From NCBI RefSeq assembly GCF_003335045.1, contig NZ_QOZG01000003.1, positions 1 to 64,000 on the forward strand: DNA of 64,000 bases. The letters are read 5' to 3'. Shown here in pieces: positions 1-64,000 of the stretch. Within the stretch, counting starts at the first letter, position 1. Each line of letters opens with the position of its first letter. The notes beneath the pieces were generated by a model. The model saw nothing but the letters and a program-made list of their open reading frames with translations. It ran no database searches and had not been told where the DNA came from. The translations under genes and the position numbers were made by a program. This DNA comes from Paramesorhizobium salinisoli. GTDB taxonomy: Bacteria; Pseudomonadota; Alphaproteobacteria; Rhizobiales; Rhizobiaceae.

Positions 1-467
1 GCGAGACGGTCGAGATCGTCGGCATCCGCCCGACGACGACGACGACTGTGACGGGCGTGGAAATGTTCCGCAAGCTGCTCGACCAGGGCCAGGCCGGCGA
101 CAACATCGGCGCTCTGCTTCGCGGTGTCGACCGTGAGGGCGTTGAGCGTGGCCAGATCCTGTGCAAGCCGGGTTCGGTCAAGCCGCACACCAGGTTCATG
201 GCGGAAGCCTACATCCTGACCAAGGACGAGGGTGGCCGTCATACGCCGTTCTTCACCAACTACCGTCCGCAGTTCTACTTCCGCACGACCGACGTGACGG
301 GTGTTGTGACGCTGCCGGAAGGCACTGAGATGGTGATGCCCGGCGACAACGTCACAATGGACGTGACGCTGATCGTGCCGATCGCGATGGAAGAGAAGCT
401 GCGTTTCGCTATCCGCGAAGGTGGCCGCACCGTCGGCGCCGGCATCGTCTCAAGCATCGTCGAATAA
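1..467 (+). CDS. tuf: Elongation factor Tu, C-terminal part (5' cut by window edge)
   Basis: EF-Tu is the GTPase that delivers aminoacyl-tRNA to the ribosomal A site. Only about the last 155 residues are present; reading starts at base 3. The remaining part covers the end of domain 2 and domain 3, with the signatures [41 protein letters not shown] and MPGDNV. It ends in SSIVE. rpsJ follows after 53 nt, the usual junction of the str operon (rpsL-rpsG-fusA-tuf) with the S10 operon in alphaproteobacteria. The GTPase domain lies outside the window, so whether this is tufA or tufB cannot be told. Confidence 0.98.
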
Positions 468-520
468 GATTGTGCAGGGACGTCTGAAAATGGCGTCCCG
501 CGTAACAAGGAACAGATGAA

Positions 521-829
521 ATGAACGGTCAAAACATCCGCATTCGCCTCAAGGCGTTTGATCATCGGATCCTTGACGCTTCGACGCGGGAGATCGTGTC
601 GACTGCCAAGCGTACCGGTGCCAATGTGCGCGGCCCGATCCCGCTTCCTACGCGGATCGAGAAGTTCACGGTCAACCGGTCGCCGCATATTGACAAGAAG
701 AGCCGCGAGCAGTTTGAGATGCGCACGCACAAGCGCCTGCTCGATATCGTAGACCCGACCCCGCAAACGGTTGACGCGCTGATGAAGCTCGACCTGTCTG
801 CAGGTGTCGATGTCGAGATCAAGCTGTAA
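521..829 (+). CDS. rpsJ: 30S ribosomal protein S10
   Basis: Small-subunit protein of the 30S head and first gene of the S10 operon; in E. coli it also acts as NusE in antitermination. At 102 residues it has the family length. It opens [16 protein letters not shown] and carries [16 protein letters not shown], the conserved loop region. AAGGA stands about 10 nt before the ATG. rplC begins 27 nt after the stop. The gap before it is short and shows no S10-leader-like structure, so tuf-rpsJ readthrough is likely. Confidence 0.98.
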
Positions 830-856
830 AGCTTGAGGACGGAAGGAACGAACCCG

Positions 857-1594
857 ATGCGTTCAGGTGTTATTGCACAGAAGCTGGGCATGACCCGCGT
901 CTATAACGACGCTGGAGAGCATGTGCCGGTGACAGTTCTCCGCATGGAGAGCTGCCACGTGGTGGCCCAGCGTACAGTTGAAAAGAACGGTTACACGGCG
1001 GTTCAGCTTGGCGTTGGACTTGCCAAGGTTAAGAACACGCCCAAGGCACTGCGCGGACATTTCGCGAAGGCCGAGGTCGAGCCGAAGGCGAAAGTCGCGG
1101 AATTCCGCGTGTCGCCCGACAATCTCCTCGATGTTGGTGTCGAGATCACGGCGGAACATTTCGTTCCGGGCCAGAAGGTCGACGTGACCGGTACCTCGAT
1201 CGGTAAGGGTTTTGCCGGTTCGATGAAGCGCCACAACTTCGGTGGTCACCGCGCCTCGCATGGTAACTCTGTTACCCACCGTGCGCACGGTTCGACTGGC
1301 CAGCGCCAGGACCCCGGCAAGGTGTTCAAGGGCAAGAAGATGGCTGGTCACATGGGTCAGACCCGCGTGACGACACAGAACATCGAAGTCGTGTCCACCG
1401 ATCTCGATCGCGGCCTCATTCTGGTCCGCGGCGCGGTCCCGGGCTCGAAGGGCGCATGGATCCTGGTGCGTGACGCCGTGAAGGTTTCTGTGCCGGATAA
1501 CGCGCCGAAGCCGGCCGGTATCCGTCAGGCCGCACAGTCAGCAGCAGTGTCGTCAGCGCCTGAGATGGCCGAAGCGACTGAGGGAGCCGAATAA
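857..1594 (+). CDS. rplC: 50S ribosomal protein L3
   Basis: Large-subunit protein that reaches toward the peptidyl-transferase centre. The ATG was chosen because L3 proteins begin [16 protein letters not shown]; an in-frame TTG 24 nt upstream only adds a non-conserved tail. The conserved [18 protein letters not shown] and [16 protein letters not shown] stretch is intact. The product is 245 residues, longer than E. coli L3 (about 209), through a C-terminal Ala/Glu-rich tail typical of alphaproteobacteria. The TAA shares its last base with the rplD ATG (TAATG), which suggests translational coupling. Confidence 0.97.
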
Positions 1595-2214
1595 TGGATC
1601 TCACGATTACAACTCTTGAAGGCAAGGATGCCGGCAAGGTGGAGCTCTCCGCGGAGATCTTCGGTCTTGAGCCGCGCGACGATATCCTTCAGCGCGTCGT
1701 CCGCTGGCAGCTCGCACGCCGCCAGCAGGGCACGCACAAGGCCAAGGGACGTTCCGAAATCGCCCGTACCGGCGCGAAGATGTACAAGCAGAAGGGAACG
1801 GGCCGCGCTCGTCACCATTCCGCTCGTGCTCCGCAGTTCCGCGGCGGTGGTAAGGCTCACGGCCCGGTTGTCCGCAGCCACGAGCATGAGCTGCCGAAGA
1901 AGGTTCGCGCTCTCGGTCTGCGTCACGCGCTTTCGGCCAAGCTGAAGTCGTCCGACCTGATCGTCATCGACGATCTGGCTTCCAAGGAAGCCAAGACCAA
2001 GGCTCTGACGGCGCAGTTCGCCAAGCTCGGCCTCGAGAACGCGCTGCTGATCGGCGGCGCCGAGATCGACGCGAACTTCCGCCTGGCGGCCTCGAACATT
2101 CCGAATATCGATGTTCTGCCGGTGCAGGGCATCAACGTCTATGACATCCTTCGCCGCGGCAAGCTCGTTCTTTCCAAGGCGGCGGTCGAAGCTCTCGAGG
2201 AGCGTTTCAAATGA
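1594..2214 (+). CDS. rplD: 50S ribosomal protein L4
   Basis: Large-subunit assembly protein whose extended loop lines the exit tunnel; in E. coli it represses its own S10 operon, but no equivalent leader is visible here. The 206-residue product has the tunnel loop ([22 protein letters not shown]) with the rest of the fold around it. It overlaps the rplC stop by one base and the rplW start by four (ATGA), so three genes are translationally coupled. Confidence 0.98.
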
Positions 2215-2504
2215 CTGATCTTCGCCATTACGACGTGATCGTCAGCCCTGTCATCACCGAGAAGTCCACCATGGTTTCCGAACACAACCAGGTGGTCTTC
2301 AATGTGGCCCGCAAGGCGACGAAACCGGAAATCAAGGCTGCGGTCGAAGCGCTGTTTGGCGTCAAGGTCACCGCGGTGAACACTGCAGTGCGCAAGGGCA
2401 AGGTGAAGCGGTTCCGCGGCATCGTCGGGCGCCAGAGCGATGTCAAGAAAGCGATCGTGACGATAGCCGAAGGCCAATCCATCGACGTTTCGACTGGTCT
2501 TTGA
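2211..2504 (+). CDS. rplW: 50S ribosomal protein L23
   Basis: Protein at the tunnel exit and docking site for trigger factor, which is encoded in this window at 33.2 kb. The 97-residue product opens [20 protein letters not shown] and has the basic [12 protein letters not shown] segment, both typical. It starts inside the end of rplD (ATGA overlap) and is followed by rplB after 21 nt. Confidence 0.98.
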
Positions 2505-2525
2505 GAGGCCGTGGAGTAAAAGACA

Positions 2526-3359
2526 ATGGCACTCAAGCATTATAATCCCACCACGCCGAGCCAGCGTCAGCTGGTCCTCGTGGACCGTTCCGAGCTCTAC
2601 AAGGGCAAGCCGGTCAAGTCTTTGACCGAAGGCCTGCACTCGAAGGGTGGACGTAACAACACTGGTCGTATCACCGCCCGCTACCAGGGCGGCGGTCACA
2701 AGCGCACCTATCGCTTTGTCGATTTCAAGCGTCGCAAGCACGACGTTTCGGCGACGGTGGAGCGTCTTGAATACGATCCCAACCGCACGGCTTTCATCGC
2801 GCTCATCCGCTATGCGGACGGCGAGCTGAGCTACATCCTGGCGCCGCAGCGTCTCGCCGTTGGCGATCAGGTCATCGCCGGCACGTCAGCTGACGTGAAG
2901 CCTGGCAATGCGATGCCGCTTTCGGCCATGCCTGTGGGCACCATCATCCACAATGTGGAGATGAAGCCGGGCAAGGGCGGTCAGATCGCTCGCTCTGCCG
3001 GTACCTATGCGCAGCTCGTGGGCCGCGACCAGGGCATGGCGATCCTGCGCCTGAACTCGGGCGAGCAGCGTCTCGTTCACGGTTCCTGCTTCGCAACGGT
3101 CGGCGCCGTCTCGAACCCTGACCATGGCAACATCAACCTGGGCAAGGCCGGTCGTCGCGTCTGGCTCGGCAAGCGTCCAGGCGTTCGCGGTGTCGCGATG
3201 AACCCGGTCGACCATCCGCACGGCGGCGGCGAAGGCCGTACCTCCGGTGGCCGCCATCCTGTTTCTCCGTGGGGCAAGCCCACGAAGGGCAAGAAGACGC
3301 GCTCCAACAAGGCGACGGACAAGTTCATCATGCGTTCGCGTCATCAGCGCAAGAAGTAA
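2526..3359 (+). CDS. rplB: 50S ribosomal protein L2
   Basis: Large-subunit protein required for subunit joining and peptidyl-transferase activity. The 277-residue product has the L2 hallmarks: [19 protein letters not shown] near the N-terminus and [18 protein letters not shown] near the C-terminus, which includes the conserved histidine. Length matches the family. It sits between rplW and rpsS with 21 and 15 nt spacers. Confidence 0.98.
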
Positions 3360-3374
3360 GAGAGGAAGTCTGAA

Positions 3375-3653
3375 ATGGCTCGTTCAGTTTGGAAAGGCCC
3401 GTTCATAGACGGCTATCTTCTCAAGAAGGCTGAGAAGGTACGCGAAGGCGGTCGCAGTGAGGTTATCAAGATTTGGAGCCGTCGCTCCACGATCCTGCCG
3501 CAGTTTGTCGGTCTGACCTTCGGCGTCTATAACGGCAACAAGCATGTGCCGGTTTCAGTGTCCGAGGAAATGGTCGGACACAAGTTCGGTGAATTCTCTC
3601 CGACCCGGACCTATTACGGTCATGGTGCGGACAAGAAGGCAAAGAGGAAATAA
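3375..3653 (+). CDS. rpsS: 30S ribosomal protein S19
   Basis: Head protein that works with S13 to contact tRNA. The 92-residue product has [34 protein letters not shown] and [15 protein letters not shown], all diagnostic. An AGAGGAAG ribosome-binding site lies upstream of the ATG. rplV starts 2 nt after the stop. Confidence 0.98.
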
Positions 3654-3655
3654 CG

Positions 3656-4045
3656 ATGGGCAAGGCTAAGGCTCCGCGCCAGCTTAAGGATAACGAGGCG
3701 AAAGCCGTCGCCCGCACGATCCGCGTCAGCCCGCAGAAGCTCAACCTCGTGGCGAGCTTGATCCGCGGCAAGAAGGTAAGTGCGGCATTGGCCGATCTGA
3801 CGTTTTCGCGCAAGCGGATCGCCGGTACGGTGAAGAAGACGCTTGAATCGGCGATCGCCAACGCTGAAAACAACCACGACCTCGATGTCGATGCGCTGAT
3901 CGTCGCGGAAGCCTATGTCGGCAAGTCGATTGTCATGAAGCGCTTCCACGTTCGTGGCCGCGGTCGCGCGAGCCGGATCGAGAAGCCATTCTCGCATCTC
4001 ACCATCGTTGTCCGCGAAGCCGCGGAAAAAGGGGAGGCCGCATAA
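3656..4045 (+). CDS. rplV: 50S ribosomal protein L22
   Basis: Exit-tunnel protein. At 129 residues it is slightly longer than E. coli L22 (110) because of N- and C-terminal extensions. It contains [20 protein letters not shown] and the tunnel hairpin region [20 protein letters not shown]. The stop TAA overlaps the rpsC ATG by one base (TAATG). Confidence 0.98.
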
Positions 4046-4755
4046 TGGGCCAGAAGATTAATCCGATCGGCTTCCGCCTCGGCATCAATCGCACCTGGGA
4101 TTCGCGTTGGTATGCGAACACCGGCGAGTACGGCAAGCTGCTGCATGAAGACATCAAGATCCGTCAGTATCTGATGGAAGAGCTGAAGCAGGCTGCGATC
4201 TCCAAGGTCGTGATCGAGCGTCCGCACAAGAAGTGCCGTGTGACCATTCACTCGGCTCGTCCGGGTCTGATCATCGGCAAGAAGGGCGCGGATATCGAGA
4301 AGCTCCGCAAGAAGCTTTCCGAGATGACGAATTCGGAAGCTGCGCTCAACATCGTTGAAGTGCGCAAGCCCGAAATCGACGCTGTGCTGGTCGCCCAGTC
4401 GATTGCTCAGCAGCTGGAACGCCGTATTGCATTCCGTCGCGCCATGAAACGCGCAGTGCAGTCCGCCATGCGTCTTGGCGCCGAGGGTATTCGTATCAAT
4501 TGCTCCGGTCGTCTCGGTGGTGCTGAAATCGCTCGTATGGAATGGTATCGCGAAGGCCGCGTTCCGCTTCACACGCTGCGTGCCGACATCGATTACGGAA
4601 CGGCTGAGGCTAAAACCGCCTATGGCATCTGCGGCGTCAAGGTCTGGGTGTTCAAGGGCGAGATCCTTGAGCATGACCCGATGGCTTCCGAGCGCCGTGC
4701 TGTTGAAGGCGACAGCCAGGGCTTCTCATCGAACCGCCGGCGCGAAAACGCCTGA
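4045..4755 (+). CDS. rpsC: 30S ribosomal protein S3
   Basis: 30S head protein at the mRNA entrance, with helicase activity in E. coli. The 236-residue product begins [20 protein letters not shown], contains a type II KH domain with the RNA-binding GKKG loop (near residue 78), and the conserved [13 protein letters not shown] segment. It overlaps the end of rplV by one base and is followed by rplP after 37 nt. Confidence 0.98.
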
Positions 4756-4792
4756 TCGCGGGTCGCGGGCAAGATTTTTGGAGTAGAGAACA

Positions 4793-5206
4793 ATGTTGCA
4801 GCCTAAGCGCACAAAGTTCCGCAAGCAGTTCAAGGGCCGTATTCACGGCGCGTCGAAGGGCGGTACGGAGCTCAATTTCGGTGCTTTCGGATTGAAGGCA
4901 GTGGAGCCGGAACGCATCACTGCGCGTCAGATTGAAGCGGCCCGCCGCGCGATCACCCGTCACATGAAGCGTGCCGGCCGCGTGTGGATCCGCATTTTCC
5001 CGGATGTGCCGGTCACATCGAAGCCTACCGAAGTCCGTATGGGTAAAGGTAAGGGCGGCGTGGACTATTGGGCAGCTCGCGTTGCACCGGGTCGCGTCAT
5101 GTTCGAGCTTGACGGCGTGCCTGAAGATGTGGCACGCGAAGCGCTTCGACTCGGAGCTGCGAAGCTCCCGATCAAGACGCGCTTCATACAGCGCATCGCA
5201 GAATAA
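4793..5206 (+). CDS. rplP: 50S ribosomal protein L16
   Basis: Large-subunit protein near the A-site tRNA elbow. The 137-residue product opens [16 protein letters not shown] and has the family motif [22 protein letters not shown] site stands about 9 nt before the ATG. rpmC follows after 11 nt. Confidence 0.98.
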
Positions 5207-5217
5207 GAGAGGCAGCC

Positions 5218-5418
5218 ATGAAAGCCGCAGAAGTTCGGGCGCAGAGCCTCGACCAGATGAATGATGAGCTGGCCAAGCTCAAGAAGGAGCAGTTCAACCT
5301 GCGCTTCCAGAAGGCTACCGGCCAGCTCGAGAAAACAGCGCGTGTCAAGGAAATCCGCCGTGACATCGCCCGTATCAAGACTATCGCCCGCCAGAAGGCG
5401 GCCGAAAGCAAGGCATAA
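5218..5418 (+). CDS. rpmC: 50S ribosomal protein L29
   Basis: Small helical hairpin protein at the tunnel exit, next to L23 and part of the SRP and trigger factor docking surface. The 66 residues match the family, with [20 protein letters not shown] as the signature. AGAGG stands upstream of the ATG. It lies between rplP and rpsQ, as usual. Confidence 0.97.
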
Positions 5419-5430
5419 GGAAAGAATATC

Positions 5431-5673
5431 ATGCCTAAACGCGTTCTGCAGGGCGTTGTCGTCAGCGACAAGAACGACAAGACCGTTGTGGTCAAGGTCG
5501 AGCGGCGCTATTCGCATCCGCTTCTCCAGAAGACCGTGCGCCAGTCGAAGAAGTACAAGGCGCATGACGAGAACAATCAGTGCAAGGTCGGCGACCTCGT
5601 TTCCATCGAGGAATCGAAGCCGATCTCGAAAGACAAGTGTTGGGTCGTCGTAACCGACGCTCCGGCGGGCTAA
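5431..5673 (+). CDS. rpsQ: 30S ribosomal protein S17
   Basis: Primary 16S rRNA-binding protein and last gene of the classical S10 operon. The 80-residue product has the OB-fold signature [20 protein letters not shown] and the [10 protein letters not shown] region. A 67-nt spacer separates it from rplN; I see no terminator there, so the S10 and spc groups are probably co-transcribed. Confidence 0.97.
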
Positions 5674-5740
5674 CAAACCACAGCAATAGAGGGCAGGGCG
5701 AGAAGTCCGACCCGGCTGAACGAAAAGAAGGCGGCCAGTC

Positions 5741-6109
5741 ATGATTCAGATGCAAACAAACCTCGACGTCGCGGATAATTCCGGCGCCCGTCGTGTCATG
5801 TGCATCAAGGTGCTGGGCGGTTCGAAGCGGAAATATGCTTCGGTCGGCGACATCATTGTCGTTTCGATCAAGGAAGCCATTCCGCGCGGCCGCGTGAAGA
5901 AGGGCGACGTGATGAAGGCGGTTGTCGTGCGCACCGCCAAGGACATCCGCCGTGCCGATGGCAGTGTTATCCGGTTCGACAAGAACGCTGCCGTTTTGAT
6001 CGATAACAAGAAAGAGCCCATCGGCACCCGTATCTTCGGACCGGTTCCGCGCGAACTTCGTGCCAAGAACCACATGAAGATCATCTCGCTGGCTCCAGAA
6101 GTTCTGTAA
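5741..6109 (+). CDS. rplN: 50S ribosomal protein L14
   Basis: Large-subunit protein at the subunit interface and first gene of the spc group. The 122-residue product matches family length exactly and carries [19 protein letters not shown] and the closing [27 protein letters not shown] lies upstream of the ATG. rplX follows after 12 nt. Confidence 0.98.
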
Positions 6110-6121
6110 GGGAGCAAGACG

Positions 6122-6436
6122 ATGCAGAAGATACGTAAAGGCGACAAGGTCGTCGTTCTGGCCGGTAAGGATAAGGGCCGCTCGGGCGAAGTGCTCAGCG
6201 TCGCGCCCAAGGACGACAAGGCCGTTGTTCGTGGCATTAATGTAGTGAAGCGCCATCAGCGCCAGAGTCAGACGCAGGAAGCGGGCATCATTTCCAAGGA
6301 AGCCCCGATCCATCTGTCCAACCTGGCCGTTGCCGATCCCAAGGATGGAAAGCCGACCCGCGTCGGCTTCCGCATCGAAAAGGACGGCAAGAAGGTGCGT
6401 GTGGCAAAACGTTCTGGAGAGCTGATCGATGGCTGA
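6122..6436 (+). CDS. rplX: 50S ribosomal protein L24
   Basis: Assembly initiator protein of the large subunit. The 104-residue product has the KOW motif [20 protein letters not shown] near the N-terminus and a conserved NVVKRHQ segment. It overlaps the start of rplE by 8 nt, which suggests coupled translation. Confidence 0.98.
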
Positions 6437-6986
6437 GGTAAGAATCGAACCGCGCTTGAAGAAGCAGTACCAGGACGTAGTCCGCAAGGCGCTTCTAGAG
6501 CAGTTCAAATACGACAACGAGATGCAAATTCCGCGCGTCGATAAAGTTGTCATCAATATGGGTATCGGCGAAGCGACAGGCGACTCTAAGAAGCCTGCGA
6601 TCGCCGCCGAAGACCTCGCGCAGATTGCCGGCCAGAAGCCAGTGATCACCTACGCCCGCAATTCCATCGCGACCTTCAAGGTCCGCGAGAATATGCCGCT
6701 TGGCGCCAAGGTTACGCTCCGCAAGGATCGTATGTACGAGTTCCTGGACCGTCTGATCACCATCGCGCTGCCGCGCGTACGTGACTTTCGCGGCCTGAAC
6801 CCGAAGAGCTTTGATGGCCGTGGCAACTTTGCCATGGGTATCAAGGAACACATCGTGTTCCCGGAGATCAACTACGATAAGGTCGATCAGATCTGGGGCA
6901 TGGATATCATCGTTTGCACGACCGCCAAGACGGATGATGAGGCGCGCGCTCTGCTGCGTGCTTTCAACTTCCCGTTCCGGCAGTAA
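6429..6986 (+). CDS. rplE: 50S ribosomal protein L5
   Basis: 5S rRNA-binding protein of the central protuberance. The 185-residue product has [16 protein letters not shown] and [20 protein letters not shown], both typical. The start lies inside rplX, supported by GGAG just upstream of the ATG. rpsN follows after 25 nt. Confidence 0.98.
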
Positions 6987-7011
6987 CGACAAGCGTAGCG
7001 AGGTAATTGAA

Positions 7012-7317
7012 ATGGCCAAGACGAGCGCAGTCGAAAAGAACAAGCACCGCGTGCAGTTGGTTAAGCGTCACGCTGCGAAGCGTGCACGGTTGAAGGCGGT
7101 TGTTATGAACCAGAGCCTTCCGTTGGACGAGCGCTTCCGGGCGACCATCCAGCTGGCTGAACTGCCGCGTAATTCTGCAAGGGTCCGTATCCGCAATCGT
7201 TGCGAGATCTCGGGCCGTCCGCGCGGTTTCTACCGCAAGCTCAAAATGTCGCGTATCGCGCTCCGCCAGCTGGGTTCTCTCGGCCAGGTTCCGGGCGTGG
7301 TCAAGTCGAGCTGGTAA
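7012..7317 (+). CDS. rpsN: 30S ribosomal protein S14 (zinc-independent long form)
   Basis: 30S head protein. The ATG chosen gives MAKTSAVEKNKHR and 101 residues, the exact length of the long form; the open frame extends further upstream only through rplE sequence. There is no CxxC zinc ribbon, so this is the zinc-independent type. NRCEISGRPRGFYRKLKMSR is the family signature. GAGG precedes the start. It lies between rplE and rpsH, the standard spc order. Confidence 0.97.
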   Translation: MAKTSAVEKNKHRVQLVKRHAAKRARLKAVVMNQSLPLDERFRATIQLAELPRNSARVRIRNRCEISGRPRGFYRKLKMSRIALRQLGSLGQVPGVVKSSW

Positions 7318-7329
7318 GGGAGAAGCCCC

Positions 7330-7728
7330 ATGTCTATGTCAGATCCTCTCGGCGATATGCTGACCCGCATCCGTAACGCGATCGGCCGCAAGAAGAGCAG
7401 GGTTCTTACCCCTGCTTCGAAGCTTCGCGCCCGCGTTCTCGATGTGCTTCAGTCCGAAGGTTATATCCGCGGATACAGCCAGACCGAATTCGAAAACGGC
7501 AAGTCCGAGATCGAAATCGAGCTGAAATATTACGAAGGCGCTCCGGTTATCCGCGAGATCACGCGCGTTTCGAAGCCTGGCCGCCGTGTTTATGTGTCGG
7601 TCAAGTCTATTCCGCAGGTCGCAAACGGTCTTGGTATTTCGATCCTCTCCACGCCGAAGGGCGTGATGGCGGATCACGAGGCTCGCGAACAGAACGTTGG
7701 TGGTGAGCTGCTCTGCCGCATCTTCTGA
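7330..7728 (+). CDS. rpsH: 30S ribosomal protein S8
   Basis: 16S rRNA-binding protein; in E. coli it represses the spc operon by binding the rplE region. The 132-residue product has [16 protein letters not shown] and the C-terminal [19 protein letters not shown] signature. Two in-frame ATGs lie close together (7330 and 7336); the first has the better spacing to GGGAGAAG. A 39-nt spacer leads to rplF. Confidence 0.97.
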
Positions 7729-7767
7729 TGCGGCTGCGGTGAACAGGAAGAAACGGACAGGTGAACA

Positions 7768-8301
7768 ATGTCTCGTATCGGTAAAAAACCCGTGCCGGTC
7801 CCGGCGGGCGTAACTGCCACCGTTGAGGGCAAGACCGTCAAGGCCAAGGGCGCGAAGGGCGAGCTGTCGTTCGTCGTCAATGATGAAGTGCTGGTGAAGC
7901 TGGAAGACGATGGGGTCCATGTGGACCCGCGCGACCAGTCGAAGGTGGCGCGTTCGAAGTGGGGCATGTCCCGCACGATGATCGCCAACATCTTCAACGG
8001 CGTGAAGGACGGCTTCGAGAAGAAGCTTGAGATCAACGGCGTCGGCTACCGCGCAGCGATGCAGGGCAAGAACCTGCAGCTTTCGCTGGGCTTCAGCCAC
8101 GAAGTGATCTATCAGGTCCCGGCTGGAATCACTGTTGTCGTGCCGAAGCCGACGGAAATCATTGTCAGCGGCATCGACAAGCAGCAAGTTGGCCAGGTTG
8201 CGGCCGAGATCCGCGAATATCGCGAACCCGAGCCTTACAAGGGCAAGGGCGTGAAATATGCTGGCGAGAAGATCGTCCGCAAAGAAGGCAAGAAGAAGTA
8301 A
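7768..8301 (+). CDS. rplF: 50S ribosomal protein L6
   Basis: Large-subunit protein near the factor-binding centre. The 177-residue product begins [15 protein letters not shown] and ends with the conserved [20 protein letters not shown]. Length and order fit. AACAGG precedes the ATG, and rplR starts 12 nt after the stop. Confidence 0.98.
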
Positions 8302-8313
8302 GGAACTCGCGTC

Positions 8314-8676
8314 ATGGCATCGCCGAAAGAAACCATTCAGCGTCGCGCATCGCGCGTTCGCCGTCAGCTCAAGGCGGTCTCCAGTGGCCGTCTGCGGCTT
8401 AGCGTGCATCGCTCTTCGAAGAACATCTACGCGCAGATCATTGATGATGCGCGTGGACAGACCATTGCAGCTGCCTCGACCCTCGACGGTGAGTTGAAGG
8501 GCAAGCTCAAGACCGGCGCGGACCAGGATGCCGCCGCCGCTGTCGGCAAGCTTGTCGCTGAACGCGCTGTCAAGGCTGGCGTCAAGGAAGTCGTGTTCGA
8601 CCGTGGGTCGTTCATTTTCCATGGTCGCGTCAAGGCCCTGGCCGAAGCTGCCCGTGAAGCGGGCCTGAGCTTCTGA
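8314..8676 (+). CDS. rplR: 50S ribosomal protein L18
   Basis: 5S rRNA-binding protein of the central protuberance. The 120-residue product has the [20 protein letters not shown] core and the closing [20 protein letters not shown] signature. The 75-nt gap to rpsE carries a perfect hairpin (listed separately). Confidence 0.98.
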
Positions 8677-8683
8677 TTTAGCC

Positions 8684-8710
8684 GCATGATCTCTCTCTAT
8701 GAGATCATGC
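8684..8710 (+). repeat. Perfect 10-bp inverted repeat between rplR and rpsE
   Basis: GCATGATCTC and GAGATCATGC are exact reverse complements separated by a 7-nt loop (TCTCTAT). It lies wholly in the 75-nt rplR-rpsE gap. There is no T run after it, so a simple intrinsic terminator is unlikely. It may be a remnant of a dispersed palindrome, since GCATGATC ends recur in another element at 33.2 kb, or an RNA hairpin that tunes or stabilises the polycistronic message. Confidence 0.7.
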
Positions 8711-8751
8711 ATTTTCAATTGTGCTTCCGGAAAAGAAAAAGGAACTAGGAA

Positions 8752-9309
8752 ATGGCACAGAGAGAACGGAGCCGCGAAGGCGGCCGTGAGGAGCGCGACA
8801 GCGAATTCGTCGACAAGCTCGTTCACATCAACCGCGTCGCCAAGGTCGTCAAGGGCGGCCGGCGTTTTGGTTTTGCGGCACTCGTCGTGGTCGGTGACCA
8901 GAAGGGCCGTGTAGGCTTTGGTCATGGCAAGGCACGCGAAGTGCCGGAAGCGATCCGCAAGGCCACCGAGGCTGCCAAGCGCGACCTGATTTTCGTGCCC
9001 CTGCGTTCGGGCCGTACGCTTCATCATGACGTCGAAGGCCGTCATGGCGCCGGCAAGGTTCTGCTGCGCGCCGCCGCTGCCGGTACCGGCATCATCGCAG
9101 GTGGCCCAATGCGCGCCGTCTTCGAGACGCTCGGCATGCAGGACGTCGTTGCCAAGTCGCTCGGTTCGTCGAACCCGTACAACATGGTTCGCGCGACGTT
9201 TGATGCGCTGAAGCACCAGATGCATCCGAAGGATGTCGCTGCGCAGCGTGGCATCAAGTACGCGACCCTTCAGGCTCGCCGCCATGATGTGGTCGGCGCT
9301 GAGGAATAG
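8752..9309 (+). CDS. rpsE: 30S ribosomal protein S5
   Basis: Body protein of the 30S subunit, important for decoding accuracy. The 185-residue product has the double-stranded RNA-binding-like N-domain ([33 protein letters not shown]) and the C-terminal [11 protein letters not shown] and [15 protein letters not shown] signatures. AGGAACTAGGAA precedes the ATG. Confidence 0.98.
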
Positions 9310-9357
9310 CCGTACTGGCGCGGGCTACTGGCCTGTCGAAGACAAGGAATATGAGTG

Positions 9358-9558
9358 ATGGCTGAGAAGAAGAAGGGCGCGACGGTTACGGTCGAACAGA
9401 CTGGCAGCCCCATCCGTCGTCCGGCCGAGCAGCGCGCGACGCTGATCGGTCTGGGTCTTAATAAAATGCACCGTCGCAGGACGCTGGAAGATACTCCGGC
9501 AGTTCGCGGCATGATCGCCAAGGTTCAGCATCTCGTCCGCATCGTGGACGAGGTCTGA
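9358..9558 (+). CDS. rpmD: 50S ribosomal protein L30
   Basis: Small large-subunit protein, 66 residues, with [13 protein letters not shown] and [21 protein letters not shown] (family core). The start is the ATG of GTGATG; the GTG three bases earlier is the alternative. It lies between rpsE and rplO as in other spc operons. Confidence 0.96.
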
Positions 9559-9578
9559 TAACGCGGGAGATTGAAACG

Positions 9579-10055
9579 ATGAAACTCAACGATCTGCGTG
9601 ACAAGCCCGATGCTACCAAGGCTCGCAAGCGCGTCGCCCGCGGTATTGGTTCCGGCACCGGCAAGACCGGCGGTCGTGGCGTGAAGGGACAGAAGTCCCG
9701 CTCAGGCGTCGCGATCAATGGCTTCGAGGGCGGCCAGATGCCGATCTATCGTCGCCTGCCGAAGCGTGGCTTCACCAATATCTTCGCCAAGAGCTTCAAT
9801 ACCGTGTCGGTTGGCCGCGTTCAGCAGGCAATCGATGCCGGCAAGCTCGATGTGAAGCAGGCCGTGACGGCCGAAGCCCTCAAGGTTGCCGGCGTCATTC
9901 GCCGCACCAAGGACGGCGTACGCCTGCTTGCCGACGGCGAAATCACTGCTAAGGTGAATTTCGAAGTGGCAGGCGCCTCGAAGACTGCGATCGAAAAGAT
10001 CGAGAAGTCGGGCGGCTCGGTAAAATTGCCGGAAGCCGCTGCCGCTGCCGAGTAA
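9579..10055 (+). CDS. rplO: 50S ribosomal protein L15
   Basis: Late-assembly large-subunit protein. The 158-residue product opens [19 protein letters not shown] and has the glycine-rich [20 protein letters not shown] followed by [17 protein letters not shown], all diagnostic. GGGAG precedes the ATG. After its stop a GC-rich UUCG hairpin separates it from secY. Confidence 0.98.
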
Positions 10056-10068
10056 GCATAAAGTTGAT

Positions 10069-10092
10069 AGCGGCGGCTTTCGAGCCGCCGCT
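10069..10092 (+). promoter_or_regulatory. GC-rich UUCG-tetraloop hairpin between rplO and secY
   Basis: AGCGGCGGCT and AGCCGCCGCT form a perfect 10-bp stem closed by TTCG, an unusually stable tetraloop in RNA. No long U tract follows (TGTACCTTTG), so it is at most a partial terminator; it could reduce readthrough into secY or block 3' exonucleases and protect the ribosomal part of the message. Confidence 0.65.
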
Positions 10093-10128
10093 TGTACCTT
10101 TGTGCCTTTGCACATATCTGGGGTAGGA

Positions 10129-10145
10129 CCGCCATTGAATGGCGG
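10129..10145 (+). promoter_or_regulatory. Second small hairpin upstream of secY
   Basis: CCGCCAT and ATGGCGG pair perfectly around a 3-nt loop (TGA), ending 21 nt before the secY ATG and just upstream of its GGAGA ribosome-binding site. With the UUCG hairpin it makes two structures in one 111-nt gap. A role in setting secY translation relative to the ribosomal genes is possible but not shown. Confidence 0.5.
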
Positions 10146-10166
10146 GGGACAGACCGGAGATCTTTC

Positions 10167-11507
10167 ATGGCATCGGCTGCAGAACAGCTTGCATCCAATC
10201 TGAATTTTTCGGCTTTTTCAAAAGCTGATGAGCTGAAAAGGCGAATCTGGTTCACGCTAGGTGCGCTGCTCGTCTACCGGTTCGGTACGTATATCCCGCT
10301 TCCCGGCATTAATCCCGATGCGCTGGCTCAGGCGTTCCAGCAGCATAGCCAGGGCGTTCTCGGCCTCTTCAACATGTTTGCCGGTGGTGCGGTCGGCCGT
10401 ATGGCCATCTTCGCGCTCGGCATCATGCCCTATATCTCCGCTTCGATCATCGTGCAGCTCATGACCTCGGTCGTGCCTACGCTCGAAAATCTGAAGAAGG
10501 AAGGGGAGCAGGGCCGCAAGGTCATCAACCAATATACGCGTTATGGCACGGTCCTGCTGGCAACGGTTCAGGCCTATGCCATTGCTGCCGGCCTCGAGTC
10601 CGGCAATGGCATTGTCCTCGATCCCGGGCTTTTCTTCCGTGTTTCGACGGTGATCACCCTTGTCGGCGGCACGATGTTTCTGATGTGGCTCGGCGAGCAG
10701 ATCACGGCGCGCGGTATCGGCAACGGTATTTCGCTGATCATCTTCTCCGGCATTGTCGCCAACCTGCCTCATGCCATTTCCGGCACGCTGGAACTGGGCC
10801 GGACAGGCGCGCTCTCCACTGCGCTGATCCTCGGCATCATTGTTCTTGCTATTGCCCTCATCGCCATCATCGTTTTTGTCGAGCGGGCACAGCGCAGGCT
10901 GCTGATCCAGTATCCCAAGCGCCAGGTCGGCAACCGGATGTTCCAGGGCGACACCTCGCATCTGCCGCTGAAGCTGAACACCGCCGGCGTCATTCCGCCG
11001 ATCTTCGCCTCGTCGCTGCTCTTGTTGCCGGCAACTGCCGCAGGCTTTGCCAATACGCAGACGATGCCCGGCTGGGCGACGACGATCCTCGCCGCTCTCG
11101 GTCACGGACAGCCGATCTATATGGCGCTATACGCCGCACTGATGGCTTTCTTCTGCTTTTTCTATACCGCGATCGTCTTCAATCCGAAGGATACGGCTGA
11201 TCAGCTCAAGAAGCATTCGGGTTTCATTCCAGGCATCCGTCCTGGCGAGAGGACCGCGGAGTATATCGATTACGTGCTGACGCGCATTACCGTCGTCGGT
11301 GCGATCTATATCGTGCTGGTTTGCCTCCTGCCTGAGTTTCTGATTTCGGCAACGGGTGTTCCTTTCTATCTCGGCGGTACCTCATTGCTCATCGTGGTTA
11401 GCGTGACGCTCGATACGGTTGCGCAGATACAGGGACATCTGATCGCCCATCAATATGAAGGGCTCATCAAGAAATCGAAGCTTCGGGGAGGAAAACGCAA
11501 CAAATGA
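10167..11507 (+). CDS. secY: Preprotein translocase subunit SecY
   Basis: Channel-forming inner-membrane subunit of the Sec translocon. The chosen ATG has GGAGA 7 nt upstream and gives 446 residues beginning [20 protein letters not shown]; in-frame codons further upstream lie in the hairpin gap. About ten hydrophobic segments are visible. Signatures: [13 protein letters not shown] after TM1, [18 protein letters not shown] (plug and TM2 region), and [20 protein letters not shown] near TM9. Its stop overlaps the adk start (ATGA). Partners in the window are yajC and secDF at 24.4-27 kb. Confidence 0.98.
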
Positions 11508-12088
11508 GATTGATTCTTCTTGGACCTCCTGGAGCGGGTAAGGGAACGCAATCCAAGCTTCTGGCGAACAAGCACGCGATTCCCCAGCTTTCCACAGGCG
11601 ACATGCTTCGTGCAGCCGTGGCTCATCAAACCGAGGTCGGCATGCGTGCCAAGACGGTGATGGATGCGGGGCAGCTGGTTTCCGACGAAATCGTCAACCA
11701 GATCGTTTCGGAGAGAATCGACGAGGCCGATTGTACAAGAGGTTTCATTCTCGACGGCTATCCCCGCACCGTTCCCCAGGCCAAAGCCCTGGGGCAGATG
11801 CTTCAGGACAAGGGTCTCAGGCTCGATGCTGTGATTGAGCTCAAGGTCGATGAAGCTGCGCTGGTGCGGCGCATGGAGAACCGTGTGGCCGAGACAACGG
11901 CTTCCGGCGGCCAGGTCCGCTCCGACGATAACCCAGAGGCCTTTCGCAAGCGCCTGGTGGAATATCGTGAGAAGACCGCGCCATTGTCGGAGTATTATTC
12001 GGGCACGGGTGAATTGAAGGTCGTCAACGGCATGGCCGATGTCGAGACCGTGACCTCCGAGATAGAGAGAATACTGATACCGGCCTGA
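11504..12088 (+). CDS. adk: Adenylate kinase (short-lid form)
   Basis: Converts AMP + ATP to 2 ADP in the cytoplasm. The 194-residue product has the P-loop [10 protein letters not shown] at residues 7-16, the AMP-binding region [10 protein letters not shown], and [10 protein letters not shown] with the conserved RT. Between VRRMENR and NPEAFRKRL only a short loop is present, so it lacks the roughly 30-residue lid of the 214-residue enterobacterial enzyme; this short form is common in alphaproteobacteria. It overlaps secY by 4 nt. Confidence 0.97.
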
Positions 12089-12125
12089 GTCATCGGGTCG
12101 ATATTCAAAAAGAATGCCCGGGGAG

Positions 12126-12154
12126 TTGACTTTTCCCCGTGATTCCGCCAAAGA
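12126..12154 (+). promoter_or_regulatory. Weak candidate promoter before rpsM
   Basis: TTGACT about 160 nt before rpsM fits a sigma-70 -35 element, but 17 nt later only CAAAGA is seen, a poor -10. A separate promoter for the alpha operon is reasonable, because the adk-rpsM gap of 200 nt is the longest inside the cluster. The assignment is tentative. Confidence 0.25.
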
Positions 12155-12227
12155 CTGCACCAATTCGGTTAGTTCAGAATGGTCGGTAGCGGCAAAACGA
12201 TAAGAGCCGATATCGGGCATTTTTGTG

Positions 12228-12260
12228 CTGTCCGGTCGAAGGTATTGAATGTCCGGACAG
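12228..12260 (+). promoter_or_regulatory. Inverted repeat in the rpsM leader
   Basis: CTGTCCGG and CCGGACAG are perfect 8-bp arms around a 17-nt loop, ending 28 nt before the rpsM start codon. Just upstream, CCGATATCGG (12207-12216) is a perfect palindrome. In E. coli S4 (rpsD) represses the alpha operon at a structured rpsM leader; rpsD is not in this window and homology of the structure cannot be judged by eye. Confidence 0.5.
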
Positions 12261-12288
12261 GACAGCGGCAACATTAAGGAGAACAGGC

Positions 12289-12657
12289 GTGGCTCGTATT
12301 GCTGGCGTCAACATCCCGACGAACAAGCGCGTAATCATTGCGCTTCAGTATATCCACGGGATCGGACAAAAATTTGCTCAGGAAATCGTCGAGAAAGTCG
12401 GCATTCCTGCAGATCGTCGTGTCAATCAGTTGACGGATGCTGAAGTTCTTCAGATCCGTGAGGCGATTGATCGCGATTATCAGGTCGAGGGTGATCTTCG
12501 TCGTGAAGTTTCGATGAACATCAAGCGCCTGATGGATCTTGGTTGCTATCGCGGCCTGCGTCATCGTCGGTCGCTTCCGGTTCGCGGTCAGCGTACGCAT
12601 ACCAATGCGCGCACCCGCAAGGGACCTGCCAAGGCGATTGCCGGCAAGAAGAAGTAA
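12289..12657 (+). CDS. rpsM: 30S ribosomal protein S13
   Basis: 30S head protein that contacts the P-site tRNA and forms bridges to the large subunit. A GTG start is chosen: AAGGAG lies 9 nt upstream and the product then begins [15 protein letters not shown], the universal S13 start, giving 122 residues. The basic C-terminal tail [17 protein letters not shown] is intact. There is no infA or rpmJ between secY/adk and rpsM, as is normal in this order. Confidence 0.97.
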
Positions 12658-12682
12658 TTGAGGGAATAGCGGAATAGTAGGG

Positions 12683-12707
12683 TGGTGAGTAGAAAATCTA
12701 CTCACCA
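12683..12707 (+). promoter_or_regulatory. Perfect 10-bp hairpin between rpsM and rpsK
   Basis: TGGTGAGTAG and CTACTCACCA pair without mismatch around AAAAT, 26 nt after the rpsM stop and 74 nt before the rpsK start. No U tract follows. It is an unusual feature for a gap between two genes that are normally almost adjacent; it may be a small mobile palindrome or a message-processing site. Confidence 0.6.
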
Positions 12708-12781
12708 ATCACTGCTCGCTACTCCTTCCAGGTGTAGCCGCTGGTGTTACGGCGGCGTTGAGATCAATCGGAAGGACTATC

Positions 12782-13171
12782 ATGGCCAAGGAAGCCACAC
12801 GCGTTCGCCGTCGCGAGCGTAAGAATATTTCGTCGGGTGTTGCCCACGTCAATTCGACATTCAACAACACCATGATCACCATCACGGACGCGCAGGGCAA
12901 TGCGATTGCCTGGTCCTCCGCCGGTGCTCAGGGTTTCAAGGGTTCGCGCAAGTCGACCCCGTTTGCAGCCCAGATGGCGGCTGAAGATTGCGCCAAGAAG
13001 GCGCAGGAACATGGCATGCGCTCGCTTGAGGTTGAGGTTTGTGGTCCCGGTTCCGGCCGTGAATCCGCGCTTCGCGCCCTTCAGGCGGCCGGATTCACGA
13101 TCACCTCGATCCGTGACGTGACGCCGATCCCGCACAATGGTTGCCGCCCGCGCAAGAAGCGCCGCGTCTAA
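12782..13171 (+). CDS. rpsK: 30S ribosomal protein S11
   Basis: Platform protein of the 30S subunit near the E site. The ATG chosen gives [20 protein letters not shown] and 129 residues, the family length. [38 protein letters not shown] and the C-terminal [20 protein letters not shown] are diagnostic. GGAAGG precedes the start. Confidence 0.97.
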
Positions 13172-13182
13172 CCTGCGATATC

Positions 13183-13215
13183 AACCGCATGAGCCCTCTG
13201 GGCTCCTCTGCGGTT
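13183..13215 (+). promoter_or_regulatory. Two-tier hairpin between rpsK and rpoA
   Basis: An inner stem GAGCCC/GGGCTC with a 3-nt loop is enclosed by an outer stem AACCGC/GCGGTT, with small internal loops (AT and CTCT). It starts 12 nt after the rpsK stop. No T run follows. Possible roles are attenuation between S11 and the RNA polymerase subunit, or RNase E-independent message protection. Confidence 0.5.
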
Positions 13216-13270
13216 CCACGCTCTGTCACCACGATTGGATGGTGGTGAAGGCAAGGACAAGGAAAAGCAC

Positions 13271-14284
13271 ATGATCCAGAAAAACTGGCAGGAACTGATC
13301 AAGCCGAACAAGGTGGAGTTCCAGACCTCGGGTTCAAAGACCAAGGCGACCGTTATCGCCGAGCCGCTTGAGCGCGGTTATGGCCTGACGCTCGGCAACG
13401 CGCTGCGTCGCGTGCTGCTCTCGTCGCTGCGCGGCGCTGCGGTGACGGCGGTTCAGATCGACGGTGTTCTGCACGAATTCTCCTCGATCGCCGGCGTGCG
13501 CGAGGACGTGACGGATATCGTACTCAACATCAAGGAAATTGCCATCCGCATGGAAGGCGATGGTCCCAAGCGCATGGTCGTCCGTAAGGAAGGCCCAGGC
13601 GTGGTCACCGCTGGCGACATTCAGACGGTTGGCGATGTCGAGATCCTCAATCCCGATCACGTCATCTGCACCCTCGACGAGGGCGCGGAGATCCGCATGG
13701 AGTTCACCGTCAACACCGGCAAGGGCTATGTCCCGGCCGACCGCAACCGCGCCGAAGACGCGCCGATCGGGCTTATCCCGGTCGACAGCCTTTACTCGCC
13801 GGTTCGCAAGGTGTCCTACAAGGTCGAGAATACCCGTGAGGGCCAGGTTCTCGATTATGACAAGCTGACGCTGAACATCGAGACCGATGGCTCGATCACC
13901 GGTGAAGATGCCGTGGCCTATGCCGCGCGCATCCTGCAGGACCAGCTCGCGATCTTCGTCAACTTCGACGAGCCGCAGAAGGAAGTGCCGCAGGAACAGG
14001 TGGCTGAACTCGCCTTCAACCCGGCGCTCCTGAAGAAGGTTGACGAGTTGGAGCTTTCGGTCCGCTCGGCGAACTGCCTGAAGAACGACAACATTGTCTA
14101 TATCGGCGACCTCATCCAGAAGACGGAAGCCGAGATGTTGCGGACACCGAACTTTGGCCGCAAGTCGCTGAACGAGATCAAGGAAGTTCTGGCATCCATG
14201 GGCCTCCATCTGGGTATGGAAATCCCGTCCTGGCCGCCGGAAAACATCGAAGATCTCGCCAAGCGTTACGAAGACCAGTATTGA
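13271..14284 (+). CDS. rpoA: DNA-directed RNA polymerase alpha subunit
   Basis: Assembles the RNA polymerase core and contacts upstream promoter DNA and activators. The start gives [17 protein letters not shown] and 337 residues, the usual alphaproteobacterial length, with AAGGA upstream. N-terminal dimerisation domain: [20 protein letters not shown] and [21 protein letters not shown]-terminal domain: [20 protein letters not shown] and [20 protein letters not shown] (helix-hairpin-helix). rplQ follows after 102 nt that hold a dispersed palindrome. Confidence 0.98.
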
Positions 14285-14299
14285 GAATTGCCGGCTAAA

Positions 14300-14343
14300 G
14301 CATTTCCAGCAAAAGTGTGAAACGGTTTTGCGTCCGGAAATGC
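14300..14343 (+). repeat. Dispersed palindromic element between rpoA and rplQ
   Basis: Outer arms GCATTTCC and GGAAATGC (8 bp, perfect) enclose inner arms GCAAAA and TTTTGC. The sequence has the make-up (GCATTTCC-AGCAAAAGTG...CGGTTTTGCGT-GGAAATGCG) of a short palindrome I recall as frequent in Brucellaceae and relatives; this identification is from memory. It sits inside the alpha operon without breaking a gene, so it is transcribed. Confidence 0.6.
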
Positions 14344-14386
14344 GAACAAAGAAACAACCGGACAGAAAGATTGAAGGAGAAGGCTC

Positions 14387-14815
14387 ATGCGCCACGGTAA
14401 TTCAGGCCGCAAGCTGAACCGGACTGCTAGTCACCGTAAGGCGATGTTTGCCAATATGGCTGCATCGCTGATCGAGCATGAGCAGATCGTGACGACGCTG
14501 CCCAAGGCCAAGGAAATTCGCCCCATCGTTGAAAAGCTTGTCACGCTCGGCAAGCGCGGCGATCTGCACGCTCGTCGTCAGGCCATTTCGGCCATTCGCG
14601 ATGTCGCGCTCGTTGCCAAGCTGTTCGATACGATCGCAACACGCTATGCAACGCGCAACGGCGGCTATATCCGCATCATGAAGGCCGGCTTCCGTACCGG
14701 CGACAACGCACCTCTGGCTGTTGTCGAGTTCGTGGAGCGCGATGTCGATGCCAAGGGCGCCAAGGACCGCGCCCGCGTCGAGGCCGAAGCGGCTTCGGAA
14801 GCCGAAGCGGCATAA
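14387..14815 (+). CDS. rplQ: 50S ribosomal protein L17
   Basis: Large-subunit protein and last gene of the alpha operon. The 142-residue product has [39 protein letters not shown] and [20 protein letters not shown], all typical, plus an Ala/Glu-rich C-terminal tail. GAAGGAGAAGG precedes the ATG. A strong terminator follows 25 nt after the stop. Confidence 0.98.
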
Positions 14816-14839
14816 TTGCTTTCACATTGATGATGAACG

Positions 14840-14866
14840 AGGGGCCGCAAGGCCCCTTTTTCTTTT
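14840..14866 (+). terminator. Intrinsic terminator of the ribosomal cluster
   Basis: AGGGGCC and GGCCCCT form a 7-bp GC-rich stem with a GCAA tetraloop, followed directly by TTTTTCTTTT. It lies 25 nt after rplQ and is the first convincing intrinsic terminator seen downstream of tuf. Confidence 0.88.
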
Positions 14867-15185
14867 GGGGAAGAGGCACACGGGACAACGCCTTCCGAGG
14901 ATGAACCGAAGGCACAATGATGGAAGTCGATCCTACCCGCAAGGCGGCGAAGCACTCCGTTGAAGCACACGCCCGGCGAGTTGGAGGGGTGAAGCGGCAA
15001 AGAGCAGGCGATATCCGGTTTCATCGAATCAAAAACCCTGCAACTGTCGAATTTCTGTCTATTTTGCCAAATCGGTGAGTGAATTTCACATTCCGGCCCC
15101 TTATCGCTTTCTATGATCGGGCATCCGCTTGGCCCGGCCGGGTCCGCGTCCTATTTATCCCAATACATCAATTCGGGAGTTCTCC
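14867..15185. other. Non-coding gap between rplQ terminator and degP-like gene
   Basis: About 320 nt without a supportable gene. It must hold the promoter of the protease gene, but I see no -35/-10 pair I would defend. The region around 15050-15110 is AT-richer than its surroundings (CTATTTTGCCAAATCGG, TTTCACATTCC) and is the likeliest promoter zone. Confidence 0.4.
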
Positions 15186-16727
15186 ATGCCTTTCCGTTTT
15201 TCGAGAATCGTTGGTCTGCTGGCAGCCGCGATGACGATCGCCGTCCTGACCACTCCCGTGACCGTTTCTCTCGCGCAGGAGAAAAGTACGGGCGACGTAC
15301 TGCGCGATACGTTCAAGGGCCTCCTCGGCAGCGGTCCCGGGGACGGGGACAAATCCCAGCAATCATCGCCGCCTGCAGCGCCGCTTCCCGCGCCTTCCAG
15401 CAAGAATATCCCGCTAAGCCGTGGCGATATGCAATTGTCGTTCGCGCCGCTCGTCAAGGCAACCGCGCCTGCCGTGGTCAATGTCTACGCGGCGCGCCAG
15501 GTCGCAACCCGCTCGCCCTTTGCCGGCGATCCGTTCTTCGAGCAGTTCTTCGGCCAGCAGTTCAGCGGCCCCCCGCGCGTCCAGTCCTCGCTTGGCTCGG
15601 GCGTCATCGTCGATCCGAGCGGCATCGTCGTGACCAACAATCACGTCATCAAGGATGCCGACGAAATCAAGGTGGCGCTTTCCGACGGTCGTGAATTTTC
15701 AAGCCGCATCCTGCTGAAGGATGAAAAAACCGATCTCGCCATCCTGAAGATCGACGCCAAGGAGCCTTTCCCTGTCCTGGCGCTCGGCAACTCCGACAAT
15801 GTCGAGGTTGGCGACCTCGTGCTCGCCATCGGCAATCCCTTCGGCGTCGGCCAGACCGTGACGAGCGGCATCGTCTCGGCGCAATCGCGCACGCGGGTCG
15901 GCATTTCCGACTTCGACTTCTTCATCCAGACCGACGCGGCCATCAATCCCGGCAATTCCGGCGGAGCGCTGATCGACATGCGGGGCCAGCTGATCGGCAT
16001 CAACACCGCGATCTTTTCGCGCTCGGGAGGCTCGATCGGTATCGGTTTTGCCATTCCCTCGAATATGGTGCGCGCGGTGGCCGAAACCGCGATGAAGGGC
16101 GGCAAGAGCTTCGAGCGTCCGTTCATCGGCGCGACGTTCCAGGCGGTGACGCCGGATGTCGCCGAAAGCCTTGGTCTGCCGCAGCCCTATGGCGCGCTGA
16201 TAACGGCGCTCAACAAGGACGGCCCGGCCGAGAAAGCCGGCCTCAAGGTCGGTGATCTCATTCTTTCCGTAGAGGGCGTGCGCGTCGATAATCCCGACGT
16301 GCTTGCCTACCGGGTTTCGACGGCCGGCATCGGAAACACCGTCAAACTCAATGTGCTGAGCGGGTCGCAGCAGCGCGAGGTGTCGGTGACGCTTGCCAAG
16401 CCTCCGGTGGAGGCCGCCGCGAAAACGCAGATCATCGAGGGCGACAACCCACTCGCCGGTGCCGAGATCGTCGATCTGACGCCTGACAATGCCCGGCAGT
16501 TCCGTCTTCCCAAAACTGTACGTGGTGGCGTGGTGGTTGCCGGTGTTTACCGCAACTCTCCGGCCGCTCGGCTCAATCTGCGCCAGGGCGATATCATCCG
16601 CAGGGTTAATGGTGTTGAAATCACCGCGGCAAGCGATCTGACGGATGTTCTCTCCGCCGGCACAAACCTGCTCTGGCGCTTCGAGTTCGAGCGCAATGGC
16701 GCTATCATTCGACAATATATCCGCTAG
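15186..16727 (+). CDS. degP: Do-family (DegP/HtrA) periplasmic serine protease
   Basis: Envelope protease and chaperone for misfolded proteins. The ATG chosen starts a signal peptide (positively charged MPFRFSR, a hydrophobic stretch to about residue 28, cleavage near SLAQ). The 513-residue product has the trypsin-like triad: His153 in NNHV, Asp183 in EKTDLAILK and Ser258 in NPGNSGGAL. Two PDZ domains follow (about 285-390 and 420-510). A Pro/Ser-rich linker (about 55-75) precedes the protease core. rarA starts 16 nt after the stop, so the two may be co-transcribed. DegP, DegQ and MucD-type paralogues cannot be told apart here. Confidence 0.92.
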   Translation: MPFRFSRIVGLLAAAMTIAVLTTPVTVSLAQEKSTGDVLRDTFKGLLGSGPGDGDKSQQSSPPAAPLPAPSSKNIPLSRGDMQLSFAPLVKATAPAVVNVYAARQVATRSPFAGDPFFEQFFGQQFSGPPRVQSSLGSGVIVDPSGIVVTNNHVIKDADEIKVALSDGREFSSRILLKDEKTDLAILKIDAKEPFPVLALGNSDNVEVGDLVLAIGNPFGVGQTVTSGIVSAQSRTRVGISDFDFFIQTDAAINPGNSGGALIDMRGQLIGINTAIFSRSGGSIGIGFAIPSNMVRAVAETAMKGGKSFERPFIGATFQAVTPDVAESLGLPQPYGALITALNKDGPAEKAGLKVGDLILSVEGVRVDNPDVLAYRVSTAGIGNTVKLNVLSGSQQREVSVTLAKPPVEAAAKTQIIEGDNPLAGAEIVDLTPDNARQFRLPKTVRGGVVVAGVYRNSPAARLNLRQGDIIRRVNGVEITAASDLTDVLSAGTNLLWRFEFERNGAIIRQYIR

Positions 16728-16743
16728 CCGATAAGCATACGAG

Positions 16744-18060
16744 ATGACTGATCTTTTCTCCGCCAGTGCCGATCCGCAGGCCGACCGAAACAGACCGCTG
16801 GCCGATCGCATGCGTCCCCGCCATCTCACCGAGGTGACGGGGCAGGTGCATCTGACCGGCCCGCAGGGCGTCCTGACCCGCATGATCGCTTCGGGGACAC
16901 TCGGCTCGATGATCTTCTGGGGACCGCCCGGCACCGGCAAGACGACAGTGGCGCGGCTGCTCGCCGGGGAAACCAATCTGGCCTTCGAGCAGATATCGGC
17001 GATCTTCTCCGGCGTGGCGGATCTCAAGAAGATGTTCGACGGCGCCCGCGCCCGCCGCATGTCCGGCCGCCAGACCCTGCTTTTCGTCGACGAGATCCAT
17101 CGCTTCAACCGCGCGCAGCAGGATTCATTCCTGCCGGTGATGGAGGACGGCACCGTGATCCTCATCGGCGCCACGACGGAAAATCCCTCCTTCGAGCTCA
17201 ATGCCGCGCTTTTGTCTCGTGCCCGCGTGCTGACGTTTCATTCGCATGACGCCGAAAGCATCGCGACGCTCCTTGCGCGCGCAGAGGAACGCGAAGGCCG
17301 CAAGCTGCCGCTCGACGACGAGGGCAGGGCGAGCCTCGTTCGCATGTCGGATGGCGACGGCAGGGCGGCCCTGACGCTTGCCGAGGAAATCTGGCGCGCC
17401 GCGCGCGAGGACGAGATCTTCAATGCCGTTGAGCTGCAGGAAATCGTGCAGCGCCGCGCGCCGGTCTATGACAAGAGCCAGGACGGCCATTACAATCTGA
17501 TCTCAGCGCTCCATAAATCAGTGCGTGGATCGGACCCGGACGCCGCGCTCTATTATCTCTGCCGTATGTTCGACGCCGGAGAGGATCCGCTCTATCTCGG
17601 GCGAAGGCTGGTGCGCATGGCCTCAGAGGATATTGGCCTCGCTGATCCCCAGGCTCTCGTCATCGCCAATGCCGCGAAGGATGCGTATGACTATCTAGGC
17701 TCCCCCGAGGGCGAACTGGCGCTCGCCGAGGCATGCGTTTATCTCGCGACCGCGCCGAAATCGAACGCCGTCTATACCGCCTACAAAGCGGCGATGCGGG
17801 CAGCGAAGGAACATGGTTCTCTCGTGCCCCCCAAGCATATCCTCAACGCGCCGACCAAGCTGATGAAAGGCGAGGGCTATGGCGCGGGTTACGCCTATGA
17901 TCACGACCAGCCGGAAGCCTTTTCCGGTCAGAATTATTTCCCCGATGCCATGGGCCGCCCCACATTCTACGACCCACCGGAGCGCGGCTTCGAACGAGAG
18001 ATCCGCAAGCGCGTCGATTACTGGGCCAAGCTACGCTTCGAGCGGCAGGGGAAGCGTTAG
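16744..18060 (+). CDS. rarA: Replication-associated recombination protein RarA (MgsA family AAA ATPase)
   Basis: Clamp-loader-like AAA+ ATPase acting at stalled replication forks. The 438-residue product has Walker A GPPGTGKTT (residues 60-68), Walker B LLFVDEIHRFNRAQQD (about 112-127), sensor 1 GATTENPSFELNAALLSRARV, and the C-terminal tetramerisation region with GSDPDAALYYLCRMFDAGEDP and AEACVYLATAPKSNAVYTAY. Length fits the family. It is followed by a convergent ndvA gene across a bidirectional terminator. Confidence 0.95.
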   Translation: MTDLFSASADPQADRNRPLADRMRPRHLTEVTGQVHLTGPQGVLTRMIASGTLGSMIFWGPPGTGKTTVARLLAGETNLAFEQISAIFSGVADLKKMFDGARARRMSGRQTLLFVDEIHRFNRAQQDSFLPVMEDGTVILIGATTENPSFELNAALLSRARVLTFHSHDAESIATLLARAEEREGRKLPLDDEGRASLVRMSDGDGRAALTLAEEIWRAAREDEIFNAVELQEIVQRRAPVYDKSQDGHYNLISALHKSVRGSDPDAALYYLCRMFDAGEDPLYLGRRLVRMASEDIGLADPQALVIANAAKDAYDYLGSPEGELALAEACVYLATAPKSNAVYTAYKAAMRAAKEHGSLVPPKHILNAPTKLMKGEGYGAGYAYDHDQPEAFSGQNYFPDAMGRPTFYDPPERGFEREIRKRVDYWAKLRFERQGKR

Positions 18061-18097
18061 ATTTTACGGCTGTGGGCGTGGCAGCGTTGAGGAATGG

Positions 18098-18120
18098 ATT
18101 CCAGTGACAAGTACTGGAAT
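18098..18120. repeat. Short palindrome of the ATTCCAGT...ACTGGAAT type
   Basis: ATTCCAGT and ACTGGAAT are perfect 8-bp arms around GACAAGT. Flanking bases (GGATTCCA...GGAATGACG) match a short palindrome that I recall as scattered between genes in many Rhizobiales. It lies between convergent rarA and ndvA, where such elements are common. Family assignment is from memory. Confidence 0.5.
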
Positions 18121-18263
18121 GACGAGATGAGAGATTATCGCTTTTCCGAGAACCGTTGCGTATGCCCAACGCTCATGATTGGCTGAAATATCAAACCTCC
18201 CGTCATTTCCTCACCATCTCCACTGCCGCTACCGCGCAGAACCTCCGAGCTATCCCAAAAGCA

Positions 18264-18290
18264 AAAAGCCCGGCGATGCCGGGCTTTTTC
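18264..18290. terminator. Bidirectional intrinsic terminator between rarA and ndvA
   Basis: AAAAAGCCCGGC and GCCGGGCTTTTT form a perfect 12-bp stem with a 3-nt loop (GAT). Because the stem ends in A5 on one side and T5 on the other, it can end transcripts from either strand: rarA from the left and ndvA from the right. It is the most symmetric terminator in the window. Confidence 0.92.
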
Positions 18291-18315
18291 CATATCTTAA
18301 ACGAACATCGGTTTC

Positions 18316-20106
18316 TTACGCCGCCGCCCCCTTGCGCGGAAAGGGCGTGACATTGCTTGTGCTCTGCTCCTCTTCCGCGTCTTCGGCGAGCAGGCCGCCG
18401 GCGCGCAGCAGCCCGGCAAACCGGCCGTTCTGTGCGGCAAGCTGGTCGAACGTGCCGGACTCGATCAGATGGCCTTTGTCGAGGAACAAGACGAGGTCGG
18501 CGTTGCGCACGGTCGAGAGACGGTGGGCGATGATGAACGTCGTTCGGTTGTCGCTCAGTTCGTCTATCGCACGCTTCACCTGGGCTTCGGTCTCGACGTC
18601 CAGCGCGCTGGTCGCCTCGTCGAGAACCAGGATCGGGGCATTCTTGAGAACAGCCCGGGCGATTGCCAGGCGCTGTCTCTCGCCGCCCGAAAGCTGCGAT
18701 CCGCGTTCGCCGACGACCGTGTCGTAACCCGCACTCTTGGAGAGAATGAAGTCGTGCGCGGCGGCTGCACGAGCTGCAGCATGCACGTCCTCGTTTGAAG
18801 CCTCCTTCCGTCCGATGCGGATATTGTCCTCGATGGAGCGGTTGAACATGCCGGCATCCTGGAAAACCGTTGCAATCGAATGACGCAGCGAATGGCGGCT
18901 TATCGTGCGCGTATCCGCGCCGTCGATCAGGATGCGACCTGCCGCCGGGTCGTAGACACGCTGCAGGAGATTGACCAGCGTCGTCTTGCCGGCGCCCGTT
19001 GGGCCGACGATCGCAACAGTCTGGCCGGGTTTCGCTTCGAACGATACGTCATAAACGCCCTGACCTGAATTCGCGAACTCATAGGTCACATTGTCGAATA
19101 TGATGTGGCCGTCAACATGATCGAGCGTGCGGGCAGTAGCCGGCTCGTGGCGATCAGCGGTCGAGTCTTCCATTTCGAAGAATTCTTCCAGCTTGGCGCG
19201 GGCGGTCATCGTCTGGTTGACGAAATTGCTGATGAGGTCCAGACGGCCGATCATCAATTGGGCAAAGCCGATGAATGCGACCACTTGGCCGACCCGGAGC
19301 TCGCCCTTGGTAACGAGATAAGCGCCGAGAAGCAGGACGATGACCATGGAGATGGTCGAGGCCATGCGGTTGAGACCGCTGGCCAGCGCCCACCAGTTGA
19401 GAACCGGGTTCTGGGCCTGCTCGAGACGCGAGGTATATTCCTTGAGCGACCGGGCCTCGTCCGTGATGCGATTATAGCTCTGCAGCACGGCAATGTTGCT
19501 GATGGAGTCGCTCACATGCTCGAACACCTTGTGATGGTGACGCTCGACAGCGGCCTGACCGTCCTTGGTCTTGCGCATGACGAGCTGGCCGATCATCACA
19601 TAGATGACACCCAGGACGACCAGAACCAGCGACAGGCGCATATCCATTTGCATGGCGGTCGGTACGAGGACGACGAGTGCGACAACGGTTGATAGATGCT
19701 GGCGCAGGAATTCGAGCCAGAGGGTAAACAGCGAATCCGTGGCGCGTATCAGCGTATGCAGGGCATTGGACGTGCCGCGCTGGTGATGCCAGGCAAGCGG
19801 CATGGTGATGACGCGCTCGAAGGAATCGGAGAGCACGCCCAGCCGCCGCTTATGCGCCAGCCTGTCGGCGCCGCGCGATACAAGCACGATTGCGATGATG
19901 TTGAACACGCCGAGGCCCGCCCACATCGCGAGCGTCGGAAAGATTGCGCTTTTCTCGGAAATGGAATCGATCACGTTCCCGAACAGCATCGGCTCGGCAA
20001 CCGTTACCAGCGCAAGGACGATATTGGCTGCACATATCAGGATGGTCGCGCGCTTTTCGGCGCCCAGATATTGCAGTGATCTCCAGTAGATGTTCAGCAA
20101 AGACAA
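18316..20106 (-). CDS. ndvA: Cyclic beta-1,2-glucan ABC exporter (NdvA/ChvA/Cgt type)
   Basis: Inner-membrane ABC transporter that exports cyclic beta-1,2-glucan to the periplasm, needed for osmotic adaptation and host interaction in rhizobia, Agrobacterium and Brucella. The 596-residue product has an ABC transmembrane domain with about six helices (residues 15-300) and an ATPase domain: Walker A GPTGAGKTT (about 368), signature LSGGERQRLAIARA, Walker B PILVLDEATSALD, and H-loop AHRLS. The start is inferred as TTG: GGAG stands 9 nt upstream and the resulting MSLLNIYWRSLQYL matches the family N-terminus; an ATG 63 nt upstream adds a non-conserved leader. The divergent neighbour is rluC. The glucan synthase ndvB is not in the window. 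Confidence 0.92.
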   Translation of the reverse strand: MSLLNIYWRSLQYLGAEKRATILICAANIVLALVTVAEPMLFGNVIDSISEKSAIFPTLAMWAGLGVFNIIAIVLVSRGADRLAHKRRLGVLSDSFERVITMPLAWHHQRGTSNALHTLIRATDSLFTLWLEFLRQHLSTVVALVVLVPTAMQMDMRLSLVLVVLGVIYVMIGQLVMRKTKDGQAAVERHHHKVFEHVSDSISNIAVLQSYNRITDEARSLKEYTSRLEQAQNPVLNWWALASGLNRMASTISMVIVLLLGAYLVTKGELRVGQVVAFIGFAQLMIGRLDLISNFVNQTMTARAKLEEFFEMEDSTADRHEPATARTLDHVDGHIIFDNVTYEFANSGQGVYDVSFEAKPGQTVAIVGPTGAGKTTLVNLLQRVYDPAAGRILIDGADTRTISRHSLRHSIATVFQDAGMFNRSIEDNIRIGRKEASNEDVHAAARAAAAHDFILSKSAGYDTVVGERGSQLSGGERQRLAIARAVLKNAPILVLDEATSALDVETEAQVKRAIDELSDNRTTFIIAHRLSTVRNADLVLFLDKGHLIESGTFDQLAAQNGRFAGLLRAGGLLAEDAEEEQSTSNVTPFPRKGAAA

Positions 20107-20438
20107 TTTGCCACTCCAGTGGTTCGAAGATATGTCAGACGCAAGATGGTGTACTTGCGTGCGCTGCAATATCCATGCATTCAGGTAGTGGCGGATACGT
20201 GACTATTAAAACCATAATTTGCTACGCCCTGTAACTAGCCGTGATCAAAGAGCTTTTCCCTCCGAACCCCACACGTTGCATCAACGTTTTTCATATCGCG
20301 TGAGATGCCGTTTATGGGTTGATAAACGGGCGGTTTTCTCCCTCGGCAGCGCCTCCGATGTGTCTCTGCGAATTCTGGCTCGCAAGAAGCGCCGGCTGAT
20401 GGTAGAGCAGGGCCAATTCAAAACCAGGTTAAAAAAAT
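20107..20438. other. Divergent ndvA/rluC intergenic region
   Basis: A 332-nt gap between divergent genes. It holds a perfect 8-bp inverted repeat, CCGTTTAT (20308-20315) and ATAAACGG (20322-20329) around GGGTTG, followed by CGGTTTTCTCCC; this could be an operator or a weak attenuator before rluC. No promoter can be named with confidence. A long open frame across this gap runs into rluC in another frame and looks accidental. Confidence 0.4.
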
Positions 20439-21425
20439 ATGGCAGGTGTAGAGCAAAAAACGGTGGATGCAGGCGAGGCGGGCATGAGGCTCGACCGCTG
20501 GTTCAAGGCGCATTATCCCGGCCTCGGCTTCGGTCATCTCCAGAAGCTTCTGCGGTCAGGCCAGATTCGCGTCGATGGCGGCCGCGCCAAGGCCGACACC
20601 CGTGTCCAGCCCGGTCAGGCCATCCGCATTCCGCCGCTCGGCGTCGATGAGAAAGCCGCAGGGCCTCTGACCGGCCGCACCATTCGCGGGCAGGAAGATG
20701 CCGACGTGCTGGCGCAGATGCTGCTTTTTGAAAACGAAAAGGTCTATGTCTTCAACAAGCCTGCCGGTCTTGCCGTACAGGGCGGATCGGGCGTTGTGCG
20801 CCATGTCGATGATATGCTGGAAGCATGGCGCAACAAGAAAGGCGAGAAGCCCCGACTGGTGCACCGTCTCGACCGGGACACATCGGGCGTCCTTGTCGTG
20901 GCAAAAACGCGCGGCGCCGCCCAGGCGCTCACCAAGGCCTTCCGCGAGCGCGATACGAAGAAGACTTATTGGGCTCTGGTAAAAGGCGTCCCGCGCCACC
21001 GCGAGGACAAGATTTCCACCTGGCTTGTGAGGGAAGCGACACCTGACGGAGACAGGATGCGCATTTGCGAGCATGGCGAGCCGGACGCCGATCACGCCGT
21101 CTCCTATTACCGCGTCATCGAGACGGCCGGTGGCACTCTGACCTGGCTCGAGATGGAGCCTTATACGGGGCGCACGCATCAGTTGCGCGTTCATGCCGTC
21201 CATTTAGGCAATCCGATCATCGGCGATCCCAAATATTTCGACGCCGACCACAATTGGGAATTTCCTGGCGGCTTGCAGAAGCGCCTGCATCTCCATGCGC
21301 GGCGCATCCGCATTCCCAACCCGGGCGGCGGCGGGGTCATCGATGTGACCGCGCCACTGCCGCCGCATATGGTCCAGTCCTGGAATCTTCTCGGATTCAG
21401 CGAAACCCTGGCAGAGATGGAATAA
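20439..21425 (+). CDS. rluC: 23S rRNA pseudouridine synthase, RluC/RluD family
   Basis: Isomerises uridines to pseudouridine in 23S rRNA. The 328-residue product has an N-terminal S4 RNA-binding domain (GMRLDRWFKAHYPGLGFGHL through GQIRVDGGRAKADTRVQPGQ) and the catalytic motif HRLDRDTSGVLVVAKT with the active-site Asp. GRTHQLRVH and GDPKYF complete the RluA-family signature. RluC is more likely than RluD by length and context. A HAD phosphatase gene and the ATP12 gene follow closely on the same strand, an arrangement that suggests an operon. Confidence 0.9.
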   Translation: MAGVEQKTVDAGEAGMRLDRWFKAHYPGLGFGHLQKLLRSGQIRVDGGRAKADTRVQPGQAIRIPPLGVDEKAAGPLTGRTIRGQEDADVLAQMLLFENEKVYVFNKPAGLAVQGGSGVVRHVDDMLEAWRNKKGEKPRLVHRLDRDTSGVLVVAKTRGAAQALTKAFRERDTKKTYWALVKGVPRHREDKISTWLVREATPDGDRMRICEHGEPDADHAVSYYRVIETAGGTLTWLEMEPYTGRTHQLRVHAVHLGNPIIGDPKYFDADHNWEFPGGLQKRLHLHARRIRIPNPGGGGVIDVTAPLPPHMVQSWNLLGFSETLAEME

Positions 21426-21462
21426 TGGCTGCCGCCGTTTGACTATCGAAAGACGTTTGACG

Positions 21463-22134
21463 ATGAAGCTCGTTTTATTTGATTGCGACGGCACATTGGT
21501 CGATAGCGCCGGCGTCATCCATCGCTGCATGGCACGGACCTTCGCCGAAGCGGGCATCGCCGAGATCGATGAGGCGCAGACCCGCTCGATCATCGGCCTT
21601 TCGCTCGATCATGCGATCGCAAGGCTGCTGAAGTGCGATCTCGATGCAAACGTTGCGGCGTTGGCGCAGCGCTACAAGGATCATTTCATCTTGCTGCGCG
21701 GCGAGCCGGATTTTGCCGAGCCCGTCTTTCCCGGCATTCCCGAATTGGTGGTCGAATTGGCGCACCGCGACGACATAGTCATCGGCATGGTCACCGGAAA
21801 GTCGCGTCGCGGCGTGCGCAAGGTTCTGGAGATGCACGGGCTGAGCGAGTATTTCACGGTCGTGCGGACGGCGGATGATTGTCCGTCGAAGCCGCATCCG
21901 GCCATGGTGCTGGAGGCCTGCGCCGAAATGGGATTCGATCCCACCGAGGCTCTCGTCGTCGGCGACGCCATCTACGACATGGAAATGGCGCGGGCGGCCG
22001 GAGCGCTGGCCGTAGGGGTTTCATGGGGTTATCATACACCGGAGGCCTTGCGCGCAACGGGAGCGCACCACGTGCTCGATGTCCCGGCCGACCTGCTGAC
22101 GCTGCTTGAAAAGAGTGAGTTACTCGATGCGTGA
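21463..22134 (+). CDS. HAD-superfamily hydrolase, phosphoglycolate phosphatase-like
   Basis: A subfamily IA haloacid-dehalogenase-type phosphatase of 223 residues. Motif I is DCDGTLVD near residue 7 (both catalytic Asp present), motif II the Thr in VTGKSRRG, motif III the Lys in SKPHPAMV and motif IV GDAIYDMEMA. A helical cap domain lies between motifs I and II. The ATG chosen follows an in-frame TTG by 24 nt and starts directly with MKLVLFDCDG. Its 3' end overlaps the ATP12 start by 8 nt. Substrate is not predictable; Gph-like sugar phosphates or a damaged metabolite are likely. Confidence 0.85.
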   Translation: MKLVLFDCDGTLVDSAGVIHRCMARTFAEAGIAEIDEAQTRSIIGLSLDHAIARLLKCDLDANVAALAQRYKDHFILLRGEPDFAEPVFPGIPELVVELAHRDDIVIGMVTGKSRRGVRKVLEMHGLSEYFTVVRTADDCPSKPHPAMVLEACAEMGFDPTEALVVGDAIYDMEMARAAGALAVGVSWGYHTPEALRATGAHHVLDVPADLLTLLEKSELLDA

Positions 22135-22924
22135 TATTCTGAACGATCCCGAGAAGGCAGGAGGGCCGTCGGACCCCGATCCGGTACGGCGCGCGCAAAA
22201 TCAGATGAAAACCCCATTGCCGAAGCGTTTCTATCAGGCCGTCACTGTGGCGGAAGCTGAAGGCGGTGGCTACGGGATATATCTCGATGGAAAGCCGGTT
22301 CGCACGCCCGGGCGGCGCATTCTGGCCCTGCCAACCGCCGCCGCGGCCCAGATCGTCGCCAATGAGTTTGCCCGCCAGGTCGATGTCATCGATCCTTCCC
22401 GCATGCCTGCAACCCGTCTCGCCAATACGGCCATCGATGGCGTGGCGGACGATCCGCAGGCGGTGGCGGAGGACCTCCTGCGCTTTGCCGCCTCGGACAT
22501 GCTGTTCTACAGGGCTGAAGCGCCGGAAGCTCTGGTCAAGCGGCAGGCGGAGCGCTGGGATCCGCTGATCGACTGGGCTTCGTCCTCGCTCGGCGCGCAT
22601 TTCATTCTGGCTGAAGGCGTCATGCCTGTTTCCCAGCCGCGTGAGGCGCTGGCCGCGTTCGGTGTCCACGTCGGTGCCATTCGTGAGGCGGTCGCGTTGG
22701 CAGCACTTCACACCATGACGACCCTGACCGGCTCGGCCATTCTGGCGCTCGCCATCGCCAAGGGCGAAATCGGTGCGAGGGAAGGCTGGGAACTCGCCCA
22801 TATCGACGAGGACTGGACCAACGAGCAATGGGGGGAGGATGCGGAGGCCAAGGCGCGACGCAATTCCCGCGAGGAAGAGATGATGGCTGCTGCCGCGATG
22901 TTTGCCGCAACCTCATCATTTTGA
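22127..22924 (+). CDS. ATP12-family F1-ATPase assembly chaperone
   Basis: Bacterial homologue of mitochondrial ATP12 (ATPAF2), which chaperones the F1 alpha subunit during ATP synthase assembly. The 265-residue product has the family core: KRFYQAVTVAEAEGGGYGIY, LDGKPVRTPGRRILALPT, an EFARQVDVIDPSRMPATRLA segment, and DLLRFAASDMLFYRAE, ending with an acidic WELAHIDEDWTNEQWGED region. The start overlaps the preceding HAD gene by 8 nt; a TTG 21 nt upstream is an alternative. The gene is far from any atp operon in this window, as is usual in alphaproteobacteria. Confidence 0.9.
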   Translation: MRDILNDPEKAGGPSDPDPVRRAQNQMKTPLPKRFYQAVTVAEAEGGGYGIYLDGKPVRTPGRRILALPTAAAAQIVANEFARQVDVIDPSRMPATRLANTAIDGVADDPQAVAEDLLRFAASDMLFYRAEAPEALVKRQAERWDPLIDWASSSLGAHFILAEGVMPVSQPREALAAFGVHVGAIREAVALAALHTMTTLTGSAILALAIAKGEIGAREGWELAHIDEDWTNEQWGEDAEAKARRNSREEEMMAAAAMFAATSSF

Positions 22925-22987
22925 TGTCCTTATTCCGCCCCGTTTGATCGGTGATATCGCGACATATTCGAAGGAGGAATTTGTCCG

Positions 22988-23134
22988 ATGTCCCGTCTTT
23001 CCATTTGTCTGGCTTTGGCGTTTGTTGCGGCGCTGCTGATCGCGGCGGGACGCCCCGGCAACACGCCGCAGGACGGAACTTTGCTCACGAGAGCGCCCGC
23101 CGACCTCACGACAGGCTCGATTTCCAAGGATTAG
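22988..23134 (+). CDS. Small predicted membrane or secreted protein, 48 residues
   Basis: ATG preceded by GAAGGAGGAATTTGTCCG, one of the best ribosome-binding sites in the window. The 48-residue product begins MSRLSICLALAFVAALLIAA, a hydrophobic N-terminal segment of signal-peptide or signal-anchor type, followed by a polar tail ending TTGSISKD. I do not recognise a family. Its TAG stop is the first triplet of a dispersed palindrome (23132-23171), so insertion of that element may have set or trimmed the C-terminus. It may be co-transcribed with the ATP12 gene, which ends 63 nt upstream. Confidence 0.6.
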   Translation: MSRLSICLALAFVAALLIAAGRPGNTPQDGTLLTRAPADLTTGSISKD

Positions 23135-23181
23135 AGCGCCGCATCCAGTTGGATGCGCAAGGGACGCTCTAACTATTTGAA
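23132..23181 (-). repeat. Composite palindromic repeat, partial copy (copy 1 of 3)
   Basis: Nested inverted repeats: outer TAGAGCG/CGCTCTA, inner GCATCCA/TGGATGC with a 2-nt loop. Read on the minus strand it gives TTTCAAATAGTTAGAGCG, then TCCCTTGCGCATCC, AACTGGATGCGG and CGCTCTAA, which matches the second half of the elements at 24.2 and 51.3 kb. The first half (GCATAATTCC-type palindrome) is missing or decayed. Confidence 0.7.
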
Positions 23182-23227
23182 ACTCTAGGTAATTTTTTAA
23201 TTGTTGCCGAACCGCTGAAGTCAAATC

Positions 23228-24091
23228 TCAGATCGCTTTTCCAAGCCGTCCCGCCAGATCCTGGATGAACTGCCAGGCGACGCGGCCGGAACGGTTGCCG
23301 CGTGTGGTCGCCCATTCCAGCGCCTCGGCATGCAGTTTCGGTTTCTCTCGATCGAGGCCGAAATATTGCGCATAACCGTCAACCATCGCCAGATAATCGT
23401 CTTGGCTGCATTTGTGGAAACCAAGCCACAGGCCGAAACGGTCGGAGAGTGAAACCTTTTCTTCCACCGCCTCTGACGGATTGATGGCCGTCGAGCGTTC
23501 GTTTTCGATCATGTCGCGCGGCAGGAGATGACGGCGGTTTGACGTGGCGTAGAAGATCACATTCGACGGGCGGCCCTCCACGCCGCCTTCCAGCGCTGCC
23601 TTCAAGGATTTATAGGAAGTGTCGTCCTGGTCGAAGGAAAGATCGTCGCAGAACAGGATGAACCTATACGAAGCGTCCTTGATGCTGTTCATCAGCGCGG
23701 GCAGGCTGTTGATGTCCTCGCGGTGGATCTCGATCAGCTTCAGCGGCGGGCGGCCGGGCTTTTCCGCGTTGATGGCTGCCTGAGCCGCTTTCACCAGCGA
23801 TGACTTGCCCATGCCCCGCGCGCCCCAGAGAAGCACGTTGTTCGCCGGAAGCCCGTCGGCAAAGCGGCGGGTGTTGTCGAGCAGGATATCCCGGACATTG
23901 TCGACGCTCTGGATGAGCGAGATATCGACGCGATTGACCTTGGCCACGGGATCGAGCGCCAGCCGTGCCGGATCCCAGACGAAGCAGTCGGCAGCGGTCA
24001 GGTCGGCTGGTTGGGCGGCTGGCGGTGCGATCCGCTCGAGTACGGCGATCAGCTGGTCCAGCTTCTGCGACAGCATATCTTCAGTCGTCAT
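23228..24091 (-). CDS. DUF815-family P-loop ATPase
   Basis: Uncharacterised AAA-like ATPase conserved in proteobacteria. Walker A is in LLWGARGMGKSSLVKA and Walker B in RFILFCDDLSFD; a TSNRRHLLPRDM segment fits sensor 1/arginine-finger position. The C-terminus has GNRSGRVAWQFIQDLAGRLG. The start MTTEDMLSQKL (287 residues) is preferred because AGGG stands 6 nt upstream; another ATG 18 nt further up is possible. It is transcribed away from yajC; a complete palindromic repeat lies between the two. Function is unknown. Confidence 0.85.
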   Translation of the reverse strand: MTTEDMLSQKLDQLIAVLERIAPPAAQPADLTAADCFVWDPARLALDPVAKVNRVDISLIQSVDNVRDILLDNTRRFADGLPANNVLLWGARGMGKSSLVKAAQAAINAEKPGRPPLKLIEIHREDINSLPALMNSIKDASYRFILFCDDLSFDQDDTSYKSLKAALEGGVEGRPSNVIFYATSNRRHLLPRDMIENERSTAINPSEAVEEKVSLSDRFGLWLGFHKCSQDDYLAMVDGYAQYFGLDREKPKLHAEALEWATTRGNRSGRVAWQFIQDLAGRLGKAI

Positions 24092-24241
24092 CTCATACCC
24101 TTGCTTCATATCCCTGAAATATAGTGAGCCGGGGCCCGGCGCCGATGGCTTATCACGCGCTTGGGGGAGCGAAAAGTGTGCGGCGGTTTTTTGCCCGGTT
24201 GCTTTTGAGACGATAACCATTGTATTGCGCTGGATTAATGA

Positions 24242-24337
24242 GCGCGCTACGCGTCAATTTGGACGCGTAAACGATGCTTTGACATTTGGAACACTGCATA
24301 ATTCCTTAGATCGATGCCGATCTAAGGAATTATGCAG
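24242..24337 (-). repeat. Composite palindromic repeat, complete copy (copy 2 of 3), upstream of yajC
   Basis: Two hairpins. The larger is perfect over 20 bp: left arm 24294-24313, loop ATGC, right arm 24318-24337 (arms begin CTGCATAATTCC and end GGAATTATGCAG). The smaller pairs TACGCGTC with GACGCGTA around AATTTG (24248-24269). Read on the minus strand the order is large hairpin, then TGTTCCAAATGTCAAAGC, then small hairpin, the same layout as the copy at 51.3 kb. It ends 24 nt before the yajC ATG, so it is probably in the yajC leader. Confidence 0.8.
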
Positions 24338-24361
24338 TAGGATTACACGAGGAGTTTTCCC

Positions 24362-24700
24362 ATGTTCGTTACCCCGGCTTATGCACAGGTCCCAGGTGGC
24401 TCGCCGTTCGGCCCGGATGTTCTGATGAGCATTCTGCCCTTCATCCTGATCTTCGTGATCATGTACTTCCTGATCATTCGCCCGCAGCGCACGCAGATGA
24501 AAAAGCGCGAGGAAATGCTGAAGGGTATCCGTCGCGGCGACAGCATCGTGGCCGGCGGCATGCTCGCCAAGGTAACGAAGGTCATCGACGATCATGAACT
24601 CGAGGCCGAAATCGCCGAAGGCGTCAAGGTGCGCGTGCTGCGGACAATGGTGAGCGACGTGCGGGTTAAGGGCGAACCCGTCGCCGACAACAAGAAATAA
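24362..24700 (+). CDS. yajC: Sec translocase accessory subunit YajC
   Basis: Small single-pass inner-membrane protein of the SecDF-YajC complex. The 112-residue product has one transmembrane segment (about residues 20-40) followed by the diagnostic IIRPQRTQMKKREEMLKGIR and GDSIVAGGMLAKVTKV. GAGGAG stands upstream of the ATG. It lies 93 nt upstream of secDF. Confidence 0.96.
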   Translation: MFVTPAYAQVPGGSPFGPDVLMSILPFILIFVIMYFLIIRPQRTQMKKREEMLKGIRRGDSIVAGGMLAKVTKVIDDHELEAEIAEGVKVRVLRTMVSDVRVKGEPVADNKK

Positions 24701-24793
24701 GCAGGTTTCGTTCTTCCTGATTGTCTTGAATGGCGCATGCCGCATCCAGGTGAGATGATCTGACCGCGGCGTGGCCTGACTGATTGGCACCTG

Positions 24794-27052
24794 ATGCTCT
24801 ATTTCTCGCGCTGGAAGTCGGTTCTTATCTGGTTGTTCGTGGCGGCAGGCATCCTGTTGGCGCTCCCCAGCCTGTTGCCGCAAACACAGCTCGCGGCCTT
24901 GCCCGACTGGCTGCCGAAGCGTCAGGTGGCTCTGGGCCTTGATCTGGCTGGCGGATCGCGATTGCTCCTGCAATTGCCGGCCGAACAGATCGCCACGGCC
25001 GATGCGACGATCGCCGTGATGAAGCGGCGCCTGGCGGAGCTCGGCTATACGGATCCGCTCATCGAGAAGCAGGGCAGGGACCAGATCAGGGTCGAGGTCC
25101 CAGGTCTCTACGACGCCCAGCTCCTGAAGGATATCCTGAGCCTGGAGGGAAGTTTCTCCATCCATCTGGTTGATGAATCGATGCCGGTGGACCAGGCGAT
25201 CGCCGGCTCGCCGCCGGAGGGATCCGAAATCCTCTATTCCGCCGACGATCCGCCGGTCGGATACCTTGTTCTTCGCGACGAAATCATTTCCAGCAGGAAT
25301 ATCGTCGGCGCGGAGGCTGGGGTCGATACAGGCACGCAGGACGGCATCATCACGCTGACCCTTGATGCCGCCGGCAAGCAGCGTCTTGCCGAAGCCACGG
25401 CCGCCAATATCGGCAAGCCGATCGCGCTGGTGATCGATAATCAGGTGATCTCGGCACCAATCATCCGGGAGCAGATTGGCGAAGGCCAGCTCCAGATCTC
25501 GGGCGCATTCGACCTGCAGGCCGCCAGCAATCTTGCCGTGGTGCTGCGCGCGGGGGCGCTTCCTTCTTCCGTCACGGTTCTGGAAGAGCGCACCATCGGC
25601 TCCTCTCTCGGCGAAAACCAGGCCAGCACCGGCAGGATCGCGATCGTTATCGCGGCGCTCCTCGTCGCTGTTTTCATGGTGTTGTCCTATGGGCTCCTGG
25701 GGCTCATCGCGGATATCGCTCTGGTGGTCAATGTCGCGTTGATCGTGGCGGCGCTGGGTGTAATCGGCGAGCCGCTCGGCCTTGCCGGTATCGCTGGCAT
25801 CGTGCTCACCATCGGCATGGCGGTTGATTCCAACATATTGATCTATGAGCGCATCCGCGAGGACAGCCGCAACGGCGCCCCCGTGCAGCAGGCAATCGAA
25901 TCCGGCTTCTCACGCGCTCTTTCCACCATCATCGATGCCAATTTGACGACATTGATCGCCGCACTGGTTCTGTTCATTCTCGGCAGTGGTGCGGTGCAAG
26001 GTTTCGCGCTCACGGTCGCCATCGGTATTGTCACGACGCTCTTTACGACGTTCACCTTCACGCGTCTGATGATTTCGGAATGGTTCGGGGCGGCCAAGCC
26101 GACACGGGTTCCAGGACGGTTCCTGAAGCTGGTGCCGTCGCGCACAAACATCCCGTTCATGCGTCTGCGCGGCCTGACACTCGGCGTATCGACGCTGGCA
26201 AGCATTGCCGTCATCGCTCTCTTCGCCGTTTTCGGCATGAAATACGGCATCGATTTTCGCGGCGGAGCGCAGGTTGAGCTTCAGGCCCGGCAGGGAAACG
26301 CCGATCTGGCCGATATCGAAAACCGCCTGGCGGAGCTTAATATCAGCGACGCCAAAGTCGAACCGCTTTCACCCCGGTCGGTTATGATTACCGTCGGCAG
26401 CCAGGAAGGCGGCGAAGATGCGGAGCAGACGGTGGCCGTCAAACTGCGCGGCGAACTGGAGGATGATTACAGTTTCCAGCGCGTTGATGTGGTCGGACCA
26501 ACGGTCTCCTCGCAATTGTCCCGGGCGGGCACGATGGCGATCATCCTGTCGCTCCTGGCGATCTTCGCCTATGTCTGGCTGCGCTTTCAATGGCAGTTCG
26601 CGCTCGGCGCGGTTCTGGCGACGATCCATGACGTCATCCTTCTCGCCGGCGTCTTCATCGTGTTCGGGCTGGAATTCAACCTGTGGAGCATCGCCGCGAT
26701 CCTGACCGTGATAGGCTATTCGCTCAACGATACGGTTGTGATCTATGACCGCGTGCGCGAAAACCTGAAGCGGAACGATCTGGTGTCGAGAACCGCGCTG
26801 GTTGACACTTCGATCAACCAGACCCTGTCGCGCACCATCCTGACCTCGGTCGTGACACTGCTGGCGCTGATCGCTCTTTATGTCTTCGGCGGTGCCGACA
26901 TGCGGTCCTTCGCGCTGACGCTCGGCATCGGCATCGTTGTCGCAACCTATTCGTCCATCTTCATCGCCGGGCCGCTCCTGGTCGTTCTCGGCATGAAAAC
27001 CCGTGCGGGACCGCGCGGCGGCACGGCGCAGCCGGCCGCGCCGGAAATGTGA
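24794..27052 (+). CDS. secDF: Fused protein translocase subunits SecD and SecF
   Basis: Proton-driven accessory to the Sec translocon that pulls exported proteins across the membrane. The 752-residue product is a single SecD-SecF fusion: the SecD half (about 1-440) has [15 protein letters not shown] after TM1 and [17 protein letters not shown], and the SecF half (about 450-752) has [15 protein letters not shown] and [20 protein letters not shown]. Twelve transmembrane segments are expected. E. coli SecD plus SecF total about 940 residues; the P1 head of SecD looks shortened here. Fusions are common in alphaproteobacteria. It is followed after 3 nt by the NDUFAF3-like gene. Confidence 0.95.
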
Positions 27053-27055
27053 TCC

Positions 27056-27445
27056 ATGAACAAGGGCATTGAAATCCGCGACGCACACTTTCCCGGCCGC
27101 GCGCCCATCGACGCCTACGGCAATGGCGGGTTCCGGTTTGCCGACATGTCCCATCGCGGCTCCATCTTTTGCCTGCCGTCCGGCATCTATGGCTGGGAGC
27201 CGAAGACGCCGCCTTTGCTGGGCGTAGGCGATATCGACAGGATCATCGCGGAAGCCGACCAGATCGAAATCCTGCTGGTCGGGACAGGAACCGATCTGCG
27301 CCGGCTGCCTGAGGATCTGCGCGCCGTTCTGCGCGAATACAGTATTTCGGCCGATCCCATGAGCACGGGCGCAGCGGTGCGCACCTATAACGTATTGCTC
27401 GCCGAAGAACGGGCGGTTGCCGCGGTCCTGATCGCCGTCGATTAA
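27056..27445 (+). CDS. Mth938-domain protein, NDUFAF3-like complex I assembly factor
   Basis: A 129-residue protein of the DUF498/Mth938 family. The C-terminal half has IEILLVGTGTDLRRLPEDLR and the ending VRTYNVLLAEERAVAAVLIAVD, which match by eye the ending of human NDUFAF3 (VVGTG..., A-TFNFL, E-R-V-GAALI). NDUFAF3 is a complex I assembly factor in mitochondria. The gene starts 3 nt after secDF, so it is almost certainly co-transcribed with the membrane-insertion machinery, and the NDUFAF6-like gene follows. Bacterial function has to be inferred. Confidence 0.85.
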   Translation: MNKGIEIRDAHFPGRAPIDAYGNGGFRFADMSHRGSIFCLPSGIYGWEPKTPPLLGVGDIDRIIAEADQIEILLVGTGTDLRRLPEDLRAVLREYSISADPMSTGAAVRTYNVLLAEERAVAAVLIAVD

Positions 27446-27559
27446 AGCGTCGTGCGTTCAGGAAAGTTCGCGGTTTCTCCTGGTGAGGCAGAGACTGCTT
27501 TCAGAACAAAAACCGCTTCAAGACAGTTTACTGTAAGCTTTGCCGATGGATGTCCCCCG

Positions 27560-28405
27560 ATGGATGCAAACGAAACCCACTGTATGGACTTCCTGCGCGA
27601 TGCAGACCGCGACCGCTATCTCTCGGTGCTCTATGCACCGGAGGAAAAGCGTGGATCCCTTGCGGCGCTCTATGCCTTCAATGCGGAAATAGCGCGCATC
27701 CGCGACGTGGTACACGACCCGCTGCCCGGTGAAGTCAGGTTGCAATGGTGGCGCGATCTCGTCAACGGCACCGAACATGGCGCGGCGGCGGGCCACCCGA
27801 TCGCCGCAGCGCTCCTGAAAACGATTGATCTCTATCGCCTGCCACGCGCTGCATTCGACAATTACTGCGAAGCGCGGATTTTCGATCTCTACGACGACCC
27901 GATGCCGAGCCGCAATGATCTGGAAGGCTATTGCGGCGAGACCGCATCGGCCCTGATCCAGCTTGCAAGCCTCGTCCTGGACAGCGAGGCAGCGCCGCGC
28001 TTCGCCGAGCTTGCCGGCCATGCGGGCGTTGCGCAGGGCGTGACCGGCCTGTTGCGGCTGTTACCGCTGCACCGCAGGCGGGGCCAGGTCTTCGTGCCTG
28101 CGGATATCTTGAAAGCCGTCGGCGCTAGCCCCGATATCCTGCTAGCCGGTACAGACAAAGACGCGCTCAGCCGCGTGGTCTCGGCAATGGCAGCGCTGGC
28201 GCAGCATCACCTCGCCGCTTTCAACGCGGTCAAGGGTACGCTGCCCGCTTCGCTCAAGCCGGCCTATCTCCCTATCGCGCTCGTGCCTGCCTATCTCAAG
28301 GCCGTCATGCGCAAGGGCGGCGATGCTGCCAAAGAGATCACCGAGATCTCGCCGCTGCGGCGGCAATGGATCATATTCCGGGCGGCCACTTCCGGCAGCC
28401 TCTGA
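27560..28405 (+). CDS. Squalene/phytoene synthase-like protein, NDUFAF6 type
   Basis: A 281-residue member of the squalene/phytoene synthase superfamily. By eye it follows human NDUFAF6, a complex I assembly factor: LYAFNAEIARIRDVV, GEVRLQWWRDLVNG, GVAQGVTGLLRLLPLHRRRG and QVFVPADILKAVGAS. I see no second Asp-rich catalytic motif (DxxxD near a DxGED block), so prenyl-transfer activity is doubtful. The ATG chosen is the first in-frame ATG; a GTG 108 nt upstream opens the frame but lacks conserved residues. It ends exactly where the convergent trmFO ends. Confidence 0.8.
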   Translation: MDANETHCMDFLRDADRDRYLSVLYAPEEKRGSLAALYAFNAEIARIRDVVHDPLPGEVRLQWWRDLVNGTEHGAAAGHPIAAALLKTIDLYRLPRAAFDNYCEARIFDLYDDPMPSRNDLEGYCGETASALIQLASLVLDSEAAPRFAELAGHAGVAQGVTGLLRLLPLHRRRGQVFVPADILKAVGASPDILLAGTDKDALSRVVSAMAALAQHHLAAFNAVKGTLPASLKPAYLPIALVPAYLKAVMRKGGDAAKEITEISPLRRQWIIFRAATSGSL

Positions 28406-29833
28406 TTATTCAGCCGCAGTTGCTGCAGCAGCCGGGGGCAGGCCCAGCCATGCCCGGCAATCGGCGAGTGCCCGGGCACTCAGTGCGCGCTTCTTGGCAT
28501 TGGTCTTTTCCTTGCCGCGCAGGCGCTTTCCCTCGGTTTTCGGCGTTTCAATCGGGGGAAACAGGCCGAAATTGACGTTCATCGGCTGGAATGAACGCTT
28601 CCCCGGTTCATCCTCGGAAACGAGATGGCCGCCGGTGATGTGGCCCAATAGCGCGCCGAACGCCGTCGTCTCCGGCGGCAGCGACGGCTCCTCACCACAA
28701 TGTTCGGCTATGGCGAAGCGCCCGGCTAGGAGCCCGATGGCCGACGATTCCACGTAACCCTCGCAACCGGTGATCTGTCCGGCGAAGCGCAGGCCTGGCC
28801 GGGATTTGAGCTGCAGCGAGCCATCGAGCAGCAGCGGTGAGTTCAGATAGGTGTTGCGGTGCAGACCGCCGAGCCTGGCAAACTCGGCGTTTTCCAGGCC
28901 CGGGATGAGCCGGAAAATGGCGGTCTGCGCGCCATATTTCAGTTTCGTCTGGAAGCCGACCATGTTGTAGAGCGTGCCGAGCGCATTGTCCTGGCGAAGC
29001 TGCACCACGGCATAGGCTTTCACCGCAGGATTATGGGCGTTGGTCAAACCCATCGGCTTCATAGGTCCATGGCGCAGCGTTTCGGGTCCGCGTTCCGCCA
29101 TCACTTCGATCGGCAGGCAACCGTCGAAATAGGGCGTGCCTTCCCATTGCTTGAATTCGGTCTTCTCGCCGTCGATCAGCGCCTGGACGAAGGTTTCGTA
29201 CTGCTCCTTCGTCATCGGGCAGTTGATGTAGTCCTTGCCGGTGCCGCCCGGGCCGACCTTGTCGTAGCGCGACTGGAACCAGCAGACATTCATGTCGATG
29301 CTGTCGTAATGGACGATCGGCGCGATGGCGTCGAAGAAGGCGAGGGCGTCGGCGCCGGTTTCCGTCCGTATCGCCTCGGCAAGGCCAGGCGCGGTCAGCG
29401 GACCCGTCGCGATGATGGTCTGGCCCCAATCGGCGGGCGGCAGACCGGTGACTTCCTCGCGTTCGATCGTGATCAACGGGTGGGCTTCGAGTTTCGCGGT
29501 GACGCCTTGCGAAAAACCGTCCCGGTCGACCGCCAGCGCGCCGCCGGCTGGTACCTGGTGCACATCCGCGCTTGCCATGATCAACGAACCGGCCAGCCGC
29601 ATCTCGGCATGCAACACGCCCACGGCATTGGTTTCGGCGTCGTCGGAGCGGAACGAGTTGGAACAGACGAGTTCGGCAAGTCCGTCCGTCTTGTGCGCAT
29701 CCGTTCCGCGAACCGGCCGCATTTCATGGAGGACGACCGGAATTCCTGCTTGGGCTATCTGCCATGCGGCTTCCGAGCCGGCGAGACCGCCGCCAATGAT
29801 GTGGATAGGCTGTTTTGACTTTGAATTTGGCAT
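28406..29833 (-). CDS. trmFO: Folate-dependent tRNA (uracil-54-C5)-methyltransferase TrmFO
   Basis: FAD- and methylene-tetrahydrofolate-dependent enzyme making ribothymidine 54 in the tRNA T loop. The 475-residue product has the N-terminal FAD-binding [18 protein letters not shown], the [19 protein letters not shown] block that carries the Cys of the family, and [36 protein letters not shown] near the C-terminus. A GTG 9 nt upstream of the ATG is an alternative start. The C-terminal tail is Ala-rich. The stop abuts that of the convergent NDUFAF6-like gene with no spacer and no terminator. Confidence 0.96.
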
Positions 29834-29919
29834 GGGTTTCACTTAGCGTCTTATTCAGCGGGCTTCAACGGCGAACCGCATGCAGTTCGCCATTCACCAT
29901 CTGTTGGAGGAGAAGCACA

Positions 29920-30492
29920 CTGTCTGGAGGGACACGGGCCGGGCTCTTTTTCCTGCTGCTTCTCGCAGGCGCAGATTCTGCGCAAGCACAGGCGCCGCGC
30001 TTCAGGATCTGCCATGGCTATGGCTGCTATCGTACGACGCTCGTAACGCTTAGTTCCGACGACCTGAAAAAGATCACGGCAATCATGGCGCAGGGCCAGA
30101 AATCCGCTGAAGCTGAGCGCGGGGCCCTACGCGATGCGCTGGCGATCTTCGAAGAACGCAGCGTTGCTGTCATCGGTGTGCGCGACAAGCCAAGGATGGA
30201 GTTCGGCAAGGCGCGCATCGTGGGCCAGATGGATTGCATCGACGAATCCACCAATACAGACCATTTCCTGAAGTTTATGGAGGCGAAGGGCTGGCTCAGC
30301 CATCACCGCGTGGCGCGCAAGACATCGCGCGGCTTCTTTCTTGATGGGCGATATCCCCATTGGACGGCAGTTCTGAGGGATGAGCAAGGCGTGCTCTGGG
30401 CGGTCGATTCCTGGTTCGATCCCGGGGGCGGGCCGCCCGACGTGATGAAGCTGTCGGAATGGAAGCGACGAGGGGTCGGCGGGGAACGATGA
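29920..30492 (+). CDS. Secreted hypothetical protein, probable CTG start
   Basis: The frame encodes an exported protein: GLFFLLLLAGADSAQAQAP is a signal peptide with cleavage near AQA. No ATG, GTG or TTG lies in frame close to this point. TTGGAGGAG ends 7 nt before an in-frame CTG, ideal spacing, so CTG is taken as the start (190 residues). The next ATG would lose the signal peptide. The mature part has RICHGYGCYRTTLVTLSSDD, an EFGKARIVGQMDCIDESTNT segment and VDSWFDPGGGPPD. Three Cys are present in the mature part. I do not recognise the family. It converges on the small-RNA array. Confidence 0.65.
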   Translation: MSGGTRAGLFFLLLLAGADSAQAQAPRFRICHGYGCYRTTLVTLSSDDLKKITAIMAQGQKSAEAERGALRDALAIFEERSVAVIGVRDKPRMEFGKARIVGQMDCIDESTNTDHFLKFMEAKGWLSHHRVARKTSRGFFLDGRYPHWTAVLRDEQGVLWAVDSWFDPGGGPPDVMKLSEWKRRGVGGER

Positions 30493-30516
30493 GGCGGAAT
30501 CCGCGCTGAATAAACA

Positions 30517-30630
30517 ACACCCGCCGCGGGAGGAGGTGCGGCGGGTGTCGTTAGGTAAAGGCTGACTGGGAGGAGGAGTGCCAGCCCTTGATCGCTCAAG
30601 CTTGGGAGGAGGATAAGCTCTCGCGATATT
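30517..30630 (-). ncRNA. CCUCCUCCC-loop small RNA, distal unit (cuckoo/CcsR-like)
   Basis: Second of two tandem units downstream of the DUF1127 gene. Read on the minus strand it has three hairpins, each with CCTCCTCCC in the loop (plus-strand loops at 30604-30612, 30568-30576, 30528-30536). The last has a perfect 11-bp stem, ACACCCGCCGC/GCGGCGGGTGT; the first pairs ATCGC..AGCTT with AAGCT..GCGAT; the middle is imperfect (GGCTG/CAGCC plus ACT/AGT with a bulge). After the last hairpin the minus strand reads TGTTTATTC, a possible weak terminator. The loop is anti-Shine-Dalgarno sequence, as in the CcsR RNAs of Rhodobacter and the cuckoo RNAs of Rhizobiales. Confidence 0.8.
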
Positions 30631-30650
30631 CGTTATTCTTTGAAGTTAAC

Positions 30651-30763
30651 GGCACTCGCTGTGGGAGGAGGTACAGCGAGTGCCATTAGGTAAGGCCGGC
30701 TGGGAGGAGGAATGCCGGCCTTTGATCGCTCGAGCTTGGGAGGAGGTAAGCTCTCGCGATATT
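30651..30763 (-). ncRNA. CCUCCUCCC-loop small RNA, proximal unit (cuckoo/CcsR-like)
   Basis: First unit after the DUF1127 stop on the minus strand. Three hairpins again have CCTCCTCCC loops (plus-strand positions 30738-30746, 30702-30710, 30663-30671). Stems: ATCGC..AGCTT/AAGCT..GCGAT; AAGGCCGGC/GCCGGCCTT, perfect 9 bp; and GGCACTCGCTGT/ACAGCGAGTGCC, perfect 12 bp. It repeats the distal unit with a period of 134-135 nt. The stem sequences of the matching third hairpins differ between units but remain fully paired. A DUF1127 gene upstream of such RNAs is the arrangement known for ccaF1-ccsR in Rhodobacter sphaeroides. Confidence 0.82.
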
Positions 30764-30793
30764 CGGTCAGACGCTCGACGCGCCGTATGGTTC

Positions 30794-30940
30794 TTAGCGC
30801 GTGCCGGACTGGCGGGCGACGTAAGGAATGTCGGCGCGGGAGATGCCGAGGTCGCTCAGTTCGCGGTTCGAAAGGCGGTTCAGTTCACCAACGGTGTCGC
30901 GGAAACGGCGCCAGTTGTTGTAGGAGCGGATCAGGTTCAT
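30794..30940 (-). CDS. DUF1127 small RNA-binding-type protein (CcaF1-like)
   Basis: A 48-residue basic protein that is almost entirely a DUF1127 domain: MNLIRSYNNWRRFRDTVGEL, NRLSNRELSDLGISRADIPY. The arginine-rich first half fits nucleic-acid binding; the Rhodobacter homologue CcaF1 binds RNA and affects maturation of the CcsR small RNAs encoded downstream. GAAGG precedes the ATG. The two CCUCCUCCC-loop units lie 30 nt beyond its stop on the same strand, so protein and RNAs are probably cut from one transcript. The promoter should lie at about 30960-31080 but I cannot assign its sigma factor. Confidence 0.88.
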   Translation of the reverse strand: MNLIRSYNNWRRFRDTVGELNRLSNRELSDLGISRADIPYVARQSGTR

Positions 30941-31197
30941 GTCAGTCAACCTTCTAATGTATCTCGTTGATCGCTGTTTCGATCGTGACCCACATATAAT
31001 CCAGCTTTTGCCTGGGTTGCAGGCCCAAGATTGCATAGCTGACCTGCAATTGTTGCAACGCGTCATTAATCGATTTTAATTTTTGTGCATCGCACAATAC
31101 GCATGAATGGCGCTAGCCGAATTCTTGGCTGTTCTTGATCTGCCGATCCTGGGGTAATGTGTGCTGATTTTGCAGCCGCACGAATCAGGAGTTCAGC

Positions 31198-32310
31198 GTG
31201 CCATTTCCCATCTCCGTCCGGGCCTATATAGCGCGCTGGCAAAAGAATGGCCTTATCGACGAGGAGACGGCCGAAGCGCTTCTCTCCGATGTGAGAAGCC
31301 AGGGACGTCGTTTCGGCCTCGGCAATACGCTGGCTGTTCTCGGCGCCGTTCTGCTCGGCGTCGCCATCATTACGCTTATCGCAGCCAATTGGGAGGCGAT
31401 GCCCCGCCTGTTGCGGGTCTTCATGATATTCGCGGTGATCTGGACCGGATATCTCGGCGGCGCCTGGCGTCAGAGCCGCGGTGATACGGTTTTCTCCCCG
31501 GTGCTCTATATCATCGCGGCCATCGCTTTCGGCGCCGGCATTGCGCTGATCGGGCAGATGTATCATCTCTCCGGCGATGCTGCATTGGCCGCGCTGGTCT
31601 GGACAGTTGGGGTCATGGTCGCAGCCTTGCTGCTGAAGTCCAGGGCTCTGGCCATAACTGGCATGGCAATCGCCTGTTTCTACCTCTTTTCCTTCCTGAG
31701 CGACGGCTTCTATCCCGACAGGCAGTATCTGTGGGTTGCACCGGTGCTGGCGGCGCTCGGGGCAGGGCTTGCCTGGTACACGAAGAGTCGTGCGACGGCC
31801 GATCTCGTGGCGCTGTTCCTGCTGGCCTTTTTCCTGATCAGCTATTTTGATCTCAATTCGCTGACGGTGCTTTGGCTGACGGGGGCAATCGGCCTCGCGC
31901 TTTTCCTCCTCGACGGTTTTCGTCCCGATTTGTCTGACAGGATCGGCAGTTTCGGTCCGGCGCTTGCGGCCTATGGGCTTGCCGCAACGCTTTTGGCCCT
32001 GTCCGTCATGCAGTTCGAAGATATCGTGCGGGATGCGTCCGGGCGGGTGATGTTCGGCATCCTCATCCTCGGGCTTTCGATCGGTGCGCTGGCGCTTTCG
32101 GGCCGGAGAAACCGCTCGGTGCGCTGGATCGCCTATGTCGCGTTCTCGCTTGAGGTGCTCTATCTGGCCTTCGTGACCGTCGGCACCTTGGTCGGTACAT
32201 CAGGGTTTTTTCTCACGGCGGGTATTCTTCTTCTTCTTCTGGCAGCCTTCGTGGCGCGGATGGAGCGGCGGCTTCATGAAAAAAATCCCAAGGCGGGGGC
32301 AAGCGCATGA
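31198..32310 (+). CDS. DUF2157-domain integral membrane protein
   Basis: A 370-residue polytopic membrane protein. The cytoplasmic N-terminus (YIARWQKNGLIDEETAEALL) is the DUF2157 signature, followed by about ten hydrophobic segments from TLAVLGAVLLGVAIITLIAA onward, and a short basic C-terminus. GTG start with AGGAG 8 nt upstream. The next gene starts inside its stop (ATGA), a coupling that is often seen with GDYXXLXY proteins. Function is not known; the pair behaves as a membrane module. Confidence 0.85.
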   Translation: MPFPISVRAYIARWQKNGLIDEETAEALLSDVRSQGRRFGLGNTLAVLGAVLLGVAIITLIAANWEAMPRLLRVFMIFAVIWTGYLGGAWRQSRGDTVFSPVLYIIAAIAFGAGIALIGQMYHLSGDAALAALVWTVGVMVAALLLKSRALAITGMAIACFYLFSFLSDGFYPDRQYLWVAPVLAALGAGLAWYTKSRATADLVALFLLAFFLISYFDLNSLTVLWLTGAIGLALFLLDGFRPDLSDRIGSFGPALAAYGLAATLLALSVMQFEDIVRDASGRVMFGILILGLSIGALALSGRRNRSVRWIAYVAFSLEVLYLAFVTVGTLVGTSGFFLTAGILLLLLAAFVARMERRLHEKNPKAGASA

Positions 32311-32882
32311 GAAACAAGCCAGTCTGGCTTTTCGCCATGGCGGCTCTCGTCGCCTTGTTCCAGTCCAGTATTCTCTATGCCAGCATCGTAAAGCGGGCCT
32401 CGATCCTGCGTGACGGCAAAGACATAGTGCTTCTGACACAGCCGGTGGACCCGCGCGATCTAATGCGCGGCGACTATGTCACCCTTGGCTATGGCATTTC
32501 CTCGATCAAGCGCTCGGACATCGCAGGAAAACCCGACAGCGAAACCGAAAATTCGAATATCTACGTGACGGTGAAGCCGGGCCCCAATGAAAACTGGCAG
32601 TTTTCGCGCGCCTCCTTCCAGCCGATCAAGGATATCGCGGCGGACGAAATCATGCTCAAGGGGCGCACCCGTTACGCCCCGCCCGCCCAGCCGGATGCAC
32701 TTGTCGGCGTTGATTATGGCATAGAACGCTATTACATTCCGGAAGGTGAAGGTGCCGCCATCGATGACGCGCAGCGGCAGCAGAATATCCAGGCGGTTAT
32801 CGCCGTTTCTGCATCCGGAGAAGCGCAGATCAAGGCGCTGAAGGAGAATGGAAAACCGCTTTACGAAGAACCGCTATACTGA
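32307..32882 (+). CDS. GDYXXLXY-motif membrane-anchored protein
   Basis: A 191-residue protein with one N-terminal transmembrane anchor (LFAMAALVALFQSSILYAS) and a large periplasmic part. It carries the name-giving motif GDYVTLGYGI at about residue 53, followed by VTVKPGPNENW and YYIPEGEGAAIDDAQRQQNI. Coupled to the DUF2157 gene by a 4-nt overlap. No enzyme motif is visible; function unknown. Confidence 0.85.
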   Translation: MRNKPVWLFAMAALVALFQSSILYASIVKRASILRDGKDIVLLTQPVDPRDLMRGDYVTLGYGISSIKRSDIAGKPDSETENSNIYVTVKPGPNENWQFSRASFQPIKDIAADEIMLKGRTRYAPPAQPDALVGVDYGIERYYIPEGEGAAIDDAQRQQNIQAVIAVSASGEAQIKALKENGKPLYEEPLY

Positions 32883-32950
32883 AACTGCGGGCTTTTGCCG
32901 GAAATCGGTAGGCGAGGGGTTATTCTCGCCGAAACGGACGGTTTTTTCCT

Positions 32951-32978
32951 TTGAACACTGAAAATTGGATGATATAGA
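32951..32978 (+). promoter_or_regulatory. Likely sigma-70 promoter of tRNA-Leu
   Basis: TTGAAC and TATAGA are separated by 16 nt and lie about 34 nt before the tRNA 5' end. Both hexamers are close to the housekeeping consensus, and a stable RNA gene must have its own promoter here because the upstream gene ends 70 nt earlier. The transcript might continue into tig. Confidence 0.5.
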
Positions 32979-33011
32979 GACGCGCGCTTTCGAGGGTGGT
33001 CACGCTCTGAA

Positions 33012-33094
33012 GCGGATGTGGCGAAATTGGTAGACGCACCAGATTTAGGTTCTGGCGGGAGACCGTGGGGGTTCGAGTCCCTCCATCCGCACCA
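33012..33094 (+). tRNA. tRNA-Leu (anticodon UAG)
   Basis: Full cloverleaf with CCA encoded: acceptor GCGGATG pairs with CATCCGC, then ACCA. The anticodon stem CCAGA/TCTGG encloses the loop TTTAGGT, giving anticodon TAG at 33046-33048, which reads CUA and other CUN codons. A long variable arm (class II) and the GGTTCGAGTCC T-arm fit leucine. 83 nt including CCA. Confidence 0.95.
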
Positions 33095-33173
33095 GCGAAA
33101 GGCCACGAGGGCAAACAGTTTCTCCCGCTTACAGGGCAAAATGGCCGGTGACGGCGGGGCAATGCAACGAAGA

Positions 33174-33215
33174 GCACGATCCCAAAAAGCTGCAACTTTT
33201 TGGAGAAGATCATGC
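33174..33215. repeat. Dispersed palindrome directly upstream of tig
   Basis: Inner arms CCAAAAAG and CTTTTTGG are perfect (loop CTGCAA); outer arms GCACGATC and GATCATGC pair with one mismatch. The layout (GCATGATC ends, AAAAG-TGCAA-CTTTT core) is that of a palindrome I remember as very frequent in Rhizobiales. It ends 23 nt before the chosen tig start and covers an in-frame ATG at 33200, which is why that ATG is not taken as the start. Confidence 0.65.
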
Positions 33216-33238
33216 GGCGGAAAAATGAAGGTTTGGAC

Positions 33239-34654
33239 ATGCAGGTTACCGAAACGCTCAATGAAGGGCTGAAGCGCGAGATCAAAGTCGTGGTTCCGGC
33301 CAAGGATCTCGAAGCGAAGCTCTCAGAGCGCCTCGAGAATGCCCGGTCGCGGGTGCGCATCAACGGCTTCCGTCCGGGCAAGGTGCCGCCTGCGCATCTG
33401 CGCAAGGTCTATGGCAAGTCCTTCATGGCCGAAGTGGTCAACGAGATTCTCAGCGAGACTCCCCGCTCGGTTCTCTCCGACCGCAACGAGAAATCGGCGA
33501 CCCAGCCGGAGATCGTCATGAGCGAAGACGAGAAAGAGGCCGAAAAGGTCCTCGACGGCAAGGCCGATTTCATCTTCTCGCTGAACTATGAAGTCCTGCC
33601 GAAGATCGAAGTGAAGGACGTGACGGGCATCTCCGTAACGCGCGAGATCGTCGACGTCACCGATGAAGAGATCGATGAGCAGGTCAAGCGCGCCGCCTCT
33701 TCCACCCGCAGCTTCGAGACGAAGAAGGGCAAGGCCGAGGATGGCGACCGCGTCACCATCGACTATCTCGGCAAGCTCGACGGCGAGCCTTTCGATGGCG
33801 GTGCCGATACGGATGCGCAACTGGTGCTCGGTTCGGGTCAGTTCATTCCGGGCTTCGAAGAGCAGCTCATCGGCGCCAAGGCCGGCGACGAGAAGCAGAT
33901 CAACGTGACCTTCCCCGCCGAATATGGCGCGGAGAAGCTGGCCGGCAAGGACGCGACCTTCGACATCACCGTCAAGGAAGTCGCCAAGCCGGGTGAACTC
34001 GAACTTAATGACGAGACGGCCAAGAAGCTCGGCATCGAATCGATGGATCGGCTGCGCCAGGTGATCCGCGAGCAGATCGAGAGCCAGTACGGCTCCTTCA
34101 CCCGCCAGAAGGTGAAGCGGCAGATTCTCGATGCGCTCGATGGCGAATACCAGTTCGAAGCGCCGCAGAAGCTCGTCGATGCGGAGTTCAACAATATCTG
34201 GATGCAGATCAACAACGATCTGCAGGAAGCCGGCCGTACCTTCGAGGATGAAGAGACGACTGAAGAAGCCGCCCGCGAAGAATACCGCAAGCTGGCCGAA
34301 CGCCGCGTGCGCCTTGGCCTGGTCCTCTCCGAGATCGGCGACAAAGCCGGCATCGAGGTGACGGAAGACGAACTGCAGCGTGCTCTTTACGACCAGGTTC
34401 GCCGCTATCCCGGCCAGGAGCAGCAGATCTATGAGTTCTTCCGCCGGACACCGGATGCCGTCGCCAATCTGCGCGCGCCGATCTTCGAGGAAAAGGTCGT
34501 CGATCATCTGCTGGCATCGATCCAGGTGACCGACAAGAAGGTCAGCAAGGAAGAGCTGATGGCCGAGGACGAAACCGCGGACAGCGCAGCAAAGCCCGCG
34601 AAGAAAGCCGCGCCGAAGAAGAAGGCCGCAGCGAAGAAAAAAGACGAAGAGTGA
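33239..34654 (+). CDS. tig: Trigger factor (ribosome-associated chaperone)
   Basis: First chaperone to meet nascent chains, docked on L23. The 471-residue product starts [17 protein letters not shown]. Residues 1-110 form the ribosome-binding domain with [18 protein letters not shown] (signature GFRxGK); about 160-245 is an FKBP-type prolyl isomerase ([40 protein letters not shown]); the rest is the helical substrate domain. A Lys/Ala-rich tail ([18 protein letters not shown]) follows. The start was chosen because upstream codons lie in a dispersed palindrome. An intrinsic terminator follows. Confidence 0.95.
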
Positions 34655-34676
34655 TCAGCTCACTCGTATAATCAAG

Positions 34677-34700
34677 AGGCCGCCTTCCGGGCGGCCTTTT
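34677..34700 (+). terminator. Intrinsic terminator after tig
   Basis: AGGCCGCC and GGCGGCCT form an 8-bp stem with a TTCCG loop, followed by TTTTCATTTT. It begins 23 nt after the tig stop. Confidence 0.85.
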
Positions 34701-34835
34701 CATTTTGAGAGGCAGGAATTTCCCGCGATCACTGGGGCTGGACGCCACCACGCGCCAATTGCCGTTTCGGCTCTTGCCTCAGCCGGTGCTTTGCACTAGC
34801 GAATAAGGGACATAATCCAGCAATGACGAGCCAGC

Positions 34836-36335
34836 ATGACACTCATCGATACGCGCACACCTGAACCCAAACGTCTTATTTCCGGAGCCACCGGTGAGTG
34901 GGAAGTGATCGTCGGCCTGGAGGTCCATGCCCAGGTAACGTCGAATTCGAAGCTTTTCTCCGGCGCTTCGACCTCGTTTGGCTCCGAGCCGAATTCCAAC
35001 GTCTCACTCGTCGATGCCGCCATGCCGGGCATGCTGCCGGTGATCAATATGGAATGCGTCAAGCAGGCTGTGCGCACCGGGCTTGGCCTCAAGGCGCAGA
35101 TCAACCTGAAATCGATCTTCGACCGGAAGAATTACTTCTATCCAGACCTGCCGCAGGGCTATCAGATTTCGCAGTTCAAGCAGCCGATCGTGGGCGAGGG
35201 CGTCGTCACGGTTTCCGTCGGACCTGACACAAAAGGCCAGTTCGAGGACATCGAAGTGGGAATCGAGCGGCTGCATCTGGAACAGGACGCCGGCAAGTCG
35301 CTGCACGACCAGCATCCAACCATGTCCTATGTCGACCTGAACCGCTCCGGCGTGGCGCTGATGGAGATCGTCTCAAAGCCCGATATCCGCTCGCCGGACG
35401 AGGCGAAGGCGTATCTGACCAAGCTGCGCACCATCGTGCGCTATCTCGGCACCTGCGACGGCAACATGGACGAGGGCTCGATGCGCGCCGACGTCAATGT
35501 CTCCGTGCGCCGCCCGGGCGAGCCGTTCGGCACGCGCTGCGAGATCAAGAATGTCAACTCCATCCGTTTTGTCGGCCAGTCGATCGAATATGAGGCGCGC
35601 CGGCAGATCGCCATCCTGGAGGATGGCGGGACCATCGATCAGGAAACGCGACTGTTCGATCCGGTCAAGGGCGAGACGCGCTCCATGCGCTCCAAGGAAG
35701 AGGCGCATGACTACCGCTATTTCCCCGATCCGGATCTGCTGCCGCTCGAGTTCGACCAGGCTTTCGTCGATGCGTTGGCGGCCGAATTGCCGGAACTGCC
35801 TGACGACAAGAAGGCAAGGTTGATCCGGGAGCAGGGCCTTTCGGTCTACGATGCCTCCATTCTCGTCTCCGAGAAAGCCATTGCCGATTATTACGAGGCG
35901 GTCGCCAAGGGGCGGGACGGCAAGACCGCTGCCAACTGGGTCATCAACGATCTTCTCGGCGCCCTGAACAAGGCCGGAAAAGATATAGAACATTCGCCTG
36001 TAACACCCGATCAGCTTGGCGGAATCATCGATCTCATCAAGGAAGGCACGATTTCCGGCAAGATCGCCAAGGATTTGTTCGAGATTGTCTGGAGCGAGGG
36101 CGGCGATCCCAAGGCGCTTGTGGAAGAGCGCGGCCTGAAACAGGTGACGGATACCGGGGCCATTGAAAAGGCGGTGGACGAGGTGATCGCTGCCAATCCC
36201 GAGAAGGTCGAGCAGGCCCGCGCCAAGCCGACGCTTGCCGGCTGGTTCGTCGGTCAGGTGATGAAGGCAACCGGCGGCAAAGCCAACCCGCAGGCGGTCA
36301 ATGATCTGGTGAAGGCAAAACTGGGTATCGAATGA
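34836..36335 (+). CDS. gatB: Asp-tRNA(Asn)/Glu-tRNA(Gln) amidotransferase subunit B
   Basis: Part of the GatCAB complex that converts Glu-tRNA(Gln) (and Asp-tRNA(Asn)) to the amide form. The 499-residue product has [58 protein letters not shown] and [12 protein letters not shown] in the kinase-like domain, and a C-terminal YqeY-like tail ([20 protein letters not shown]). gatA and gatC are not in the window. A GNAT gene starts 1 nt after the stop. Confidence 0.97.
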
Positions 36336-36336
36336 G

Positions 36337-36837
36337 ATGTGGCTGAGAACTGCTACCAAGGACGACATTTCCGCCGTTCGGGACCTTCTGGTCGAGACCT
36401 GGCATGCGACCTTCGATGATGTACTGGGTGTCGAGAAGGTGAACGCCATCACCGATAAATGGCACTCGCTCGATGCCTTGAAGAAGCAACTGGCCAAGCC
36501 CTATTCGGAATTCGTCCTGGCCGATGACGGGTCGGATCTGCATGGAATGGCCTTTGCCAGCCAGAGCGACCAGACGCTGGCCAATCTACATCAGCTCTAT
36601 GTCAGGCCGGAAAAGCAGGCGCAGGGTATCGGCACTCTACTCCTCGTCGAAATCGAAAGTGCGTTCCCGAATGCCCGCAAGCTGCGGCTCGATGTGATTG
36701 AGAAAAACGGCAAGGCCGTGCAATTCTACGAAGCCAAAGGATACACCCGGACCGCCCGCACGGAGAACTGGGGCGAGCCGGATTCGGGCATTGCGGTGCT
36801 GACGCTCGAAAAGGCGCTTGCCGACTGGTCGCTATAG
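36337..36837 (+). CDS. GNAT-family N-acetyltransferase
   Basis: A 166-residue acetyl-CoA-dependent transferase. Motif A is seen as LHQLYVRPEKQAQGIGTLLL (Q/RxxGxG/A pyrophosphate loop), followed by RLDVIEKNGKAVQFYEAKGY, the classical motif B region. The acceptor substrate is not predictable. The ATG lies 1 nt after the gatB stop, so the two genes are translationally coupled. Confidence 0.88.
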   Translation: MWLRTATKDDISAVRDLLVETWHATFDDVLGVEKVNAITDKWHSLDALKKQLAKPYSEFVLADDGSDLHGMAFASQSDQTLANLHQLYVRPEKQAQGIGTLLLVEIESAFPNARKLRLDVIEKNGKAVQFYEAKGYTRTARTENWGEPDSGIAVLTLEKALADWSL

Positions 36838-36983
36838 TCCCTTTACCCGTGTTTGCCCTGCCAGCGTCAACTTGACCCTTGCCTTGACCGGACGATACGG
36901 CCATAAGCAGGGCACATTCTTCTCATTATTCTCTCGCAACCGATCACGATCTTGACGAGAGACGGCTTGGACTTGGAAACGCC

Positions 36984-37382
36984 ATGAAGAGTTTTCTGCT
37001 TCAGTTTTTCACCTGGTGGAACAGCCAGACGCTCGGTACGCGCTTTCATACATGGCGCAAGGGCCAGCGCGTCGGCGAGGACGAATTCGGCAATGTCTAT
37101 TATCAGGGCGGAACCGATTCCGAGGGGCGCACGCGCCGCTGGGTGATCTACAACGGCTATGCCGAGGCCTCCTCCATCCCCGCAGGCTGGCACGGCTGGA
37201 TGCATCATCGTGTCGATACGCCGCCGTCGCAGGAGGATTACAAGCCCCGCGAATGGCAGAAGCCGTTTCAGCCCAATCTGACCGGCACGCCCGCCGCCTA
37301 CAGGCCGAAGGGCTCGATTGCCAATCTGGGCGAGCGTCCGAAGGTCACGGGCGATTACGATGCCTGGACGCCGGGCAGCTGA
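36984..37382 (+). CDS. NDUFA12-family complex I accessory subunit
   Basis: Homologue of the mitochondrial NADH dehydrogenase subunit NDUFA12 (B17.2), found in alphaproteobacteria as an accessory subunit of complex I. The 132-residue product has LGTRFHTWRKGQRVGEDEFG, NVYYQGG, RRWVIYNGYAEASSIPAGWH and GWMHHRVDTPP, which are family hallmarks. It lies far from any nuo operon and is followed by a DUF2155 gene, a frequent pairing. Confidence 0.92.
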   Translation: MKSFLLQFFTWWNSQTLGTRFHTWRKGQRVGEDEFGNVYYQGGTDSEGRTRRWVIYNGYAEASSIPAGWHGWMHHRVDTPPSQEDYKPREWQKPFQPNLTGTPAAYRPKGSIANLGERPKVTGDYDAWTPGS

Positions 37383-37509
37383 CTTTCACATCCTGCCGCC
37401 TTGATCGGCCATATTCTTTGGTTAAGGAGTGTGGCAGGGTTAATGAAGTGTTGGTGATCGGGCTGCTACAAGATCTGCCAATCGAAATCATGCGGAAGCC
37501 GATTTGACA

Positions 37510-37950
37510 ATGAACTGCCATGCGACGCGAAGCTTCGACAAACGGTTTCTGGCCAGGGCTGCGGCTGCATTGTGCATTCTGGTTTCTTTCGCCGGTCCCG
37601 CTGCCGCCGAGCGCATATCCAATCCCATTGCCGAGTTTTCCGGCCTCGATAAGATTACCGGGCGGATCACCACTTTCGACGTCTATATCGACGAAACGGT
37701 CCAGTTCGGCGCGCTGCAGGTCACGCCGCGCGTCTGTTATTCCCGCACCGACGACGAGGCGCCGAAGACCGACAGCTTCATCGAAGTCGATGAGATCACC
37801 CTGAACAGGAAAATCCAGCGCATATTTTCGGGCTGGATGTTTGCCGACAGCCCCGGTCTGAACGCCATCGAGCATCCCGTCTATGACGTCTGGTTGAAGG
37901 ACTGCAAGCAGCAGTCGACTGTCCCTTCGCCCGCTCGAGCGACGAACTGA
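37510..37950 (+). CDS. DUF2155-domain secreted protein
   Basis: A 146-residue exported protein: an N-terminal signal peptide (AAAALCILVSFAGPAAA, cleavage near AAA-E) and a mature domain with FSGLDKITGRITTFDVYIDE, QFGALQVTPRVCYSRTDDEA and IFSGWMFADSPGLNAIEHPV, the DUF2155 signature. Two Cys in the mature part (VCYSR and KDCKQQ) may form a disulfide. A TTG 6 nt upstream is an alternative start. Function unknown. It converges on aat. Confidence 0.88.
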   Translation: MNCHATRSFDKRFLARAAAALCILVSFAGPAAAERISNPIAEFSGLDKITGRITTFDVYIDETVQFGALQVTPRVCYSRTDDEAPKTDSFIEVDEITLNRKIQRIFSGWMFADSPGLNAIEHPVYDVWLKDCKQQSTVPSPARATN

Positions 37951-37978
37951 ACGCCCGCAATTATTTAAACGCAATTAC

Positions 37979-38593
37979 TTAAAACTGGGCCGCGCCGAGC
38001 AGCGCTTCCTCCAGCATCCGCTCATAGCGCTTTCGCGGCACGTCGATGGCTCCGAAGCGTTCCAGATGCTGCGTGGTGAACTGCGTGTCGAGCAGGGTGA
38101 AACCCCGCTCGGTCAGATGCTCCACCAGGGCCACGAGACACACCTTCGAGGCATCCGGCTCCCTGGAGAACATGCTTTCGCCGAAGAACGCCCGGCCAAG
38201 CGTTACGCCGTAGAGACCTCCGACCAGATGACCTTCGCGCCAGGCTTCGACCGTATGGCAGTGACCGCGCTGGAAGAGGGCACGATAGACTTCACGGATC
38301 GGCTGGTTGATCCATGTGCGCGCACGCTTGCCCGTACCCGTCGCGCAGCCTTCGATGACGCCTTCAAAATCCGTATCGAGCCTGATCTCGAAACGGCGCT
38401 GCCTGATGATCTTTCTCAGGCTGCGCGGAACATGGAGGCGGTCGAGCGGTATGATGCCGCGCTTCTGCGGCCTGACCCAGAAGACTTCCGGGTCATCGGC
38501 GTCCTCGGCCATCGGAAAGACGCCCGTGGCGTAGGCACGCAAAAGAAGATCGGGCGAAATATGATTATCATCCGCCGGTCGTCCTGGCGCCAC
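37979..38593 (-). CDS. aat: Leucyl/phenylalanyl-tRNA--protein transferase
   Basis: Transfers Leu or Phe from tRNA to N-terminal Arg or Lys, marking proteins for ClpS/ClpAP (N-end rule). The 204-residue product has [47 protein letters not shown] and [20 protein letters not shown], all typical. The start is GTG (codons [10 protein letters not shown]); the ribosome-binding site is weak. It follows accC after 5 nt and so is the last gene of an aroQ-accB-accC-aat run. Confidence 0.95.
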
Positions 38594-38598
38594 CCTGG

Positions 38599-39960
38599 TC
38601 AGTTCCCCAGATTGTCGGCGGCCTGGCTGGCGAGATATTTCTCGAGCCAGTGAATGTCGTAATCGCCATTGGCGATGTCAGGATTGCTGATGAGATCCTG
38701 GAACAGCGGCAGCGTCGTCTTGATGCCGTCCACGACGAACTCGTCCAGCGCGCGGCGCAGCCGCATCATGCATTCGACGCGATTGCGTCCGTGCACGATC
38801 AGCTTGCCAATCAGGCTATCGTAATAGGGTGGGATCTTGTAGCCGGAATAAACACCCGAATCGACGCGAATGCCGAGGCCGCCTGGCGTATGGAAATGGG
38901 TGATGACACCCGGCGAAGGCGTGAAGGTGCGCGGGTCTTCTGCATTGATGCGGCACTCGATGGCATGGCCGGAGAAGCGGACATCCTTCTGCGTTACCGA
39001 CAATCCGGCGCCCGAAGCGATGCGGATCTGCTCATGCACGAGATCGATGCCGGTGATCGCTTCGGTGACGGGATGCTCGACCTGGAGACGGGTGTTCATT
39101 TCGATGAAATAGAACTCGCCATCCTCATAGAGGAACTCGATCGTTCCCGCGCCCCGATAGCCGAGCTCGGCGCAGGCATTGGCGACGATCATGCCGATCT
39201 TGTCGCGCGCCTCGGCGTTCAGTGCCGGCGAGTTCGCCTCTTCCCAGACCTTTTGGTGACGGCGCTGCAGGGAACAGTCGCGCTCGCCCAGATGCACGGC
39301 GTTGCCTGCACCATCGCCCATCACCTGAACCTCGATGTGCCGCGGCTTTTCCAGATATTTCTCGATATAGACGGCATCGTCGCCGAAAGCGGCGCCGGCC
39401 TCGGAGCGGGCGGTGGAGAGCGCGATGGAAAGGTCTTCCGGCGTGCGCGCCACCTTCATGCCGCGGCCGCCGCCGCCGGCGGAGGCCTTGATGATGACGG
39501 GATAGCCGATGTCGGCTGCAATGCGCGCGGCTTCCACATCGTCGGTGACGCCGCCGTCCGATCCCGGAACCACCGGAATACCCAGACGTTTGGCGGTTCG
39601 CTTGGCTTCGATCTTGTCGCCCATGATGCGGATATGGGCGGCGGTCGGGCCGATGAACGTTATGTCATGCGCTTCGAGGATTTCGGCGAATTTGGCATTC
39701 TCCGAAAGGAAGCCATAGCCGGGATGGATGGCATCCGCGCCGGTGATCTCGCAGGCCGCAACGATCTGATGGATGTTCAGATAGCTGTCGCGCGAAGGCG
39801 GCGGTCCGATGCACACGCTTTCGTCGGCAAGGCGCACATGCATCGCGTCGGCGTCGGCGGTCGAATGCACCGCCACCGTCTTGATGCCCAGCTCCTTGCA
39901 GGCGCGCAGCACCCTGAGAGCTATTTCGCCACGATTGGCAATGAGGATTTTCTGAAACAT
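38599..39960 (-). CDS. accC: Acetyl-CoA carboxylase, biotin carboxylase subunit
   Basis: ATP-dependent carboxylation of biotin on AccB, first step of fatty acid synthesis. The 453-residue product begins [23 protein letters not shown]-grasp features: [38 protein letters not shown] (P-loop) and [20 protein letters not shown] with the catalytic Glu and EMNTR block. A 30-nt in-frame extension upstream lies in the accB-accC gap and is not conserved. accB lies 16 nt upstream. Confidence 0.97.
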
Positions 39961-39976
39961 CGTGTCCTGTCCGCCC

Positions 39977-40435
39977 TTATTCGATGACAATCAGCAGCTC
40001 GCCATATTCGACGGGCTGGCTGTCTTCGATAAGGATGGCTGTCACGGTTCCTGAACGGGGAGCCGGGATCTGGTTCATCGTCTTCATCGCCTCGATAATC
40101 ATGAGGGTCTGGCCCTCCTTGACCTTCTGGCCAATTTCGATGAATGGCCGCGCACCGGGCGCAGGCGCAAGATAGACGGTGCCGACCATCGGCGAGGGGA
40201 CGGCATTCTTGGAGACGTCTGCGGGCTTGGCTGCTTCGACTGCGACCGGAGCCGGTGCTGCGGGAGCGGGAGCAGCGTAAGCCTGCGGGGCGGACGCGTG
40301 GACGGTGATCTGCCGCGAAACGCGAATGCGCAGATCTCCCTGCTCGATTTCAATGTCGGTCAGGTCTGTCTGGTTCAGTATCTCTGCAAGATCACGGATG
40401 ATCTCCTTGTCGATACCTGCGTTTCTGTTTGCCAT
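39977..40435 (-). CDS. accB: Biotin carboxyl carrier protein of acetyl-CoA carboxylase
   Basis: Carries biotin between AccC and the carboxyltransferase. The 152-residue product (start [27 protein letters not shown] 8 nt upstream) has an Ala/Pro-rich hinge ([18 protein letters not shown]) and a C-terminal biotinyl domain with the modified Lys in IIEAMKTMN. An ATG 42 nt upstream that overlaps aroQ is an alternative start. Confidence 0.95.
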
Positions 40436-40463
40436 GTTGCTGGCCCCTTTACCGCTTTGCCCG

Positions 40464-40955
40464 TTATTGTTTTTCATGCCCTGTCCCGGTTCTGGCTTTT
40501 CCGGCCTGGGTTTTGTCCTGCTCGGCGAATGCCGCAAGCGCACGCAGCCCCATCACATATCCCTCCGCGCCGAAGCCGCAGAGAACGCCTCTGGCGACGG
40601 CTGAGACGAATGAGTTGTGCCGGAAGGCTTCCCGGGCATGAATGTTCGAAAGATGCACCTCGACGACCGTGACCTTCGCGGCACGGATCGCATCCTGTAG
40701 CGCGATCGACGTATGCGTGTAGGCGGCGGGATTGATCAGCACCAAGGCGCCGCGCTCGCCGGCCTCCTGTATCCAGGTCACCAGGTCGCCCTCATGGTTG
40801 GACTGCCGGAACTCGATATCGAAGTTCAGCGCCTCCGCCTCCCGGCGGCAGGCGGCCTCGATATCGGCCAGCGTCACGGCACCATAGATCCCTGGTTCAC
40901 GCTTTCCCAGCATGTTGAGATTGGGGCCATTGAGGACGAAAATCGTCTGTGTCAT
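40464..40955 (-). CDS. aroQ: Type II 3-dehydroquinate dehydratase
   Basis: Third step of the shikimate pathway. The 163-residue product has the type II signature: [20 protein letters not shown] with the catalytic Tyr, [29 protein letters not shown] with the catalytic His, and [18 protein letters not shown]. It carries a C-terminal tail (about residues 148-163) beyond the usual end. It begins the aroQ-accB-accC-aat run; this aroQ-accBC linkage is widespread in bacteria. Confidence 0.96.
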
Positions 40956-41044
40956 TCCTGGTTACAGTACAACCTGATGTTTTTGAAGGGTGACCGGCAT
41001 TCCGAGATGGTGCCCGGATACCGCTCCGGATATCGAATGAGGAT

Positions 41045-41070
41045 GCGCATCCCATATAGAGGGGATGCGC
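41045..41070. repeat. Inverted repeat between dsbA-like gene and aroQ
   Basis: GCGCATCCC and GGGATGCGC are perfect 9-bp arms around an 8-nt AT-rich loop (ATATAGAG). No T run follows on the minus strand, so it is a poor terminator for the dsbA-like gene. It may be an operator or transcript-stabilising structure 90 nt before aroQ. Confidence 0.5.
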
Positions 41071-41142
41071 GCAAGGTAAAAGCCTGAAAATGGCGGAGAA
41101 AGCAGGATTTCAGTCTGTTTCCCCATCGAATTTTCGGCCGTC

Positions 41143-41973
41143 TCAACCTTTGGCGTCGCGCTGCTCGGCGATTTTCTCGGCAAGCCCCTCAACTCCGATG
41201 GCGCCTGGGACCACTTCGTCGCCGATGATGTAGGAAGGCGTTCCCGTGATGTTGAGCGCATTGGCAATCTGATAGTTGTTCTGGAAGGCGGTTGCGATTT
41301 CCGGCGACTTCATCTTTTCACGCAATTGCGCTTCGTTGGCGCCGAGTTTCACCGCTATGTCGATCGCCGTCTGCTCCGTGGCGCGGCCCTGCTGGCCGAG
41401 GAGATCGCGGTGGAATTCGAGATATTTGCCCGGCATCAACGATTGAAAGGCCTTCGCGACCATATGGGCTTTGACCGAATCCGGCCCGAGTATCGGGAAT
41501 TCCTTCATGACGAAGCGGACATTGGGGTCGTTTTTCAACACCGCGTCCATGTCGGGCAGGGCGTGCTTGCAGTAGCCGCAATTGTAATCGAAGAACTCGA
41601 CGACCGTGACGTCACCATCGGGATTGCCGAAAACGGCATCCATCGGCGAGTGAAACAGCTTGTCGGCATTGGCCGTGATCGCCGCGCGCTGGCCGGTCTT
41701 GGCTGCTGCTGCCTGCTTCGTTTCCAGTGCATTTTGAACTTCGATCATGATTTCAGGATTGCTGATCAGGTAATCCTTCACGATCGCCTCGATGGCGGCC
41801 CGGTCAGGAGCCGCGCCCTCAGGCGTAGCGCTGGCCAATTGTACCGGCGCGGACTGTGCCGGCGCATCGGAGGCATCCAAACTCGTGCGCGCGGTTCCCG
41901 CTTGATAGCCCAGGAAAAGAGCTGCGAGCCCGACCACGCCACTGGCTATCGTTATGGTGATTGCGTTCTTCAT
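41143..41973 (-). CDS. DsbA-family thiol-disulfide oxidoreductase
   Basis: Membrane-anchored periplasmic thioredoxin-fold protein. The 276-residue product (start MKNAITITIASGVVGLAALF) has a signal anchor, a helical segment (EAIVKDYLISNPEIMIEVQN), the active site CGYC in VVEFFDYNCGYCKHALPDMD, and the cis-Pro loop in NITGTPSYIIGDEVVPGAIG. The arrangement resembles the ScsC/BdbD/Com1 branch rather than E. coli DsbA. It follows the M48 protease gene on the same strand after 86 nt, suggesting a shared envelope role. Confidence 0.9.
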   Translation of the reverse strand: MKNAITITIASGVVGLAALFLGYQAGTARTSLDASDAPAQSAPVQLASATPEGAAPDRAAIEAIVKDYLISNPEIMIEVQNALETKQAAAAKTGQRAAITANADKLFHSPMDAVFGNPDGDVTVVEFFDYNCGYCKHALPDMDAVLKNDPNVRFVMKEFPILGPDSVKAHMVAKAFQSLMPGKYLEFHRDLLGQQGRATEQTAIDIAVKLGANEAQLREKMKSPEIATAFQNNYQIANALNITGTPSYIIGDEVVPGAIGVEGLAEKIAEQRDAKG

Positions 41974-42059
41974 CGTTTTTCCGTTCGCGGTTTTCGGAGG
42001 CCGATTTCTGGATATCCGCCTGTTGTATTGATCGAATTGGCATGCTGCCAGACAAGAAC

Positions 42060-43421
42060 TCAGGAGCGTGGCTTTTTGCTGTTGATGATATCCTGCGCAC
42101 GGACCCATTCCGGCGAGCCGCGCTTCAGCTTCTGTTGTGCCCGTGTGGCGAAGATTCTCGCTTCCTGGATGTTACCAGAATAATAGTGCATGTCAGCCGT
42201 GGCGAGTTCGGCCTCTCCGATATCACCCATCTGTCCATAGGCCTGCGCGAGATAACCGTATCCGGCCGAAAATTCGGGATCGCGGACCACGCCGGTCTTG
42301 AGTTCGCGAATAGCCGAAGACATGTTGCTTTTCTCGCCCGTCAGCATCAACGCACGGCCGTAACTCATGCGGATCAGGCCAGACTTGCGCGTATCAAGCG
42401 CGGCGGCGCGCTGGAAGGCCTTGGCCGCACCTGCGGAATCATTGGCTTTCAGCAGGATTTCGCCGCGCATTTCCTGGAAATACGGGTTTTTCGGCTGTTC
42501 CTTGATGAGCGCGTCAATCTTCGGCAGCGCCGCTTTGGCCGATCCGTGGAGAAAAGTGGAGATCGCATCGCCATAACGCGCGGCGAGGCCGCGTTGATTG
42601 TTGCGGAAGATGCGCGCCACACCGCCCGGACCGGCCGTATAGGCGGCAATCTTCGCACGCATCATGTCATGGCGCAGTTGCAGCGCTTCGGGATCCTTCT
42701 TGTCGAAATAGGGGCTCTCATGCGCCAGCGTCTGCAGATTGGCGATACGCTCGCGCGGCATCGGATGGCTGATGCGATAAGGATCGACACGGGTTCCGGT
42801 AAGCGACAGCGCATTGGCGAAGCGTGAGAATGTCGACAGCATCCCTTTCGCCGATTGACCGGTCTGTGAGAGATAGGTGATGGCGGAGCGGTCTGCGGTG
42901 ATTTCTTCGGTGCGCTGATAGCTTAAAAGGTTGCGCATCGCCATTTCGGTGCCGCCAAGTGCGATGCCGCCGCCAGCACCCGCAACTGAACTATTGCCTG
43001 ATGCGGCGCCCGCCGCGGTCGCGCCCATGCCAAGCAGCATGCCGATAACGGCCATGGTCTGGGCACGGCGCAACTGCTCGCGCAGGCGCTGTTGATGCGC
43101 GCCTGCGAGATGGCCGGATTCATGCGCGATGACGCCGATGACCTCATTCGGCGTTTCGGCCTGAAGCAGGGTGCCGGTATTGATGAAGATGCGCCTGCCA
43201 TCGACGAAGGCATTGAAACTGTTGTTGTTGACCAGAACGATGCGGATGCCGCGGCTGTTCAGGCCCGCTACCTTCAGGATCGGTGCTGCGTAATCGGTAA
43301 CGAGGGCTTCGATCTCCGCATCGCGCACGATAGGCAGAGATCTGGACTGCGCCTGAGCCTGAACAATGGGCAACAGCCCGACGGCGGCAGCCATCACGGC
43401 GGTAACGAGCTTTCGCGGCAT
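42060..43421 (-). CDS. M48 metalloprotease with C-terminal helical repeats (BepA-like)
   Basis: Periplasmic zinc protease. The start MPRKLVTAVMAAAVGLLP is preferred since it begins a signal peptide ending at VQAQAQ; an ATG 51 nt upstream is possible, and neither has a clear ribosome-binding site. The product (453 residues) has the zinc motif HESGH in NEVIGVIAHESGHLAGAH, the third ligand region EITADRSAITYL and a glycine-rich segment, then TPR-like repeats from about residue 300 (LPKIDALIKEQPKNPYFQEM, GEILLKANDSAGAAKAFQRA). In E. coli BepA has this plan and controls outer-membrane protein and LptD quality. Confidence 0.88.
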   Translation of the reverse strand: MPRKLVTAVMAAAVGLLPIVQAQAQSRSLPIVRDAEIEALVTDYAAPILKVAGLNSRGIRIVLVNNNSFNAFVDGRRIFINTGTLLQAETPNEVIGVIAHESGHLAGAHQQRLREQLRRAQTMAVIGMLLGMGATAAGAASGNSSVAGAGGGIALGGTEMAMRNLLSYQRTEEITADRSAITYLSQTGQSAKGMLSTFSRFANALSLTGTRVDPYRISHPMPRERIANLQTLAHESPYFDKKDPEALQLRHDMMRAKIAAYTAGPGGVARIFRNNQRGLAARYGDAISTFLHGSAKAALPKIDALIKEQPKNPYFQEMRGEILLKANDSAGAAKAFQRAAALDTRKSGLIRMSYGRALMLTGEKSNMSSAIRELKTGVVRDPEFSAGYGYLAQAYGQMGDIGEAELATADMHYYSGNIQEARIFATRAQQKLKRGSPEWVRAQDIINSKKPRS

Positions 43422-43651
43422 CGCGGCAAGCAGGTGAAAATCGCAATGTGGGAAGATAGCTGCAAGGCCCATGGTTCAGATCATTGGGTTCAGGTCACGG
43501 ATTCGAATGGCTGAAGCATCTTATAGTGCGAATGTTGTGAAGCACATAGTAATCGGGCAATTATGCGGCGTGATTGACGATAGCAACGTCGAAGGAACGA
43601 TGATCTGCAGTCGGGACGGCGAAATGGCTGTCATGATGGCAGGACATAAAC

Positions 43652-43679
43652 AAAAAAAACCGGCGTTTCCGCCGGTTTT
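43652..43679 (-). terminator. Intrinsic terminator of rne
   Basis: On the minus strand AAAACCGGCG pairs with CGCCGGTTTT (10 bp, loop GAAA), followed by a run of eight T residues in total. It lies 25 nt beyond the rne stop. The GAAA tetraloop adds stability. Confidence 0.9.
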
Positions 43680-43703
43680 CTGTTTTCATTTAGCTAGGAT
43701 CTT

Positions 43704-46625
43704 TCAAAAGAAACCCTTTTTCTGCCACCAGCCGCCGCGCTTGGGCTTGGTCGCGCCTTCTTCCCCAGAGGCATTCGAAGTAACCACCGGCTTGCTTGGC
43801 GCGGTTGGGGCCGGAGTCACTTCCACCTTTTCCTCGACTGGCTCTGCAGGTTTTTCGTCGCTCTTTTCCTCTGTCTGCGGCGCTTCCGCCGTTACATCGG
43901 CCTGGACGACTTCGGTAGCTTCAGCAACCTCTGCAACAGACACGACCTTCTTCCGGCTCTTGCGGGCGGGCTTGGCCGGCTTCTCCGGCACGACCGCTTC
44001 TTCCGCAGGCGCCGCGTCGAGGTCTTCGACGGCTTCCGCAACCGCTTCTTCCACAGGCTTTGCCTTGGCAGTACGGCGCCGTGCGGGCTTCTTGACAGGT
44101 TTGCCTTCTATATCAGCGGCTGCCTCCGCATCTTCCGGGGCGGGGTCGGTCGGGGAAACGATGGGCTCTTCCTCCGCAGCCGGCGTCAGGTCGGCAACCG
44201 GAGCGGTTTCGCCTTCATCCGAATCGCTACGCACTTCATCGTCAGCCGAGGCTTCGAGTTGGCCGTTGGCTTCATCGTCGCCGCGACGGTTCTTGCGTCC
44301 GCCACGACGACCGCGACGGCGCTTCTTGCGGCGCTCTTCCTCGGCTGCCGCTGCGGCATCTGCATCTGACGCGGCTGCCGGGCTGGTCTCATCGCCGTCC
44401 TCCTGCAAGGTGTCGCTCGCTTCGCCGATTTCGCGATCGTCGCCAGATGAGGCATCGGCTGCGATGGCGTTCTCCTGACCGTCGCGATCGCGTCCTCCGC
44501 GGCGGCGACGGCGGCGGCGGCGCTTGCGTCCACTCTCGTCGGATTGATCATCCCTGGAACGTTCGTCCTTGGCGGTCGAGACTTCAGTCGCCTCGATCTC
44601 CTCGTCGTCAGAGGAGATTTCCAACTCGTCCACTTCCTCTTCTTCGATATCGAGGTCGGGATAGGGCAGGGTGGCCGGTGCAAGGTTCACGGGGCCGAGC
44701 GCAGGCGTCCCCTTGTCGATGGCGAGATGCTGCGAGCCGACATTGTCATCGGCTTCGATGTCGATCGTCAGGCCGAAGCGGGCTTCCAGATCGGCAAGGT
44801 TCTTGCGCTTGTGATTGAGTACATAGAGCGCGGTCGAAACCGGCGTGCGCACGATGATGTTGTTCTGCGAATGGCGCAGCAGGTATTCCTCGATGGAACG
44901 GATGACATGCAGCGCCACGGAAGACGCGGAGCGGATATAGCCGGTTCCGCCGCAATGGGCGCAGACCTGCATCGTGCTTTCAAGGACAGATGCCCGGATG
45001 CGCTGGCGCGACATTTCCAAAAGGCCGAAATGCGAGATGCGTCCGACCTGGATGCGCGCCCGGTCGTCCTTCAGGCAATCCTTCATGCGTTTTTCAACGG
45101 CACGATTGTTGCGCTTTTCCTCCATGTCGATGAAATCGATGACGACGAGGCCGGCGAGATCGCGCAGGCGCAACTGCCGCGCCACTTCCTCGGCTGCTTC
45201 CAGATTGGTCTGGAGCGCGGTGTCCTCGATGGAATGTTCGCGAGTCGAACGGCCGGAATTGACGTCGATGGCGACGAGCGCTTCCGTCTGGTTGATGATG
45301 ATGTAGCCGCCGGATTTCAGCGTCACCTGGGGCTGCAGCATGCGGTCGAGATGCGCTTCGATGCCGTTGCGGGCGAAGATCGGCACCGGATCGCGATAGG
45401 GCTGCACCACCTTGGCATGGCTCGGCATGAGCATGCGCATGAAATCCTTGGCCTCGCGATAGCCGTCTTCGCCAGCGACGAGAATTTCCGTGATGTCTTT
45501 ATTATAGAGATCGCGGATCGAACGCTTGATCAGGCTGCCTTCCTCATAGACGAGGGCAGGCGCGGTGGATTGCAGCGTCAGGGATCGGACATTCTCCCAA
45601 AGCCGCATCAGATATTCATAGTCGCGCTTGACCTCCGCCTTGGTGCGATTGGCGCCGGCGGTGCGGAGGATCACGCCCATGCCCTTCGGCACTTCGAGTT
45701 CCTTGACGATTTCCTTCAGGCGCTTGCGGTCGAGCGGGCTGGTGATCTTGCGCGAAATACCGCCGCCACGCGCCGTATTGGGCATCAGCACCGAATAACG
45801 GCCGGCCAGCGAAAGATAAGTCGTCAGCGCGGCGCCCTTGTTGCCGCGCTCTTCCTTGACCACCTGGACCAGCAGGATCTGCCGGCGCTTGATGACTTCC
45901 TGGATCTTGTACTGGCGACGCTGGGTCCGCTGATGGGTAGGCACTTCCTCGAGCGCATCTTCCGCGCCGACCGACTCGACAATATCGGCTTCGTCCTGGG
46001 GACCGTCATTGTCATCACTGGCATCCTTCCGGCGGCGTCTGGACGACGGGCGCCGTTGGCCTCTCTCGGTGGAGGATGCTTCCGCGGAATCGTCCTCGGC
46101 CAGATCCGCGCCTTCCGGAATATCTTCCGAAATGACATCGCTTTCGACCGCGGCGGCGATCGACGTACCATCCTGGTCGTCATTGTCTTCGTCGGCGGGC
46201 GATTCGTCGTCTCCGCTTTCCGCTTTCACGGGCTCGTCTTCGGAGCGTCCGCCGCCTCCGCGACGCTTGTTGCGGCGAGTCCGGTCAGCCCGTTCGCTGC
46301 GCGCATTGGCTTCGTCGTCCTCATCCTCTTCGCTGGCGGCCTGTGCCTCGGCTTCGAGAAGGGCAATGCGGTCTGCGACGGGAATCTGGTAGTAGTCGGG
46401 ATGAATTTCGCTGAAAGCGAGAAATCCGTGGCGATTGCCGCCATATTCGACGAATGCAGCTTGAAGGGAAGGTTCTACACGCGTCACGCGCGCCAGATAG
46501 ATATTACCCTTGAGCTGCTTCTTGTGCTCGGATTCGAAGTCGAATTCTTCAATCCGGTTGCCGCGGACTACGACAACGCGCGTCTCCTCCTGGTGGGAGG
46601 CATCGATAAGCATTTTGTTTGACAT
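43704..46625 (-). CDS. rne: Ribonuclease E with S1-domain insertion
   Basis: Main endoribonuclease for mRNA decay and rRNA/small-RNA processing. The 973-residue product starts MSNKMLIDASHQEETRVVVV, with GGAGGG 9 nt upstream. The S1 domain (about 35-275) is split by an acidic/arginine-rich, low-complexity insert (about 95-240), a feature of alphaproteobacterial RNase E. Catalytic Asp454 in VAIDVNSGRS and Asp497 in LVVIDFIDM are present, as is the zinc-link Cys pair 555/558 (CAHC). From about residue 640 the protein is disordered, with RNA-binding arginine blocks (RKRRRRRRRRGG, RRKKRRRGRRGGRKNRRG) and Pro/Ala/Glu-rich stretches; this is the degradosome scaffold. Confidence 0.95.
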   Translation of the reverse strand: MSNKMLIDASHQEETRVVVVRGNRIEEFDFESEHKKQLKGNIYLARVTRVEPSLQAAFVEYGGNRHGFLAFSEIHPDYYQIPVADRIALLEAEAQAASEEDEDDEANARSERADRTRRNKRRGGGGRSEDEPVKAESGDDESPADEDNDDQDGTSIAAAVESDVISEDIPEGADLAEDDSAEASSTERGQRRPSSRRRRKDASDDNDGPQDEADIVESVGAEDALEEVPTHQRTQRRQYKIQEVIKRRQILLVQVVKEERGNKGAALTTYLSLAGRYSVLMPNTARGGGISRKITSPLDRKRLKEIVKELEVPKGMGVILRTAGANRTKAEVKRDYEYLMRLWENVRSLTLQSTAPALVYEEGSLIKRSIRDLYNKDITEILVAGEDGYREAKDFMRMLMPSHAKVVQPYRDPVPIFARNGIEAHLDRMLQPQVTLKSGGYIIINQTEALVAIDVNSGRSTREHSIEDTALQTNLEAAEEVARQLRLRDLAGLVVIDFIDMEEKRNNRAVEKRMKDCLKDDRARIQVGRISHFGLLEMSRQRIRASVLESTMQVCAHCGGTGYIRSASSVALHVIRSIEEYLLRHSQNNIIVRTPVSTALYVLNHKRKNLADLEARFGLTIDIEADDNVGSQHLAIDKGTPALGPVNLAPATLPYPDLDIEEEEVDELEISSDDEEIEATEVSTAKDERSRDDQSDESGRKRRRRRRRRGGRDRDGQENAIAADASSGDDREIGEASDTLQEDGDETSPAAASDADAAAAAEEERRKKRRRGRRGGRKNRRGDDEANGQLEASADDEVRSDSDEGETAPVADLTPAAEEEPIVSPTDPAPEDAEAAADIEGKPVKKPARRRTAKAKPVEEAVAEAVEDLDAAPAEEAVVPEKPAKPARKSRKKVVSVAEVAEATEVVQADVTAEAPQTEEKSDEKPAEPVEEKVEVTPAPTAPSKPVVTSNASGEEGATKPKRGGWWQKKGFF

Positions 46626-47253
46626 TATTGTTTTTCCCTCCGGCGTAAGGGCGCGCGACGAAAGGCCTGACGGACGCTTCCTTAGCGTTCGGCCCTGTAG
46701 CGCTGCGCTTGCCGGATAATTCAAGGTTCGCCGGGACAGTCAGGTCAGCCTTCACGCGCAACTGCCTGTCGGCGATCGCGGTATTTAGGCTGGTACTGGT
46801 CAAATCTGCATGACCCATAACTGTTCCGAACGAAACGACCTCATATATGCCCGGAAACGCCGGGCCGACCTTTATGCTCGCATGGAGCAGATGAAGGCGT
46901 CTGATCGGCGCTTCACCTTTTTACTGAGCGGAGATGAAAGATGATTCACCTTCCGCCAAATTCTGTGCCGGTTACCGAACGGTGTTCAGACCATCCTGCC
47001 GTTCCCTCGCAAATCCATTGCAACTGATCCCGATCTTTCGAGCGTTGCTGGAATTGATTCCGACGGCATATTTGTAACCCGACTTTGCTTTTATGTCCTG
47101 ATATGGTCAATGACAAGACCGAATGTTGCAGAGGCGGGGAATGCCCTCCAGGATGGAGAGAGCAAAAGGGCTTCGTTAACGCTCCGTTAGCTCTAAGGCG
47201 TTACGTCTCGTTTACCATTGCGTAGGGATGAAAGAATTTCGGGCATCAGGGAT
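46626..47253. other. Divergent rne / amidase control region
   Basis: A 628-nt non-coding gap. The rne side presumably holds a long 5' UTR; in E. coli such a leader mediates RNase E autoregulation. On the amidase side there are two spaced half-site pairs resembling the CtrA consensus TTAA-N7-TTAA: TTAA-N7-TTAG (47176-47190) and TTAC-N7-TTAC (47201-47215). A 47-codon ATG frame (46934-47077) lacks coding features and is not called. No repeat is seen. Confidence 0.4.
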
Positions 47254-48504
47254 ATGTCGACATTTTCCAAGATAATGGAGAAACCGATTTTTAGCCGAAG
47301 TTGGCGTTTGCTGGCGGGGTTTTGGCTGTTTTTGCTTGTTCTGACGCCGATGGCGCAGGCAGGCGAAGCGCTGTCGGCGCTGACGTTCCGGATGGCGGGC
47401 GATGAATTGCGTACGCGCGTCGTCATCATGTTCGACCACGAGCCGGAACTCTCGACGCTCCTCCTGGAGCATCCGCATCGACTGGTGATCGACTTCCCCA
47501 AGGCCCATTTCGGTTTCGACAAGCAGTCGCTCGAACCGCGCGGGCTCGTCACCAATGTGCGTTACGGCCTGATCGGGGAGGACAAATCGCGGATGATTCT
47601 GGCATTGCGTGGGCCCTTCAAGGTAGAGGGGCTGCGCGTCATGAAAAACGAAAACGCGCCGGGCTACCGCCTTGTGGCCGACCTGGTTGCGACGTCCGAT
47701 CGTGAATTCGCCGCGGCGATCGATGCGCAGAACGCCACGACAGGATCGACGCAGGCTGCATTGAAGGGCGACCGTATCGGCAAGAGCGAAGACCCCGTGT
47801 TGCCGCATATGTTTACGGTCATGATCGATCCGGGCCATGGTGGCATCGATTCAGGGGCGGAAAGCAGCCGTGGGGTCAAGGAGAAAGATGTGACGCTCGC
47901 ATTCGCGCGGGAGTTGCGCGACCTTCTCTCGGGTAATCCCGGTATGCGGGTGCTGATGACCCGCGAAGGCGATGAATTCTTGCGGCTGGGTGAACGGGTG
48001 CGCCTGGCGCGGCAGCACGAGGCTGATCTCTTCATTTCGATTCACGCCGATACGATCAATTTGCGCAATATCCGCGGTGCGACCGTCTACACCATTTCCG
48101 ACAAGGCGTCGGACAGCGTGGCTCGAGCCCTGGCGGAGCGCGAGAACAAGTCAGATGCCATTGCCGGCGTTGCGCATGAGGAGCCGCCTGAGGTCGCGGA
48201 CATCCTGCTTGACCTGACGCGCCGCGAAACCCATGCTTTTTCGCTCAATTTCGCCGGCAAGGTCGTCCACGCGCTCGAGGGCGAGATCAATCTCATCAAC
48301 AATCCGCATCGCTTTGCCGGTTTCCAGGTCCTGCGGGCGCCTGATGTACCGTCCGTCCTGGTGGAGATTGGCTATCTCTCGAATGTCGAGGACGAAAAGC
48401 TGATGACCGATCCGGCATGGCGCACGCGTGTCGCCGGCAGGCTTGCGGAGGCGATCAAGAACTTCTCTGCATTCAAGGCTGGTCGGGCATTTACAAAGGG
48501 ATAG
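47254..48504 (+). CDS. amiC: N-acetylmuramoyl-L-alanine amidase with AMIN domain (AmiC-like)
   Basis: Periplasmic zinc amidase that cleaves the stem peptide from MurNAc, needed to separate daughter cells. The 416-residue product has a signal peptide (LLAGFWLFLLVLTPMAQA), an N-terminal AMIN septal-targeting domain (LTFRMAGDELRTRVVIMFDH to about residue 160), and a C-terminal Amidase_3 domain: first zinc His in MIDPGHGGIDSGAES, ligand Glu in KEKDVTLAFA, second His in LFISIHADTINLRN, and catalytic Glu in SVLVEIGYLSN. The ATG has AGGG close upstream; another at 47275 is possible. It is followed by PBP1a. Confidence 0.93.
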   Translation: MSTFSKIMEKPIFSRSWRLLAGFWLFLLVLTPMAQAGEALSALTFRMAGDELRTRVVIMFDHEPELSTLLLEHPHRLVIDFPKAHFGFDKQSLEPRGLVTNVRYGLIGEDKSRMILALRGPFKVEGLRVMKNENAPGYRLVADLVATSDREFAAAIDAQNATTGSTQAALKGDRIGKSEDPVLPHMFTVMIDPGHGGIDSGAESSRGVKEKDVTLAFARELRDLLSGNPGMRVLMTREGDEFLRLGERVRLARQHEADLFISIHADTINLRNIRGATVYTISDKASDSVARALAERENKSDAIAGVAHEEPPEVADILLDLTRRETHAFSLNFAGKVVHALEGEINLINNPHRFAGFQVLRAPDVPSVLVEIGYLSNVEDEKLMTDPAWRTRVAGRLAEAIKNFSAFKAGRAFTKG

Positions 48505-48770
48505 CACGAAGAGGTGAGGTTCCCATGCAACACATTCATGTATTTCGCATGGCGAATCCCCATATATCGTGCTTAACTTCAGAATTGAGGCGTTGTGACC
48601 TTGCCTTTGTCGCATTTGGTGGTCAGTAGCCTTGAGATGCGGGGAAGGCGATATGCACGGCGGCATATGGCATTGTTGCGTAAAAGCGCTCCTGATTTGC
48701 CTGCCGCGACGGCGTCCTCCGGCACATGATTTGACACACGAGTAATCTGAAGGCAGGAATCCGAACACAT

Positions 48771-51236
48771 ATGATACGGCTTATCGGATATTTCTTCGGA
48801 ATCGGCGCAGTGCTGTTCCTTTTGGTCGCGGGCGGTACAGCGCTCTATGTCGGCAATATGATCAAGGAACTGCCGAATTACGAAGTGCTCGCGCAGTACG
48901 AGCCGCCGGTGACGACCCGCATTCACGCTTCCGATGGCAGCCTGATGGCCGAATTTGCCCGGGAGAAGCGTCTCTACCTTCCGATCCAGGTCATTCCCGA
49001 TCGTGTCAAGGCGGCGTTCATTTCGGCTGAAGACAAGAATTTCTACGAACATCCCGGCGTCGACGTCAGTGGTCTGGCGCGTGCGGTGGTCACCAATCTG
49101 AGGAATATCGGCTCCGGCCGCCGCCCGGTTGGCGCTTCGACGATTACCCAGCAGGTCGCCAAGAACTTTCTGCTTTCATCGAACCAGACCTATGACCGCA
49201 AGATCAAGGAAGCCATCCTGGCGCTGCGCATCGAGCAGGCTTATTCCAAGGACAGAATCCTGGAATTGTATCTCAACGAGATATTCTTCGGCCTTGGCGC
49301 CTATGGCGTGGCCGGCGCCGCGCTCACCTATTTCGACAAATCGGTCACCGAACTTAGCATTGCGGAAGCCGCCTACCTCGCTGCCCTGCCGAAGGGGCCG
49401 GCGAATTATCACCCCTTCCGCCAGCCGGAGCGCGCTATCGAGCGCCGCAACTGGGTCATCGATCGCATGGTTGATAATGGCTATGTGACCGAGGAAGATG
49501 GGACAGCGGCCAAGGCGGAACCGCTCGGTGTCACGCCTCGCGCCACCGGCAACAACCTTTTCGCGTCCGAATATTTCACCGAGGAGGTCCGTCGCCAGAT
49601 CATCGCGAAATACGGCGTGAACGCGCTCTACGAGGGCGGTCTGTCGGTACGCACGACACTGGATCCAAAGCTCCAGGTCATGGCGCGCAGCGCGTTGCAC
49701 AGGGGTCTCATCAAATATGACGAGAACAGAGGCTACCGCGGTCCGTTCAAGCATATCGAGCTGGGCAGCGACTGGGGCATTCCGCTGGGCGAGATCGAAG
49801 CTTTCGCGGACGTGCCGGAATGGCAGTTGGCGGTCGTGCTTGATGTCTCCAGTGAAGGCGCCGACATCGGCCTGCAACCGCCGCGTGACGTCTCGGGTGA
49901 ACGCGGCAAGGAGCGCAAGGAAGGTTTTATCGCGGCTGCCGATATGAAATGGGCCATGCGGCTCCTCGACAAGGACGACCATCGCACGACGGTTAAATCA
50001 CCGGAGGGTGTGCTGAAGGTCGGCGATGTCGTGTATGTCGAGAAGAAAGAGGGAAGCGACAGTGCCTATAGGCTGCGCCAGCCGCCGAAGATCGAGGGCG
50101 CGGCCGTCGCCATGGATCCGCATACGGGACGTGTCCTGGCGCTGATCGGCGGTTTCTCCTATTCAGAATCGGAGTTCAACCGCGCAACGCAGGCATTCCG
50201 CCAGCCCGGCTCCTCGTTCAAGCCGTTTGTTTACGCCGCAGCGCTCGACAATGGCTATACGCCGGCATCGGTCGTATTGGATGGCCCCATCGAGGTGGAC
50301 CAGGGCGGTTCGCTCGGTATCTGGGCACCGAAGAACTATTCCGGAAAGTTCGCCGGCCCATCGACGCTGCGCTACGGTATCGAGCAGTCGCGCAATCTGA
50401 TGACCGTGCGGCTGGCCAAGGATATGGGCATGAAGCTGGTCGCGGAATATGCCGAACGGTTCGGCGTCTACGACAAGATGCTGCCGGTCCTCGCCATGTC
50501 GCTCGGTTCGGGCGAAACGACCGTCCTGCGCATGGTTACGGCCTATTCGATCATCGCCAATGGCGGGCGCAGCATCGTTCCCTCCATGATCGACCGTATC
50601 CAGGACCGTTACGGCAAGACCGTGTTCAAGCATGACGAACGCAAATGCGACAGCTGCACGGCAACGGCGTGGGTCAACCAGCCGGAACCGGACCTGATCG
50701 ACGACCGCGACCAGGTTCTCGATCCGATGACCGCCTATCAGATCACATCGATGATGGAGGGCGTGATACAGCGTGGCACCGCGCAGATCCTGAAAAGCCT
50801 GGATCGTCCTATTGCCGGCAAGACCGGGACCACCAACGACGAAAAGGACGCCTGGTTCGTCGGCTTTACGCCCGATCTCGTGGTCGGCGTCTTCATGGGA
50901 TACGATACGCCGACGCCTCTCGGCCACGGCAATACCGGCGGTGGCCTTGCAGCCCCGGTGTTCAAGGACTTCATGGAACAGGCGCTGGTCGGAAAGCCAA
51001 AGGTGGACTTCCGTGTGCCCGATGGCATGACGTTGATCGCGATCAATCGTCGTAGCGGAATGCGCGCCAATCCGGGTGGAGCGGATGTCATCATGGAAGC
51101 GTTCAAGCCAGGCACGGGCCCTGCCGATTCCTATTCCGTCATCGGCATGGACAGTTTCCGCGAAGGCGCGCCGGTGCGGCCGCAGTCGCCGCAGGCCACC
51201 CGCGCGATCACGTCGGGTTCAGGCGGGCTTTACTGA
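48771..51236 (+). CDS. mrcA: Penicillin-binding protein 1A (bifunctional peptidoglycan synthase)
   Basis: Class A PBP that polymerises glycan strands and cross-links peptides. The 821-residue product has an N-terminal membrane anchor (residues 5-28), a GT51 transglycosylase domain with catalytic Glu87 in ISAEDKNFYEHPG and GASTITQQVAKNFLL, an OB-like domain (about 320-430), and a transpeptidase domain: Ser481-x-x-Lys484 (SSFK), SRN at 540-542, KTG at 684-686. AGGCAGGAA lies before the ATG. The preceding gene encodes an amidase, so this is a cell-wall cluster. Confidence 0.96.
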   Translation: MIRLIGYFFGIGAVLFLLVAGGTALYVGNMIKELPNYEVLAQYEPPVTTRIHASDGSLMAEFAREKRLYLPIQVIPDRVKAAFISAEDKNFYEHPGVDVSGLARAVVTNLRNIGSGRRPVGASTITQQVAKNFLLSSNQTYDRKIKEAILALRIEQAYSKDRILELYLNEIFFGLGAYGVAGAALTYFDKSVTELSIAEAAYLAALPKGPANYHPFRQPERAIERRNWVIDRMVDNGYVTEEDGTAAKAEPLGVTPRATGNNLFASEYFTEEVRRQIIAKYGVNALYEGGLSVRTTLDPKLQVMARSALHRGLIKYDENRGYRGPFKHIELGSDWGIPLGEIEAFADVPEWQLAVVLDVSSEGADIGLQPPRDVSGERGKERKEGFIAAADMKWAMRLLDKDDHRTTVKSPEGVLKVGDVVYVEKKEGSDSAYRLRQPPKIEGAAVAMDPHTGRVLALIGGFSYSESEFNRATQAFRQPGSSFKPFVYAAALDNGYTPASVVLDGPIEVDQGGSLGIWAPKNYSGKFAGPSTLRYGIEQSRNLMTVRLAKDMGMKLVAEYAERFGVYDKMLPVLAMSLGSGETTVLRMVTAYSIIANGGRSIVPSMIDRIQDRYGKTVFKHDERKCDSCTATAWVNQPEPDLIDDRDQVLDPMTAYQITSMMEGVIQRGTAQILKSLDRPIAGKTGTTNDEKDAWFVGFTPDLVVGVFMGYDTPTPLGHGNTGGGLAAPVFKDFMEQALVGKPKVDFRVPDGMTLIAINRRSGMRANPGGADVIMEAFKPGTGPADSYSVIGMDSFREGAPVRPQSPQATRAITSGSGGLY

Positions 51237-51309
51237 TTACTCCAGGCCGAAAGCTGTAAACTGCAGTCTTTACAGGCAGCGGACCTGTCACTATGTTCCG
51301 CCGCAATTG

Positions 51310-51410
51310 GCATAATTCCTCAAGGCGGGAATCGTTTTGGGTGTAAATTATGCATCATTACAGGGACTTGGAGCGTTCTTTGCGCGTCTGATTGGACGCA
51401 CGACGCCCTA
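51310..51410 (+). repeat. Composite palindromic repeat, complete copy (copy 3 of 3), upstream of prfB
   Basis: Outer arms GCATAATT (51310-51317) and AATTATGC (51346-51353) enclose a decayed centre; after a spacer (ATCATTACAGGGACTTGGAG) a second hairpin pairs GCGTC with GACGC around TGATTG (51384-51399). Order and spacing match the copy at 24.2 kb read on the minus strand. It fills most of the gap between mrcA and prfB and ends 34 nt before the prfB ATG. Confidence 0.7.
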
Positions 51411-51444
51411 ATTCGCAAGTTTGACCTGAAGGAACGGATAGCGA

Positions 51445-52573
51445 ATGCGAGCCGAAATCGAGACGCTTGTCGATGACATCAAGCAGGGCATAGGCCTGCT
51501 GAGGAGGCATCTTTGACTGGGATCAGTCACTGAAAAGGTTGGAATATCTCAACCAGCAAGCCGAAGATCCCAATCTGTGGAATGATGCGCAGGAGGCCCA
51601 GAAACTGATGCGCGAGCGTCAGATGCTGGAGGACAGCATCGCGGAAATCCGCCGTCTCACGCAGTCTCTCGATGAAAGCATCGAACTCATCGCCCTCGGT
51701 GAAGAGGAGGGTGACAAGTCCATCATCGCCGAAGCCGAGGAAACCATCCGCGCGTTGAAGCGCGACATCGACAAGCGCCAGATCGATACCCTGCTGTCGG
51801 GTGAAGCCGACGCCAACGACGCCTATCTCGAAGTGCATGCCGGCGCCGGTGGCACCGAAAGCCAGGACTGGGCCTCGATGCTCCTGCGCATGTATACGCG
51901 CTGGGCCGACCGCAGCCGCATGAAGGTTGAAGTGCTCGAAGTGCATGACGGCGAAGAGGCGGGCATTAAGTCGGCAACCATCCTCGTCAAGGGGCACAAT
52001 GCCTACGGCATGCTGAAGACCGAATCCGGCGTGCACCGGCTCGTGCGCATTTCGCCCTATGATTCGAACGCGCGGCGGCATACGTCCTTTGCGAGTATCT
52101 GGGTCTATCCCGTCATCGACGACAACATCGAAGTGGCGGTAACGGAGTCGGACGTGCGCATCGATACCTACCGCGCTTCAGGCGCCGGCGGCCAGCACGT
52201 CAACACGACCGATTCGGCGGTGCGTATCACGCATATCGCAACCGGCATCGTGGTGCAGTGCCAGGCCGAGCGGTCGCAGCATAAGAACCGCGCCACGGCA
52301 TGGTCGATGCTACGGGCACGTCTCTACGAGAACGAACTGAAGAAGCGCGAGGAAGCCGCCGACGCCATTGCCGCCTCCAAGACGGATATCGGCTGGGGCC
52401 ATCAGATTCGCTCCTATGTGCTGCAGCCCTATCAGTTGGTAAAGGACCTGCGCACGGGTGTGGAAAGCACCAGCCCGCAAGATGTACTCGACGGTTCGCT
52501 TGATCCGTTCATGGAAGCAGCGCTTGCGCATCGCGTCCATGGCAGCGACGTGCAGGTCGAGGACATTGCCTGA
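51445..52573 (+). CDS. prfB: Peptide chain release factor 2, programmed +1 frameshift
   Basis: RF2 releases the peptide at UGA and UAA. The gene is in two frames: 23 codons from the ATG to CTT (51511-51513), then an in-frame TGA (51514-51516), and 352 codons in the +1 frame from GAC at 51515, giving 375 residues. The frameshift site AGGAGG-CAT-CTT-TGA-C is the classical RF2 autoregulatory site. Domains: [20 protein letters not shown] and the GGQ motif ([16 protein letters not shown]). The stop-recognition tripeptide is SPY ([17 protein letters not shown]) instead of the E. coli SPF. A terminator follows. Confidence 0.96.
51501..51517 (+). promoter_or_regulatory. RF2 programmed frameshift site
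   Basis: GAGGAGGCATCTTTGAC: an internal Shine-Dalgarno (AGGAGG) three nucleotides before the slippery CTT and the UGA stop followed by C. When RF2 is scarce the UGA is read slowly and ribosomes shift +1 to make full RF2. Spacing equals that of the E. coli site. Confidence 0.95.
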
Positions 52574-52580
52574 TTGAACT

Positions 52581-52608
52581 AAAGCCCGGCAAAATACCGG
52601 GCTTTTTT
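52581..52608 (+). terminator. Intrinsic terminator after prfB
   Basis: AAAGCCCGG and CCGGGCTTT form a perfect 9-bp stem around CAAAATA, followed by a T run (six T including the stem end). It begins 7 nt after the stop codon. Confidence 0.9.
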
Positions 52609-52813
52609 GGCTGGGGCGCGCATCCGTCCAATCGTCTTGGCACGCAGGCATACGCAGAGCTAGGAGCCATATAAAGCCGTCGCGGACATTCCCATGCGGA
52701 CTGACACTTGAGCCGGCGGCGGATGAGATCGTGATTTGATCCGCAGCATTGGCTGCGAATAATTGAATCCAAGCCTGTTTCCAACCGTTCGATGGAAGCA
52801 ATCAGTCGATGGC

Positions 52814-54145
52814 CTATAGCAGCTTTTCGATCTGGCGGCCTGTCTTCAGGAAATTGGCCGGATTGATAGCCGTTCCGTGCTGGCGAATTTCATAATGCAG
52901 ATGCGGCCCAGTAGAGCGCCCGGTGCTGCCGGCTTCGCCAATGGCCGTACCGAGCGAGACTTTCTGGTTCTCGCTGACCAGAATCCGGTCCAGATGGGCG
53001 TAGCGGCTGGTGAAGCCGTTTCCGTGATCGATTTCCACCATGTTGCCATAGCCGCCATTGCGTCCGGCCCTGATGACGGTTCCGCTGGCGCTCGCCGTTA
53101 CGCTTTGGCCCGTGCGGGCGCGAAAGTCGATGCCGGCATGAAAGGCCGGAGTTCCGATCAAGGGATCGCGTCTCACGCCGAACAGGCTGGTAACCGGCAT
53201 TCCAGGCACCGGATTGGCGAGCGGAAGAGTGCGAACCGTTTTCTTGAGCCGGTCGAGCCGTTCCAGTGCCGTATCGAGGTCCTGGAGCTGCATATCGAAA
53301 CTCTCGATGCTTTCCGTCGGTGAATCGGATGAGAGGAGAGGGCCGCCCATCCCGGACTGCTCATCCTGACCTTCGACCTTCAGCCCGGCCGCATTGAGCG
53401 TCTCGGCAATGTTGTCGGCGGTTTCAAAGGCGCTTTCCGTCAGATTGCGCACCTTGTAGATCTGTTCCGTTTCGATCTGCCTCAACGAGCGGTTGATTGT
53501 CTGGAAAATCTCTTCGGCTTTCTCGCCCGCCGACTGGCCGGACAGCCCTTCGGAAGGGCGTAGCTCGTCTGTTCCGGCTTTGTCGATCTGGGCCTTTTCC
53601 AACGCCGTCGGCGTTGGACCACTAGGCCCGGTGATGATCGGGTCGACCCCCATGAACATCGCGTCAGCCAGGTCATCGCTAGGCAGGAATTGCGTATGCT
53701 GCTCCAGAGCCTGGCGCGCTTCCGGGAGAGCAACGTCGCTGGCGCGTTTCAGGAGAGGGGCCAGACGGCCGCTCCGCTGGCTCAGCGTCTTCTGCCGCTC
53801 GATCAATTCGGAGACCTTGCCTTCCATCACCTGCTGGTCGAGCAATTGGCGGCTGGTGATCCTGTCCACCTGCGCCCGCAGCGTTGAAATCCGGTCCTCA
53901 TAGAGCTGCTGCGTGCGTGCCTGGCGCGCGATCCCTGCGCCAATCAGATCGTCACGAATGACCAGATAAGATGTCGCGAGCAAATATCCGATCGCGATAG
54001 CGGCACAGAAAGAGCCGCCCAGGGCGAAGACCCAGGGACGAATCGTGAAATGGCTGATAGCGTCGCCGCGCGCTATAATGATCGTGTGCGGCTCTTTTCG
54101 CTTTCCGAAGATGGGGAGGCTTTCGTCGGTCACGGGGCTAGCCAT
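52814..54145 (-). CDS. M23-family peptidase with coiled coil (membrane-anchored)
   Basis: A 443-residue envelope protein: cytoplasmic N-terminus (about 1-35), one transmembrane segment (VFALGGSFCAAIAIGYLLAT), a long coiled coil (about 75-140 and 210-310; LYEDRISTLRAQVDRITSRQ), and a C-terminal LytM/M23 domain. The zinc ligands are intact: HAGIDFRA and HLHYEI, so it may be an active endopeptidase and not only an EnvC-like activator. A Ser/Asp/Pro-rich middle section is low complexity. Related M23 proteins act in polar growth in rhizobia. It converges on prfB. Confidence 0.88.
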   Translation of the reverse strand: MASPVTDESLPIFGKRKEPHTIIIARGDAISHFTIRPWVFALGGSFCAAIAIGYLLATSYLVIRDDLIGAGIARQARTQQLYEDRISTLRAQVDRITSRQLLDQQVMEGKVSELIERQKTLSQRSGRLAPLLKRASDVALPEARQALEQHTQFLPSDDLADAMFMGVDPIITGPSGPTPTALEKAQIDKAGTDELRPSEGLSGQSAGEKAEEIFQTINRSLRQIETEQIYKVRNLTESAFETADNIAETLNAAGLKVEGQDEQSGMGGPLLSSDSPTESIESFDMQLQDLDTALERLDRLKKTVRTLPLANPVPGMPVTSLFGVRRDPLIGTPAFHAGIDFRARTGQSVTASASGTVIRAGRNGGYGNMVEIDHGNGFTSRYAHLDRILVSENQKVSLGTAIGEAGSTGRSTGPHLHYEIRQHGTAINPANFLKTGRQIEKLL

Positions 54146-54238
54146 ACTTTAATAAATGAATTTGTGCGATCATTACACTCTGTTAGGGTTAATAAAGCAT
54201 TGCGGCCAAGGCGCGGTGCCCCCTGAATACACGAGATA

Positions 54239-55069
54239 TCAGGTCGAAAGGGAGGAGAGCGCGCGATAGAAAGACGGCGTGAGACCGGCTTCCGCACGGG
54301 CCAGGTCGTTGAAGGGAGGTTTCAGGTCTCCGCGAAAATTGACGCGCACGAGCTCCTGGAAACGCGCCACCGGATCGATCCTGTTGCGCGCGCAGAAGAA
54401 GCGGAACCATTTCGCGCCGACGGCAACATGGCGTTTCTCGTCATTGTAGATGATATCGAGAATGGCGGCTGTATCGATATCGCCGGCTTCGCGCATCTTT
54501 TCGATGAGTGATGGCGTGACGTCGAGGCCCCGCGCCTCGAGGATAAGTGGCACCACCGCAAGCCGGGCTTCGAGATTGTTCCTCGTCTGGTGGGCCGCCT
54601 GCCACAATCCGTCATGGGCCGGCAGATCGCCGTAATCGGCGTCAAGCTCGCGCAGGCGGTTGCGCAAGAGCGTGAAATGGCGCGCCTCATCATCCGCCAC
54701 CCTCATCCAGCCGTCGAAGAAGCTGCGCGGCACGGGCTGCGCCGCAAAACGGGCGACGATATCAAGCGCAAGATCAATGGCGTTGAGCTCGATATGCGCC
54801 AGCGCATGCATCAGCGCGACGCGACCGGCTTGTGTATTGAGCGACCGTTTTTTGAGCATGCGCGGCGGGACAAGCTCCGGCTTTTCCGGCCGGCCAGGCC
54901 TTTCCGGGATCGGCGGATCGAGCGGGTTGCGCACCGAAAGCGTGCGCGCGAACCAGCGAGCGGCCGTTTCGCGCGTCAGGCGGACTTTCAGGTCGAGATC
55001 GTGCGCCAGGATCGCCCGTATGGCGCCGCCGCGCAGGCTGGCCTCCAGCATTGCGGCTTCGGTAGCCAT
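54239..55069 (-). CDS. DUF455-family ferritin-like protein
   Basis: A 276-residue protein with the ferritin-like fold: HALAHIELNAIDLALDIVAR, WMRVADDEARHFTLLRNRLR and IIYNDEKRHVAVGAKWFRFF provide the Glu and His residues that bind a di-metal site in this superfamily. Function unknown. The ATG shares its A with the stop TGA of bcp (TGATG), so the two are translationally coupled, which may hint at an oxidative-stress link. An ATG 9 nt upstream, within bcp, is an alternative start. Confidence 0.85.
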   Translation of the reverse strand: MATEAAMLEASLRGGAIRAILAHDLDLKVRLTRETAARWFARTLSVRNPLDPPIPERPGRPEKPELVPPRMLKKRSLNTQAGRVALMHALAHIELNAIDLALDIVARFAAQPVPRSFFDGWMRVADDEARHFTLLRNRLRELDADYGDLPAHDGLWQAAHQTRNNLEARLAVVPLILEARGLDVTPSLIEKMREAGDIDTAAILDIIYNDEKRHVAVGAKWFRFFCARNRIDPVARFQELVRVNFRGDLKPPFNDLARAEAGLTPSFYRALSSLST

Positions 55070-55554
55070 CAATGCCACAGCGATTTTACCGTCTGGAGCA
55101 CCTCGGCAGCATGTCCGGGGACTTTTACCTTGCGCCAGACATGGACGATCCTGCCATCGGGGCCAATCAGGAAAGTCGTGCGTTCAACGCCCATATATTT
55201 GCGTCCATACATGCTCTTTTGCACCCATACCCCGTAAGTCTGGAGAACGGTCTTTTCCTCGTCCGCGGCGAGATCGACGCTCAACTCATGCTTCGCCTTG
55301 AACTTGTCGTGTTTCTTGACGCTGTCGGGCGACATTCCGACGAGGGTGACGCCCATCTTGTCGAAATCCCCCTTCAACCCGGAAAACTCTATGGCCTCCT
55401 GCGTGCAGCCGCTGGTGTCATCCTTGGGATAGAAAAAAAGGACGACGGGCTTGCCCCTGAGGGCTAAGAGCGAGAGCGTTCCGCCGCCGTCGCGCGGGAG
55501 GGAAAAATCAGGCGCGGTGTCGCCAATATCGGGACCAATATCTGAAATAGCCAT
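55069..55554 (-). CDS. bcp: Bcp/PrxQ-type peroxiredoxin, single-cysteine form
   Basis: Thiol peroxidase that reduces peroxides. The 161-residue product has the thioredoxin-like core, GKPVVLFFYPKDDTSGCTQE with the peroxidatic Cys near residue 50, and YGRKYMGVERTTFLIGPDG. The resolving Cys that E. coli Bcp has five residues later is absent, and there is no other Cys in the protein, so it must work as a 1-Cys enzyme with an outside reductant. Coupled to the DUF455 gene. Confidence 0.93.
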   Translation of the reverse strand: MAISDIGPDIGDTAPDFSLPRDGGGTLSLLALRGKPVVLFFYPKDDTSGCTQEAIEFSGLKGDFDKMGVTLVGMSPDSVKKHDKFKAKHELSVDLAADEEKTVLQTYGVWVQKSMYGRKYMGVERTTFLIGPDGRIVHVWRKVKVPGHAAEVLQTVKSLWH

Positions 55555-55709
55555 ATCAATGCCTTTCTTTTATGGAGGTGCGTAGCGGGTTCGATGATTT
55601 CTTCGGCGGCGGGGCGCCGGCAGGGTCTATCTTCCGAACCGGCAATATATGATTATCACGGGAATCGTCCATCGTATCCCGGCGAGGTTCTCTCTATCGG
55701 CATGGGAAT

Positions 55710-58700
55710 TTGACTGCGAACCCCGAAAAAATCCGCTTCAGAAAGCGCGATATAAAAGAATTGCACCTTTATCCCTCGGCTTGCGGACAGGCGACGCCTC
55801 CTGTTCACGGTCCGCGCAAGCGCTCGCTTGTCTGGCTAGCCTGCCGTGGTTTGCTTTCCGTCCTGATTCTGCTTGGCATTGTGGCAGGGGCGGGATTTGC
55901 GCTGCTGCGCGGCGGTATCACCGGCGAGACGCTGACGCGGGAAGCTCAAACCGCGCTTCAGTCCGTCGTCGGTGCGAAAGCGGAGGCTTCTCTTTCCGGC
56001 GCGCGCGTGTCCCTCGATCAGGATCGCCATATCGCGCTCCAGGCTGAAAATGTCTCCATCACGAATCGTGAAAGCGGCTTTTCGGTTCATGGAATTCGCT
56101 CGGTCCGTCTCGGTCTGGCGCCCATGGCGCTTCTGGCGGGCGAGATCCGCGTCGCGCAGGTGGAAATCGACGGCGCGGATATCAAGCTGCCTGAGTCAGA
56201 AGTCGGGATTCTTGCCTCGTTGCCGCGCGACCAGCGCGGATTGATCGATTTCGGCGCGGTTTCGCAATTGCTGTTCGAAGCCATCGCACAGGGGGTAACG
56301 CGGCTTGACCAGCGCTCGACGCGTTCGATCATCGTGCTGAATACAACCATCAGCTTCAAGATGATGGATGAGGAGAAAGCCGTGGAGGTCGAAAGGGCCG
56401 ACCTGACGGAAAAGAACGGCAAAATCGCTCTGAGCGGGATTTTTAACTGGGAAGGCAAGACAATCGCGCTCAGCGGAGAGGCGCAACGCGGCGACAACGC
56501 CGACATCACGACATTCAGCATAAGCGTCAATGGCATTCCGCTGAATATCGATCCGCCACCCGAGGTAACGGAGCAGACCGCTGGAGGACGGCCCAATCCC
56601 GCGCATTTCCGGTTTCGTGGCGACGCCGATCTGCAACTCGACGGTAAAGCCACCGCCAATGGCGATCCGGCGCAACTCACCGCCCGTTTGAGTATCGCTG
56701 ATGGTACGATGGATCTCGGCCGCAACTCGGGTGTCCCTGCTGGCGCGATCCTGAACTTTGGGCTGATGGCAGGACGTGACAAGATCGAACTTCAGCCTTC
56801 GACCTTGTCGCTCGGTGGCGTGGAGGCGAAGTTCAACGGTGCGATTGGTCCGCAGCCAGCCGATGTGTCGGGAGAGCCTGCATACCGTTTCGAGATCGTC
56901 ACCAGTTCGGCGACATCGGCGCCGAGCGAATCGACGGAACCGCCGCTGCCTTTCGGCGCCCGCATCGCCGGCCGCTACCTCGCCGACGAAAATCAGCTCG
57001 ATTTCAACGAGCTGAACATCAAGACCACAGGCGGCGAGCTCTATGGCCAGGGCAGCATGACCTTCGGTAACGGATCGCCGGAGATGATCTTCCTGTTGCG
57101 CATCCCCGAAATGCCGGTTGCACATGCCAAGCAGCTCTGGCCGATCGACGTGGCGGATGGCGCGCGCCTGTGGGTGCTCACCCATCTCTACGGCGGAAGG
57201 CTGACGAACAGCCAGATCGATATCGCGCTTCCTGCCGGGCGGTTCAATGGCCCGGAGAAGCCGGCTCCCCTCGAGCCGGACGAGATAAAGGCCGATTTCC
57301 ACGTGTCGGACACGCGTTTCGACGTGGTCGGCGACCTTCCGCCGGTGCGCGATGCCACTGGTGCAGTCAGCGTTCGCGGGGCGCATACCACGGTGACGCT
57401 CGAAAAAGGCACGGCCTATACATCCAGCAACCGGCAGGCGGATGTTTCCAAAGGTACTCTGGTCATTCCATGGGGGCCGCAACGGCCGGTGCTCGCTGAT
57501 CTGGACATCACTGTGAAGGGTGATGCGGCAGCCATTGCCGAGATCATCAATTATAAGCCGATCGACGCGCTGAAACATGCGCCGTTCACGCCGGAGGAAG
57601 TGACCGGCGATGTCTCGTCGCGCATTTTCGTGACTTTTCCGGTGACGCGTGATGCGCCGGAGGGCAGTCTTAAATGGAATGCCGCTATCGACTTTTCGAA
57701 TCTCGATATCGCCAAGCCCGTGGATAACCAGACCATTACGGACGCAAAGGGCACGTTGCATATCACGCCAGGGCTCGCGCAGATCAAGGCGGACACCAAG
57801 CTGAACGGTATTCCCGCGACAGTCGATCTGACGGAGCCGATCGGCCATTCCACTGCCAGGCGGCAGCAGATGGTCAGGCTTGAAATCGATGACAAGGTAC
57901 GGGCGAAGGTGTTTCCTGCGCTCAACTCGATTTTTTCGGGGACGATATATGTGAACATGGCGATGCCCGTGGATGGCAAGCGTGCAGTTACCGCCGATCT
58001 GAGCAAGGCGGAAATCAACGTCCCCTGGATGGGCTGGAAAAAGGGCGCGGGCGTCCCGGCAAAAGCCGCGCTGACACTTGTAGGAAACAGCCTGGGCGAA
58101 CAGGATGTCGAGGTCAGGGATCTCGACATTTCGGGCGACGCCTTCCGTCTGCAGGGCGACCTCTCGCTTTCAAAGGGTGACCTGCGTACAGCCAACCTCA
58201 GTCAGGTCCGCTTCAATCGCACCGATGATATGGCGGTGAAAATCAGCAGGATCAGCGGCGGCTATCGTGCGGATGTCAATGGGGCGTCCTTCGACGGCCG
58301 GGCGCTTCTCAGGCAGGTTACCTCGACTGGGAGCACCACGGGAGGGGACGGCGCCGGCAAGATGCGTCTTGTGGTCAATGCCGAACTCGGTCATGTGACC
58401 GGTTTCAACGCGGAGACGCTTCAGGGCGTTTCGGTATCCTATGAAGGTGTCGGCTCGACCGTTTCCAGTCTGTCGATGAATGCAAAGACCACTTCCGACA
58501 AAGCCTTTACCGCAACGAGCAGCGCCCAGAGCGGCGCGAAGTCCGTTTCGCTCCAGTCCGCTGACGCCGGAGCAGTGCTGCGCTTTTTCGATTATTACGA
58601 CAAGATGTCGGGCGGGACGATCAGCGTCAGTCTGACAGCGCAGGGCGATGGCCCGTTGCGCGGTCAGGTCGCGGCCAGGGACTTTGCCATCGTCGACGAA

Positions 58701-59138
58701 CCGCGCTTGTCGAAAATCGTATCGAGCCCGCCGTCGAGCGGCGGCACCAGTCTCAATCAGGCGGTTCGCAAGGATATCGACGTCTCGCGCGTCCAGTTCG
58801 ACCGCGGCTATGCCCAGATCGAAAAGGGCAAGGGTTATGTTTCCCTTCAGCGCGGCGTCGTTCGCGGCCCGCTCATCGGAACGACGTTCCAGGGCACGCT
58901 CTACGATCCGAGCGGGAACATGTCCATCACCGGCACATTCATGCCCGCCTATGGGCTGAACCGGCTCTTCGGCGAACTACCCATTCTCGGTGTCCTCCTC
59001 GGAAACGGCCGTGACCGCGGCCTGATCGGCATCACCTATAAACTCACAGGTTCCGCCAAACAGCCGCAAATCATCGTCAACCCGATCTCCGTCATGGCGC
59101 CGGGCATCTTTCGCTCGATCTTCGAGTTTCAGCAGTGA
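55710..59138 (+). CDS. AsmA-like (YhdP/DUF3971-type) envelope protein
   Basis: A very long protein (1142 residues) with one N-terminal transmembrane segment (LLSVLILLGIVAGAGFALLR) and a continuous beta-strand-rich periplasmic part. The closing region DFAIVDEPRLSKIVSS, GPLIGTTFQGTLYDPSGNMS and GTFMPAYGLNRLFGELPILG is typical of YhdP/TamB/AsmA proteins that form bridges for phospholipid transport between the membranes. A TTG is the start; no ATG exists before the membrane segment and TGGGAA lies upstream. It ends exactly at the stop of the convergent tyrS. Confidence 0.8.
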   Translation: MTANPEKIRFRKRDIKELHLYPSACGQATPPVHGPRKRSLVWLACRGLLSVLILLGIVAGAGFALLRGGITGETLTREAQTALQSVVGAKAEASLSGARVSLDQDRHIALQAENVSITNRESGFSVHGIRSVRLGLAPMALLAGEIRVAQVEIDGADIKLPESEVGILASLPRDQRGLIDFGAVSQLLFEAIAQGVTRLDQRSTRSIIVLNTTISFKMMDEEKAVEVERADLTEKNGKIALSGIFNWEGKTIALSGEAQRGDNADITTFSISVNGIPLNIDPPPEVTEQTAGGRPNPAHFRFRGDADLQLDGKATANGDPAQLTARLSIADGTMDLGRNSGVPAGAILNFGLMAGRDKIELQPSTLSLGGVEAKFNGAIGPQPADVSGEPAYRFEIVTSSATSAPSESTEPPLPFGARIAGRYLADENQLDFNELNIKTTGGELYGQGSMTFGNGSPEMIFLLRIPEMPVAHAKQLWPIDVADGARLWVLTHLYGGRLTNSQIDIALPAGRFNGPEKPAPLEPDEIKADFHVSDTRFDVVGDLPPVRDATGAVSVRGAHTTVTLEKGTAYTSSNRQADVSKGTLVIPWGPQRPVLADLDITVKGDAAAIAEIINYKPIDALKHAPFTPEEVTGDVSSRIFVTFPVTRDAPEGSLKWNAAIDFSNLDIAKPVDNQTITDAKGTLHITPGLAQIKADTKLNGIPATVDLTEPIGHSTARRQQMVRLEIDDKVRAKVFPALNSIFSGTIYVNMAMPVDGKRAVTADLSKAEINVPWMGWKKGAGVPAKAALTLVGNSLGEQDVEVRDLDISGDAFRLQGDLSLSKGDLRTANLSQVRFNRTDDMAVKISRISGGYRADVNGASFDGRALLRQVTSTGSTTGGDGAGKMRLVVNAELGHVTGFNAETLQGVSVSYEGVGSTVSSLSMNAKTTSDKAFTATSSAQSGAKSVSLQSADAGAVLRFFDYYDKMSGGTISVSLTAQGDGPLRGQVAARDFAIVDEPRLSKIVSSPPSSGGTSLNQAVRKDIDVSRVQFDRGYAQIEKGKGYVSLQRGVVRGPLIGTTFQGTLYDPSGNMSITGTFMPAYGLNRLFGELPILGVLLGNGRDRGLIGITYKLTGSAKQPQIIVNPISVMAPGIFRSIFEFQQ

Positions 59139-60392
59139 TCAGACCGGCCGCACCAGAATATGCTTCTTGCGGCCGAGCGACAGCTTGATCACGCCTTCTG
59201 CGGTCAGTTGATCCGCGCCTACCACCGCGCGTTCATCCTTCACCGCCTCGTCATTGATGCGCACCGCACCGCCCTGGATGTGGCGGCGGGCTTCGCCGTT
59301 CGAGGCTGCCAACCCCGCCTGGACGAGCAGCGCCTGCACGCCCATGCCGGCCTGTAGCGCGTCACGCGGGACCTCCACAGTGGGAAGATTTTCGGCTAGC
59401 GCGCCTTCCTCGAAGGTCTTGCGCGCCGTCTCGGCAGCTTCTTCGGCGGTCTGGCGGCCATGCAGGAGCGTCGTCACTTCGGTGGCGAGAATCTTCTTCG
59501 TCTCATTGATCTCGGAGCCGCCCAAGGCCGCCAGCCGCGCGATTTCATCCAGCGGCAATGTCGTGTAGAGTTTCAAAAAGCGCTCGACATCCGCATCCTC
59601 GGTATTGCGCCAGTACTGCCAGAAATCATAGGGGCTGAGCATGTCGGCGTTGAGCCAGACCGCGCCCGTGGCCGATTTACCCATCTTGGCGCCGGATGAG
59701 GTGGTCAGCAGCGGCGAGGTCAGCGCGTAGAACTGGGCATTGAGCATGCGATGGCCGAGATCTATGCCGTTGATGATGTTGCCCCATTGATCCGATCCGC
59801 CCATCTGGAGCATCACGCCATGGCGCTTGTGCAACTCCACGAAATCATAGGCCTGGAGGACCATGTAGTTGAACTCGAGAAACGAGAGCGACTGTTCGCG
59901 GTCGAGCCGAAGCTTCACGCTGTCGAACGACAACATGCGGTTGACGGAGAAATGCTGGCCGACGTCGCGCAGGAATTCGAGATATTTGAGACCGAGCAGC
60001 CAGTCGGCATTGTTGACCATGAGGGCATCCTGCGGTCCATCTCCGAAGGTCAGGTACTGGCTGAAGCAGCGCTTGATGCTGGCGATATTGCTATGAATGG
60101 TTTCTTCCGTCATCAGCTTGCGCGCCTCATCCTTGAAGGACGGGTCGCCGACCATGCCGGTGCCGCCGCCCATAAGGGCGATGGGGCGATGCCCGGTTTG
60201 TTGCATCCAGTGGAGCATCATGATCTGGATAAGGCTGCCCACATGCAGGCTCGGGGCCGTGGGATCGAAGCCGATATAGCCGGTCACGATCTCCTTCTGG
60301 AACAGCGTGTCGAGGCTGGTTTCGTCAGATATCTGATGAATGAAACCGCGCTCGGAAAGCGTGCGAAGAAAATCGGATTTAAAGCCGGACAT
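59139..60392 (-). CDS. tyrS: Tyrosyl-tRNA synthetase
   Basis: Class I synthetase that charges tRNA-Tyr. The 417-residue product starts [20 protein letters not shown]; an open frame of 97 codons further upstream lies in the divergent anmK region and is not conserved. HIGH-type motif LHVGSLIQ, tyrosine-binding [24 protein letters not shown]-type motif KMGKS, and a C-terminal S4 domain ([20 protein letters not shown]). No T-box or leader element is visible. Confidence 0.97.
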
Positions 60393-60504
60393 CGTCCCTT
60401 TTCCTGTCTTGTCTGAAAATGCACGTCTGACTGGCGCGCAAGCTGTATTGAATGGACGGCGCGCTTTAACATCATTCAGAGGCGAATCACAAGAAAGCAG
60501 CGTC

Positions 60505-61707
60505 GTGACAGATATAAAACGGGCAATCGGGTTGATGAGCGGCACGTCGATGGACGGAATCGACATCGCGCTGATCAGGACCGACGGACATTCCCTGGTG
60601 GAACGGGGCCCCTCATTGAGCGTCGCATATTCGGATGGGTTCCGCGCGCGCCTGAAGCAGGGGCTTGCCGACGTCCGCGTCATTCGCTCGCGGGATCAGC
60701 GTCCCGGTGTTCTGGCTCGCCTCGAGCGTGATCTGACGCTGCATCATGCCATCGCCCTGCATGATTTCCTGCATGTGCACGCCATCCATCGCGAAGCGAT
60801 TGACCTCATCGGTTTTCACGGCCAGACGATGATGCATCGTCCAGACGAGGGGCTGACGGTGCAGATCGGCGACGGCCGGCTTCTCGCGACCGAAACCGGA
60901 ATTCCGGTCGTTCACGACATGCGCGCCAACGACATGGCGCATGGCGGGCAGGGCGCCCCGCTGATCCCCGCCTATCACGCCGCTCTCGCTGCCGGTTTGG
61001 ATGACCAATGCGGGTCCCCGGTGGTGTTCGTTAATATCGGCGGTATCTCGAATCTGACCTATGTCGGTTCCGACGGGACGCTCGTCGCCTTCGACAGCGG
61101 CCCCGGTAACATGCTGATCGACCAATGGGTGGAAACGCATACGGGGGCGGCTTTCGACAATGGCGGCGCCATCGCCGCGGACGGTGTCGTGGATGAGGCG
61201 CTGGCCCGGCGATATCTGTCGCATTCTTTTTTCACCGGCAATGTCCGCCGGTCGCTCGACCGTGGCGACTTCCTGCCGCCGCACAGGGATGAGGCATCGC
61301 TTGCCGACGGTGCGCGGACGCTGGCCTTTGTCAGCGCCGCCGCCATTTTGAAATCCGCCACGCACCTGCCGCAAAGACCGAAAATCTTTGTGGTGAGCGG
61401 CGGAGGACGCAAGAATATCGCCATCATGCAAGTTCTGAAGGAACTGGCAGCCGGACAAGGCGCAGAGGTAGTGAGCGCCGAAACCATGGGGCTGGACGGC
61501 GATGCCATGGAGGCGGAAGCCTGGGCCTATCTGGCGGTGCGCTCGCTCAAGGGATTGCCGCTCAGCTATCCCACGACGACAGGCTGCGATGCCCCCGTCA
61601 GCGGGGGCATTCTTGTTCATCCTGAGACCGACTTCGAGATCCCCGGAGAAATGATGAGATTTCAAAGAATTGCCGAGACGATCGCAGGTGACGACCGAGA
61701 TCGGTAA
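60505..61707 (+). CDS. anmK: Anhydro-N-acetylmuramic acid kinase
   Basis: Phosphorylates and opens anhydroMurNAc in peptidoglycan recycling. A GTG start is chosen, giving [20 protein letters not shown] and 400 residues; no ATG lies closer. Signatures: [12 protein letters not shown] (P-loop-like), [50 protein letters not shown] and [13 protein letters not shown]. It is divergent from tyrS. The amidase and PBP genes earlier in the window concern the same polymer. Confidence 0.94.
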
Positions 61708-61716
61708 TGCTCGATA

Positions 61717-62391
61717 TCAGCGCAGCCGCTTCGGCTTCGCCTCCACCAGTTCGCCATTCAGGCGACGGTCGAGATAATCGGCGCACTCGCCGATGACCTC
61801 GTCGATCATCCCGGTGAAGAAATGGTTCGCGCCGGGAAGCGTCTTCTGCGTGATGGTGATGCCCTTTTGGGTCTTCAGCTTGTCCACCAGGCCTTGAACA
61901 TCCTTCGGCGGCGCCACCTTGTCCTGGTCGCCATGGATGATGAGGCCGGAAGACGGGCAGGGCGCGAGGAAGGAGAAATCGTATGTGTTCGGCTGCGGTG
62001 CGACCGAAATGAAGCCTTCGATCTCCGGGCGGCGCATCAGGAGCTGCATGCCGATCCATGAGCCGAAGGAATAACCGGCGACCCAGCAGGTCTTGGAATC
62101 CGGATGCAATGACTGCACCCAATCGAGCGCGCCCGCCGCATCCGACAATTCGCCCGAACCATGATCGAACTCGCCCTGGCTGCGGCCGATGCCGCGGAAA
62201 TTGAAGCGCAGCGTCGTGAAATTGCGTTGCTGGAACATGTAGAAAAGATCGTAGACGATCTTGTTGTTCATCGTTCCGCCGAACTGTGGATGCGGGTGAA
62301 GGATGATCGCGATCGGAGCGTTCTTTTCGCTCGAAGGCTGGTATCGGCCCTCCAGACGTCCGGCCGGGCCGTTGAAAATGACTTCAGGCAT
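61717..62391 (-). CDS. Alpha/beta hydrolase (COG2945-like)
   Basis: A 224-residue serine hydrolase. HPHPQFGGTMNNKIVYDLFY includes the oxyanion-side HPHP and GG elements, NFRGIGRSQGEFDHGSGE the NFRG motif, and GYSFGS the nucleophile elbow. An Asp (HGDQDKVAPP) and a His (GANHFF) complete the triad. Substrate unknown. It is convergent with anmK (9-nt gap). Confidence 0.88.
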   Translation of the reverse strand: MPEVIFNGPAGRLEGRYQPSSEKNAPIAIILHPHPQFGGTMNNKIVYDLFYMFQQRNFTTLRFNFRGIGRSQGEFDHGSGELSDAAGALDWVQSLHPDSKTCWVAGYSFGSWIGMQLLMRRPEIEGFISVAPQPNTYDFSFLAPCPSSGLIIHGDQDKVAPPKDVQGLVDKLKTQKGITITQKTLPGANHFFTGMIDEVIGECADYLDRRLNGELVEAKPKRLR

Positions 62392-62473
62392 GTGTACTCC
62401 ACTCTTTGCCGCATGGTCGGGAGATTCTGTCTGCGTGGCCTTGACGGGTCAGCGCATCGCTCATAAAACCGAC

Positions 62474-62490
62474 TTTAGAACATTTCAAAA
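62474..62490 (+). promoter_or_regulatory. Candidate Irr box (iron control element)
   Basis: TTTAGAA-CAT-TTCAAAA fits the Rhizobiales Irr motif TTTAGAA-N3-TTCTAAA with one mismatch in the right arm. Its place upstream of a suf-type cysteine desulfurase and sufB fits established Irr control of suf genes in this order. It lies in the 215-nt divergent gap between the hydrolase and the desulfurase. Confidence 0.55.
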
Positions 62491-62508
62491 CTGGACATGA
62501 TGCCCAGT
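62490..62508 (+). promoter_or_regulatory. 19-nt near-palindrome next to the Irr box
   Basis: ACTGGACATGATGCCCAGT matches its own reverse complement at 16 of 19 positions (ACTGGaCAT-g-ATGcCCAGT), directly adjoining the Irr box. Symmetry and position suggest an operator for a dimeric regulator of the suf locus; the factor is unknown to me. It lies about 100 nt before the desulfurase start. Confidence 0.4.
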
Positions 62509-62606
62509 ACAGGAGTGGCTTAATAGGCTGTTCCGGGTTCAAATTTCAAGAAAATTGCGCTTCTGATGGCGTGGTGACGATAAAACGAAAGAAAGAGCTG
62601 CAGGAT

Positions 62607-63782
62607 ATGCGCGCCAGCCGCATCTATCTTGACTACAATGCAAGCGCGCCGCTCGTCGACGAAGCGCGCGATGCTGTTGTAGCGGCTCTGTCGATCGTCG
62701 GAAATCCATCCTCGGTGCATCAGGAAGGGCGCGCCGCGCGGGCCCTCGTCGAGGCCGCGCGCAGGGAAGTCGCCGCCCTCGCCAATGCCCGTCCCGATCA
62801 TGTGTTCTTCACATCCGGCGCTACCGAGGCGGCATCGACGCTTCTGACGCCGTTTTATACCATGGGACGCGCTGGCCTGCGGCTTTCGCAGCTTTATGTC
62901 GGAGCCACGGAGCACCCCTGCATTCTCTCAGGCGGTCAGTTTTCGCCCGACTGCGTGCACACGCTGCCGGTCCATGCGAATGGCCTTCTGGATCTCACGG
63001 CCCTCAAGGCGGTGCTCTCGGCTCACGACAAGTCGCAAGGCCTGCCGCTCGTCGCTGTTCAGGCGGCCAACAATGAAACCGGCATCATACAGCCAATCGC
63101 CGACGTGGCCGCAACCGTCAAGGACGCGGGCGGCCTTCTCGTGGTCGATGCGGTGCAGGCTGCAGGGCGCATTCCGCTCGATATTACAAATTCTTGCGGA
63201 GATTTTTTCATCTTTTCGTCGCACAAGATCGGCGGCCCGAAGGGCGTAGGCGCTATCGTCGCACATTCCGATCTGGTCATGCCGCGGGCGCTGGTTCGCG
63301 GCGGCGGGCAGGAGAAGGGCCATCGTGCCGGGACGGAGGCCTTGCCGCTGATCGCCGGCTTCGGCGCTGCTGCGAAGGTCGCACGCGAGAGGCTCGCTGC
63401 CGGCGGTTGGCCGGCGGATATCCGAGACATGATGGAAGCCGGCATCAGGCGCATCGCTCCCGATGCTATTATTTATGGCGCGGAAGCTCCCAGATTGCCC
63501 AACACGCTTTTCTTTTCGCTCGGTGAGATGAAGGCGGAAACCGCGCAGATCGCCTTCGATCTCGGCGGCATAGCACTCTCCGCCGGCTCCGCCTGCTCGT
63601 CGGGCAAGGTCGGCGCAAGCCATGTGCTGGCGGCGATGGGATATGCGGAAAATGTCGGCGGCTTGCGCGTATCGGCTGCGCCGGAGACAGACGCGAATAC
63701 GGTCGACCGTTTCCTCGATGTGTTACGCGCAATCGTGGAGCGCCGTGACCGTACAAAGGCGAATCCGGCAAACGCCGCATGA
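62607..63782 (+). CDS. Cysteine desulfurase (NifS/IscS-like class V aminotransferase)
   Basis: PLP enzyme that frees sulfur from cysteine for Fe-S assembly. The 391-residue product begins MRASRIYLDYNASAPL; an in-frame GTG 36 nt upstream is an alternative. FTSGATEAASTLL, the His in GATEHPCI, VQAANNETGIIQP, the PLP Lys in FSSHKIGGPKGVG and the catalytic Cys loop in GSACSSGKVGASHVL are all present. It lies 158 nt upstream of sufB; the IscS-like form at the head of a suf locus is a common Rhizobiales arrangement. Confidence 0.93.
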   Translation: MRASRIYLDYNASAPLVDEARDAVVAALSIVGNPSSVHQEGRAARALVEAARREVAALANARPDHVFFTSGATEAASTLLTPFYTMGRAGLRLSQLYVGATEHPCILSGGQFSPDCVHTLPVHANGLLDLTALKAVLSAHDKSQGLPLVAVQAANNETGIIQPIADVAATVKDAGGLLVVDAVQAAGRIPLDITNSCGDFFIFSSHKIGGPKGVGAIVAHSDLVMPRALVRGGGQEKGHRAGTEALPLIAGFGAAAKVARERLAAGGWPADIRDMMEAGIRRIAPDAIIYGAEAPRLPNTLFFSLGEMKAETAQIAFDLGGIALSAGSACSSGKVGASHVLAAMGYAENVGGLRVSAAPETDANTVDRFLDVLRAIVERRDRTKANPANAA

Positions 63783-63940
63783 ATGAATAGGCATTCCGTA
63801 TCAAAACGGCGTGTGGATTGCTTGAATTTCCGGCGCGTCCGGTTTTAAAAGCGCGAAAGCGCACTACATATAGGCAGTAAATTGCTGTCTTGACGTTTCG
63901 AACTGTCGGGCCTTGACCCCGACCTGGATGGAGAACGCCA

Positions 63941-64000
63941 ATGCCTGCAGTGCAGGAAACGATTGAGCAGGTCCGCAATATCGATGTGGACCAGTATAAG
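63941..64000 (+). CDS. sufB: Fe-S cluster assembly scaffold SufB, first 20 codons (3' cut by window edge)
   Basis: ATG preceded by GGAG at 8 nt; the 20 visible residues MPAVQETIEQVRNIDVDQYK match the start of rhizobial SufB. SufB is the scaffold of the SufBCD complex. Because only the first residues are visible, the call rests on the start and the context behind a cysteine desulfurase with an upstream Irr box. Confidence 0.75.
   Translation, partial: MPAVQETIEQVRNIDVDQYK

Follow-up and report, generated by a model that had tools for sequence, protein, structure and literature searches.

The window, that is the whole analysed stretch of 64 kb, contains a locus that can with good confidence be read as a tandemly duplicated ar14 (cuckoo, NfeR1-type) sRNA gene acting by an antisense mode. 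This confidence covers identity and mode of action, and it is lower for the regulator and for the single precursor. The locus belongs to the known ar14/"cuckoo" sRNA family and is of a known kind, a DUF1127 gene together with a cuckoo RNA. The family, its loop motif, its hairpin number and its linkage to DUF1127 are all already in print, and because the family is known the locus itself is no surprise.

The best reading, drawn from the relatives NfeR1 and CcsR, is a DUF1127-sRNA operon with activation of LsrB/VtlR type and six silencing loops. The duplicated ar14 gene would form the 3' part of this operon, and a LysR activator of the LsrB/VtlR type would bind a box about 100 nt upstream of the DUF1127 gene, switching on one transcript with the DUF1127 message followed by six hairpins. 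Transcription would read through at the inner unit A, which has no T tract, and stop at the G+C-rich last hairpin of the downstream unit B. Three-hairpin RNAs would then be released by RNases, perhaps with the help of the DUF1127 protein, and their exposed CCUCCUCCC loops would pair with the Shine-Dalgarno region of several mRNAs, blocking translation.

For co-transcription, processing and target silencing the relatives supply the model. In S. meliloti, the predicted pairing of NfeR1 is with the region around the ntrB translation start, and each of its three anti-Shine-Dalgarno motifs could form it. NfeR1 lowers an ntrB reporter, which a version mutated in the three motifs does not; it is activated by LsrB and repressed by NtrC (PMC10746234). 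In the case of CcsR, the RNAs are cut out of the ccaF1 3' UTR in a process that involves RNase E and CcaF1 (PMC10253847, PMC8625941). Since only one of the six NfeR1 copies of S. meliloti was reliably detected by northern blot (PMC7143759), the copy in the window may be weakly expressed.

Anatomy of the array and its loops

The following features, all on the minus strand, make up the gene and the array.

30794..30940, minus strand: gene for a small DUF1127 protein of 48 aa (start codon ATG at 30940, stop codon at 30794-30796; Pfam PF06568)
30647..30764, minus strand: ar14 unit A, the upstream, inner copy, three CCUCCUCCC hairpins (Rfam RF02344, 94.8 bits)
30725..30760, minus strand: unit A hairpin 1 (inverted repeat I5, fold)
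30692..30722, minus strand: unit A hairpin 2 (inverted repeat I8, fold)
30647..30688, minus strand: unit A hairpin 3 (inverted repeat I1, fold)
30512..30631, minus strand: ar14 unit B, the downstream copy, three CCUCCUCCC hairpins (Rfam RF02344, 103.5 bits)
30591..30627, minus strand: unit B hairpin 1 (sequence, fold)
30558..30589, minus strand: unit B hairpin 2 (repeat D1, fold)
30513..30552, minus strand: unit B hairpin 3 (inverted repeat I2; 15-nt arms, 93% complementary)

Six minus-strand matches to CCTCCTCCC were found (at 30528, 30568, 30604, 30663, 30702 and 30738). The window has no further match, 0.65 would be expected by chance, and six were reached in none of 100 shuffles. Across the genome the 9-mer shows no enrichment, with 69 matches and 72 for its backward control, and this count was dropped as evidence: the significance of CCTCCTCCC sits in its clustering and hairpin context. 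The start-to-start spacings of the repeat families D1, D2 and D4 are 134, 135 and 133 nt, respectively, and the exactly repeated 19-nt leader (D4) precedes each of the two units. Folding of minus-strand positions 30793 to 30500 puts all six hairpins into the minimum-energy structure (z = -10.0; 0/200 shuffles as good), with CCUCCUCCC in all six folded loops, three per unit. The sequence-only reading had described six hairpins with minus-strand loops, arranged as two units of three with a period of 134-135 nt. Motif positions, repeats and fold bear this out, the period being 133-135 nt, and the loop, which it had called complementary to the Shine-Dalgarno sequence, is the exact complement of a strong one.

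Also the assignment to a cuckoo/CcsR-type array behind a DUF1127 gene held. The Rfam model of ar14 (RF02344) matched both units over its full length and far over the cut-off of 58.8 bits (B 103.5, A 94.8), while AbcR (ar15, RF02345) had no match in the window. The 48-aa protein matched PF06568 with 55.4 bits (E = 4.8e-15), and NCBIfam gave no name for it. Its gene ends about 30 nt before unit A and lies directly upstream of the array on the same strand, the arrangement of DUF1127 and cuckoo RNAs seen in the ccaF1-CcsR1-4 operon and in 'CIN1', which is defined in PMC10253847 as a short DUF1127 gene associated with cuckoo RNAs. The one idea to be rejected was that three hairpins per unit would be a variation, three being the number given for ar14 (PMC10746234; PMC3927594); two hairpins per RNA are given for Rhodobacter RS0680a and four for SmelA099 (PMC3927594).

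The loops are conserved while the stems vary and keep their pairing, as is typical of ar14. Thirty genomes were represented by one ar14 unit each, chosen solely as the best-scoring one with a covariance model that itself contains the loop motif, and 85 of their 90 loops had the exact motif. Stem changes were followed in an alignment (A1) of 18 units, 16 from the same genus and two from other genera, where 20 of the 33 predicted stem pairs showed at least one two-sided change that keeps the pair; the loop constancy of A1 follows from the selection of its units for exact motifs. These 18 belong to a set of 50 units from 28 genomes with three exact motifs spaced 30-48 nt, identical sequences being counted once. 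The upstream unit of genome G003, which has a variant loop, falls outside this set, and in A1 the aligner shifted hairpin 3 of the row for the upstream unit of G002 (G002_A).

Near-identical loops (85/90) on variable stems and in variable number would also fit a sponge, whose repeated loops would capture an RNA-binding protein, such as the co-encoded DUF1127 protein, instead of pairing with mRNAs. CsrB sequesters CsrA in this manner. For this alternative speaks further that Rhodobacter CcaF1 is reported to bind RNA and to act on its own CcsR RNAs (PMC10253847). Against it stand YjiS, another DUF1127 protein, for which PMC12501420 reports that no RNA binding was found, the exact complementarity of the loop to a strong Shine-Dalgarno sequence, and the loss of ntrB reporter lowering by NfeR1 with three mutated loops (PMC10746234). 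The sponge is considered unlikely.

Targets of the favoured antisense pairing were listed from perfect 9-nt complement sites, of which 57 were left when the 12 situated inside sRNAs were dropped from the 69 in the genome. A start codon 3-12 nt downstream, with an open frame of at least 60 codons, followed 15 of the 57 sites. This is not a clear enrichment (random mean 8.9, maximum 17), and the list was rejected as evidence. A Pfam scan of ten of the 15 gave glycosyltransferase 20, AraC- and LysR-type regulators, LysE, TctB, SIS, FAA hydrolase and DUF1565; these are candidates at most.

Other copies, DUF1127 linkage and the promoter box

The same genome has four ar14 matches over the cut-off and one further at 52.5 bits. 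One of them, on contig C5, lies behind a second short DUF1127 gene. Another on contig C9 (C9:114333) has no DUF1127 match alongside, but its own T tract and its own upstream box (12/15, see below). The C9 copy (114333-114450, minus strand; locus L182, C9:111000-116500) is placed tail-to-tail with the diverged ar14-like RNA of 52.5 bits (112280-112398, plus strand), about 2 kb apart; the latter has shortened loops and remains under the Rfam cut-off. Plus- and minus-strand ar14 are likewise tail-to-tail in G001, G002, G003, G004 and G005, from less than 100 nt to about 2 kb apart. Upstream of the second DUF1127-ar14 locus, on C5, there is an ar15 (AbcR-type) sRNA over the Rfam cut-off (L001:951-1062) at a distance of a few hundred bases, and likewise in G001, G002, G003 and G004, whose second loci were scanned.

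The existence of an ar14 copy without DUF1127 also bears on the idea that the hairpins work in cis only, as a 3' element that keeps the DUF1127 message stable and serves as its terminator, without any function in trans. The very stable stems of the fold and the place of the array at the 3' end of the DUF1127 gene would suit such a role. Stabilisation, though, needs no CCUCCUCCC loop that stays conserved (85/90) while the stems change, and NfeR1 works in trans (PMC10746234), which together leave a purely cis role highly improbable.

Among 61 genomes, ar14 was found in 45 at E <= 0.001 and in 37 over the cut-off; of the 37 genomes that belong to the same family as the window's genome, 36 have a match. 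DUF1127-like proteins were present in 42 of the 61 at E <= 1e-7, and 72 matches to short DUF1127 were obtained; matches in related genomes are not independent. Hairpins with at least one exact motif followed 43 of the 72 on the same strand, in 30 of the 42 genomes, the first starting within 400 nt. Within the family this was so for 42 of 63 matches (29 of 36 genomes), and outside it for one of nine. In the controls, which span 1000 nt, hairpins were found on the opposite strand at 1/72 matches and upstream on the same strand at 12/72, three of these 12 having them also downstream. The arrays are thus not always behind a DUF1127 gene, given these upstream hairpins and the 29/72 matches with no downstream array of exact motifs, a count in which degenerate loops are underrepresented as only exact motifs were taken. 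Exact-motif hairpins per array ranged from 1 to 7. When CTCC-containing loops were counted in folds of 620 nt, ten were found in G032 and nine in both G025 and G046; these arrays (L059 on G032:C45, L062 on G025:C23 and L111 on G046:C6) each follow a single DUF1127 match and are longer than that of the window.

Upstream of the DUF1127 gene of the window, two further features were recorded.

31031..31049, minus strand: inverted repeat of the form TTGCA-N9-TGCAA, inside which the plus strand matches the VtlR/LsrB consensus GCAT-N3-TG-N3-T
30994..30999, minus strand: TTATAT, a -10-like hexamer downstream of the box, seen by eye and a candidate only

The scan of the region reported no sigma-70 consensus promoter. 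The TTGCA-N9-TGCAA pattern has two exact matches in the 5.05-Mb genome, one of them the window's box, a rarity that is partly circular because the pattern was drawn from this and the second DUF1127-ar14 promoter. GCAT-N3-TG-N3-T is the consensus given for VtlR/LsrB (PMC7486931, PMC8844928), and a match to it was found at -94 to -112 from the DUF1127 start in all six same-genus orthologues. The consensus is loose, with seven matches in the window, no more than chance, and was rejected as weak when taken alone. It occurred in 28 of the 72 regions upstream of DUF1127 matches and in 19 on the other strand, compared with 0/72 in the backward control and 4/72 in the far flanks.

The 15-mer motif quoted in PMC12595884 was matched at 15/15 at the second DUF1127-ar14 locus and at 11/15 by the window's box, a score that the far flank of the window also attains. 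Matches of at least 12/15 were present within 400 nt upstream of 29 of the 72 DUF1127 matches and in the next 400 nt of three, while 50 permuted motifs gave on average 0.38 such matches (maximum 4). The distances were narrow, 28 of the 29 lying at -82 to -130. At 11/15 there were 46 matches near and 14 far. Matches of at least 14/15 were found at nine of the 43 DUF1127 genes with an array and at none of the 29 without. The genome also has a LysR gene between trxB and an ar15 (AbcR-type) RNA, all on one strand, which is the order described for vtlR in Agrobacterium (PMC7486931); among the 25 NCBIfam matches listed, none over the cut-off named the LysR protein of this cluster. The box of the window, conserved in position although a match of 11/15 to the quoted motif, is a putative LsrB/VtlR-type binding site, a less certain assignment than that of the RNA family.

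Doubling of the unit and the predicted precursor

The order DUF2157, DUF1127, array, TrmFO was found in six of six same-genus genomes. The array has one ar14 unit in G001 and G004 and two in G000, G002 and G005; G003 has two units with five exact motifs and one variant loop. A search of genome contigs with DUF2157 gave the named loci of Phyllobacterium phragmitis and Paramesorhizobium deserti, with two ar14 units each, which are probably the same genomes as G005 and G003, respectively, and thus no extra evidence.

The region of hairpin 3 and the tail distinguishes the copies, in a comparison where G002_A is misaligned and the upstream unit of G003 is left out. Identity between downstream and single units is 97-100%, unit B of the window reaching 97% with that of G004 and 100% with that of G001. 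The upstream unit has the same sequence here in G000 and G005, and its identity to the downstream and single units is 71-74%. Because the downstream and not the upstream units resemble the single ones, we infer that unit B represents the ancestral form and unit A the added copy. As a whole, unit A is 92% identical to its orthologue and 81% to unit B, while in hairpin 1 it is 93% identical to unit B and 88% to the orthologue in G005, a pattern that hints at gene conversion.

An open frame of 225 aa on the plus strand (29815-30492 of the window), which has no Pfam match at E <= 0.001, converges on the array. In a tblastn search of the 3.1-kb loci it was found in exactly the doubled-unit loci G000, G002, G003 and G005 and was absent from the two single-unit loci.

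The tails of the two units differ. After hairpin 3 of unit A there is no T tract, the longest T run being 2. The final, G+C-rich hairpin of unit B, with TTGTTTATT behind it, is probably a transcription terminator, although the longest T run after it is 3 compared with 5-6 after the last units of the same locus in five same-genus relatives; the terminator scan was blind to this hairpin as it allowed only loops of 3-8.

This difference recurs among the 50 three-loop units of the 28 genomes. A T run of at least 4 followed none of the nine internal units, defined as having at least two further loops downstream, and 34 of the 41 others. Four four-hairpin arrays were entered twice in this comparison, as loops 1-3 and 2-4. 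With these four rows dropped the counts were 0/9 and 30/37 (p = 1e-5), and with the G000/G002/G005 lineage taken as one row 0/7 of the internal units had the run (p = 9e-5). Counting the four rows as internal weakened the test (4/13, p = 0.0016), as the four-hairpin arrays of G014, G019 and G034 keep the T run after hairpin 3 in 4/4 rows. The four-hairpin arrays L069, L091, L092 and L029 have a T run of at least 4 both after hairpin 3 and after hairpin 4, and such arrays may have two transcription ends. Arrays built of several three-hairpin units resemble single transcripts terminated at the final hairpin, the four-hairpin arrays being exceptional.

Two ar14 sRNA genes, each with its own promoter and merely situated behind DUF1127 like a free-standing NfeR1, would fit the exact repetition of the leader (D4) before both units, and the C9 copy with its own box and T tract, and no DUF1127 match alongside, could be such a gene. 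In the window, the missing T tract at the end of unit A, the negative sigma-70 consensus scan and the position of the conserved box upstream of the DUF1127 gene all stand against separate genes, which are rather unlikely. The earlier reading had left the choice between two three-hairpin RNAs and one six-hairpin precursor. As internal units have no T tract, the latter is favoured, and the doubled array would be made as one long RNA.

Implications and comparison with known systems

The arrays appear to grow by tandem duplication with the inner copy losing its terminator, and through this loss one promoter would drive more anti-Shine-Dalgarno loops. The VtlR/LsrB-type box upstream of many DUF1127 genes, strongest where an array follows, adds a modest new regulatory link. 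In the part of the literature covered, no mention was found of an operon joining ar14 arrays to DUF1127 genes activated by VtlR/LsrB, and the link may be new. For atu1667, which VtlR activates, action by the protein or by an RNA was left open, and more than 250 genes have been linked to VtlR with direct binding at three promoters (PMC7486931). An explanation could lie in an sRNA array within the operon, an array at atu1667 itself being hypothetical. As a tentative generalization, somewhat short of an even chance, DUF1127-cuckoo operons might generally serve the LysR regulator LsrB/VtlR as an output arm in Rhizobiaceae-type bacteria. A small protein and a multivalent anti-Shine-Dalgarno array would then be carried by a single transcript, the hairpin number would evolve as units are duplicated and inner terminators are lost, and the RNAs would explain part of the large VtlR regulon that has no binding site of its own.

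With ar14 (RF02344; NfeR1/Smr14C2, SmelA075-type, cuckoo) the locus shares three hairpins per unit, CCUCCUCCC loops, variable stems and several copies per genome. It differs in that two units are in tandem in one array, the inner one without a T tract; also NfeR1 is described as a 123-nt transcript with its own sigma-70 promoter (PMC10746234). The family is further characterized by trans-acting transcripts of about 123 nt that are Hfq-independent and silence mRNAs at the Shine-Dalgarno site.

The locus and the CIN1-type ccaF1-CcsR1-4 operon of Rhodobacter have in common a DUF1127 gene followed by a tandem anti-Shine-Dalgarno sRNA array on the same strand. Rhodobacter RS0680a is here taken to be CcsR. 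It has two hairpins (PMC3927594), whereas each unit of the window has three. CcsR is characterized by an RpoHI/RpoHII promoter; here, where the promoter scan covered the sigma-70 consensus, a box matching VtlR/LsrB is conserved.

The third comparison is with the VtlR/LsrB regulon, which includes AbcR sRNAs and DUF1127 genes in Brucella and Agrobacterium and NfeR1 in Sinorhizobium. In the part of that literature covered, DUF1127 genes and ar14 RNAs are treated as separate targets, whereas here they form one predicted operon, and Agrobacterium has two tandem AbcR RNAs (PMC7486931) while one ar15 match was found in the 8-kb cluster of the present genome. Common to both are the box upstream of DUF1127 and the trxB-LysR-AbcR cluster.
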